Below are positions 1 through 38,898 of a DNA stretch of 38,898 nt, one piece after another. Position 1 is the first letter of the stretch; every line of letters starts with the position of its first letter. The stretch covers positions 1 through 38,898 of the forward strand of contig ONSO01000006.1 of assembly GCA_900320485.1 (NCBI GenBank), read 5' to 3'. The DNA is from an uncultured Lachnospiraceae bacterium (GTDB taxonomy: Bacteria; Bacillota; Clostridia; Lachnospirales; Lachnospiraceae). The position numbers and the translations under genes were made by a program. Under the pieces are notes generated by a model. That model had not been told where the DNA came from, made no database searches, and saw only the letters and a list, made by a program, of their open reading frames with translations.

Positions 1-56
1 ATAACCTGCAAAATGTAGGTGCAACAACCTACAAAACCGTTTTGCAATAACCTACA
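1..56. repeat. 23-bp tandem repeat, 2.4 copies, running off the window
   Basis: Read on the minus strand, positions 56-34 and 33-11 are two 23-nt units that both begin TGTAGGTT(A/G)TTGCA and end in TTT. A third unit begins at 10 and is cut by the window edge. The array starts three bases after the hsdR stop codon. The middle unit also holds a 7-bp inverted repeat (TGTAGGT/ACCTACA). There are no spacers, so it is not a CRISPR array. Its role is unknown; it could be a recombination or terminator-like element. Confidence 0.75.
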
Positions 57-59
57 TTT

Positions 60-3000
60 TTATTTTGCAACTTTCTGCAAAAAGGGCTTGCAAAAAACAG
101 TTTCTTCCGCTACCATCGACAAGGGCACATTTTCGTTCAAATCATAAACAGTACTTTTTTTCTTATCCTCGTCTCGAAGGCTCTTATAGATCTCTTCCGC
201 AAAAATCCCCAGCACTTCCTTCTTGATTTCCTCATTTTGCAAAAGCAAGGTGAAGAAGTCCTGATTCTGTGACAACCCCTCAATCAAGGCATCATCCACG
301 TTGTCAAAATACGCAAACTCAAAGTCCTTTTCCGTGTTGTTCTTTGCACTAGCCCGAAGCTGCTCGGACTTCATCATGATGTCCTTAATCTGGAGCATCG
401 CCTTTACAGCCACGTCATTGTCATAGGTCTTGCCGGTTCTGCTGTTGATCTCATCAATAATCTTGGACAATCTCTCTTCCTTCTGCGGGGAGAGAATGAT
501 CTGCTCCGCCGTGGGAAGTTTTACGATGGGATTCGGATTCACCTTCGGCTTTTTATGTTCCGCTTCCTTCTTTTGCACGAAGCCGCTTGCTTCAATCTTT
601 CCCGTGAGGTCAAAGCCACTGCCACCCGTATTGATCTTAAGGAACGCCTGCAGGTAGCTTGCAAACTGATACTTCTTATGTAGCTCCACATCCTCAAAGC
701 AGGTTGCCTGTATCAAAAACTCATAGAAACGCACAAAATGCCTGATGGTAAGGGCAATCTTGGCAATCTCTTCCGGCTCCCTGCCATATTCCACGGCTTT
801 TTTCGCCTTTTGGAGAAGGTATTCCATTTCCTTTTTGTCCTTTGCGGTGACGTCATCTTTATAAAGCAGGGCATTGAAGCGCTCCATGTCCTGCGGATCA
901 AGCACGTAATATCCGTCAAGCTTCGCCTCTATGTCATAAACGGCGGAAGGCGTAACGGTATTGGACAAGAGCGTTGTGGTGTAATACTTTGCAAAGTCGC
1001 CGATCACGCTGTCATAATCATTCACGAAATCAAGGACAAAGGCCTGCTTTTCGTAAGGAGGACAGATGCGGTTAAGCCTTGAAAGAGTCTGCACCGTTGA
1101 AACCCCGTGAAGTTTCTTCAAAATGTACATGGCACAAAGCTTTTTCTGGTCAAATCCGGTCTGATACTTATCCGCAACGAGAAGAACTTGATAATCATCC
1201 TTGTCAAATTCCGCAGGAAGCGCCTTTTCCGAAATTCCGTTCATTCCAGGCTCCGTGTATTCCTTTCCGTCAAGGGATACCTTTCCGGAGAAGGCAACGA
1301 GTGCCCTGATGTTCTTATAGCCCTTCCTTGTCACGTAATCCTCAAATGCCTGTCTGTACTTCACGGCAGCCTCACGTGAGGCGGTAATGACCATAGCCTT
1401 CGCGTGTCCTCCAAGCTCGTCCATGACCGTCGTTCTGAAATGTTCCACGATCACTTCAATCCTCTGGGCGATGTTCGTCTCATGCAGGTCAACGAAACGG
1501 GCGATCTGTCTCTTTGCTTCCTTGGTCTTGCAAAGGGGATCCTCCTCGATCTCCTTATTAAGCTTATAATAGGTGTTATAGGTCATGTAATTCTGCAGAA
1601 CGTCAAGGATAAAGCCTTCCTCAATGGCCTGCTTCATGGAGTAGACATGAAATGCCTCGTTCTGTCCCTTTACGTTCTTTCTGCCAAAGAGCTGCAGCGT
1701 CGTAGGTTTGGGCGTTGCGGTAAAAGCAAACATGGACACGTTCTTCTGCTTGCCGCTTCTTGCAATCTCATCCGCAATGACGTCTTCCATGTCAACATTT
1801 TCAGTCGTAACGTCCCCTTCACTTAAAACATAAGTCACGGCAGCCATGTTCTTTCCTGCCGTTGAAGAATGTGCCTCATCAATGATGACGGCAAAGGTCT
1901 TGTCGGACATGTCGCTGACCGTTCCCACGACGTAAGGGAATTTCTGGATGGTGGTCACGATGATCTTCGTATTTCCGGTAATTGCCCGTCCCAGATCCGC
2001 GGAAGTACACTTATCATCCATCACGCGGATAAATCCGGACTTATGCTCCAAAGCCCTAACGGCGTCCTGTAACTGCCGATCCACGACAACCCTGTCCGTG
2101 CAGATGATGACATTGTCGAAGATGATTTTGTTATTCTCGTCATGCAGGGACGCAAGCCTGTGTGCCAGCCATGCAATTTCCTTCGTCTTTCCTGATCCGG
2201 CGGAATGCTGCAGGAGATAGTTTTGCGTCGCGTGATTTATGTAAACGTCAGCAAGCACCTTCCTAAGCACGTCAAGCTGATGATACCTTGGAAAGATCAC
2301 GGATTCGCTCACCTTTGACTTTCCCGTCTTTTCGTTCTTTTCTTCCTTGACCTCGATAAACATGAACTTCGTGATGATCTCAATCACGGAATCCTTTTTC
2401 AGCACGTTCTCCCACATGTAGAAGGTACTGTACTTATCCTTATAGATGGGGTTTCCCGCCCCTGCGTTAATTCCGTCGCCGTTTCCCATGTTAAAGGGAA
2501 GGAAGAAGGTTTTCTCGTTATCCAGCTTCGTGGTCATGTAAACCTCCTCCAGATCCATAGCAAAGCAAACAAGCGCCCCCGCCTTAAAGCGGAACAGCCT
2601 CGTCTTTGGATTGCGGTCCGTCCTAAACTGTTCGATTGCCATGCCGTAGTTTTGTCCGGAGGCATTGCACTTAAGCTCAAATGCCATGATGGCAAGTCCG
2701 TTTAGGAAAAGCACCACGTCTATCCTTTCCTTGTCGGAAGCCCATACTTCCTCGGATGCGGAAAAGATGTTCTTCTCATACAGGGTATTCAGTTCCTTGT
2801 TAAAGTCCGTTGCAGGCTTGGAATATAACAGGTCAAGGTGCACGTTGGAAAGCTCAATGCCGTGCTTAAGGACGTCCAGACGGCTTCCGCGGGCCTTAGT
2901 TTCCTCCGCGTTGATCGCCGCAACGATCGTGTTTTCCGTTTCCTCCTTGTAAATCTTGTAAAGCGTCTTCATTGCATCCGGTTGCGTAGCGTTAAGAAAC

Positions 3001-3131
3001 CGGAAAAGCTCTGGTCTCGCCACCGCATAAAGACGATCATAATGCTCCTGCGGCCATATTTCATAGCCGTTTTCCCTTAACCGTTCAAGAAAGTATTTCT
3101 GATATTCCTTCTCCGACAACACATTACTCAT
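60..3131 (-). CDS. hsdR: Type I restriction enzyme, R subunit (HsdR)
   Basis: The 1023-residue protein is the motor and nuclease subunit of a type I restriction-modification complex. It translocates DNA with ATP and cleaves DNA that lacks the host methylation. The N-terminal PD-(D/E)xK nuclease shows D138, E152-L-K154 and a following AIEQFR motif. The SF2 helicase core follows, with Walker A HSAGSGKT at 309-316, DEAH at 418-421, then FTATPK and QTGFDQKKL. Length fits the family. The ATG overlaps the stop of the preceding small gene by 8 bases, so translation is probably coupled. It is the last gene of an hsdM-hsdS-GIY-YIG-unknown-hsdR operon. The reading frame looks intact. Confidence 0.96.
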   Translation of the reverse strand: MSNVLSEKEYQKYFLERLRENGYEIWPQEHYDRLYAVARPELFRFLNATQPDAMKTLYKIYKEETENTIVAAINAEETKARGSRLDVLKHGIELSNVHLDLLYSKPATDFNKELNTLYEKNIFSASEEVWASDKERIDVVLFLNGLAIMAFELKCNASGQNYGMAIEQFRTDRNPKTRLFRFKAGALVCFAMDLEEVYMTTKLDNEKTFFLPFNMGNGDGINAGAGNPIYKDKYSTFYMWENVLKKDSVIEIITKFMFIEVKEEKNEKTGKSKVSESVIFPRYHQLDVLRKVLADVYINHATQNYLLQHSAGSGKTKEIAWLAHRLASLHDENNKIIFDNVIICTDRVVVDRQLQDAVRALEHKSGFIRVMDDKCTSADLGRAITGNTKIIVTTIQKFPYVVGTVSDMSDKTFAVIIDEAHSSTAGKNMAAVTYVLSEGDVTTENVDMEDVIADEIARSGKQKNVSMFAFTATPKPTTLQLFGRKNVKGQNEAFHVYSMKQAIEEGFILDVLQNYMTYNTYYKLNKEIEEDPLCKTKEAKRQIARFVDLHETNIAQRIEVIVEHFRTTVMDELGGHAKAMVITASREAAVKYRQAFEDYVTRKGYKNIRALVAFSGKVSLDGKEYTEPGMNGISEKALPAEFDKDDYQVLLVADKYQTGFDQKKLCAMYILKKLHGVSTVQTLSRLNRICPPYEKQAFVLDFVNDYDSVIGDFAKYYTTTLLSNTVTPSAVYDIEAKLDGYYVLDPQDMERFNALLYKDDVTAKDKKEMEYLLQKAKKAVEYGREPEEIAKIALTIRHFVRFYEFLIQATCFEDVELHKKYQFASYLQAFLKINTGGSGFDLTGKIEASGFVQKKEAEHKKPKVNPNPIVKLPTAEQIILSPQKEERLSKIIDEINSRTGKTYDNDVAVKAMLQIKDIMMKSEQLRASAKNNTEKDFEFAYFDNVDDALIEGLSQNQDFFTLLLQNEEIKKEVLGIFAEEIYKSLRDEDKKKSTVYDLNENVPLSMVAEETVFCKPFLQKVAK

Positions 3132-3552
3132 GTATCCATTCCCCCGTGTTTAAGTTCACAAACTCCTCCAGCTTGATCTTTCCCTCAAAATCAGCCCCGT
3201 ATTCCCCAGCCCTTGTCTGATCGTCAAACTTAAAGCTGTTATTATACAGCCTTCCGGTTTTCGTCCTTCGAATCAGGTCATTTCGGATCATAAACTCAAT
3301 GACGCTTCTGTGATGGGCAAGGTCATCCCCGTTAAGATAAAAGCAGATGACTCCGGTAGGCCCCTGCAGTTCCAAATCGCTGCACTTACATTCCCAGCAC
3401 ACGCCTTCCTCAATGGCCTTTTCGCAGATCTTCTTTGCAAATTCCTGATCGTCAAAAAAGTACATCCATTTTCCGCATTTATGTTTTTCCAATTTGGCTG
3501 CATCTTCCGTTATGTACCAAAACCAGCCAAGACTACGAATTGCTTCCACCAT
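3124..3552 (-). CDS. Unknown protein inside the type I RM operon
   Basis: I do not recognise this 142-residue protein. The ATG at 3552 is chosen because AGGAG lies eight bases upstream, inside the end of the preceding gene; an upstream GTG at 3570 has no comparable site. The chain is acidic and soluble, with no membrane segment. It has several aromatic residues near the start (GWFWYI, MYFF), a cluster of three cysteines (CWECKC) in the middle, and ends NTGEWIHE. It begins five bases after the GIY-YIG gene and overlaps hsdR. The tight packing implies a job tied to the restriction complex or the GIY-YIG protein, but that is inference from position alone. Confidence 0.7.
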   Translation of the reverse strand: MVEAIRSLGWFWYITEDAAKLEKHKCGKWMYFFDDQEFAKKICEKAIEEGVCWECKCSDLELQGPTGVICFYLNGDDLAHHRSVIEFMIRNDLIRRTKTGRLYNNSFKFDDQTRAGEYGADFEGKIKLEEFVNLNTGEWIHE

Positions 3553-3557
3553 AAGCC

Positions 3558-4151
3558 TTACTCCTTCCACTGGGTTTCGGAAGCAATCTGGCTGATTGTC
3601 TTCCCGTTATATAAGAAGAATTGTGGTCCCGCTACCGAATACCCAATAATACCTGACGCAACTGCAGAAAGAGACGTAATTTCCTCCCGATATTGCACCT
3701 TTCTGTCTCCAACCACGGTAACAACCACGGATGGATCCTCCGTAAAAGTAAGCTTAGCTCCGATGGGGATTCCACAAAGCGAAAAGTTTACGGGAGGTTT
3801 CCTGACAACCTGAGGTTTTGCGTCGGATGCCTTTACCTTCTTAAGCTTATCCCCCGTACCGCTAATGAGGGAAATGGCTTCCAAAAGATCATAGGCTGCC
3901 TGTGGCGTCATGATAAAAAACTCCCTGTTTTTTGACACTCGAAGATCCGGATTGAGATTGTCGATCATTTTATGGAGTTTCTTATCTTCCAGATTTCCGC
4001 TTGTTTCATAAGTCGCGTACACTTCATATTCATAAGGCAGGGCCGTAGTTGAGAGCTGCTGTCTACGAAGTTCCACATCAGTTGCATATCCGATCTTCAC
4101 CATGTCCTTTAGTGCAGGATTCGTCATAATGTAAATGTAACCTTTAGCCAT
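3558..4151 (-). CDS. GIY-YIG nuclease-family protein (T5orf172-like)
   Basis: The 197-residue protein opens with the GIY-YIG signature in its T5orf172/Mug113 form: GYIYIMTNP, then KIGYA about nine residues on, an arginine in DVELRRQQL, and a conserved glutamate in REFFIM near residue 110. The family holds small nucleases found in phage and mobile DNA and as domains in restriction enzymes. The C-terminal half (from about 125) is a separate small domain of unknown function. GGAGG lies six bases before the ATG. It starts 11 bases after hsdS and is not a standard RM component, so it is an accessory gene captured by, or serving, the RM operon. Confidence 0.8.
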   Translation of the reverse strand: MAKGYIYIMTNPALKDMVKIGYATDVELRRQQLSTTALPYEYEVYATYETSGNLEDKKLHKMIDNLNPDLRVSKNREFFIMTPQAAYDLLEAISLISGTGDKLKKVKASDAKPQVVRKPPVNFSLCGIPIGAKLTFTEDPSVVVTVVGDRKVQYREEITSLSAVASGIIGYSVAGPQFFLYNGKTISQIASETQWKE

Positions 4152-4162
4152 TTGGATCCTCC

Positions 4163-5404
4163 TTAGTAAGATTCAGGAACTTCTTTTTTTCCGGTAACAT
4201 ACTCGTAGATAAGTGATTTCTTATAGTCTGCAAGGACTTCAAGCTGTTCTTGCTTCTGTGCAATGATATCTTCAACCTGTACGCAAACACTATCCAAATA
4301 ATCTGAAATCTTTGATTGTTCGTCTAATGACGGAAGTGCAATATAGATGTCGGCAACTTTATCCCAACTCCTAAAATCGCTTGTATTTCCTCTTACACCA
4401 TTTGATATAAGCTTATATACCCCGTTATATGCCAACTGTTGTAGATAATATACGATGAAACGATTATCATTAGGACTGTCGCACACATGAACTACTCTTG
4501 TTATTTTTCCGTCATAATCAGATAGTGCTATCGCTCCGTGCCAAGTATCCATTCCGTGAATAGCAATATCACCTTTATGAATACCTTGCATTGCATTATC
4601 TTGGCTAACCATTATGCCCGACATTTCATCAGGTCTAATGGCTACCTTTCCTTTATTGGTACATAATAAAGCCGTATCTTCTGAATTGAATGGTCGCCAC
4701 AATTTTGTACATTCATATCCAATTTTGCTCAATCTCCATTTTGAATTGTACGGAGCCATATAATAGATACGACTATCTATTATTTCTGCATTCTTATCTA
4801 ACCACTTTGTTACGGCTTCGGTGATAACAGACTTCTTATATGCTTGAAGGGTATCAATCTCTGACTGAATATCAGTAGAAAGAGTGTCTATTTCGGTGCA
4901 TTTGGCGTCAAGGAAATCGGCAATTCTTTCCTGAATGGACAAATCTGGAAATGGAACTGTGATCTTTTTCATATCCTGCCAATTCGTTGTCCATAAATCA
5001 TCAACTATTCCATGACCACATTTATAAAACTCGTCTGCAAAAAGAGGCGTATGGAACAGCCAATTATAATAGCGATTTGACATTTTCCCTTGAGGTTTTA
5101 ATACGGTATTTATCAGCGAGACTGAGCCATCGTATTCCGATATCCCGCAGGATCCTCGCCTGTCAGAACGACTGTTAATAGCAAAATCACCTTTTTTTAC
5201 AAGTTTACGATTATCATGATCATTTGTTTTTGCTGCCGTTTCTAACTGGGGTAATACTCCTTTCATCGTAACAGACAAAGGCGGATAATCTTCATCACTA
5301 ACTTTCGTATTGCGAAGCGAATACAATGCAGAAATCTTCTCTATTTCCCAGTCTTTCGGTATTTCCCCAATCCATTCAATTCCGCTATCCTTCATTTCAG
5401 GCAT
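4163..5404 (-). CDS. hsdS: Type I restriction enzyme, specificity subunit (HsdS)
   Basis: The 413-residue subunit sets the DNA target of both the methylase and the nuclease. It has the usual two-fold layout: target recognition domain 1 (about 1-155, opening SGIEWIGEIPKDWE), a central helical spacer (about 160-205, IQERIADFLD), recognition domain 2 (about 215-365) and a second helical spacer near the end (DEQSKISDYLD). The start is ATG 5404 because GGAGG sits eight bases upstream; an upstream TTG is worse. The Shine-Dalgarno overlaps the hsdM stop, so the two are coupled. Base composition is more AT-rich than hsdM, which is common for exchangeable hsdS alleles. Confidence 0.94.
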   Translation of the reverse strand: MPEMKDSGIEWIGEIPKDWEIEKISALYSLRNTKVSDEDYPPLSVTMKGVLPQLETAAKTNDHDNRKLVKKGDFAINSRSDRRGSCGISEYDGSVSLINTVLKPQGKMSNRYYNWLFHTPLFADEFYKCGHGIVDDLWTTNWQDMKKITVPFPDLSIQERIADFLDAKCTEIDTLSTDIQSEIDTLQAYKKSVITEAVTKWLDKNAEIIDSRIYYMAPYNSKWRLSKIGYECTKLWRPFNSEDTALLCTNKGKVAIRPDEMSGIMVSQDNAMQGIHKGDIAIHGMDTWHGAIALSDYDGKITRVVHVCDSPNDNRFIVYYLQQLAYNGVYKLISNGVRGNTSDFRSWDKVADIYIALPSLDEQSKISDYLDSVCVQVEDIIAQKQEQLEVLADYKKSLIYEYVTGKKEVPESY

Positions 5405-5405
5405 G

Positions 5406-7568
5406 TTACATCCCTCCAAACAGCTTCTTTATTCTTTCAGACACGGATGCTTCCAGCTCCATAAATTGTTTTTCCAGTTCCACCGAGGACTTTGGAGCCT
5501 GATACTTATAAAAGTATCTCGTAAAGGGAATTTCCGCACCCGTTCTGATAACGGGCTTGGTCTTTGACATATCTTCTTCCCAGAACCATTTAGCATCCGG
5601 AATGTGCGGAAGGACTTCCCTTGCCATGTAATCCTCAATGTTTTCATCCCACTTTACGATCTCCGAGTCCTTGGAATCCTTGTCGTAAAGCACGTTACCC
5701 TTCTTATCCTTCTGGATCATGGCATCCTTATCCATGACGGAAAGGCCGTTCATGATCTTCTCCAAAAGCTTTTTATCCTCCGTAATGAGCCCCAGAATCC
5801 CCGAAAGAATGGGAAGGAACTCATCAGGAGACATGTACTTTCTCTCAGAAACAGTTTCCCGTAAGGCAGAAAGGATTGCTTCGTACATGGGCTTGGTCTC
5901 GTAATACTTCTTAAGCTTTGCCTCATCCTTGGACTTCTTTTGAAGGCTCTTGATCTTTTCCTTCTCAATGTCTTCCGCAGACTTTTTCTTCTTGCTTTCC
6001 TTTTCTTCCTTTACGGTCGGATTTTCCAACGCATAAACGTCAGCCTCATCCCATAAGGAAGAGAGGGCACCGCTCTGCAGCATGGCCTCAATTCTTTCCT
6101 CCGTAATGGCATAGCTTCTCTGGAGGGGCTGCATCACGGCATATTCCCTGTATAGGAATTCCGTATTTTTAAAGATCTTCACGGTATCCGTCTCTATGAA
6201 GTCCGCGTAAAGCTTCGTGATGGTCGCACGGTCTTCCGGATAAAACTCATTCTTTTTGCAGCCAAGGGGCTTTCTAAGCTTATGGCAGATTGCAGAAGCG
6301 TCAATAAGCTGGATCTTTCCCTTTCTTTCAAAACGCTTATTCTTGGAGAGTACCCAAATGTAAGTCGTTATGCCCGTGTTGTAAAAAGAATCCGTAGGGA
6401 GCTGAATAATTGCCTCAATCAGGTCATTCTCCAAAAGGAAACGTCTGATCTGGGATTCTCCGGACGCGGTTCCACCCGTAAACAAGGGAGATCCGTTGGA
6501 GATGATGGCCGCCCGTCCAACCTTGTCATCCATCTTTGCAATGGCTGATTGCATGAAAAGAAGCTGGGAATCTCCACCTCCGGGAAGTCCCGCACCAAAT
6601 CGTCCGTCCTTTCCCTTGGCGTTCTCCGCGATCACGGCATCTTCCTGTCCAGCCTTTGCATCATTTCCCGACCAGGGAGTTCCAAAGGGGGGATTTTCCA
6701 AAAGGAAACGCATCTGAACATCCTTAAAGCAATCTTCCTTTAAGGTGTCAGCATGACGAAAGTTCTTAGCGTCCTGTCCCTTGATCAGCATTTCCGCAAG
6801 TCCTATTGCGTACGTTGACGGTTGGAATTCCTGCCCAAAAAGGCGAATGTCCGCTGAAGGATTATAATGCTTAAGGTATGTATAAGCCGTGGAAAGCATT
6901 CCGCCCGTACCGCAGGCCTGATCACACACGGTAAGGATCTTCTTATCGTCAAAAATGTCATCGCATCCTTCGGCAATGAGAAGGGAGACGCACAGCTTAA
7001 TGATGTCACGGCCGGTGTAGAACTGTCCGGCATCCACATTCTGATAGAACCTACCGATCAGGTTTTCAAAAATATAACCCATCTTGATGCTGTCATAGGT
7101 GGCTGGATTAAGGTCCAGTTCGGAGAATGCCTGCACAACGGAATATAAACATCCGTCCTTATCCATCTTTTTGATGTGGTCATCCATGTTCAGTTCGACC
7201 AAAATGTCCTGCACGTTCTTGGAAAAACCTGCAAGATAAGACTTGAAGTTGGATGCAATGTGATCTGCGTCATTGCACAGCTCCTTAAGGGAAAATTCCG
7301 AAGTATTGTAAAACTGATATCCTGAAATGCGACACATGGCCTGCTCCGGATACAAAGGATTCGCCTTGAACATGTCAATCACAGCTTGTTTGGTAGGCTC
7401 CAGGGTGCATTCAAAACGTCTGATGATAACCATCGGAATGATGACGTCACCATATTTATCCGGCATGTAGGAACCACGCAATTTATTAGCGATTGACCAG
7501 ATAAAGTTTGCCTCCGCCGTTATGTCAACGGGAGTTTCCTCCCAGAGCATGTTATGTAAGTCTGCCAT
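5406..7568 (-). CDS. hsdM: Type I restriction-modification, DNA methylase subunit (HsdM)
   Basis: The 720-residue adenine-N6 methyltransferase subunit has an N-terminal helical HsdM domain (about 18-150). The catalytic domain shows the SAM-binding motif DQACGTGG at 216-223 and NPPF at 292-295. A long lysine-rich helical stretch (about 520-560) precedes a C-terminal part that is more extended than in a minimal HsdM of about 520 residues. It is the first gene of the RM operon. The preceding 76 bases hold AT-rich promoter-like hexamers (TTGACA and TATAAT only 13 bp apart, so not a standard pair) and a 15-bp palindrome. Confidence 0.96.
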   Translation of the reverse strand: MADLHNMLWEETPVDITAEANFIWSIANKLRGSYMPDKYGDVIIPMVIIRRFECTLEPTKQAVIDMFKANPLYPEQAMCRISGYQFYNTSEFSLKELCNDADHIASNFKSYLAGFSKNVQDILVELNMDDHIKKMDKDGCLYSVVQAFSELDLNPATYDSIKMGYIFENLIGRFYQNVDAGQFYTGRDIIKLCVSLLIAEGCDDIFDDKKILTVCDQACGTGGMLSTAYTYLKHYNPSADIRLFGQEFQPSTYAIGLAEMLIKGQDAKNFRHADTLKEDCFKDVQMRFLLENPPFGTPWSGNDAKAGQEDAVIAENAKGKDGRFGAGLPGGGDSQLLFMQSAIAKMDDKVGRAAIISNGSPLFTGGTASGESQIRRFLLENDLIEAIIQLPTDSFYNTGITTYIWVLSKNKRFERKGKIQLIDASAICHKLRKPLGCKKNEFYPEDRATITKLYADFIETDTVKIFKNTEFLYREYAVMQPLQRSYAITEERIEAMLQSGALSSLWDEADVYALENPTVKEEKESKKKKSAEDIEKEKIKSLQKKSKDEAKLKKYYETKPMYEAILSALRETVSERKYMSPDEFLPILSGILGLITEDKKLLEKIMNGLSVMDKDAMIQKDKKGNVLYDKDSKDSEIVKWDENIEDYMAREVLPHIPDAKWFWEEDMSKTKPVIRTGAEIPFTRYFYKYQAPKSSVELEKQFMELEASVSERIKKLFGGM

Positions 7569-7629
7569 TATTCATTAACTCCTATACATTATAGTTTTCA
7601 TTTATATGTCAATACCAGTATTGTAAAGA

Positions 7630-7644
7630 CATAATCTGATTATG
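7630..7644. promoter_or_regulatory. 15-bp palindrome upstream of the RM operon
   Basis: CATAATC-T-GATTATG is a perfect inverted repeat with one central base. It lies directly after the stop of the TIR gene and 62 bases before the hsdM start. The place and symmetry suggest a repressor operator for the RM operon, but no controller gene is seen beside it. Confidence 0.4.
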
Positions 7645-8544
7645 CTAATGTATTTCTAGGTATTGTGATTTTTGTTTCGAAGACATATTTTCAAGCCAAT
7701 CTTTTAACTTACTTTTTACGAATCTTTCTCCTTTATCACCATCAACATAAGTTATACCGCTTAAGTCAGATGCTATCTTGGGTTTTCCTTTACATATAAT
7801 ACACACTTTCGTTTTTCCTAGTTTACCCATAAACAAACCATATTCAAAAAGCACATTATCCCTAACAACACTTAATGAATCAGCACTTGCGACATTTGAT
7901 TTTTCATTCCAAAGCTTATCATCTGCATTAAACACAAAAACAGCCGCATCAACTCTTTGAGATATCGCTATTATTGCGTCTATGGTGTTTTCCCCAGGGC
8001 AGAAAATACCTTTTCCTGAATCACTCCACAATAATGGCTTATGATTAAGCTCTTCAATCATCACCGCAATATCATCCATGTAATTTTTCGCTTCGCTTGA
8101 ACTACCAATAAAAACTTCCATTTTCTTTTCCACTCCTTCTTTTGAACTTAATAAAATGGGTACATGTTTACTCTTACTACCAAGATTGGCTTCTTCATTC
8201 AATTCCTGCAAATCTTCTTTATTAATATCAAAAATCCTTTTTGCCTTTATTTTTATCTCATCAGCTTTATACTCGCTACCACATACAGCGCACACCGTTC
8301 CCCCATCTCTTAGCATTTTTTCTTCATATACAGTACAAATCTCACCACACTCACATTTATAGCGATATTTATATGCCAAAACTCTTTCACCATACAATTC
8401 ATCTGCTAATTCTTCTGCTTCTCTTAAATCAATATCAAGCCATGACATAAAATCCTTAATTGTTAGATTTCCCAGATTATTAATTGGCATACTTTTTATC
8501 ATGTTATGTAATTTACTAATTAACATTTGACTCATATTTTTCAT
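7645..8544 (-). CDS. Zinc-ribbon / TIR-like nucleotide-binding effector protein
   Basis: The 299-residue protein has three parts. Residues 1-60 look like a helical, winged-helix-like segment. Residues 64-88 form a zinc-ribbon-like pattern (CECGEIC, then CAVC). Residues 143-287 are a TIR-like domain of the Cap12/PCTIR type: VFIGSSSEAK at 144-153, and RDNVLFEYGLF at 228-238 with the probable catalytic glutamate 234. Relatives in this TIR family act in CBASS and Pycsar immunity as NAD-consuming or nucleotide-sensing effectors. The start lies 29 bases inside the preceding gene after GGAG, so the two are translationally coupled. No cyclase gene is present, so the trigger is unknown. Confidence 0.82.
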   Translation of the reverse strand: MKNMSQMLISKLHNMIKSMPINNLGNLTIKDFMSWLDIDLREAEELADELYGERVLAYKYRYKCECGEICTVYEEKMLRDGGTVCAVCGSEYKADEIKIKAKRIFDINKEDLQELNEEANLGSKSKHVPILLSSKEGVEKKMEVFIGSSSEAKNYMDDIAVMIEELNHKPLLWSDSGKGIFCPGENTIDAIIAISQRVDAAVFVFNADDKLWNEKSNVASADSLSVVRDNVLFEYGLFMGKLGKTKVCIICKGKPKIASDLSGITYVDGDKGERFVKSKLKDWLENMSSKQKSQYLEIH

Positions 8545-9751
8545 AATTCTCCATCGCCAAATTCATATCATCTTCGTTAAATCGAATACCATATCTTATT
8601 AACAATTCAAGATATTCATCATTCGAAGCGTCGTATTTTAAATTAAGTCTTCCATTTTTCCTATTATTCATTGCAATCCATATGGCTTCTATTTGCTCCG
8701 TTTCCTCCATTCTATTTTTTATTGACATAAATGTTTTTGTGCAGAAAATGGGGACCGCTGTATTCTCTCCCCTTAACGAAGTGAGAACATTTTCCTTATC
8801 ATTAAATTTTATCCTTGCCACAATGGCATCTAAACCAAGTTTCCATATTTCTTCAAATTTTCTTTTATAAAAATAATCGCTAACCACCAATCCCTCTATA
8901 ACATTTCTTAATTCACCCTTATAATCCATAACATCTTTAATCAGTGTTGAGTTACCCTGATCATCCTTTGTCACATTCTCTAACTTCAATGTTGCGAAGG
9001 TACTTTTAATAAAATAATCCAGCGGACTTTCAAGTTGATCTACTATATTATAATTTGGCAAATGGGCGTATGCTTCCGTTATCATTTCTTTACTCATTTC
9101 AAACAAAGCTTTTTTATGCTTATTGTAATATTCTTTCACGCATACATTAAAATTAATTTCTAACATCCTCTTTGTATGTTCCAACAAATTATCTGCTTTG
9201 TATTCATCTCTCGAAACCTTATTTCTTGTCCATGCCTTTAATGTCATTTGTTCTTTTTCAAAATCAATTTCTACCGGTACGTAAGCAATTGAATCCATTA
9301 ATCCAGTATTCAAATCCATCTGAATGGCATATCCAAATATCAAACGAAGTCTTGTCAGTTCTCCTTTATTGTTTTCCTCGCTCTGACACGCTACTATTTT
9401 ATCCGTATCGTCTTTATTCGGAATGGTTTCTATAATATTTATAAAGTTTATATTATCCAGTCCATACTTTTCCCTCAATACACTTTCCCAGTCTCTTGGA
9501 TACTTATAATTTCTGCAACCATCCAGTTTATATACTCTAATGGTTTTTCGTTTGCCGAAGAACAACTCATCAAATAAAAAGTTTTCGAAATCTTCAATCT
9601 TTATATTCTCATTACACAATAAATCATCTATCCAGTACTTGAGATCACGGCCCTGCTTTTCTTCTGGTTGTTTTAATCCTTGTTGCCTTAAAAAAGTATT
9701 TATATAATCCTCACCAACATTAATAATAATTGATTGACTAAAAGACAGCAT
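8516..9751 (-). CDS. Unknown 411-residue partner of the TIR protein
   Basis: I do not recognise this protein. It has no clear membrane segment, Walker motif, nuclease motif or HTH. The N-terminal 90 residues are helical and acidic. A middle part (about 90-190, with LTRLRLIFGYAIQM and IAYVPVEIDF) looks like an alternating alpha/beta domain, and the C-terminal half is helical and charged. AGGAGG lies five bases before the ATG. A weak promoter can be proposed upstream (TTGCGA-17-TATACA). The gene is AT-rich compared with the core genes and overlaps the TIR gene by 29 bases. By analogy with other two-gene TIR systems it may sense infection and switch on the TIR protein; that is inference. Confidence 0.7.
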   Translation of the reverse strand: MLSFSQSIIINVGEDYINTFLRQQGLKQPEEKQGRDLKYWIDDLLCNENIKIEDFENFLFDELFFGKRKTIRVYKLDGCRNYKYPRDWESVLREKYGLDNINFINIIETIPNKDDTDKIVACQSEENNKGELTRLRLIFGYAIQMDLNTGLMDSIAYVPVEIDFEKEQMTLKAWTRNKVSRDEYKADNLLEHTKRMLEINFNVCVKEYYNKHKKALFEMSKEMITEAYAHLPNYNIVDQLESPLDYFIKSTFATLKLENVTKDDQGNSTLIKDVMDYKGELRNVIEGLVVSDYFYKRKFEEIWKLGLDAIVARIKFNDKENVLTSLRGENTAVPIFCTKTFMSIKNRMEETEQIEAIWIAMNNRKNGRLNLKYDASNDEYLELLIRYGIRFNEDDMNLAMENYEKYESNVN

Positions 9752-9824
9752 GTCTACCTCCTCTTGTGTATAATTTATGCACTATTATTTCGCAATCATC
9801 ATTTCACTTATATCAATATTTATT

Positions 9825-11219
9825 TTACCCCTTCAACCTAATCAATGCCGTCGGCGATTTTATGTTTCCATCGCGATATATGTGCCCTTCACTGATAAGC
9901 GGATTTATGATTTCTTTCAGAAAAGTGCCCCTGTTATTAAACTGCATTAACCGCTGAAGCTCCTTCACTGATTGAGGTCCCTCTGTTCTTAAGATTTCAA
10001 TTACTTTATCTTTATCTGAAAGCATCTTGTTATCCGTCTTTTTATCACCCTCAACATATAGCTTATCAAATAAACGGAGATCCAAAAATCCCGGATAGAT
10101 CAATACTCCTGGTTGAAGTCGCTCCTCGCATCCTTCATAACTTTCTATCATTGTTTGGAAACCCGTTCCTCCACGTTCCATAAGATTTGCCACATCCAAG
10201 CAAGCAGCAATTATTGTATTTCTTCGTATCGACGGAATTGAACCAATCGGGTATTCTTCATAGTTTTTGGGTAATAACCATGATCCAGGTGAAACAAAAT
10301 CGATTCTGTCGCAGTAAATATCAATGTCTATCTGCGTTCCCGCAATAGAATAATCCCTATGCGCTATTGCATTAACCAATGCCTCTCTGATTGCCTCTTT
10401 GGGATATGCCCTAATCACTTCGCGTCCACCATTTTCCGTCTTTCGCCACCCAGTTTTTGTATTTCTCTCTATAAAAGCGATCGTTTTATGAAACACGTCT
10501 GCCAAAGACCCTTTATATCTGCCATTATCAAGTACCGATCCCGTCTTCTTATTTCCCTGCCAAAGGCGACAGCAGATCATTGTATCTTCACCGTCATACC
10601 CGTCACGGAACATTAAAAAACCAGATTTCGCAAATCCCTCTTTGGAAACAATCTCCTCATTTTGTAATTCTTTGATTGTCGGTGCCGATAAATCTTCTCT
10701 AAATTCTTTGCACAAATTAACATATTCCGTCCATTCGTTCTCATTATAGTAAATATCACTTGTCTCGTTATCCACACCATACTTCCTCTTAGACAATGAA
10801 ATGATCTGTTCTGGTGTTGCGGGCGTAGCATTTCCATCACCTTTAACAAAAACCTTTTCGTTAAAATCACCTTCTCGATATCTCACAACGGATTCTGACT
10901 TTAGAACATATACTGCCAAAACAAAATGCTCCGCATTCGCGTCAACGCTCCTCATCATGTAACGAATCTTTGCGTGTGGGAAAATGTGCCTGTCGTTTAT
11001 GCGTGCTATTAGATTTTTTGTATTGTCAATCTCATCCAACTCAAGTCCAAAAGCTTCTCAGTCATTCGACACGCCTACAAACAAGATTCCTCCATGATCA
11101 TTGGCATATCCAACAATCGTCTTGGCCCATTTTATTGGATTTTCCGGATTCAACATGGCTTTATACTCATATTCCATATTTTCCGTTATAACGTCAGGAT
11201 ATAATTCTCTTATATTCAT
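9825..11219 (-). pseudogene. AlbA_2/Schlafen-like ATP-binding transcriptional regulator, broken by an in-frame TGA
   Basis: The gene starts at ATG 11219 with GGAGG five bases upstream. It reads through codon 53 (GGILFVGVSND), meets TGA at 11060-11058, and continues in the same frame (EAFGLELDEIDNT) to its natural end. The first part is the AlbA_2 (Schlafen-like) domain. Next come a GHKL-type ATPase region (REALVNAIAHRDYS, GGTGFQTM) and a C-terminal winged helix. The break falls inside the AlbA_2 core, where family members usually carry Arg or Gly. A downstream TTG at 11039 could at best give an N-terminally truncated 404-residue protein. One base change would restore the 464-residue product, so a recent mutation or a sequencing error is likely. 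Confidence 0.85.
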
Positions 11220-11246
11220 AGATGCCTCCAACATTTCTTTATATAC

Positions 11247-11275
11247 AGTATACCAAACATTACGGAACATTACAA
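11247..11275 (-). promoter_or_regulatory. Sigma-A promoter of the AlbA_2-type regulator
   Basis: On the minus strand TTGTAA (11275-11270), a 17-bp spacer and TATACT (11252-11247) lie about 28 bases before the ATG. The -35 and spacer are covered by the phased ACATT boxes, so a protein bound there would touch polymerase directly. Confidence 0.6.
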
Positions 11276-11335
11276 GAACATTGTTAAACATTACAAAGAC
11301 ATTGTTTAGCATTGTGCGAACATTACGGCAGCATC
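11256..11335. repeat. Array of eight ACATT boxes at alternating 10/11-bp spacing
   Basis: On the plus strand the hexamer AACATT, or a one- or two-base variant, begins at 11256, 11266, 11277, 11287, 11298, 11308, 11319 and 11330. The steps are 10, 11, 10, 11, 10, 11 and 11 bases, which is one helical turn each. Box tails are of two types (ACATTAC and ACATTGT), and part of the array repeats with a 21-bp unit. All boxes lie on one DNA face over and upstream of the promoter, as expected for an operator that loads a protein filament or oligomer. Confidence 0.75.
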
Positions 11336-11371
11336 AAAGCTTTGGGGGCATAGATTTCAAATTTAATCAAC

Positions 11372-11406
11372 AAAAAAGCCTTGAAATCTCAACAATTTCA
11401 AGGCTT
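11372..11406 (-). terminator. Rho-independent terminator of the tRNA operon
   Basis: A 12-bp stem (AAGCCTTGAAAT with ATTTCAAGGCTT, 7-base loop) is followed on the minus strand by a run of T. It lies 20 bases after the 3' end of tRNA-Leu. Confidence 0.85.
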
Positions 11407-11425
11407 CTCACAAAAATAACATACT

Positions 11426-11508
11426 GCTGGCAGCCGGACTTGAACCGGCACGGTGTTGCCACCGAGGGATTTTAAGTCCCTTGCGTCTGCCTATTCCGCC
11501 ATGCCAGC
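11426..11508 (-). tRNA. tRNA-Leu (anticodon TAA)
   Basis: The acceptor stem pairs GCTGGCA with TGCCAGC. The anticodon loop reads CTTAAAA with anticodon TAA between GGGA/TCCC arms. A long variable arm (CTCGGTGGCAACACCG) and the T-arm GGTTCAAGTCC complete a class II tRNA. CCA is not encoded. Its 3' end faces the defence island. Confidence 0.93.
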
Positions 11509-11584
11509 AAACGCATCGCATGAAGCGCGTTGTGAAGGAAATTGAGAAATCCCAGCTTCCGTCGTACGTCGCAGATCCTGCGAA

Positions 11585-11666
11585 TGGATGGGGGTGGATT
11601 CGAACCACCGAAGCAATTTGCAGCAGATTTACAGTCTGTCCCCTTTGGCCACTCGGGAACCCATCC
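11585..11666 (-). tRNA. tRNA-Tyr (anticodon GTA)
   Basis: The acceptor stem pairs GGATGGG with CCCATCC. The anticodon stem-loop CAGACTGTAAATCTG carries GTA. A class II variable arm and the T-arm GGTTCGAATCC are present. It is 76 bases upstream of tRNA-Leu and shares its promoter and terminator. Confidence 0.93.
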
Positions 11667-11731
11667 AAGTACAAACATGGCATCCTTGAGACTGATCAAA
11701 AAGTAATATGCACCATGTCTGACAAGAAGAA

Positions 11732-11760
11732 ATTGTATCATAAGTTAAAATAAAATGCAA
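11732..11760 (-). promoter_or_regulatory. Promoter of the tRNA-Tyr/tRNA-Leu operon
   Basis: TTGCAT (11760-11755), a 17-bp spacer and TACAAT (11737-11732) on the minus strand lie about 66 bases before the tRNA-Tyr 5' end. Confidence 0.5.
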
Positions 11761-11830
11761 GGCAAATCATAAAAAATCCAGCGGAATCCGGAATCTGCCA
11801 GACATGCGGCAGAACGCCAGGCCTTTAACG

Positions 11831-14032
11831 TCAATAGACAAAGCGGCGCTTGCGGCGCATTTCTTCTTCCGGGGTCAGGATCTCGGGCTTTACTTCCACG
11901 TCCTTTGGACCCTCGCCCATGGCAGATGGCGCATGTCTGTCGAATTTCAAGATGGTGGCTGAGGTCTTTGGCAGGCACAGGTGGATCCGCCCGGCATGGA
12001 GATCATATTCCGGTCCTCCGAGGGAATAGCCCCCTTCGCCGGTTTGGATCAGGGTTCTCATGCGGCCTTCCTTGGGCGTTCCGATGACCCATGCATCCAC
12101 GTCCTTTTCCTGCGGGCTGTCTAAATTATTGATCAAGATGAGGCAATGCCCATCCTTGTGAAATCTTCCGTAGGCAAGATAATTATATCCCGCATCCACA
12201 AAGCAGATGGAACCGCGGCGTAGCTCATCATTGACGTTGCGGAGGTGGATCAGGTCCTTATGGAAATTGATCAGCTGAAGGTCTTCCCTGCCCCAGGGAT
12301 AGGTTCTTCTATTGTCAGGATCGGTGAATCCGCAGAGTCCGGCCTCATCTCCGTAATAGATGGTGGGCGCTCCCATCCAGGTCATCTGGATCATCACGCC
12401 TTCCATGAACACGGCCCTGTTGATGCCTTGCTCAGCCGCCTGAGGTCCAAGAGTCCCGGTACGGCCCACCTTGTGGTTTGTACGGGTCATAAATCTGGAG
12501 TGGTCATGATTGGAAAGCTCATTCATGGCTACCTGCCAGCTGGGCATGGTGAAGTTTGCGCCATGATGTCTCATGGCCCCCCAGAAGGCCTCGGCGTTGC
12601 CAAGGAGATCCTCGCGGAAGTCGTCGCTGTGCTTTTCCATGCCAGTAAGGAACCAGGTAACGGGCTCCATGAAGGCATCGTAGTTCATGACGGTGTCCCA
12701 CTCATTGCCCTGAAGCCAGTCGCGGGTCGAGCCGTAATGCTCCGCAAGGATCAGCGCTTCGGGATTGGCTTCCTTCACGGCTTTGCGGAACTCCTGCCAG
12801 AAATGATGGTTATATTCCGGACTGTGGCCAAGGTCTGCTGCCACGTCCAATCTCCAGCCATCCGCGTTATAAGGTGCGGATACCCATTTCCGTCCGATAT
12901 TCAGTATGTATTCTTCCAGCTTCCGGGAGCCTTCGTAGTTCAGCTTGGGAAGCGTGTCATGCCCCCACCAGCCATCGTAGGTTGGATTATAGGGCCATTT
13001 CGTCTCGTCCTTAAAATCAAAGTAGTTGCGATAGGGGCTCTCAGAGCTTACGTAGGCTCCGGGGTCGTATCCTTTCGCATTTTCGTAGATCCTCTCCCGA
13101 TCCAGCCATTTGTTGAAGGAGCCGCAGTGGTTGAAAACGCCATCCAGAATAACTTTCATGCCTCTCTTATGGGCTTCCTCCACAACCCTCGCAAACAGGG
13201 CATTGCTGGCCTCCAGGTTCGCCTTATTGGTCACCCGGTCCACGTAGCGGCTTGCAAGGCGGTTCTCCGTCTGGCCCGGCGCCAAAAGCTCCCCTTCATC
13301 CGATACAAGCTTTCCGAAGTGGGGGTCTATGTAATCATAGTCCTGAATGTCGTATTTATGATTGGAGGGAGATACAAACAGGGGGTTAAAGTAGATGACC
13401 TCTACCCCAAGATTCTTGAGATAGTCCATCTTATCGATGACGCCCTGCAGGTCTCCGCCATAAAATTCCCTGACGTCCATGGCGGAAGGGTATTGATACC
13501 AGTCCTGCATCTTTTGAACGGGCTCGTTGATGTAGACGTATTCTCCCGTCAATACGTCATTGGAGGGGTCCCCGTTGCAAAAACGGTCTACGTAGATCTG
13601 GTACATGACGGCGCCCTTGGCCCAGTCCGGCGTCTTAAAGCCGGGAATAATGGAGATGTCGTAATAGTCATTGGGCTCGTGGCAAAGGCCTCTTACGTCA
13701 TAATACGCTACCAGGGTACCGGTTCTGATCTCAAAATGATAGGACAGCTTTTCGTTCTCAAGCTGGTAATCATAAGCATAATAATCAAAGTCATCCACAC
13801 AGTCCACCTTGGTCATCAGGTTCTTCCGGCCCTTCACCACAAGGTAGACTGCATCCACGTTGTTCCGGGCAGTCCGGAACCGAATGTTCACAAGATCATA
13901 TCCTGCCGGTTCCGCAGGCGTTACGTAATGCTCCGTCGTATCTGAGAATAAGGCCTTTAAGTTAAACACCGGCCTCATGGTACCGATATATTGCAGATTA
14001 AAATCTTTTCGACGCGATCTTTGAAAATCCAT
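11831..14032 (-). CDS. Glycoside hydrolase family 13 (neopullulanase/cyclomaltodextrinase-like)
   Basis: The 733-residue enzyme should hydrolyse alpha-1,4 or alpha-1,6 bonds in maltodextrins or pullulan fragments. An N-terminal beta-domain (about 20-130) of the neopullulanase type precedes the (beta/alpha)8 barrel. The conserved regions are DGVFNH (297-302), GWRLDVA (392-398, nucleophile D396), LAEH (acid/base E431) and NHDHSRF (508-514, D510). No signal peptide is visible, so it is cytoplasmic and acts on imported oligosaccharides. It is longer than the usual 580-600 residues; the surplus includes a charged tail after about 690. It is a single-gene unit with its own promoter; GGAAG sits before the ATG. 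Confidence 0.9.
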   Translation of the reverse strand: MDFQRSRRKDFNLQYIGTMRPVFNLKALFSDTTEHYVTPAEPAGYDLVNIRFRTARNNVDAVYLVVKGRKNLMTKVDCVDDFDYYAYDYQLENEKLSYHFEIRTGTLVAYYDVRGLCHEPNDYYDISIIPGFKTPDWAKGAVMYQIYVDRFCNGDPSNDVLTGEYVYINEPVQKMQDWYQYPSAMDVREFYGGDLQGVIDKMDYLKNLGVEVIYFNPLFVSPSNHKYDIQDYDYIDPHFGKLVSDEGELLAPGQTENRLASRYVDRVTNKANLEASNALFARVVEEAHKRGMKVILDGVFNHCGSFNKWLDRERIYENAKGYDPGAYVSSESPYRNYFDFKDETKWPYNPTYDGWWGHDTLPKLNYEGSRKLEEYILNIGRKWVSAPYNADGWRLDVAADLGHSPEYNHHFWQEFRKAVKEANPEALILAEHYGSTRDWLQGNEWDTVMNYDAFMEPVTWFLTGMEKHSDDFREDLLGNAEAFWGAMRHHGANFTMPSWQVAMNELSNHDHSRFMTRTNHKVGRTGTLGPQAAEQGINRAVFMEGVMIQMTWMGAPTIYYGDEAGLCGFTDPDNRRTYPWGREDLQLINFHKDLIHLRNVNDELRRGSICFVDAGYNYLAYGRFHKDGHCLILINNLDSPQEKDVDAWVIGTPKEGRMRTLIQTGEGGYSLGGPEYDLHAGRIHLCLPKTSATILKFDRHAPSAMGEGPKDVEVKPEILTPEEEMRRKRRFVY

Positions 14033-14073
14033 TTTTACCGCTTCCTTTTTCTAGGCTTCACAATTTTAAGTAT

Positions 14074-14102
14074 ATTTTATCATTACGCAGAGGAAAAGTC
14101 AA
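14074..14102 (-). promoter_or_regulatory. Promoter of the GH13 gene
   Basis: TTGACT (14102-14097), 17 bp, TAAAAT (14079-14074) on the minus strand. Each hexamer has one mismatch to consensus, and the gene starts about 40 bases downstream. Confidence 0.6.
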
Positions 14103-14169
14103 AGATTCAAAACGACTTAGCGGCCCTTCTCCGTCGGATAAAGCCGCTTCATTGAAATTTGTTTAAAAG

Positions 14170-14200
14170 TGAAACAGGCAACTTGGGGTTGCCTGTTTCA
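14170..14200 (-). terminator. Hairpin terminator after ftsH
   Basis: A 13-bp perfect stem (TGAAACAGGCAAC with its complement, 5-base loop) is followed on the minus strand by CTTTT. The T-run is short. It lies about 165 bases after the ftsH stop. Confidence 0.6.
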
Positions 14201-14363
14201 GAGAAGGTATTTCTTTCTTATGGGGTATAGCAAAAACTATAATGTATTGGGGGGTTACGTGTATTATAATAGCATCCCCTTCATTTTTTGCATAGCCTCA
14301 AAGTTCACAAAGTTTACAAAATCAAGTCCTGATTTTTGTTAATTTTTCACAATAAACTTTTAG

Positions 14364-16199
14364 TTAAAATGATACTTCCGGTTTATGGAAGAGTGCTTCG
14401 AATTCTTCCCTGCCGATCTTTTCCTTCTCCAGAAGGAGCTTTGCACACCCGTGGAGCACGTATTCATGGCTCAGGATCATTTCTTTTGCCTTTGCGTAGC
14501 AGTCATCGATAATGTCCTTCACTTCCTTGTCGATCTGGGCCGTGATAGCCTCGCTCACGGATTTTGTATGTGCTAAGTCTCTTCCGATGAAGACTTCGTC
14601 GTCATCATTGTCATAGCTGATGACGCCGATGTTGTCGGACATGCCGTATCTCGTCACCATTCTGCGGGCTACCTGCGTTGCCTTCTTAATGTCGCTGGAA
14701 GCGCCGGTGGTCACGTCGCCAAAAATGATCTCCTCGGCAATGCGTCCGCCAAGGGAGACCATGATCTCCTGAAGCATCTTACCCTTGGTCATGAACATCT
14801 CATCCTTCTCGGGAAGGGGCATGGTATAGCCTGCGGCACCTTGGCCCGTGGGGACGATGGACACGGTGTAAACGGGGCCCACGTCCGGAAGAAGGTGAAA
14901 GAGAATGGCATGGCCGGCTTCGTGATAGGCCGTGATCTTTTTCTCCTTATCGGATACGATGCGGCTGTGCTTCTCCGTACCGATGCCGACTTTGATAAAT
15001 GCCTTGTTGACGTCAGCCTGGGAAATAAATGCCTTATCCTGCTTTGCCGCGCCGATGGCAGCTTCATTCAAAAGGTTCTCCAGGTCTGCACCGGAGAAGC
15101 CGGCGGTGGTCTGTGCGATCTGGGTAAGGTTTACGTCATCTCCCAGGTGCTTGTTTCTGGAATGTACCTTAAGGATTTCTTCACGCCCGCCCACGTCAGG
15201 AACGGTAACCGCTACCTTACGGTCAAAACGACCGGGACGGAGGATCGCGGGATCCAGAATGTCCACGCGGTTCGTGGCTGCCATAATGATGATCCCCTCA
15301 TTTTCGCCGAAGCCATCCATCTCTACAAGGAGCTGGTTCAGGGTCTGTTCTCTCTCGTCATGACCGCCGCCAAGACCGGTTCCCCTTCTTCTTGCCACGG
15401 CGTCGATCTCATCGATAAACACGATACAGGGACAATTCTTCTTTGCCTCGGCAAACATGTCACGGACTCTTGCCGCGCCGACGCCGACAAACATTTCCAC
15501 GAAATCAGAACCGGAAATGCTGAAAAAGGGCACGCCTGCCTCACCGGCCACGGCCTTTGCAAGGAGGGTTTTACCGGTTCCGGGAGGGCCCTCTAAGAGG
15601 ACGCCCTTGGGGATCCTGGCACCCAGCTTTGTGTATTTGTCAGGATTCTTCAGGAAGTCCACGATCTCTTCCAGTTCTTCCTTTTCTTCCTTCATTCCGG
15701 CCACGTCCTGGAAGGTTACCTTTTTGTCATCCTTCGTCATTCTGGCGCGGCTCTTGCCAAAGTTCAGCATCTTGTTGTTGCTGGCATTCACCTGCTCATT
15801 GCCCTGTCCAAAGAAGATCATGAACAGGAAAAATCCGACAACCAATACGATCAACAGGGGTAAAAGCCTTGTGACAACCCAGCTTTCCCTCTTTACGTCC
15901 GAAATTTCCGGCGCTATGTTGTACTGTCTGATCAAGGCTTCCGCCTCTTGAATGTTAGTGACGTAAAGCTTTCTGACGGTTCCGTCCTTTAAGGAGACCA
16001 TCACGGAACCCGTGGGCGTCTCACTGTTGGGAGTGATCACCGCCTGTGTCACCTTTCCGCTCTCCAGGTCGCTGATGAGCCGCTCCCTGGAATAATCCTG
16101 CGCCTTGTCGGCGATCCTGCTGATCCCGAATAAGATCAAAAACAAGATCATTAAAAAAATAAAATACGTTCCGATCCCACTACTTTTCCTCTGTGGCAC
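14364..16199 (-). CDS. ftsH: ATP-dependent zinc metalloprotease FtsH
   Basis: The 611-residue membrane-anchored AAA+ protease degrades misfolded membrane proteins and regulators. Two membrane helices (about 11-28 and 108-131) flank a small extracytoplasmic domain. Walker A GPPGTGKT lies at 204-211, Walker B FIDEID near 261-266, the second region of homology near 308-325, and the zinc site HEAGH at 426-430. The start is GTG 16199, with GGAGG eight bases upstream; it follows hpt by 15 bases. The order tilS-hpt-ftsH is the classic Firmicutes arrangement. Confidence 0.97.
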
Positions 16200-16214
16200 T
16201 GCCCTGTCCTCCCA

Positions 16215-16739
16215 TTAGTCAAAACTGATCACGCCGATATAGGGAAGATTGCGGTATCTCTGGTCATAATCCAGGCCGTAACCCACCACAAATTCGTCCG
16301 GAATCTGAAATCCGGTATAATCCACGTCAACGGAAACCACTCTGCGTGACGGCTTATCCAGCAGGGTGCACAGCTTTAAGCTGGCCGGTTTTCTGTCCCT
16401 GAGCATCTCCATGAGGTAGCTTAGGGTCCTTCCGCTGTCAATGATGTCCTCCACCACGAGAACGTCCTTGCCCTGAATGGATTCATCCAGATCCTTTACA
16501 ATCTTCACGACGCCGCTGGATTTTGTATCGCTTCCGTAACTGGACACGCTCATGAAATCCAGGGACACTGGCACGGTGATCCTTTTTGCAAGCTCACACA
16601 TGAAAAAGCTCCCGCCCTTCAGTACGCAGATCAGATGGATCTGTTTTCCCGCGTACTCCCGGCTGATCTGTTCCCCCATCAGCTTAATGCGGGCGTCAAC
16701 CTCTGCTTCAGACTTTAAAATACTGACGTGCTCTGCCAT
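16215..16739 (-). CDS. hpt: Hypoxanthine phosphoribosyltransferase
   Basis: The 174-residue purine salvage enzyme makes IMP or GMP from hypoxanthine or guanine and PRPP. The PRPP loop reads VLVVEDIIDSGRTL, and the length matches the family. GGAGG precedes the ATG by nine bases. It sits between tilS and ftsH as in Bacillus, where HprT, TilS and FtsH are functionally linked. Confidence 0.96.
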   Translation of the reverse strand: MAEHVSILKSEAEVDARIKLMGEQISREYAGKQIHLICVLKGGSFFMCELAKRITVPVSLDFMSVSSYGSDTKSSGVVKIVKDLDESIQGKDVLVVEDIIDSGRTLSYLMEMLRDRKPASLKLCTLLDKPSRRVVSVDVDYTGFQIPDEFVVGYGLDYDQRYRNLPYIGVISFD

Positions 16740-16794
16740 ATTTTTTATCCTCCGTTTTTACGTTCTTTCTTGTCTTTTGTCCTTTGCCCCAAGC

Positions 16795-18288
16795 CTATGC
16801 CGGATCCTCAGGCCGAAGGCACCGGATCTGCAGGATCTTTTTCGTTCCTTCATCCACCTTTACGCTCTCGCTGATCCGATATCCGGGGATCCACAAGATC
16901 TCCTGTCCCATGGCAAGGAGGGCGATCCGGTCTCTCTCGGTTCTTGGCACCTTTTCCGTAATAAAATATTCCTTCAGGAGCTTACGGACCGGTTTTCCTT
17001 CCGGTCCCCTGATCATGAGATAATCCCCTGCATGGCGGGTCCGAATGGAAAGAGTATCTTTTATTTTATCATAGTCAAACCATTTCGTATAGTTTTTTTG
17101 AGGAATTACCATGGTTTTTTTGTAGGAAAACTTCCGGAATTCAAACCGTTCCCCGCCAAAATCCACCGTTACCGCCTCGTCGTCCATGGATCTGTGGTCC
17201 ACGCAGGCGATCATGCCCTTTTGGGCTTCTTTCTCTGCAGAGATAACGGCCGCGGGCATGTCTGCATTTACGGCTTTTCTTTCCAGATAAACGTATTTAT
17301 ACTCCCGGCGGGCATGGATCCCAAAGGGCAGGTCCACGCTTTTTCCGCTCTCTCCTCGAAACAGCCCAAGTACTGCCTGTACGTGGACCGCCTCCAGATC
17401 GCGCCGTTTTGGAGAGGCAGCACGTAAAAGCTCCATCAGGATCCTCTTTTGGATCAGCTCCGGAAACTCCAAAAACTTCTCCGCGTTCACGCCATGGCTC
17501 ATTCCGGAAACAACACATGCCTCCATGGCCTTCCTCGTTTCCTCCGCAAGGTAACTTTCCGTCTCCGCCAGCATTTCCGCCGCCTGATTCAGATGGCGGA
17601 CGGTGCCCCTGCTGATCTCCTTCTCCGCGTACGGGATCACGTGGTGACGGATGCGGTTTCTCGCGTAGGTCTCCTCGGAATTCGTGCGGTCCTGACAATA
17701 AGATATTCCCAGCCGGCCCAAATAGAATTCAATTTCTTCCCTTTCAAGGCAAAGAAGCGGCCTTATCACAAGGACGCCCTGCACCTGCGTTTCCCGCACG
17801 GGAGGAATGCTTCCCATCCCTTTTATGCCAGTTCCCCGGAACAGGTGAAAAAGCAGCGTCTCCGCCCGGTCTCCTGCATGATGGGCCAGGGCGATCTTAA
17901 TGGTCTCGCCGTCCTTTTGCCATTTTTTCGCCAAAGTTTCAAAAATCTGATATCGGGCAACGCGCCCGGCTTCTTCCTCGGAAAGTCCCTTATTTTTCGC
18001 TAAGGCGGGCACGTCCACGTTCTCCTGGAGAAAGGGCACGTTCATTTCATGACAAAGCCCTTTCACAAAATCCGCGTCTTCCTGCGCTTCCTCCCGGATG
18101 CCGTGATTTACGTGTACCACCCTAAGCTGCAGGCGAAAATATTTTCTCATTTCGCGCAACAAAAACAAGAGGCAGACGGAGTCTGCCCCTCCCGACACTC
18201 CCACAAGAATCTTGTCCTCCCGGTCCAACATACCCTGGGACTCACAGTATTTTCGGACTTTTTGCGCGATCTGATCTATCTTTTTCAT
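16795..18288 (-). CDS. tilS: tRNA(Ile)-lysidine synthase TilS
   Basis: The 497-residue enzyme converts C34 of tRNA-Ile(CAU) to lysidine, so that it reads AUA codons. The PP-loop SGGADS is at 32-37 in the N-terminal ATP-pyrophosphatase domain. HHAGDRAETLLFHLFRG and the Arg-rich stretch ETYARNRIRHHVIP follow, and the C-terminal TilS domain (RHAGDYLMIRG, VRKLLKEY) covers about 415-490. The ribosome binding site before ATG 18288 is weak. It is an essential housekeeping gene and looks intact. Confidence 0.95.
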   Translation of the reverse strand: MKKIDQIAQKVRKYCESQGMLDREDKILVGVSGGADSVCLLFLLREMRKYFRLQLRVVHVNHGIREEAQEDADFVKGLCHEMNVPFLQENVDVPALAKNKGLSEEEAGRVARYQIFETLAKKWQKDGETIKIALAHHAGDRAETLLFHLFRGTGIKGMGSIPPVRETQVQGVLVIRPLLCLEREEIEFYLGRLGISYCQDRTNSEETYARNRIRHHVIPYAEKEISRGTVRHLNQAAEMLAETESYLAEETRKAMEACVVSGMSHGVNAEKFLEFPELIQKRILMELLRAASPKRRDLEAVHVQAVLGLFRGESGKSVDLPFGIHARREYKYVYLERKAVNADMPAAVISAEKEAQKGMIACVDHRSMDDEAVTVDFGGERFEFRKFSYKKTMVIPQKNYTKWFDYDKIKDTLSIRTRHAGDYLMIRGPEGKPVRKLLKEYFITEKVPRTERDRIALLAMGQEILWIPGYRISESVKVDEGTKKILQIRCLRPEDPA

Positions 18289-18330
18289 GATATTTAAATG
18301 TATCTCAAACCCGTAAAAAAGTCAACAACC

Positions 18331-19515
18331 TCACGGATTCTTCCATAGCGTCGCCACAAGGATCGTCATGTCATCCCGAATGTTCCCCTCGCTGGCAAAA
18401 ATGGCTAGCTGCATTAGTTTTTCGGCCATCTCCCGGGGACTAAGCTCGTCCATCTCCGCCAGATATTTCCGGGGCGCCTCCTCATAACCCTTGTCCCGAA
18501 AGGCTTCCAATACGCCGTCCGTCATTAATATAATGCTGTCTCCCTCCTGAAGGCGCAGATAGCGCTTTTGGGGTTCTAAATCCTGAAAAATGCCAAGAGG
18601 AAGCTGGCCTCCCGGGATCTCCTCCACGTCCCTTCCCCTCTTCCGGAAGGAAACGGCGCCTCCGGCTTTACAGAAAACGCAATCTCCCCGCTCCAGGTCC
18701 AGCATGCAGGCATCCAGCGTGGGGTGTCCCAACTCTTCCCCCTTTGTAACGGCCGTGGCGTTTACCATGCGCAGGGCCGTCTCCGGCTGATAGCCTGTCT
18801 CAAGAAGCTTCTCCGTAAGGTCCAGCACAAACCCGCTCCCCCGGGAGGCTCCCTCGCCGGATCCCGTTCCGTCTGACAAAAGCAGAGTCACGGTTCCCCT
18901 TTCCGACTGCAAAATGGAGTAATTATCTCCCGAGACCTCCTCCCGGCTCTTCACCACCCTGGCAAACCCCGTAAATGCCACGTAGACCGGCTCCTCCACG
19001 TAATAAAAGCTGCCTTCCTCCCTCCCCACCCACTCCGGAGAATTCAGAGAAAGACTAAACTGCTTTCCAAGCACTTCCCGCAAAGGCTCCCTTGCCTCCT
19101 CGGCCTGCACGCCCGTCGCCAGATCCGTCCGCAGGCAGAGACTGATGCGGCCGCCTCTTTCCGTGGGAACCTTACAGGCCCCTTCCAGGATCAGCCTCTT
19201 CTTTTTCAGCAGATGGGACAGCCTGCTCCAATCCTTTTCCTCCAGCGGCGAAAGACCCGCAACCTCTCCCGCCGTCTGCTCCATCATGTCTGCCAGCTCA
19301 TTTAAGTGTCCTGCGATCACGCTGCAGTTCTCCCGAAGCCTTTCCTCCTCAAAAAAGCTTCTGCGATCCAATACTTTGGGCGGTTCCTCCCGCTCAAAGC
19401 TTTTTGCCAGTTCCCGAAAGCTCTCCGCATACCCGCACAGCCTGCCGCCGCAGACGTCCGGCATCCGAAAGTGACTTGGCTTTTTCTTCTCTTCCATGAA
19501 TTCAAATTGCATCAT
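18331..19515 (-). CDS. spoIIE: SpoIIE-type PP2C phosphatase lacking the membrane domain
   Basis: The product has 394 residues. Its C-terminal half is a PP2C/SpoIIE phosphatase with SDGTGSGEGA (metal-binding Asp), LMTDG and RDDMTILV. In Bacillus, SpoIIE dephosphorylates SpoIIAA and so activates SigF in the forespore. There it is over 800 residues long with about ten membrane helices that target it to the septum. Here no membrane helix is present, and only about 120 bases separate the start from divIC, so none is hidden upstream. Two adjacent ATG codons lie after GGAAGG. The position between divIC and tilS is orthologous to spoIIE. It may be a soluble variant, or a relic used for another purpose. 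Confidence 0.85.
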   Translation of the reverse strand: MMQFEFMEEKKKPSHFRMPDVCGGRLCGYAESFRELAKSFEREEPPKVLDRRSFFEEERLRENCSVIAGHLNELADMMEQTAGEVAGLSPLEEKDWSRLSHLLKKKRLILEGACKVPTERGGRISLCLRTDLATGVQAEEAREPLREVLGKQFSLSLNSPEWVGREEGSFYYVEEPVYVAFTGFARVVKSREEVSGDNYSILQSERGTVTLLLSDGTGSGEGASRGSGFVLDLTEKLLETGYQPETALRMVNATAVTKGEELGHPTLDACMLDLERGDCVFCKAGGAVSFRKRGRDVEEIPGGQLPLGIFQDLEPQKRYLRLQEGDSIILMTDGVLEAFRDKGYEEAPRKYLAEMDELSPREMAEKLMQLAIFASEGNIRDDMTILVATLWKNP

Positions 19516-19552
19516 CCTTCCAGCCCCCTTGGTCCTCCAACTGATACATGCA

Positions 19553-19618
19553 ATTATAAAAAGCCTTGTCCTTTCTTTTTGTCAAATTCGGTTGCCTTTT
19601 CCTTAATAATTTGCGACA
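19553..19618 (-). promoter_or_regulatory. Spo0A-type sigma-A promoter of spoIIE (21-bp spacer)
   Basis: A perfect TTGACA (19585-19580) and a perfect TATAAT (19558-19553) are separated by 21 bp, too long for ordinary SigA use. The same 21-bp spacing is known for the Spo0A-activated spoIIE promoter of B. subtilis. Two 0A-box-like heptamers are visible: TGTCGCA (19618-19612) and, in reverse, TTTGACA overlapping the -35. Confidence 0.65.
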
Positions 19619-19648
19619 AAAAAAGCAGGAGCCTTGTCACTCCTGCTT
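19618..19648 (-). terminator. Terminator after divIC
   Basis: A 9-bp stem (AAGCAGGAG with CTCCTGCTT, 8-base loop) is followed by TTTTT on the minus strand. The divIC stop codon lies in the loop, so the hairpin overlaps the gene end. Confidence 0.85.
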
Positions 19649-20002
19649 AAAAATGATCTCACCTTCATAAACCAGTCCCAGTTTCTCCTGAGCCACTTCC
19701 TCAACGTAACCCTTGGTCTGAGTATATTTACGAAATTCTTCCAGCTTTTGAGCCCTCTCCTCTTCCTTTTGGATCTCCGCCTGAAGCTCCCGGATCCGGG
19801 CATCGTAAGCATCGATCTTTTTCTGAAGGCCCACGGCGCTGATGGCGATGACCGCCACGATGACTAAAACGGCCGCCGTCACCAGAAACATGCTCACCTT
19901 GTTCTGCTGAGGCTTCCGATAAGCCGCTTTCTTTCGTTTCTTTCCCGCTCCCCTCCGTCCGGAGGATATGTTTCTTCGTGCATTTGAATAATTTACTGCC
20001 AA
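19637..20002 (-). CDS. divIC: Septum formation initiator family protein DivIC/FtsB
   Basis: The 121-residue bitopic cell division protein joins FtsL and DivIB/FtsQ in the divisome. A basic cytoplasmic tail (1-36, rich in Arg and Lys) precedes one membrane helix (about 37-58), a coiled coil (about 60-95) and a C-terminal part with YVEEVAQEKLGLV, the family hallmark. The start is TTG 20002, decided by AGGGGTGAT about seven bases upstream; no in-frame ATG fits. It lies inside the 3' part of the yabQ frame. The position matches divIC in Bacillus. Confidence 0.9.
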   Translation of the reverse strand: MAVNYSNARRNISSGRRGAGKKRKKAAYRKPQQNKVSMFLVTAAVLVIVAVIAISAVGLQKKIDAYDARIRELQAEIQKEEERAQKLEEFRKYTQTKGYVEEVAQEKLGLVYEGEIIFKQE

Positions 20003-20354
20003 GCCAGATCACCCCTTTGCCTATTATTCTAAGCAATCCATCCAGTCTCGTCAACAGCTTTTTCAGAAATGCGGAGCCATATTTTAAGAACGGCGGACTG
20101 GCCAGTCTCAAATATGCCCAGATGCCCGCCACGGCTGCTGCCACTGCAAACCACCTAAGGACTCCGTTATTCTCCACGTGCAGCAGCCAAAACGTCTCTC
20201 CCCCGCAAAAGCACCAGAACAGAAGATCTTCCGCCGCTACCCAGACGGCTCCGTGCGGGATCACCCGCCGGAAGAGACGAAAAAGATCATAAACAAAGGC
20301 AAGAAAGATCCCCATTTCCATGGCCCGCAGCATAAACAGGTTCTCCTGGCTCAC
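19728..20354 (-). CDS. yabQ: Spore cortex protein YabQ, C-terminus overlapping divIC
   Basis: The frame encodes 208 residues from GTG 20354 (GAGGG eight bases upstream). The first 117 residues are YabQ-like: an N-terminal helix, several membrane segments (about 8-28, 40-60, 66-85) and a basic stretch. YabQ is a membrane protein needed for spore cortex formation, made under SigE in the mother cell. The last 91 residues overlap divIC in another frame and are Gly/Arg/Ser-rich and unlike a folded domain. A lost stop or a frameshift near the natural end is likely, or the overlap is tolerated. The functional protein may be only about 120-135 residues. Confidence 0.75.
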   Translation of the reverse strand: MSQENLFMLRAMEMGIFLAFVYDLFRLFRRVIPHGAVWVAAEDLLFWCFCGGETFWLLHVENNGVLRWFAVAAAVAGIWAYLRLASPPFLKYGSAFLKKLLTRLDGLLRIIGKGVIWLGSKLFKCTKKHILRTEGSGKETKESGLSEASAEQGEHVSGDGGRFSHRGGHRHQRRGPSEKDRCLRCPDPGASGGDPKGRGEGSKAGRIS

Positions 20355-20365
20355 GCTCAGGCCCT

Positions 20366-20656
20366 CTAGCGGAAGAGACGGCTGATCAGGGACGCCGCCT
20401 TCTGCTGGCCCGTGGGCGCCGCGTCGGTATAGGTAAAGCTGTCCAGCCTTCCGTCCACGTCCACCTCTCCCTTTTCCAGGGTCAGCCTGCTTACGTGCAG
20501 GTCATCTCCCTTAATGGAGAGCATGCCCTGCTCCGTTTCCAGTAAAACCTCATGCAGGTCAAAGGACAATACGTCCTTAACGCCGCTCAGCATGCAGGTT
20601 TTTCTGCCCGACATGGTCATTTTATGGATCCTTACGGGAGAATTCAATTCTTCCAT
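20366..20656 (-). CDS. yabP: Sporulation protein YabP
   Basis: The 96-residue protein is YabP-like: RIHKMTMSGRKTCMLSGVKDV, then SFDLHEVLLETEQG and KGDDLHVSRLTLEKGEV. The family is found in spore formers and acts in spore coat or cortex assembly with YabQ. The start is ATG 20656, because AGGAGG lies eight bases upstream; upstream codons in the frame lack a site. yabQ starts 11 bases after its stop. Confidence 0.9.
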   Translation of the reverse strand: MEELNSPVRIHKMTMSGRKTCMLSGVKDVLSFDLHEVLLETEQGMLSIKGDDLHVSRLTLEKGEVDVDGRLDSFTYTDAAPTGQQKAASLISRLFR

Positions 20657-20707
20657 CCTTCTTGCCTCCTTTTCCATCGCCGGCTGCCTTTTTGGCAATC
20701 CTAACAC

Positions 20708-20736
20708 ATTATACGCGGAAAAGAAGACGTTATGAC
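20708..20736 (-). promoter_or_regulatory. SigE-like promoter of yabPQ
   Basis: GTCATAA (20736-20730), 14 bp, CGTATAAT (20715-20708) on the minus strand lie close to the SigE pattern (GTCATATT, then CATACAAT). The site begins next to the rqcP stop. yabP and yabQ are SigE-dependent in B. subtilis, which supports the call. A plain SigA reading has no good -35. Confidence 0.6.
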
Positions 20737-20737
20737 C

Positions 20738-20977
20738 TTAGACGTACTTAAACATTTCTGCCGCATTCTCCTTGCGAACGGTCTCCGCCACGTCCAGCAC
20801 CTCCACCTTTACCTCCTTGTTTCCGAAGGCGATGGTGATCACGTCCCCCACCTTAACGTTTGTCGATGCCTTTGCCGGCTTGTCGTTGATCATGACGCGT
20901 CCGCCGTCACAGGCCTCGTTGGCGACGGTGCGGCGCTTGATCAGCCGGGAAACCTTTAGATATTTATCTAACCTCAT
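20738..20977 (-). CDS. rqcP: S4-domain ribosome-associated quality control protein RqcP
   Basis: The 79-residue protein is nearly all S4 RNA-binding domain (MRLDKYLKVSRLIKRRTVANEA, GRVMINDKPAKAS, VGDVITIAFG). RqcP (YabO/Hsp15 family) works with RqcH to add alanine tails to stalled nascent chains on the 50S subunit. The start is ATG 20977 because GGGAGGAGG sits seven bases upstream. The gene precedes yabP as in Bacillus. Confidence 0.9.
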   Translation of the reverse strand: MRLDKYLKVSRLIKRRTVANEACDGGRVMINDKPAKASTNVKVGDVITIAFGNKEVKVEVLDVAETVRKENAAEMFKYV

Positions 20978-20996
20978 AATAGTGCCTCCTCCCAAT

Positions 20997-21035
20997 AAAA
21001 AAACCGGGCAGGGGACCCTAAAGATCCTCTGCCCG
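20997..21035 (-). terminator. Terminator between hup and rqcP
   Basis: An 11-bp stem (CGGGCAGAGGA with its complement, one G-T pair) is followed on the minus strand by seven T. It overlaps the rqcP leader, so rqcP depends on readthrough or its own promoter. Confidence 0.88.
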
Positions 21036-21049
21036 TCGCCCAGCGCTTC

Positions 21050-21325
21050 TTATGCGTTGATGGTGTCCTTCAAAGCCTTGCCAGCCTTGAACTTAGGTGC
21101 CTTGGAAGCGGGAATCTTAATGGTCTTGTTGGTAGCAGGATTTCTGCCCTCTCTTGCTGCTCTCTCAGCAACTTCGAAAGTACCGAAACCAACCAGCTGA
21201 ACCTTCTCACCCTTCTTAAGCTCATCCGTAACAACGTCAGTGAAAGCCTTCAGAGCCTTCTCTGCGTCCTTCTTGGAAATTTCAGCGTTCTCAGCGATCG
21301 CTGCGATCAATTCTGCCTTGTTCAT
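21050..21325 (-). CDS. hup: HU family DNA-binding protein
   Basis: The 91-residue histone-like protein bends and compacts the chromosome as a dimer. The N-terminal helical pair ([22 protein letters not shown]) is followed by the DNA-binding arm hallmark [25 protein letters not shown] precedes the ATG. Codon use is that of a highly expressed gene. A consensus promoter and a strong terminator make it a separate unit. Confidence 0.97.
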
Positions 21326-21391
21326 TGTTAGAACTCCTCCCTGTTGGTATTGTCATGCCGCGCCCCCTGTCGGAAAGCGAGCCTAAACATG

Positions 21392-21420
21392 AATATAGCC
21401 GTTTTTACGGGCTTTGTCAA
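21392..21420 (-). promoter_or_regulatory. Strong sigma-A promoter of hup
   Basis: TTGACA (21420-21415), 17 bp, TATATT (21397-21392). The spacer carries a small dyad (GCCCGT/ACGGC) that could be a regulator site. The 5' leader is about 60 bases. Confidence 0.8.
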
Positions 21421-21453
21421 GAGGAAAGACGATCTCTCATATTTAAATAATGC

Positions 21454-23544
21454 TTAAATTCTGATGATTACGTCTGCCATTTCCGCCATAATAGTGTTAT
21501 GCGTAACAAAAACACATGGAATGGGAAGCTGCATCAGACCTTCCATAACCATTTTTTCTTTTTCAGGATCCATGTGACTGGTTGCCTCATCCAAAACAAG
21601 TATCTCCGGTTTTCTGATCAAAGCTCTTGCCAATGCAACGGATTGCATTTGTCCTTGAGATAGGTTTGCTCCATTTTCATCAATAAAAGACTCCATCCCC
21701 CGCAAAGACTTTTGTAGATAGTCCTCCAATCCTGCCGCGATACACGCTTTCATGACATCATCTTCAGAGTATTCTTCTCCCAGCGTAACATTAAAATATA
21801 GTGTATCAGCAAATAAAAACGGCGTTTGAGGAACATATGCCACACGATTATATATGTCACTCATTTTTACGTTTTCACTATTTAATCCATTATATAAGAC
21901 ACAACCGCTTTCCGGCTTTTCCAAACCCATGATTATTTTTAGCAACGTACTCTTACCCGTACCATTCTCCCCCACAACCGCAAGTTTCTTTTTTCCCGAT
22001 ATGGAAAGTGAAATTTTGCTTAAAAGAGAGGAATCTCCAAAATACGAAAAACTAACGTCTTTCAATTGTATTTCCTTTACGTGCTCTAAGCTTACCCCTT
22101 TATTCTCATCCTTGCCCTTCGCACAAAAGATATCCTCAACTCTTTCCAATGAAACCTGACAGCCTTGAACCTCTAATAATGTCAAAACAAGCTGTTTTGC
22201 AGAGTCACTAACCAACTCCAGCAGCATGATAAAAGTCACGAGTTCTCCCAAAGAAATCACATTCGATTGGACAAATTCAAATCCCGTAAAAAGAATAAGC
22301 AAGTTCCCGACTTGCTCGATCAAAAATCCTCCCGACAAGCCAGCATATCCCACAAGGCTCACTTTATAGCCTCTGGATGTCATATCATTATATTTTTCCA
22401 TAAGAAGGGTATGCACTCTATTTTCAAGATTATAGGTCGTTATGGCCTCGCTTCCTTGAATCAATTCCTTGAAATATGATTGCACTCCACCGGCTGCACC
22501 CATGGCATTATGCGTCATTGCTTTTCTCGGTCTACTAACGGCAAAAAACAAAATTACGTATAAGAAAAGCATTAAAGCCAGCAGCAGAAACAACGGCGGG
22601 CTGATGCGAATTAAAAGGATGCTTCCTGGAACAAGTAAAAACAAATTTACAAGTATAGATATCGGGATGTCCGAAAACAATCTTCGAACTTGGATTAAAT
22701 CTGACAATCTGGAAGCATAATCTCCAAATGATCTTTTATGAAGTTCCCCCGGTCCTACGTTAAGAAGCTTTTCTGCATACTTTGCCATAAAACAACCATC
22801 CAGGCGTTTTGCAAGACGTGCACTCACCATTCCTTTCAGATATAGTAAAGTTGCGGCGCACGTAACGGCAATAATTACAAAGAAAAACAGAGCATATATG
22901 TCTTTCTCAGCGATATTAGCAAGTATATAAGTAAAAGGATTTGAGCGTTTTCCCACATATCTGCGTATCCTTAAGTCATAAAATGCATATAGTATTTCAA
23001 ATAAATAGGACATGCCGATCGATATTGTCAGGGTAAGGACGGACATAAAGAGCATGCACAATGCTTCCTTCCAAGATGCGCCGAGCGCATCCCAAAAAAA
23101 GGCTGATCTGTCTGTTTTTTCCTCCAACACATCCTTTCCCTGATTCGTAAAGACCAACATATGCCCGGACCAACATTCTGAGAATTTATCGAGCGGTATA
23201 ATCCGCATTCCTTCTCCGGGATCAGCCAAAAATACTTTTTTCTTTGCCATCCGGTAAACTATGGCATAATGGTTTTTCTTAAAGTGTACGATTACAGGTT
23301 TCTTTTCTTTTTTCAAATATGCAGATAATTCTTCCGTTGAGGCTTTATATCCTTCAGCATTAATCCCTATCTTTTCCGCGCCTTCGCAGATTCCCTGAAA
23401 CGTTGTACCGTTTTGATCCGTATGCGTAAGTTCCCTCATAAAACAGAGCGAATGTTTTTTGTTAAAATATAGGCTGATCATAAGCAAACATGCCGCACCA
23501 CAATCCGCATGATCATGTTGTCTAATCATCTTAATGTTTTTCAT
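21454..23544 (-). CDS. Peptidase-containing ABC exporter (C39, PCAT type)
   Basis: The 696-residue protein cuts double-glycine leaders and exports the freed peptide. The C39 peptidase domain (1-130) has C15 in HADCGAAC, H92 in NHYAIVY and D108 in LADPG. The membrane domain (about 160-450) has six likely helices. The ATPase has Walker A GENGTGKST (525-533), signature LSQGQ (628-632) and Walker B ILVLDE (648-653). All catalytic residues are present, so it should be active. It ends a locus with a double-glycine peptide and a lipoprotein. The signature's first Gly position is LSQGQ rather than LSGGQ, which is common in this class. Confidence 0.93.
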   Translation of the reverse strand: MKNIKMIRQHDHADCGAACLLMISLYFNKKHSLCFMRELTHTDQNGTTFQGICEGAEKIGINAEGYKASTEELSAYLKKEKKPVIVHFKKNHYAIVYRMAKKKVFLADPGEGMRIIPLDKFSECWSGHMLVFTNQGKDVLEEKTDRSAFFWDALGASWKEALCMLFMSVLTLTISIGMSYLFEILYAFYDLRIRRYVGKRSNPFTYILANIAEKDIYALFFFVIIAVTCAATLLYLKGMVSARLAKRLDGCFMAKYAEKLLNVGPGELHKRSFGDYASRLSDLIQVRRLFSDIPISILVNLFLLVPGSILLIRISPPLFLLLALMLFLYVILFFAVSRPRKAMTHNAMGAAGGVQSYFKELIQGSEAITTYNLENRVHTLLMEKYNDMTSRGYKVSLVGYAGLSGGFLIEQVGNLLILFTGFEFVQSNVISLGELVTFIMLLELVSDSAKQLVLTLLEVQGCQVSLERVEDIFCAKGKDENKGVSLEHVKEIQLKDVSFSYFGDSSLLSKISLSISGKKKLAVVGENGTGKSTLLKIIMGLEKPESGCVLYNGLNSENVKMSDIYNRVAYVPQTPFLFADTLYFNVTLGEEYSEDDVMKACIAAGLEDYLQKSLRGMESFIDENGANLSQGQMQSVALARALIRKPEILVLDEATSHMDPEKEKMVMEGLMQLPIPCVFVTHNTIMAEMADVIIRI

Positions 23545-23561
23545 TCGTCAAGCCTCACCAT

Positions 23562-25775
23562 CTACTCGTTTAAGTATAATTGAACGCGATTCTGAATCCG
23601 TTCTGCCACCTGCCGTACGGTATCTTGTCCCTTGAAAAAGCTCTCCGCTTCTTCCTGAATAATCTGCACTATCGTTTTGTCACCGACCTTTGCTGCATAT
23701 CCATTATAAAGAAGCTTTTCAAATGCCTCTATGTCCTCTTTGCCTGCATACGGAATGTCTAAATATATATTTCCGTAAGCAATCTGCATTTGGGGCTTAT
23801 GATTTTCCGTCTCATCATATGCCTCTTGGATCATGCTCTTGTAATTTGGAACATAGGAAGGAATGGCACCAGATGCATGTTCCTCACCTGTCAGAAAATA
23901 TTTGACAAATCCCCATGCAGCTTCCTTTTCCTGACATTTTGTTGTAATTGCGATCGCACAGCCCTCGGGAACAACATACACTCCGTTCCGATCATCAGAT
24001 GGAAATCCGATAATTTTCCCATTGCGGGAATACATGGAGATCAGCAACTCATAATCTTGAATTCCCGTAATGCCAGCCATGATCATTCTGAACTCTCCAC
24101 TACGAACTTCATCGTAAAAGCGTTCAAAATCCATTTCTCCATATTTATTATCAGAGCAATTCTTAATAAATTCCAAGATTTCATAAAACTCTTCCGTCTC
24201 AAAATTACAGTTTCCTGCAGAAAAATCCACAAAATGCGGCAGAAGTACCGGACAAACATATTGAAGAAAGTCACTTCTCACAAGGTACTTCCTTGAAGCC
24301 ACTGGTTCGGGCAAATCACTAATAAAATCCTTAAACTCATTAAACGTCCACCCTTCCCTGTCTGCAAGATAGTCTTCATTTCCTATTAGAGCCATCATGG
24401 AAACTTTTTCCGGTATCGCCCAAAGTGCTCCATTTTTTTCATATATCTCCAAAGCTTTATCTAGAAAATCCACTTTTGAAAGCTCCGTGTCGCGAGTCAA
24501 GAAACCATGCAAATCCTCCAAAAGACCTTTTTTTTCAAGGCTCCCTCTAATCGATGCATCGCTTATGTCTATCAGGTCTGGAATCTTCCCTGCTAAAATT
24601 TCCTTTGCCAGCTCATCTACGGACTCGTAATTTTTTACAACAACCCTAACGGCATCTTGGGCTTTGTTAAATAAAACTGCTGCGTCTCTGCATTCGGATA
24701 TCTGCAACGGTTCTGCATTCGTAAGAGCCAGCGTCAATTCGCGCATTACCTTATCCGTCTTTTGTATTTTAAAAAAATTATAATTATAAAAATATTCTTT
24801 ATCTGTTTTTTCTCCCGTATCAATCAGCGCATGCCAGCTACCATCCGAAACCTGCAAAATAGCCTTAACATCCAGGGCCTTTGCCACGTTGATATCCGAT
24901 AGCCTGAAAATTTCGCAAATCTCCCTTCCACTATGGTCGCACTGCAAAAGTCCTTCATCCGTCAAAAAAAATATCTTATCCGGATCATTCCCACTTGCAA
25001 ATCGGCAGGTATCCGTGTTTTTGATCTGCTTGACAAGTTCTTTCTTTTTTCCCGTCTGTCGATTGATCTCCAGCAAATTTACGAAATTATTAAAATAATC
25101 TTTTTCAAGCACCAGTATGCGGCCATCCTCGCGTACCTGAATATCTAAAACATATCCGTCAAGCTTTGTGTCAAAAATGACCTTCCCACTCTCTGACATA
25201 AGAACTAAATCACTGATTAATGGATCTTCGGAATACGTAAACAAAACTTCTTCCGAAAGCACGATCACGTTCATGGGATATTCTACCATGGTGCCGTCAA
25301 AAAAGCCGCGCAACGCTTCGGTTAAATCAGTGACCTGAAACAATTCCCCTTCCGAATCGTATGTATACTTGAAAAAATCATGTTTCTCATCTTTAACTTC
25401 CTGAAAACTCATGGTCAATATCGAATAGCTTCCATCATCCCCAATATATCCACTATCCATAAAGCACATTTTTATGTTTTCTCCGGGAAACTTGCTCCTG
25501 TCTCTATGATATGATGTTTTACTCAATTCATTTTTTTCCGTGTCATAACGCCAAATTGTTGAGACTTCAGGATCATCAATACAAGCCCCATCCAGATAAA
25601 TATACAATCCATCCTCAAAAGAATATCCTAGGGAAAAACCAAAATCATTTGGAAGGATTCTTTCGGCACTATATCGATCATCTGTTTTTTTTATTTCATT
25701 GTCAACCTTGTCGCAGGCAGCCAAGCACATTATTACTGCCGTAAACATTATCAACGTCAACCATCTACTTTTCAT
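23562..25775 (-). CDS. Lipoprotein with probable beta-propeller and solute-binding domain
   Basis: The 737-residue lipoprotein has a type II signal (MKSRWLTLIMF..., lipobox LAAC, Cys 21). Residues about 35-370 are beta-rich, with repeated turns like a propeller (FEDGLYIYL, DGRILVLEKD, DEGLLQCD). Residues about 375-737 resemble a family 1 extracellular solute-binding protein (GLLEDLHGFL, EKNGALWAIPEKVS, KYFLTG). ATG 25775 has AAAGG upstream; the longer frame lacks a site and would bury the signal. It sits between the double-glycine peptide and the exporter, with no permease genes nearby. It may bind the exported peptide, its target or a cue, or give immunity; none is proven. Confidence 0.8.
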   Translation of the reverse strand: MKSRWLTLIMFTAVIMCLAACDKVDNEIKKTDDRYSAERILPNDFGFSLGYSFEDGLYIYLDGACIDDPEVSTIWRYDTEKNELSKTSYHRDRSKFPGENIKMCFMDSGYIGDDGSYSILTMSFQEVKDEKHDFFKYTYDSEGELFQVTDLTEALRGFFDGTMVEYPMNVIVLSEEVLFTYSEDPLISDLVLMSESGKVIFDTKLDGYVLDIQVREDGRILVLEKDYFNNFVNLLEINRQTGKKKELVKQIKNTDTCRFASGNDPDKIFFLTDEGLLQCDHSGREICEIFRLSDINVAKALDVKAILQVSDGSWHALIDTGEKTDKEYFYNYNFFKIQKTDKVMRELTLALTNAEPLQISECRDAAVLFNKAQDAVRVVVKNYESVDELAKEILAGKIPDLIDISDASIRGSLEKKGLLEDLHGFLTRDTELSKVDFLDKALEIYEKNGALWAIPEKVSMMALIGNEDYLADREGWTFNEFKDFISDLPEPVASRKYLVRSDFLQYVCPVLLPHFVDFSAGNCNFETEEFYEILEFIKNCSDNKYGEMDFERFYDEVRSGEFRMIMAGITGIQDYELLISMYSRNGKIIGFPSDDRNGVYVVPEGCAIAITTKCQEKEAAWGFVKYFLTGEEHASGAIPSYVPNYKSMIQEAYDETENHKPQMQIAYGNIYLDIPYAGKEDIEAFEKLLYNGYAAKVGDKTIVQIIQEEAESFFKGQDTVRQVAERIQNRVQLYLNE

Positions 25776-25876
25776 GAAGTACCTTTCTAGTGAAACCCTT
25801 TCACGCCTCATACTCAAATAAAAAGGAGGAAAACTCTTTTGCATTTATTAGCCATTTTAGTAAAAAAGCTAAAGCT

Positions 25877-25902
25877 ATAATATTTTCTACACAGAATATT
25901 AT
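25877..25902 (-). promoter_or_regulatory. AT-rich hairpin after the precursor gene (attenuator?)
   Basis: An 8-bp stem (ATAATATT with AATATTAT, 10-base loop) overlaps the precursor stop codon. On the minus strand it is followed by AGCTTTAGCTTTTTTAC. It could end part of the transcripts, so that the peptide is made in excess over the lipoprotein and exporter. Confidence 0.45.
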
Positions 25903-26105
25903 CTTCCTAATTTCGCCTCCACCAAGTGATCCGAATTATGTTTTGCCATCTTATTTGCCAGAGCGTAATTTGCTGCCCATTCTCCAAGCCCAAACAAATT
26001 AAATGAATATGACACAGACTCTGTTACTTTACATATTCCGCAAGTCCAAGTCATGGTTTCACCTCCGTGAATCTGATTCATCATTTCCTTCGATAATTTT
26101 TGCAT
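25899..26105 (-). CDS. Double-glycine leader peptide (bacteriocin- or signal-like precursor)
   Basis: The 68-residue peptide has a 15-residue leader (MQKLSKEMMNQIHGG) of the LSxxExxxIxGG type recognised by C39 exporters. The predicted core has 53 residues. It holds two cysteines (C22, C25 in TCGIC), which could form a disulfide or a modified ring, then a Gly/Ala-rich amphipathic stretch (LFGLGEWAANYALANK) and a charged tail. ATG 26105 is favoured, with AAGGAG ten bases upstream. It is the first full gene after a near-consensus promoter. I cannot place it in a named bacteriocin family, and no modification enzyme is adjacent. It may be a class II bacteriocin or a secreted signal. Confidence 0.78.
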   Translation of the reverse strand: MQKLSKEMMNQIHGGETMTWTCGICKVTESVSYSFNLFGLGEWAANYALANKMAKHNSDHLVEAKLGR

Positions 26106-26122
26106 TTCCCAATTTCTCCTTT

Positions 26123-26149
26123 TCAACAATCTGTATATAGTTTCCGCAT
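26123..26149 (-). CDS. Possible 8-residue leader ORF
   Basis: ATG 26149, eight bases after GGAGG, opens MRKLYTDC and a TGA stop. The stop is directly followed by the AAAAGGAG site of the precursor gene. Translation of this mini-ORF would control access to that site. It is too short to judge by composition. Confidence 0.35.
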   Translation of the reverse strand: MRKLYTDC

Positions 26150-26171
26150 TTGAGCTTCCTCCATACTTGAA

Positions 26172-26200
26172 ATCATATCACTTTTATATAATTATGTCAA
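26172..26200 (-). promoter_or_regulatory. Near-consensus promoter of the peptide-export locus
   Basis: TTGACA (26200-26195), 17 bp, TATGAT (26177-26172) on the minus strand. The transcript would start near 26165, just before the leader ORF. Confidence 0.8.
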
Positions 26201-26253
26201 TCATAATATGTGCAAAGTTTCCTCCGTCAAAGCGGAATTTCTTTCCACGCAAA

Positions 26254-26279
26254 CCGTCTTCCTCATACCCGGAAGACGG
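26254..26279 (-). terminator. Hairpin at the end of the cotS-like gene
   Basis: A 9-bp perfect stem (CCGTCTTCC with GGAAGACGG, 8-base loop) contains the stop codon in its loop. Only TTT follows, so termination may be weak. Confidence 0.55.
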
Positions 26280-27390
26280 CCTCCATGAATTCTTTCTTTT
26301 CTTTCTCCTGTGCCATCAGTTTTTCCAGCTTTTCCAGATTCTTTCCCGGGATCCATGCCTTGCCGGAATTATAATAAAAATTCGCGATCTTCCAGAACTT
26401 CTCCGGATAGGAAAGGCGGTAATACAGGTCGATCCTGCTGATGGCTGACAGTGGTCTGACTTTTTCATACTCACGAAGAAGCTTCTCCCCCAGGGAAATG
26501 GACCAGTTGCTTTTCTCTAAGAGCTTTCGCATCAGCAGATGGAGATCCCTGACGGGGTCATCCCTGACGCAGCGCTCAAAATTGATCAAAAACCAGTTTT
26601 TGGCGTCCAAAATGATATTGTGATATTGGTAATCGCCATGGCAATAGGAAGCGCGGTTCTCCCTCTTTGCGGCCGCCTCGTAGGAAAGCCAGCCCTCCGT
26701 CGCCTCCTTTGCCTGCTCATAAAACGCGTCAAAGCAGCCAAGGAGGGAGATTTCAAACCAGGTCTTCTGGCTCCTGCCAAGAAGGTACTTCCGGATCCTG
26801 CGAAGCTCGCGATTTCGCTTCTCATACTCCGCCGCCACCTCAAAGGCCGGCAGCTCGGCGTTTTTCTGCTCCTTCGCACCGTTCTCTTCCCCGTCAAAGG
26901 CCGGCAGCTCGGCGTTTTCCTGTTCCTTCGCACCGTTCTCTTCCCCGTCAAAGGCCGGAAGGCCGGCGTTTTTCTGCTCCTTCGCACCGTCCTCATCCAA
27001 GACCATGGCTGGGCCCTCCTCCAGGCCGTCCTGGATGCACAGGTGGAGCTTTGCCAAAAGTCTCACCGCCATGGCACACTCCTCCGCATCTTTTACGTTG
27101 CACTCCCGCCCCTCCCGGAAGGTCTTCAGCAGATACGCTACGCCGTCACCGTCTTTTACAAAAAATGCCCCTTCTTTTGTGGGGATCAGGCTTTCCGCCT
27201 CCACCAGGCCCCGCTTGGCAATGGTGCGGAGAAGACGATCCTGCACCGCAAGGCGCTCCGGATTACCTGTATATTCCTTAAAGATCAGGGTGCCCTTGTC
27301 CGTGTCACAAAGGATCGCGCCCCTGCCCTTCCGGGTTCCCGTCACTTCTATCTCATACTGTTCCAGCAAACTGACAGCCCTGTCATTCAT
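26263..27390 (-). CDS. CotS-family spore coat kinase-like protein with internal repeat
   Basis: The 375-residue protein belongs to the CotS/aminoglycoside phosphotransferase fold. The N-lobe covers GTRKGRGAILCDTDKGTLIFKEY onward. The catalytic loop is SYCHGDYQYHNIIL, followed by WFLINFERC in place of the usual IDF/ID, so the metal-binding Asp looks replaced by Asn. Such proteins are found on spore coats or in carbohydrate modification. Residues about 133-185 are an 18-residue unit repeated nearly three times (DGEENGAKEQ...), inserted between the lobes. The start is ATG 27390 with GGAGG seven bases upstream. That site lies in a long inverted repeat. The gene follows cca by 97 bases. Confidence 0.8.
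   Translation of the reverse strand: MNDRAVSLLEQYEIEVTGTRKGRGAILCDTDKGTLIFKEYTGNPERLAVQDRLLRTIAKRGLVEAESLIPTKEGAFFVKDGDGVAYLLKTFREGRECNVKDAEECAMAVRLLAKLHLCIQDGLEEGPAMVLDEDGAKEQKNAGLPAFDGEENGAKEQENAELPAFDGEENGAKEQKNAELPAFEVAAEYEKRNRELRRIRKYLLGRSQKTWFEISLLGCFDAFYEQAKEATEGWLSYEAAAKRENRASYCHGDYQYHNIILDAKNWFLINFERCVRDDPVRDLHLLMRKLLEKSNWSISLGEKLLREYEKVRPLSAISRIDLYYRLSYPEKFWKIANFYYNSGKAWIPGKNLEKLEKLMAQEKEKKEFMEAVFRV
26842..26997. repeat. 54-bp in-frame tandem repeat in the cotS-like gene
   Basis: Units begin at 26842, 26896 and 26950 on the plus strand (AAAGGCCGG...), exactly 54 bp apart, and are nearly identical over almost three copies. Each encodes 18 residues (DGEENGAKEQKNAELPAF). The high identity points to recent slippage and to copy-number variation between strains. 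Confidence 0.9.
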
Positions 27391-27486
27391 AAACCGCCCT
27401 CCGATTCCTTTACTGTAACGGGCGTCCCCTCCGTGAGGCTCCTCCATCGTCACACCTAAGCTTATGAATCGCAGGGCGGTTTTATG
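27388..27486. promoter_or_regulatory. 99-bp inverted-repeat element covering the cotS-like start site
   Basis: The 20-base arm 27388-27407 is complementary to the 21-base arm 27466-27486, with one bulged base and one mismatch, around a 58-base interior. In the mRNA the 3' arm holds most of the Shine-Dalgarno and the ATG of the cotS-like gene, and the 5' arm begins two bases after the cca stop. Folding would hide the start site. The layout also fits a tiny inserted element with terminal inverted repeats. Confidence 0.65.
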
Positions 27487-27487
27487 C

Positions 27488-28861
27488 TCAACCAAGCAGG
27501 CTCTTTGCCCGCTCCGTCAAATATTCTTTTGTGTTGCGTTCCGGCTCGTCCAAAACCTCCTCAAGCAGCGTCTGAAGGCAGTCGCCGATCGCCTTTCCGG
27601 GCTGCATTCCAAGGCTGATCAGGTCTTTTCCGTTCAGCGCAAGATCCTTAAGGGAAATGCATTGATGCTCTGCCATGATCTTCCCGTAGAGCTCCTGCCA
27701 GCTGTCTATGCGTGCCAGCTTTTCCTCCCGGAGATACTCGCTCTGAGCCAGTACGTCGGCGCGCCAAACCTGAAAGATCGCAGGAAATGCCTCCTCCCCG
27801 ATCCGGTTCACGGCCCGGCGGACAAACCTAAGATCCGGCTCCTGATCGTTCCCGTAATCATGGTACTTTACCAGCTTACAGGTCAGGTCTATGGTCTCAT
27901 TGTCAAATTTCAGGCGCCGGAGGATCTCCCCGGTCATCCGGGAGCTGACCTGGGGATGCCCGTGAAAATGGGTGATCCCCTGCTCATCCACGCTGACGCA
28001 CCTAGGCTTACCTATGTCGTGAAAGAGCATGGTCAGCCTAAGGATCTTGTCCGCCGGCACCTGCCGCATGGCTTCCAGCGTGTGCTCACCCACGTTAAAA
28101 CAGTGGTGCGGGTGGTTCTGCGGCGTTTCCATGCAAACGTCAAACTCCGGTAGAACCACCCTGGTAATTCCCGTCTCATATGCCGTGCGGAGGTAATCCG
28201 GATGATCCGACGTAAGGAGCTTTACCAATTCCGCGTGAATCCGCTCCGCGCTGACGTATTTCAGATTCGGCGCAAGGTCACGGATGGCCTGCTTTGTCTC
28301 CTCTTCGATCTCATATCCCAGCTGGGCGGAAAAACGCACGGCCCGCATCATGCGAAGGGCATCTTCCCCAAATCTGGCCTTCGGATCTCCCACGCAGCGG
28401 ATCATCTTTTTTTCCACGTCCTCCATGCCGCCAAATAGATCCACCAGTCCTTCCCCGTCATTGTAGGCCATGGCATTAATGGTGAAATCCCGGCGTTTTA
28501 AATCTTCTTCCAGACTTGGCGTAAAGATGACCTCGCTGGGATGCCTGTTATCCTCATATTTTCCGTCTATGCGATAGGTGGTTACTTCATAGCCCTCTTT
28601 TCCCACCATCACCGTCACGGTACCGTGCTGAATGCCCGTGTCAATGGTGCGGCGAAACAGGGCCTTGACCTCCTCCGGCCTGGCTGACGTCGTCACGTCC
28701 CAGTCCTGGGGTTCCCGCCCCAGAATGGAATCCCGAACGCACCCGCCTACCACGTAGGCCTCATACCCGGCCCCATTTAGCGTCTTCAAAACCTCCATTG
28801 CCCCCGCCGGGATCCGGATGGATACGCTGCTTTCCCCGCCTTGATTCCTCTTTTCTTCCAT
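27488..28861 (-). CDS. cca: CCA tRNA nucleotidyltransferase
   Basis: The 457-residue enzyme adds or repairs the 3' CCA of tRNAs. The nucleotidyltransferase head has VVGGCVRD (37-44) and the DWDV metal-binding motif (53-56). RRDFTINAMAYN and the neck region RMMRAVRFSAQLG follow, then an HD domain (MLFHDIGKP) as in the cca-HD class. This function is needed here, because the three tRNA genes in the window lack encoded CCA. ATG 28861 lies after AGGAAGGCGG; upstream codons extend the frame without a better site. It shows no damage. Confidence 0.95.
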   Translation of the reverse strand: MEEKRNQGGESSVSIRIPAGAMEVLKTLNGAGYEAYVVGGCVRDSILGREPQDWDVTTSARPEEVKALFRRTIDTGIQHGTVTVMVGKEGYEVTTYRIDGKYEDNRHPSEVIFTPSLEEDLKRRDFTINAMAYNDGEGLVDLFGGMEDVEKKMIRCVGDPKARFGEDALRMMRAVRFSAQLGYEIEEETKQAIRDLAPNLKYVSAERIHAELVKLLTSDHPDYLRTAYETGITRVVLPEFDVCMETPQNHPHHCFNVGEHTLEAMRQVPADKILRLTMLFHDIGKPRCVSVDEQGITHFHGHPQVSSRMTGEILRRLKFDNETIDLTCKLVKYHDYGNDQEPDLRFVRRAVNRIGEEAFPAIFQVWRADVLAQSEYLREEKLARIDSWQELYGKIMAEHQCISLKDLALNGKDLISLGMQPGKAIGDCLQTLLEEVLDEPERNTKEYLTERAKSLLG

Positions 28862-28959
28862 GCGCACCACCGCCTTCCTTTCCCAAACAAAATTCAAAGC
28901 TTCGCTTTTCCATGCCATAGACCCGTGCATTCGCTCCTACGGCCACTTAAACAATTCTT

Positions 28960-29775
28960 CTACGGTATAAACTTCCGGATCACTTCCACAATCCCGTCCT
29001 CGTCATTAGAGGCCGTTACGTAATCCGCAGCCGCCTTGACCTCCGGCTTGGCATTCCCCATGGCAACCCCAAGACCGGCATATCTGATCATGGAAACGTC
29101 ATTAAACCCGTCGCCGCAGCAGATGGCATTCTCTTTGGTCATGCCAAGGCTTTCCAGCATGTGGTCCAGGGAAGATGCCTTGTCCACGTTTTCCGGCATG
29201 ATCTCGATAAAGAAAGCCTCCGACCGGTAGACGCCGGCTATTCCCTCATAGCGCTCCCGAAGCTCCTTTTCATATTCCGGGGCCACTTCCGGCGGCGCCG
29301 TCATGAGACATTTATTGACGTCAAAGTCCACAAATTGCGGGAAATTCTCCACCACGCGGATGGGCAGGCCATTGATCCTCGCCTCCAGCGCCACGTATTC
29401 ATCCGGCTCAAAGGCTGAGATCACCTGATCGCCAAGATAGGTAATGAGCCCACAGCCGTGATCCTTTGCAAAGCGGTATAAGCTGGGAATGATACCGGGG
29501 GATAAAAGCCGCTGATACACGATCTCGCCGCTGCGGCATTCCACGATGCGCCCGCCATTAAAGGAAAGCAGGTATCCGCCATACTTCTCCAGCTCCAGCT
29601 CCTGCTCATAGCGGCGCATGCCGGGCGTTGGCCTTCCGGAGGCAAGGATCACCTTGTGTCCGCGCCTTAAAATTTCCTGAATGCCCTCCTTCGTAGCCGG
29701 CGTTATCTGCTTTTCCGAATTTGTCAACGTGCCGTCAATGTCTAAAACCAGTACTTTTTCTTCCATTCTGCCCAT
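28960..29775 (-). CDS. Cof-type HAD-IIB phosphatase
   Basis: The 271-residue haloacid dehalogenase family hydrolase has motif I VLDIDGTLT (nucleophile near D13), motif II LASGRP, a C2 cap domain (about 85-190) and motif III/IV CCGDGFNDVSMI. Members dephosphorylate sugar phosphates, FMN or similar metabolites, so the substrate cannot be read from sequence. AAGGAG is six bases before ATG 29775. It is 98 bases upstream of cca and may be cotranscribed. Confidence 0.92.
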   Translation of the reverse strand: MGRMEEKVLVLDIDGTLTNSEKQITPATKEGIQEILRRGHKVILASGRPTPGMRRYEQELELEKYGGYLLSFNGGRIVECRSGEIVYQRLLSPGIIPSLYRFAKDHGCGLITYLGDQVISAFEPDEYVALEARINGLPIRVVENFPQFVDFDVNKCLMTAPPEVAPEYEKELRERYEGIAGVYRSEAFFIEIMPENVDKASSLDHMLESLGMTKENAICCGDGFNDVSMIRYAGLGVAMGNAKPEVKAAADYVTASNDEDGIVEVIRKFIP

Positions 29776-29813
29776 GCATGACTCCTTCTTGCTGATCCTA
29801 TTCTCTATTCATA

Positions 29814-29842
29814 AGAATACGGGAACTTTTTTCTTTTCGCAA
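29814..29842 (-). promoter_or_regulatory. Possible promoter of the HAD-cca unit
   Basis: TTGCGA (29842-29837), 17 bp, TATTCT (29819-29814). Both hexamers are partial matches. It lies between the upstream terminator and the HAD gene. Confidence 0.4.
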
Positions 29843-29863
29843 GTATTTTCCGCCGGGCGAAAC

Positions 29864-29897
29864 AAAAAATCCCCCGGCCACCTTGGACCGGGGGATT
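29864..29897 (-). terminator. Strong terminator after the foldase-like gene
   Basis: A 10-bp GC-rich stem (AATCCCCCGG with CCGGGGGATT, 10-base loop) is followed by TTTTTT on the minus strand, 11 bases after the stop. Confidence 0.92.
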
Positions 29898-29907
29898 ATA
29901 ACGACTC

Positions 29908-31566
29908 TTATTCATTTTGTGATTCTTCCGTGCTTTCCGTTGCGGTGCTTTCCTCCGCTGAGCTCTCCGTTGCGGTGCTTTCCTCCGCTGAGCTCTCAGC
30001 TGCGGTGCTTTCCTCCGCTGAACTCTCCGTTGCGGCGTTTTCTGCGGCAGCGCTCTCGGCTGCTGCCTTCTCCTGCTCCTCAAGAATTAAGTAATTGAGA
30101 TTCTTGTCAAGATCGGAGATCTGGCAATTTTCCTCCAGCTTCTCAACGTAGGCCGTTACCGCATCATTGCGAAGGCTCGATTCAATGGTCTTATACCAGA
30201 TGGGATGTCCCTCGCCTATGTAGTAAACCACAAAGCTTGCCACGTCGGGAACCGTTACGACCTCGCAATTTCCGGCGCTGCGGCCTTCTGCAAAGATCCA
30301 GTCAAGAAGCTCCTCGTAAAGGTCATCGTCCTTGGAGATGCCCTCCAGAAGACCTCCCTCAGCCACGGCCTTGTCATAAAACGTAGTGTTGCAAAGCTCT
30401 TCGAAATGAGGTTCGGTGGCGCCGCCATCCTTCCAGGCCGCAAACATATTGTTTGCTTCTTCTTCCGTATCGGAAACAAGGATGCGGACGTTGGCGGTTG
30501 CCGTCTCGTCGCGGAATCTCTTTTCAAAAGCCAGGCAATAATAGCAATGAGAACCGGAATCCTCCAGTACCGTAGTGTCGCCGGCCTTCCTCGCATCATC
30601 AAACAGCCAATCCCTGATCACGTTATTCGCGGAGTCATACAAAATGCCCTCCACAACGTCGCCGTCCGTCTTAACGGTGCCAAGCGCCTCGTCCGCAAGT
30701 GCTTTGGCATCTGCCATGGCCTTTTCCACTTCCGCTTCTGAAGGCGTATAAGCTGCATCCGCATCCGTCTCGGCGCTCTCATCCTTGGGATCCGCCAGTT
30801 CCGTGGGCTCCGTGGGAAGCTGTGCGTCAAACTGCTTAATGCGATAGTTTACGCTGTCGTACTGCTTGGGATTCTCCGCATATTTTGCCGATACTTCGTC
30901 TGCGGAAGGGGTCATGTCCTTGCTTAGCTTTGCATAGTACTTATTGACAAAAAGCGCTTCCTCCAGATAAGGCTTGATCCTTGCAGAGGTAGCATAGGAA
31001 CCAAAATTCTGGCGCAGGTACTTATTCAGGGAGACTCCGGCTTCCTGGGCATTTGCTTTTTGCTGAGCCACGATTCCTTCATATTCCGCAGATACGTCGA
31101 CGGTAAATCCCGTTGCCTGGGCGTCTGCCTTCAGCGCCTTATTCCTGCGAAGGGTGTCCATGGTCATCTCTTCAAAAAAGTCCTTCCACGTCCTGGTTCC
31201 GCTGTAATACTGCGTGGAAAGATCCTTGGACAGATCCAGTCCGAACATGCTTAAATATTGGGAATATTGGGCAACGTAATTGTTTACCACGGTGTAGTAG
31301 CTGTAATCAAATTCCACCTTGGTAACGTTCTCGTTCCCCACCGTAACGTAGGTCTTGTGAAGTGAAATATAAGAGCGGATCGGGAAAGATAATACCAGGC
31401 ATAACAGGGCCAGGAGAATCACTATCCCAACGGCAGTGGAGATTTTCTGCGCCCGCGCTTCCTTTTCCTTTTCTGCTTTTCGTTTCTGCATTTTCAAGTC
31501 ATATTTTGTAATGACCTTCTCTGCCTGCTCCCCGGGAGCGGCATTCTTTTTTTCTTGCTTAGACAT
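29908..31566 (-). CDS. Membrane-anchored SurA/PrsA-like foldase candidate with repeat tail
   Basis: The 552-residue protein has a charged cytoplasmic N-terminus (1-42), one membrane helix (about 45-68) and a long extracellular part. A SurA-N-like helical region covers about 80-250. A degenerate parvulin-like region follows (NVRILVSDTEEEANNMF, AEGGLLEGI, ASFVVYYIGEGHPIWY). The likely role is folding of secreted proteins; the active-site residues of parvulins are not clear, so it may be a chaperone only. The last 50 or so residues are an Ala/Glu/Ser/Thr tail built from a 10-residue repeat (ESTATESSAE). AAGGAG precedes the ATG, and a 12-bp palindrome (TGGGAAATCCCA, 31589-31600) lies just upstream. 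Confidence 0.72.
   Translation of the reverse strand: MSKQEKKNAAPGEQAEKVITKYDLKMQKRKAEKEKEARAQKISTAVGIVILLALLCLVLSFPIRSYISLHKTYVTVGNENVTKVEFDYSYYTVVNNYVAQYSQYLSMFGLDLSKDLSTQYYSGTRTWKDFFEEMTMDTLRRNKALKADAQATGFTVDVSAEYEGIVAQQKANAQEAGVSLNKYLRQNFGSYATSARIKPYLEEALFVNKYYAKLSKDMTPSADEVSAKYAENPKQYDSVNYRIKQFDAQLPTEPTELADPKDESAETDADAAYTPSEAEVEKAMADAKALADEALGTVKTDGDVVEGILYDSANNVIRDWLFDDARKAGDTTVLEDSGSHCYYCLAFEKRFRDETATANVRILVSDTEEEANNMFAAWKDGGATEPHFEELCNTTFYDKAVAEGGLLEGISKDDDLYEELLDWIFAEGRSAGNCEVVTVPDVASFVVYYIGEGHPIWYKTIESSLRNDAVTAYVEKLEENCQISDLDKNLNYLILEEQEKAAAESAAAENAATESSAEESTAAESSAEESTATESSAEESTATESTEESQNE
29936..30055. repeat. 30-bp in-frame tandem repeat at the 3' end of the foldase-like gene
   Basis: Units start near 29936, 29966, 29996 and 30026, spaced exactly 30 bp, and decay in the last copy. 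They encode the low-complexity acidic tail. Near identity suggests copy-number variation. Confidence 0.88.
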
Positions 31567-31636
31567 GCTAAATGTCTCCTTCCTAATTTGGGAAATCCCA
31601 GAATAAAAACATTCTATCCCATTCTTTCAAAAAAAT

Positions 31637-31675
31637 AAAGCCCTTTCACGTGATTTTCACGTGTAAAAGGGCTTT
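31637..31675 (-). terminator. Terminator after the LeuA-AraC gene
   Basis: A stem formed by AAAGCCCTT/AAGGGCTTT and an inner CACGTG pair, with a 5-base loop, is followed by an interrupted T-run on the minus strand. Confidence 0.85.
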
Positions 31676-31694
31676 TATTTCTTAAAATACGACT

Positions 31695-33695
31695 TTATTT
31701 CTGTTTTTTGAACTGCAGGGGAGTCATTCCGTAAGCCTTTTTGAACAGTCTGTTAAAGTGCTCCACGTTTTCATATCCAACGGCCTCGGAAACGCTTTCC
31801 ACCGTCTGCTCCGACTCCTTTAAGAGGATCCGGGCCTTCTTCATGCGCTGCTCCCGAACTACGTCCTGGAAGGTCTTGCCGGTCTTCTCCTTGATGAATT
31901 TGGAGAGGTAGGGACCGGAAAGATGGCAATACTCAGAGAGGCTCTCCAGCGTTACGTCTGCATAGTGCTGCTGTATGAAGCTGATGATCTCCACCGTCCG
32001 CTCATCCCTTCCCTGGGTCACGTGCTGTTCTGCCGTCAGCTTATTGGTGGCAGAAACAAGCGCAGCAATGGATGCCTTAATGATGTCCTCGTCCACGCCA
32101 ACGCCCCAGTAGAACTTTCCGTCCGAAAGAATGCCGACGTAAGCAGCCGCCTTGGAGGAAGATCCCTTGGAGATGGCATGCTCCTCATATACGGAAAGCT
32201 CATAGGTAATGCCAAAATACGTCTTTATGGCGTTGCTCACTGCGTCAAGGCGTCCGTTACCGCCGGTGCGGATCACGCGTTTTGCGCCGCTTTGCTCAAT
32301 GGTTACCTCCGCCTGAATGCCCTTCTGTTGCTGGAAATGGCACTCCGGTATGTTAAACACGCTTCTGGGCTGGATATAAGTTTCATCAAAGATGCGGTAG
32401 ATCTCTTTCGGCTGAAGCTCCTGGTGTCTTCTGTCGGACACGCCCTTGATCAGATAGCCGACCTCCTCACGCATGGCAAGTGGCAGGGAGAAACCAAACT
32501 GCTGTTTTAACACAAATGCCACGCCGCCTTTACCGGATACGGAATTGATGCGGATAACGTCGGACTCGTATTCTCTTCCAAGATCCGAGGGATCGATGGG
32601 AAGGTAAGGAACGTCCCAGCGCTTGCCGCTCTTGCCGTCCTGTCTCCACTGCATGCCCTTGGAAATGGCATCCTGATGGGAACCGGAGAAAGCAGTAAAC
32701 ACAAGGTCTCCCGCGTAAGGAGTTCTCTCATGTACCTTCATGCCGGTAAACTTCTCATACTGTGCGCGGATATCCATGATATGGGAAAAATCAAGGCCGC
32801 TGTCCACGCCGTGGGTAATCATGTTCATGGCAAGGGTCACCACGTCCACGTTACCGGTTCTCTCGCCGTTGCCAAACAGGGTTCCCTCTACGCGGTCCGC
32901 GCCTGCAAGTACGCCAAACTCTGCGTCGCTGACGCCGGTGCCGCGGTCATTATGCGGATGAACGCTGAGAACAACGCCGTCTCTGTATTTCAGGTTTTTA
33001 TGCATGTATTCGATCTGGCAGGCAAATACGTGAGGCATGGCAACCTGTACCGTGGAGGGAAGGTTGATGATGGCCTTGTGCTCCTTGGTAGGCTTCCATA
33101 CGTCGAGAACGGCATTACATACTTCCAGCGCAAAGTCAACCTCCGTCTGGGAGAAGCTCTCGGGGCTGTACTCAAAGGTAAAATTGCCGTCCGTCTCGTC
33201 TGCAAGCTTCTTTAAGAGCTTTGCGCCGTCCACGGCGATCTTTGTGATCTCTTCCTTGCTCTTCTTAAATACCTGCTCGCGCTGTTCCACGGAAGTGGAA
33301 TTGTAAAGGTGGACCACCGCGTGGGGCGCGCCCTTGACTGCTTCGAAGGTCTTCTTGATAATGTGCTCTCTCGCCTGAGTCAGTACCTGGATCGTTACGT
33401 CGTCAGGGATCATGTCGCGCTCGATCAGCGCGCGGATGAAATTATATTCCGTATCGGAGGATGCGGGAAATCCAACTTCGATCTCCTTAAAGCCTACGTC
33501 CACCAAGATCTTGAAAAATGCCAGCTTGCTCTCAAGGTCCATGGGCTCGATCAGCGCCTGGTTACCGTCGCGCAGATCCACGCTGCACCAGATGGGCGCC
33601 TTCGTGATGCACTCTTTCTTTACCCAGTCATAGGTCATCTTCGGGGGTAAATGATAGCTCTTCTGATATTTTTGCCTGATTTCTTTTTCGGTCAT
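31695..33695 (-). CDS. leuA: 2-isopropylmalate synthase fused to an AraC-type DNA-binding domain
   Basis: The 666-residue protein joins an enzyme to a transcription factor domain. Residues 25-450 are the LeuA catalytic domain, which condenses acetyl-CoA with 2-oxoisovalerate (DLRDGNQ 40-46, HPHND 246-250). Residues about 455-556 are the LeuA dimer domain that binds leucine for feedback control (GGNGRLDAV). Residues about 565-663 are a full AraC/XylS double helix-turn-helix (VTLESLSEYCHLSGPYLSKF; SVSEAVGYENVEHFNRLFKK). The frame is open across the junction. ATG 33695 has GGAGG eight bases upstream; a 24-residue extension to 33767 has no site. It forms a one-gene unit with promoter and terminator, not a leuABCD operon. 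Confidence 0.93.
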   Translation of the reverse strand: MTEKEIRQKYQKSYHLPPKMTYDWVKKECITKAPIWCSVDLRDGNQALIEPMDLESKLAFFKILVDVGFKEIEVGFPASSDTEYNFIRALIERDMIPDDVTIQVLTQAREHIIKKTFEAVKGAPHAVVHLYNSTSVEQREQVFKKSKEEITKIAVDGAKLLKKLADETDGNFTFEYSPESFSQTEVDFALEVCNAVLDVWKPTKEHKAIINLPSTVQVAMPHVFACQIEYMHKNLKYRDGVVLSVHPHNDRGTGVSDAEFGVLAGADRVEGTLFGNGERTGNVDVVTLAMNMITHGVDSGLDFSHIMDIRAQYEKFTGMKVHERTPYAGDLVFTAFSGSHQDAISKGMQWRQDGKSGKRWDVPYLPIDPSDLGREYESDVIRINSVSGKGGVAFVLKQQFGFSLPLAMREEVGYLIKGVSDRRHQELQPKEIYRIFDETYIQPRSVFNIPECHFQQQKGIQAEVTIEQSGAKRVIRTGGNGRLDAVSNAIKTYFGITYELSVYEEHAISKGSSSKAAAYVGILSDGKFYWGVGVDEDIIKASIAALVSATNKLTAEQHVTQGRDERTVEIISFIQQHYADVTLESLSEYCHLSGPYLSKFIKEKTGKTFQDVVREQRMKKARILLKESEQTVESVSEAVGYENVEHFNRLFKKAYGMTPLQFKKQK

Positions 33696-33793
33696 GATGA
33701 CTTCCTCCATTTGGCAATCCGCAAGCCCTTCCTTTTCGCGATTTTTCAGGTAAGGTCGCGTTGTCATTTATTTATTGTTCTTATCGTTTCTAC

Positions 33794-33822
33794 ATCATAG
33801 CACTAATATCATATACAAACAA
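33794..33822 (-). promoter_or_regulatory. Promoter of leuA-araC
   Basis: TTGTTT (33822-33817), 17 bp, TATGAT (33799-33794). The weak -35 fits a promoter that needs an activator. Confidence 0.6.
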
Positions 33823-33894
33823 GTGGTAAATTTAATATATTTCTTGATCTTTTTTATCCTTTTCTGCCATCTTCTCATATTTAACAAAATAAAT

Positions 33895-33917
33895 AACTCC
33901 TTACTTGAAATGGAGTT
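33895..33917. promoter_or_regulatory. 23-bp imperfect dyad upstream of the leuA promoter
   Basis: AACTCC and GGAGTT form the outer arms, with a further TT/AA pair inside. It lies about 73 bp upstream of the -35, a usual distance for an activator site. A role as target of the fused AraC domain is inference. Confidence 0.4.
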
Positions 33918-34013
33918 TTGATGTTTTTGCCTCTGTTTTTTGCAAAATATAAGTTATTAATAATTTGTATCATATTTAATCTTCCAAACGTATTTTTCTG
34001 CCCTTGCCAATTC

Positions 34014-34046
34014 AAAAAACAAGGAGCAGCTTATTGCTGCCCCTTG
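34014..34046 (-). terminator. Terminator of the sigma/anti-sigma operon
   Basis: An 11-bp stem (CAAGGGGCAGC with GCTGCTCCTTG, 5-base loop) is followed by TTTTTT on the minus strand. Confidence 0.9.
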
Positions 34047-34096
34047 ATCAACGTCACCTTATCCGCCTGATCCTTTGCCACGTCAAAGACTTCCCG

Positions 34097-34498
34097 TCAT
34101 TCTTCCTCCCCTTTTGCATCCGGCTTTACGTACACGATCGCCTCCTCCTGCACGAGTTCCGCAACTTCCCCCACTGCCGTGACCGAAAGGCGTACGTAGC
34201 CGGTCTCCTCACCCACGTAAAGCTCCGGATCCTTTTCTCCTAAAACCTTTGCCGTGGAACTATTCGTGTCCGTGATCATAAGCCGTACGGAATAGTCTCC
34301 CTTGCACTCCACGCTTACAAGCTCCTTCCAGGAAATCTGCGCGCCGCAGGGGATCTCCAGCGGCTCCTTCACGGTCAGTTTTGGAACGAGAGATACGTAC
34401 CGGACGGCACCCATCACACAAATTACTCCCAAGATCAGTATAACGGTGATCACGGCGATCACGATCCTCAGTCCCCATCTCTTTTTCCCTGTTTTCAT
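34097..34498 (-). CDS. Small membrane protein of the sigma/anti-sigma operon
   Basis: I do not recognise this 133-residue protein. One membrane helix (about 9-32) follows a short basic start, so about 100 residues face outside. These are beta-rich (LTVKEPLEIPCGAQISWKEL, TGYVRLSVTAVGEV), resembling an Ig- or cadherin-like domain. ATG 34498 has AAAGGAG upstream; a TTG at 34525 would extend it. It is the third gene after an ECF sigma factor and its anti-sigma factor, so it probably acts in the same envelope response. After its TGA the frame stays open for 20 more codons to a TAA at the terminator. Confidence 0.65.
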   Translation of the reverse strand: MKTGKKRWGLRIVIAVITVILILGVICVMGAVRYVSLVPKLTVKEPLEIPCGAQISWKELVSVECKGDYSVRLMITDTNSSTAKVLGEKDPELYVGEETGYVRLSVTAVGEVAELVQEEAIVYVKPDAKGEEE

Positions 34499-34521
34499 CT
34501 TCCCGTCTCTCCTTTTATTTT

Positions 34522-35511
34522 TCAATCCGTCACGTCATCACCCGTAGCCTCTTCTTCCGGACCGCTTTTCGTAAACTTGTTTGCGCCGTCTACCGAGGCA
34601 TTCTCTTCTCCCGCAGCTTCCCCGCAGGACTCTTCCACGCCTTCATAGACGTCTTCAAACTTGACCGTCAAAGTATCCAGCACTCCCTGGATATGCTCCT
34701 CTGATAACCCATAAAATGCAACGTCTCCTTGAAATTCCTTACAGGAAAGCATCATGATGGTACAACTTTCCCCGTTTTTTTCCGCATAACCAATATCATC
34801 CACCAGCGTATACTCGGCTCCCTGACTGTTCACGTACGTGCGGACATTCCCCGTCTTTTGCATCGCAATGCTAAATGCCGCATCCTTTGCCACGTTTCCC
34901 TCCATCACGAACTGATGTACGGATATGCGACCTTCCTGATAATCGAAAATGGAATCCAGCGAATACTCCCAGGTATCATTCCCCAAGTTGGAGACGCAAT
35001 AAGACACGCTCTGCTCTTCCCCGGGAATGGCGCTGAATATACTTTGAAATCTCGTGTCACTTACGGCCGTCAGGTAATCGGGGTAGTCATAATACGTATG
35101 CTCATAAATCCCGGAGACCACTTCCACTCTTTTGTGGGTCCATTTGTCATCCGGTCCGCCCTGCTCTTCTCCCTTATTCTCCACGGAAACGCTCTCCAAG
35201 GGCTGTGCAAGCGCTTCATCGGAAATATAATTTTCATTTCCAACGGAAATTCCGTGCTCCGTTATCCTCATCTGCTCGATGATCTTGCCCGCCGCATAGG
35301 TCGTACCAATGCCGGCCACGAAAAACGCAAGAAGGATCGCCGCCGCCTTCGGGATAAAACGCCCCGCGGAAAACTTACGTATCTTACTCTTTGCTCCCAA
35401 AGCCTCTCCTGAAGCAAACTTTTCAAGAATCGCCTGATCCAATGCCGCATCCGGCTTAATTCCCGCCGTCAGCGAATCCTTTAACAGCCCCTCAAATTTT
35501 TTATTCTCCAT
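34522..35511 (-). CDS. Membrane-bound anti-sigma factor candidate
   Basis: The 329-residue protein has a cytoplasmic N-terminal part (1-48: LLKDSLTAGIKPDAALDQAILEKF), one membrane helix (about 50-72) and a large extracellular part. The layout and the 11-base overlap with the preceding sigma gene fit an anti-sigma factor that holds the sigma factor at the membrane until an envelope signal arrives. No CxxC zinc anti-sigma motif is seen. The last 45 residues are acidic and low-complexity. Confidence 0.75.
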   Translation of the reverse strand: MENKKFEGLLKDSLTAGIKPDAALDQAILEKFASGEALGAKSKIRKFSAGRFIPKAAAILLAFFVAGIGTTYAAGKIIEQMRITEHGISVGNENYISDEALAQPLESVSVENKGEEQGGPDDKWTHKRVEVVSGIYEHTYYDYPDYLTAVSDTRFQSIFSAIPGEEQSVSYCVSNLGNDTWEYSLDSIFDYQEGRISVHQFVMEGNVAKDAAFSIAMQKTGNVRTYVNSQGAEYTLVDDIGYAEKNGESCTIMMLSCKEFQGDVAFYGLSEEHIQGVLDTLTVKFEDVYEGVEESCGEAAGEENASVDGANKFTKSGPEEEATGDDVTD

Positions 35512-36016
35512 ATCGCAATTTCTCCTTTAACGTGCTCCTCGCCTTGTTTAGTCTGCTCTTCACCGTTCCCGTCGGAATAGCCAGCGCATGAGCGATCTCC
35601 TCGATGGACATTTCCTCCATGTAATACATGAGAATTACGATCCTGTGCTTTTCGGGAAGCGTCAGTACGCAGGCGCGGACCCGTTCCTCCTCCTGCCTTC
35701 TGATCACCTCATCCTCCACGGACCCTCCCCCGTCGGCAATCTGTCCCAGCTCCTCTTCCCCCGGATACGTAACTTCCGCGATCCGCTTCCGCCAGGCCAT
35801 TTTCCGCATGCGGTTCCTCCAGAGATTTGTGGCAATGGTGATCAGATAAGACTTCGCATTCTGCTCCATGGCAACCTCATCCTTCTCCAGCGCCACAAGG
35901 AACGTCTCCTGATACAACTCATCCGCAGCCTCCTTGCTTCGCGTACAGTACAGGCAAAAGGAATAGAGACTTTTCCCATATTCTTTTATCAAATTCTCAG
36001 CATCGGCTTTGTTCAT
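35501..36016 (-). CDS. ECF-type RNA polymerase sigma factor
   Basis: The 171-residue sigma factor has region 2 (about 5-75: DELYQETFLVALEKDE, KSYLITIATNLWRNRMRK) and region 4 (about 115-165: LPEKHRIVILMYYMEEMSIEEIAHAL, then TVKSRLNKARSTLKEKL). Regions 1 and 3 are absent, as in ECF factors. AAAGGA lies before ATG 36016. It heads a three-gene operon with the anti-sigma candidate and a small membrane protein. Confidence 0.94.
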   Translation of the reverse strand: MNKADAENLIKEYGKSLYSFCLYCTRSKEAADELYQETFLVALEKDEVAMEQNAKSYLITIATNLWRNRMRKMAWRKRIAEVTYPGEEELGQIADGGGSVEDEVIRRQEEERVRACVLTLPEKHRIVILMYYMEEMSIEEIAHALAIPTGTVKSRLNKARSTLKEKLRYGE

Positions 36017-36029
36017 CTTCGGTTCCTTT

Positions 36030-36039
36030 GTGACGTCAC
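36030..36039. promoter_or_regulatory. 10-bp palindrome in the sigma operon leader
   Basis: GTGACGTCAC is a perfect palindrome 14 bases before the sigma factor ATG. AACCTTA and TACGTGA elements occur twice in the 60 bases upstream. It may be an operator or part of an autoregulated ECF promoter; no ECF promoter fits with normal spacing. Confidence 0.35.
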
Positions 36040-36196
36040 GTAAGGTTTATCGCCTTCACTACTATATTTTCACGTAATCGCATAAGGTTCATTTTTTTCA
36101 CGCGCTTTGAGCAGGCGTTTCGCCTGCTCGATGTCGCGACGTTCGTCGAATGGTTGCTCGTGCAAGCACGGCAACCGCTCTCCTCACTGTTCGCGC

Positions 36197-36227
36197 AAAA
36201 AAAGCCGGGAGCTTTCGCTTCCGGCTT
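36197..36227 (-). terminator. Terminator of tRNA-Arg
   Basis: A stem AAGCCGG/CCGGCTT extended by AGC/GCT across one mismatch, with a GAAA tetraloop, is followed by T7 on the minus strand. It begins four bases after the tRNA. Confidence 0.9.
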
Positions 36228-36230
36228 ACG

Positions 36231-36302
36231 CGTTCCTTGGGGGAATCGAACCCTCAACTGACCCTTAGGAGGGGTCTGTTATATCCATTTAACTAAAGGA
36301 AC
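36231..36302 (-). tRNA. tRNA-Arg (anticodon CCT)
   Basis: The acceptor stem pairs GTTCCTT with AAGGAAC. The anticodon stem GACCC/GGGTC holds the loop CTCCTAA with anticodon CCT. The T-arm is GAGGGTTCGATTCCC. CCA is not encoded. It reads the rare AGG codon. Confidence 0.93.
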
Positions 36303-36337
36303 ATCCTTATGACTGACGGAGGCAAACGCAGGCGCCT

Positions 36338-37225
36338 CTACATGTTGTCAGGGAAATTAACGTATCCCTGGAGCCAGATGGTTCCCTTAAATCTTCTGCC
36401 CACCTGTGGCTCACCCAACAAATCTATTATATTGATACAAACGTCAAATGTCAATTCATTACAGCAAATTGTTAAAATATAAATTTTTTCACCGGTGACG
36501 CGGTTGGTAACCAGGCGCATGCCCACGATCTCTCCCATGACGGAATACTGGTCGCACTCCATGCCATAGGGCATAAAGAACGTATCCACGATGGAGAACA
36601 CGTCCTCCCGCCGGATCCGGGAATTAATGGAGGTATAGGTGTCCATGTCCTCTAAAGTCAGGGTTTCCATGGCTTCCTCGCTTCCCTTTCTCGCCTCCTC
36701 AATGAGCTTATTCCGGGCAATGGTGCGACGGCGGATCTGATCCTTCTGCTCCTCATCCACGTGGATGGGCAACAATATGGATCCGCCCAGGGAAAGCCCG
36801 GACATGGTCAGGGTCGTCCCCTGAATGGGCAGCCTTCCGGAAACCTGCGCATTTACGTAAGGGATCATATTCTGAAGGTAGAAGATCATGGAGATCCCCA
36901 TGTTAACGTCCTCCACCACTCCCGCGTAAGAATCCCTCGCCGCGTGACGCTCCACGGAAACGTCCTCCCTGGTCGTTATGCCGTCGCCGCGCAGGTAAGG
37001 ATAATAATACTCATAGATAAATTTATCCTCTTCATCGAATTCTCCGCAGACCGCGATCCCCAGACCGTCGGCGAAATCCTTGCAAAATTCCCCCAGCATC
37101 ACGTTCTCGGAATTCATGGTATACGCACGGCGGTCCGCCGTCATAATGGCATCCGTCAGGATTTCCTTAAACTTTGCCCTGTCATTCATCTCGCTAAAGC
37201 CAATGGCCCGAAGATATTTATGCAT
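36338..37225 (-). CDS. DUF3881-like protein of Lachnospiraceae
   Basis: The 295-residue soluble protein opens MHKYLRAIGFSE and matches what I know of DUF3881, a family mostly limited to Lachnospiraceae with no known function. It has no membrane helix. A central part (about 85-165) is rich in small residues (PIQGTTLTMSGLSLGGSILLPI). The C-terminal part (RLVTNRVTGEKIYILTICCNEL) looks beta-rich. ATG 37225 has GGAGG eight bases upstream. It has its own promoter. Confidence 0.7.
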   Translation of the reverse strand: MHKYLRAIGFSEMNDRAKFKEILTDAIMTADRRAYTMNSENVMLGEFCKDFADGLGIAVCGEFDEEDKFIYEYYYPYLRGDGITTREDVSVERHAARDSYAGVVEDVNMGISMIFYLQNMIPYVNAQVSGRLPIQGTTLTMSGLSLGGSILLPIHVDEEQKDQIRRRTIARNKLIEEARKGSEEAMETLTLEDMDTYTSINSRIRREDVFSIVDTFFMPYGMECDQYSVMGEIVGMRLVTNRVTGEKIYILTICCNELTFDVCINIIDLLGEPQVGRRFKGTIWLQGYVNFPDNM

Positions 37226-37312
37226 GGATCTCACCTCCTTCACGTCACTTTATGCACAGCCTTCACTTATGTTTTCGGCAAAAATTCGCCCTTTGGTTAG
37301 GCACGTGCATAT

Positions 37313-37341
37313 ACTATAACTGAAAATTGGTGAAATCGCAA
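37313..37341 (-). promoter_or_regulatory. Promoter of the DUF3881-like gene
   Basis: TTGCGA (37341-37336), 17 bp, TATAGT (37318-37313). The leader is about 80 bases. Confidence 0.55.
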
Positions 37342-37395
37342 GTTATTTTTGACTTCTGCCAAAGAAAGCCGTCGGCAAAATAGCGAAGGTGCCGC

Positions 37396-37596
37396 TTACT
37401 CCTTATACTCCATAAGGTCTCCGGGCTGGCAATCCAGCGCCCTGCAGATCGCTTCCAGCGTCTCAAACCGGATGCCCTTCATCTTTCCCGTCTTTAAATT
37501 TGACAGGTTTACGTTGGTCACGCCAACCTTCTCCGCCAATTCATTTAATGATATCTTCCGATCCGCCATCACGCGGTCCAATCTGATAATGATCAT
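37396..37596 (-). CDS. Small XRE/Cro-type HTH regulator
   Basis: The 66-residue protein is a single Cro/C1 helix-turn-helix domain (ISLNELAEKVGVTNVNLSNLK, FETLEAICRALDCQPGDLMEY). It pairs with the preceding DUF2975 membrane protein, a combination common in Firmicutes. GGAGGAGAGGC lies just before ATG 37596. It probably represses its own operon. Confidence 0.93.
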   Translation of the reverse strand: MIIIRLDRVMADRKISLNELAEKVGVTNVNLSNLKTGKMKGIRFETLEAICRALDCQPGDLMEYKE

Positions 37597-37666
37597 GCCT
37601 CTCCTCCAACTTTTCGGTGCGCCGCAGCTTCACTGCCGCCGGCCTTTTCCATGCCTGCATCTGCTT

Positions 37667-38278
37667 TTAGGCAATGGAATCCACGTCTTCCTGCAGCTTT
37701 ACGCCATAGTCGAACACCTGGGCCACCACCATGATGGCAAAAAAGATGACGAACATGTAAAAGCTCTTTACGTCCATGGAAAGGTTTGCATATGAAAATT
37801 TGAAAAAGTGCATGATAAATACGATCAAACCGGGAACGATGGCAAGGGCAAACTGCAACCATCCGATGATCCGAAGGCGCCTTGCATTTATGCGGGTAAA
37901 GGGAGATCCGCCCGCGGCATCACTTGCAATGAGACTGACGACAAACATCATGACGGACAAGATCAGGCTATAGCTCACCTCTTTTGCCTGCTCCATGAGG
38001 GCGCAGTATTTCAGATCCGTTTTCCCGTTTACGTCCATTAACGTATACAGATTGTAATCCACGTCATCCACGTATTCCCCTCCCTGATAGAGACGGAAAA
38101 CTTTCTGCTGATTGAAGGCGCCGGCGGGCTCCTCAAAGCGTATCTCATAGCTGTCCTTATCGGAAAAGACCACCTCAAAAAAGTCTGCCGCCCGCAAAAA
38201 CAAAAATGCGATAATAAAATACGTGATAAACTGGCTGATCCTGATCACTTTCTTCTTGTTATTTACTTTATTCTTCAT
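37667..38278 (-). CDS. DUF2975 family membrane protein
   Basis: The 203-residue protein has four likely membrane helices (about 14-32, 102-122, 138-160, 172-192) and an extracytoplasmic loop after the first. This and the adjoining XRE gene fit DUF2975. Its role is unknown; the pair may sense membrane state. ATG 38278 has GAGGAGG six bases upstream; the longer frame to 38311 has no better site. Confidence 0.8.
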   Translation of the reverse strand: MKNKVNNKKKVIRISQFITYFIIAFLFLRAADFFEVVFSDKDSYEIRFEEPAGAFNQQKVFRLYQGGEYVDDVDYNLYTLMDVNGKTDLKYCALMEQAKEVSYSLILSVMMFVVSLIASDAAGGSPFTRINARRLRIIGWLQFALAIVPGLIVFIMHFFKFSYANLSMDVKSFYMFVIFFAIMVVAQVFDYGVKLQEDVDSIA

Positions 38279-38343
38279 ACCGTGCCTCCTCGCTTCGATG
38301 GCAATCATCATGGTTCCTGTTTTCTATTTCTGCCGGCAAGGAT

Positions 38344-38372
38344 ACAATAACATGGTATTTTAAGTTTGTCAA
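38344..38372 (-). promoter_or_regulatory. Promoter of the DUF2975-XRE operon
   Basis: A perfect TTGACA (38372-38367), 17 bp, TATTGT (38349-38344), about 66 bases before the start codon. Confidence 0.7.
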
Positions 38373-38392
38373 TAAGTTTTTAAAGTTTTACT

Positions 38393-38898
38393 TTAATTTT
38401 TTATACTTTTTAGATAATCTTCCAGGGACAGTCCCGGCTGGGCCGCCAGCTCCCGCGCCGCTTCCAGGCCCACGTACCGTATGTGCCACGGCTCATACGT
38501 ATAGTCCACCTCGCCGTTTTTTCCGCCCGGATAACGCAGGTGAAACCCATGCTCCGCAAGCCTTGCATGGATCTTCTTCCAGACCTCCGGATAACGGACA
38601 AGGTCTTCATTTTCATAGACCTCAACGCCATCCAGCCGGAAATACAGATCCAGCGCCAGTCCCGTGTGATGCTCGGAATAGCCCGGCTTTGCCACGGTTC
38701 TTGCCGCATAGGCCGCCCCGTATTTCTCCGTAAAGCGCTCCAAAATGTCCTGCTGATATTCTACGCTCCGATAGGCGCTGTCCAGATCCAGGTCGATCCC
38801 CTCGTTTTCCCAAAGATCCGCCTTTAGCTCAAGATAAGCCTTGTAGGCGGTCCGCTCTACCGGGACCACGTCCCCCACGGAATTTTTGGCGTACACGA
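38393..38898 (-). CDS. D-alanyl-D-alanine carboxypeptidase, M15B/VanY family (5' end outside the window)
   Basis: At least 168 C-terminal residues are present; the frame is open to the window edge, so the start and any signal peptide lie beyond it. The zinc peptidase core is complete: AYRSVEYQQDI, SEHHTGLALDL (SxHxxGxAxD, zinc His and Asp) and EPWHIRY (catalytic Glu, zinc His). Enzymes of this family trim the terminal D-Ala from peptidoglycan stem peptides. No vancomycin resistance genes are in view, so a housekeeping wall role is more likely. Confidence 0.9.
   Translation of the reverse strand, partial: VYAKNSVGDVVPVERTAYKAYLELKADLWENEGIDLDLDSAYRSVEYQQDILERFTEKYGAAYAARTVAKPGYSEHHTGLALDLYFRLDGVEVYENEDLVRYPEVWKKIHARLAEHGFHLRYPGGKNGEVDYTYEPWHIRYVGLEAARELAAQPGLSLEDYLKSIKN

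Follow-up and report, generated by a model that had tools for sequence, protein, structure and literature searches.

An AraC-type DNA-binding domain fused to 2-isopropylmalate synthase in Lachnospiraceae, and a conserved two-box element predicted as its target at the leuA promoter

Can an enzyme of leucine biosynthesis also regulate its own gene? The question is raised by a leuA gene in the window analyzed here, by which we mean the whole 38,898-nucleotide stretch of contig ONSO01000006.1 (assembly GCA_900320485.1) from an uncultured Lachnospiraceae bacterium. The initial annotation described a LeuA catalytic domain, a dimer domain and a full AraC double HTH in one frame, and proposed that such a protein could read the leucine level and act on transcription itself. 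Pfam confirmed this anatomy: barrel, post-catalytic domain, dimer domain, and the HTH_18 and HTH_AraC matches follow one another in this order, all above their cut-offs (Table 1). PutA, BirA, NadR and Ada are trigger enzymes that carry a DNA-binding domain of their own, which in Ada is of the AraC type. The anatomy of LeuA-HTH and its predicted DNA target support a comparable role.

Table 1. Features of the leuA-HTH locus; Pfam residue positions are numbered from ATG 33767, not from ATG 33695
Feature	Positions	Strand	Details
leuA-HTH gene	31695-33695	-	666 aa counted from ATG 33695; frame open to ATG 33767
HMGL-like catalytic barrel	32766-33596	-	Pfam residues 58-334, 2.5e-70
IPMS_D2 post-catalytic domain	32505-32708	-	Pfam residues 354-421, 5.1e-31
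LeuA_dimer allosteric (leucine-binding) domain	32037-32420	-	Pfam residues 450-577, 1.2e-26; model
AraC/XylS-type seven-helix double HTH domain	31704-32003	-	Pfam; model
HTH_18 match	31701-31937	-	residues 611-689, 9.7e-20, 71.1 bits vs cut-off 33.6
Conserved 44-bp promoter element, putative operator	33817-33860	-	final six bases are the -35 hexamer TTGTTT
Extended -10, TGCTATGAT	33794-33802	-	17 bp after the -35
Ribosome-binding site GGAGG	33704-33708	-	AGG kept in relatives
Hairpin and T run 3' of the stop codon, probable terminator	31637-31675	-	by eye

Open-reading-frame analysis gave an uninterrupted minus-strand frame of 690 codons (31695-33767), and comparison of starts pointed to ATG 33695 as the approximate start common to relatives. 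The initial annotation had singled out the junction between the LeuA part and the HTH as the place where a stop or frameshift might lie; the window has neither, and the frame is continuous through it. By NCBIfam the protein is a long-form 2-isopropylmalate synthase (NF002991, 797.6 bits against a cut-off of 455), and it falls below the NCBIfam cut-off of the yeast-type equivalog TIGR00970 (657.6 against 697.4). The nearest solved structure by sequence is that of M. tuberculosis LeuA (1SR9/3FIG), with which the window protein shares all catalytic and dimer domains and the catalytic residues, whereas it adds a C-terminal AraC domain and an element at its own promoter. The alignment retained all seven positions that we take to be catalytic in the M. 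tuberculosis enzyme (R80, D81, E218, H285, H287, H379 and Y410), and these are invariant in the 53 fused proteins aligned, out of a list of 63 full-length ones. In the dimer domain, the GNG motif and Y503 are likewise invariant across the 53, and other positions of the leucine pocket, as we presume these dimer-domain positions to be, vary (e.g., A or S after EEH). By its domains and catalytic residues, the window protein fits a 2-isopropylmalate synthase with predicted activity and predicted inhibition by leucine. In mycobacterial LeuA, leucine binding closes a loop of the dimer domain and inhibits catalysis, according to PMC11057210.

With two HTH motifs in about 100 residues and a score above the Pfam cut-off, the window protein also belongs to the AraC/XylS family. 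A structure model of the 666-residue protein, built from the 53-sequence alignment (mean pLDDT 79.5, pTM 0.59), ends the last helix of the dimer domain at residue 556 and places the seven AraC helices at 565-664, with a modeled linker of 8 residues between the two domains. This agrees with the earlier view that the leucine sensor directly adjoins the DNA-binding domain. Given the pTM of 0.59 and the poor middle parts, the relative placement of domains in the model is not to be trusted.

The neighbors of leuA in the window were also inspected. Upstream (34522-36016) are an ECF-type sigma factor (Sigma70_r2/r4) and then a frame of 329 aa that matches nothing in Pfam and may encode the partner of the sigma factor. 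Downstream (29908-31566) is a 552-aa frame with a repetitive Ser/Ala/Glu tail and a weak SurA_N_3 match below the Pfam cut-off.

The same LeuA-AraC architecture, which the initial annotation suggested looking for among relatives, is common in the family. At least 89 of the 397 genomes of the family, the own one among them, carry end-to-end fusions with matches to residue 687 or beyond, a lower bound counted among the matches listed at about 799 bits or more. Three of the 89 have a stop within the matched stretch, yet contain open frames of 664-669 codons, and one further fused gene (L101, in G163) ends at a contig end inside the HTH. The named collection was examined through the best 80 of its 565 confirmed loci, which come partly from the same genomes as the loci with G handles; the DNA examined shows a LeuA frame of at least 660 residues in 75 of these 80. 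Their titles read Lachnospiraceae, Acetatifactor, Roseburia, Eisenbergiella, Lachnoclostridium, Clostridium, or unplaced Bacillota/Eubacteriales bacterium, from which we infer that the family of 397 genomes is Lachnospiraceae. Among the matches listed by a search of the order (E up to 1e-200), 50 of 90 were fused, and none of the 13 from other families was. At class level (E up to 1e-215), 66 genomes from other families matched and 3 of them had fusions (G788, G922 and G924); at phylum level (E up to 1e-235) 1 of 3 did (G1358), so that four fusions in all were found in other families.

Against five own-clade relatives the HTH has a dN/dS of 0.017-0.042, similar to that of the catalytic part (0.025-0.038), with dS near saturation. 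By this measure the HTH is under purifying selection, and its invariant positions are present in the alignment of fused proteins; the conservation in orthologues on which the initial annotation had staked its proposal was thus found. In two relatives (L100 in G061 and L106 in G078) an HTH that exceeds the Pfam HTH cut-offs directly follows the leuA stop in another frame, with the promoter element kept; this arrangement may be a split gene, frameshift or slippage, or an assembly error. The same-genus genome G022 has a fused LeuA plus a 52%-identical unfused one (loci L009 and L273), and a further four same-genus genomes have the unfused type only. We found no earlier description of a LeuA-AraC fusion in the open literature, a coverage that leaves most subscription journals and preprints outside, and none is described in the available parts of PMC11057210, PMC9026213 and PMC5171806.

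Inspection of upstream regions, together with an unsupervised motif search in the 600 nt before 64 fused genes, returned one 44-bp element with the consensus AtATTAAAAtA.ATCAAtaAAA.TGATTAAAtTTatCacTtt.c. The element (AtATTAAAAtAnATCAAtaAAAnTGATTAAAtTTatCacTtt) ends at the leuA promoter's -35. The set counted L101 (cut by the contig end within the HTH) as fused and left out L022 (143 nt upstream), L027 and L030, the latter two of which do carry the element (as L131 and L126). All 64 fused loci examined have it: 63 score at least 12 within 600 nt, and in L049 it lies at -827, above a T-box. By contrast, none of 62 HTH-less leuA loci scores 10 or more (highest 9.2; the 62 include five of a distant LeuA type from same-genus genomes and two with less than 300 nt upstream), and none of 320 shuffled sequences reaches 10. 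The element is present at both split-HTH loci (46.0 and 27.4) and at all four out-of-family fusions (35.2, 38.5, 46.9 and 49.8). A hold-out model trained on 53 loci outside the own clade, in which one spacer base may be missing, scored at least 10 at 9 of 10 own-clade loci and at 65 of the 72 named loci with at least 400 nt upstream. Scores below 10 were given to L040 and to the other 7 named loci, and a score of 10 was reached by none of the 60 HTH-less loci and by none of the 410 Markov sequences. Four of the 80 named loci (L149, L152, L170 and L190) have no LeuA motif in the DNA examined.

A FastTree phylogeny built on the LeuA part shows HTH-less genes interspersed among fused ones at several points. 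This tree, on which gain and loss are indistinguishable, requires 7 changes of the HTH label. The element is missing from all HTH-less rows and present in all HTH rows except L049, where it lies beyond the 600 nt used; L228, with 59 nt upstream, was not scorable. On well-supported branches, HTH and element agree, under most pairings, in 3 of 3 independent pairs, a number at which the sign test is not significant. By these comparisons HTH and element change together on the tree, and we hold their pairing to be very probably real. Since the element tracks the HTH and not leuA as such, the comparative data support an autoregulated target at the gene's own promoter, as initially proposed, with the element at 33817-33860 as the predicted target. 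The dyad at 33895-33917, which had been put forward for this role, is present in the window but in none of five own-clade relatives; we reject it as the operator, the conserved element lying nearer the promoter.

The placement of the element relative to the promoter is mostly constant. The window promoter has the -35 TTGTTT and the -10 TATGAT, from which a transcript start near 33787 is predicted. In five own-clade relatives the blocks of the element are kept, as are the -10 and some of the RBS, and most else drifts. In 86 of 122 distinct loci (score of at least 10, 40 nt downstream, identical stretches counted once) the extended -10 has its start 14-15 nt past the element, a spacing seen in 108 of 2440 shuffles, and in 90 of the 122 the -35 hexamer matches TTGACA at no more than 3 of 6 bases. 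Near-consensus -35/-10 pairs show no excess in fused promoter stretches (5 of 63 vs 21 of 315 shuffles). A near-consensus promoter was found within 600 nt of 37 of 60 HTH-less loci vs 118 of 300 shuffles, a longer scan that is not directly comparable with the fused stretches. Compared with itself at a 22-23 bp shift the motif gave 0.44 and 0.33, and as an inverted repeat it did better (0.59 and 0.55), so that it contains two half-palindromic boxes separated by roughly two turns of the helix. AraC-type activators bind at the -35, and a two-box layout ending there resembles, by analogy, their sites. A third element-like copy, TTAAAAAnnGACAAtAAAnTTGATnA, was seen downstream of the promoter at L052, L058, L066, L067, L069, G085, G384 and G141, in most of these 73-75 nt from the first copy and 63 nt in G141.

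T-boxes sit in the leader and read tRNA charging. A T-box motif occurs in 46 of the 62 HTH-less leuA loci, and fused genes with a T-box have the element upstream of it, at the promoter. Rfam confirms T-boxes in L055, L057, L064, L068 and L072, and that of L041 is below the Rfam gathering score. T-box control (RF00230) resembles the arrangement proposed here in acting on the same gene to the same end, leucine supply, but it relies on a leader-borne tRNA sensor, and several fused loci have both T-box and element.

Beyond leuA, a few genomes have the element before leuC, leuB-ilvD or ilvB. With up to 3 mismatches to the own-type pattern allowed, the leuA site is the sole match in the own genome (86% complete). 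Of twelve genomes, G711 and G662 likewise have the leuA site only and the other nine have no match, so the pattern is too narrow for them; the reversed-pattern control gave 0. A general pattern, also at up to 3 mismatches, found the leuA site in 28 of 30 fused genomes (missing G207 and G062) and gave 87 matches in all, vs 46 for the reversed pattern, which fell in 15 of the 30 genomes. Because of these 46, weak matches are not counted as sites, and a broad regulon was rejected on the same figures. Among 24 non-leuA matches that were scored (L121, L129, L138, L147 and 20 chosen by hand), those above 30 are at leuC in G207 (36.5), leuB-ilvD in G341 (32.1) and ilvB in G191 (33.1), with products named by NCBIfam. 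The ilvB site of G191 stands behind a T-box and overlaps a near-consensus TTGACA/TATAAT promoter. The element precedes leuC in five of six genomes of G207's genus and in 0 of 24 other leuC loci (30 examined), leuB in 2 of 30 loci, both in g18 genomes, and ilvB in 2 of 30 (G191, and G232 at 19.4); on both strands, the rest of these 60 leuB and ilvB loci gave nothing above 8.5. At 5, 2 and 2 of 30 loci, an element before leuC, leuB or ilvB was discarded as a general rule. Element-like sites were also seen near a nitroreductase-like frame (L312 in G297, 26.3) and a sodium-symporter-like frame (L309 in G191, 24.7), both named by eye; these and further non-leuA sites (L311, L314 and L318 at 17-20, L138 at 18.9) have neighbors without a clear leucine link.

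We propose that a long-form 2-isopropylmalate synthase acquired a DNA-binding domain of the AraC type where its leucine-binding dimer domain ends. A LeuA-HTH dimer would bind the two boxes of the leuA promoter element, as well as those before leuC, leuB-ilvD or ilvB in the genomes that have them, and leucine binding in the dimer domain would alter DNA binding as well. Low leucine would then mean active enzyme and activated promoter, and high leucine inhibited enzyme and shut promoter. The sequences directly show the fusion and its conservation, and they show the element, how it is tied to the HTH and that it mostly keeps a fixed distance from the -10. That LeuA-HTH is a leucine-sensing autoregulatory enzyme acting on this element we consider probable; that leucine is the signal seems reasonably likely; and on the sign of the response we lean toward activation rather than repression.

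Repression deserves attention on this last point. If leucine-bound LeuA-HTH sat on the element and blocked the promoter at the -35, one would understand why box 2 covers this hexamer and why the own clade keeps a fair, TTGTTT-like -35 together with its extended -10. The G191 ilvB site, which overlaps a TTGACA within a near-consensus promoter, would suit repression, and so could the extra copies that some leuA promoters have beyond the -10 (mostly 73-75 nt from the first copy, 63 in G141). However, the rigid -10 spacing and mostly poor -35 fit activation at the -35 better, and near-consensus -35/-10 pairs are not enriched in fused stretches (5 of 63 vs 21 of 315 shuffles); we regard leucine-dependent repression as possible but doubtful. 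It is less likely still that the signal is the catalytic state or the product 2-isopropylmalate, in which case the fusion would report flux and not leucine. Yeast Leu3 responds to 2-isopropylmalate, regulators of leucine genes that sense a product are known from other systems, and barrel and dimer domain do share one chain, but the HTH joins the dimer domain through a linker modeled at 8 residues, and the GNG motif and Y503 of this domain are invariant.

The HTH might also regulate elsewhere or merely tether the enzyme, with the element serving an unlinked regulator. The own genome does hold 16 other HTH matches, AraC-type HTHs among them. Nevertheless, the element accompanies the HTH and is missing where the HTH is missing, even where HTH-less genes nest among fused ones, and fusions outside the family carry it too, which makes this explanation improbable. 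Finally, the two relatives with an HTH out of frame could hint at an assembly artefact or a degenerate passenger HTH. Comparative data refute this, and we give it practically no weight: intact, end-to-end fusions in at least 89 of 397 genomes mean that the fusion is no assembly artefact, and the invariant HTH positions and the HTH dN/dS of 0.017-0.042 argue against a degenerate domain.

A LeuA-HTH that senses leucine and acts on its own promoter would have parallels in known systems. It shares with AraC/XylS regulators, such as AraC and YesN-type response regulators, a complete seven-helix double HTH and a two-box site ending at the -35 (here predicted from sequence), but its effector part is a biosynthetic enzyme with catalytic residues rather than a cupin or receiver, and its boxes are 22-23 bp apart, against 21 bp in AraC. 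Like the trigger enzymes PutA, BirA, NadR and Ada, LeuA-HTH probably regulates genes of its own pathway. It differs from them in being another enzyme, in that an amino-acid feedback site would double as the transcription sensor, and in being tied mainly to one promoter in the genomes searched. Enzyme, leucine site, DNA-binding domain and matching DNA together form one inherited unit. With moderate confidence we suggest that the effector site of this AraC-type regulator is the allosteric leucine site of the enzyme, so that one leucine-binding event inhibits the enzyme and resets the promoter. The same suggestion holds that this self-contained enzyme-operator unit is common in Lachnospiraceae, has probably reached other families as well, takes the place of T-box control or is layered on it, and in some lineages has come to include leuC, leuB-ilvD or ilvB.

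With the target DNA now predicted, the idea is directly testable. If true, it would give a further role to proteins that their family name presents only as enzymes, and would suggest a means of leuA control at loci that lack a T-box. A single leucine site would combine enzyme inhibition and gene control, giving a large group of gut bacteria a leucine feedback circuit made of a single protein.
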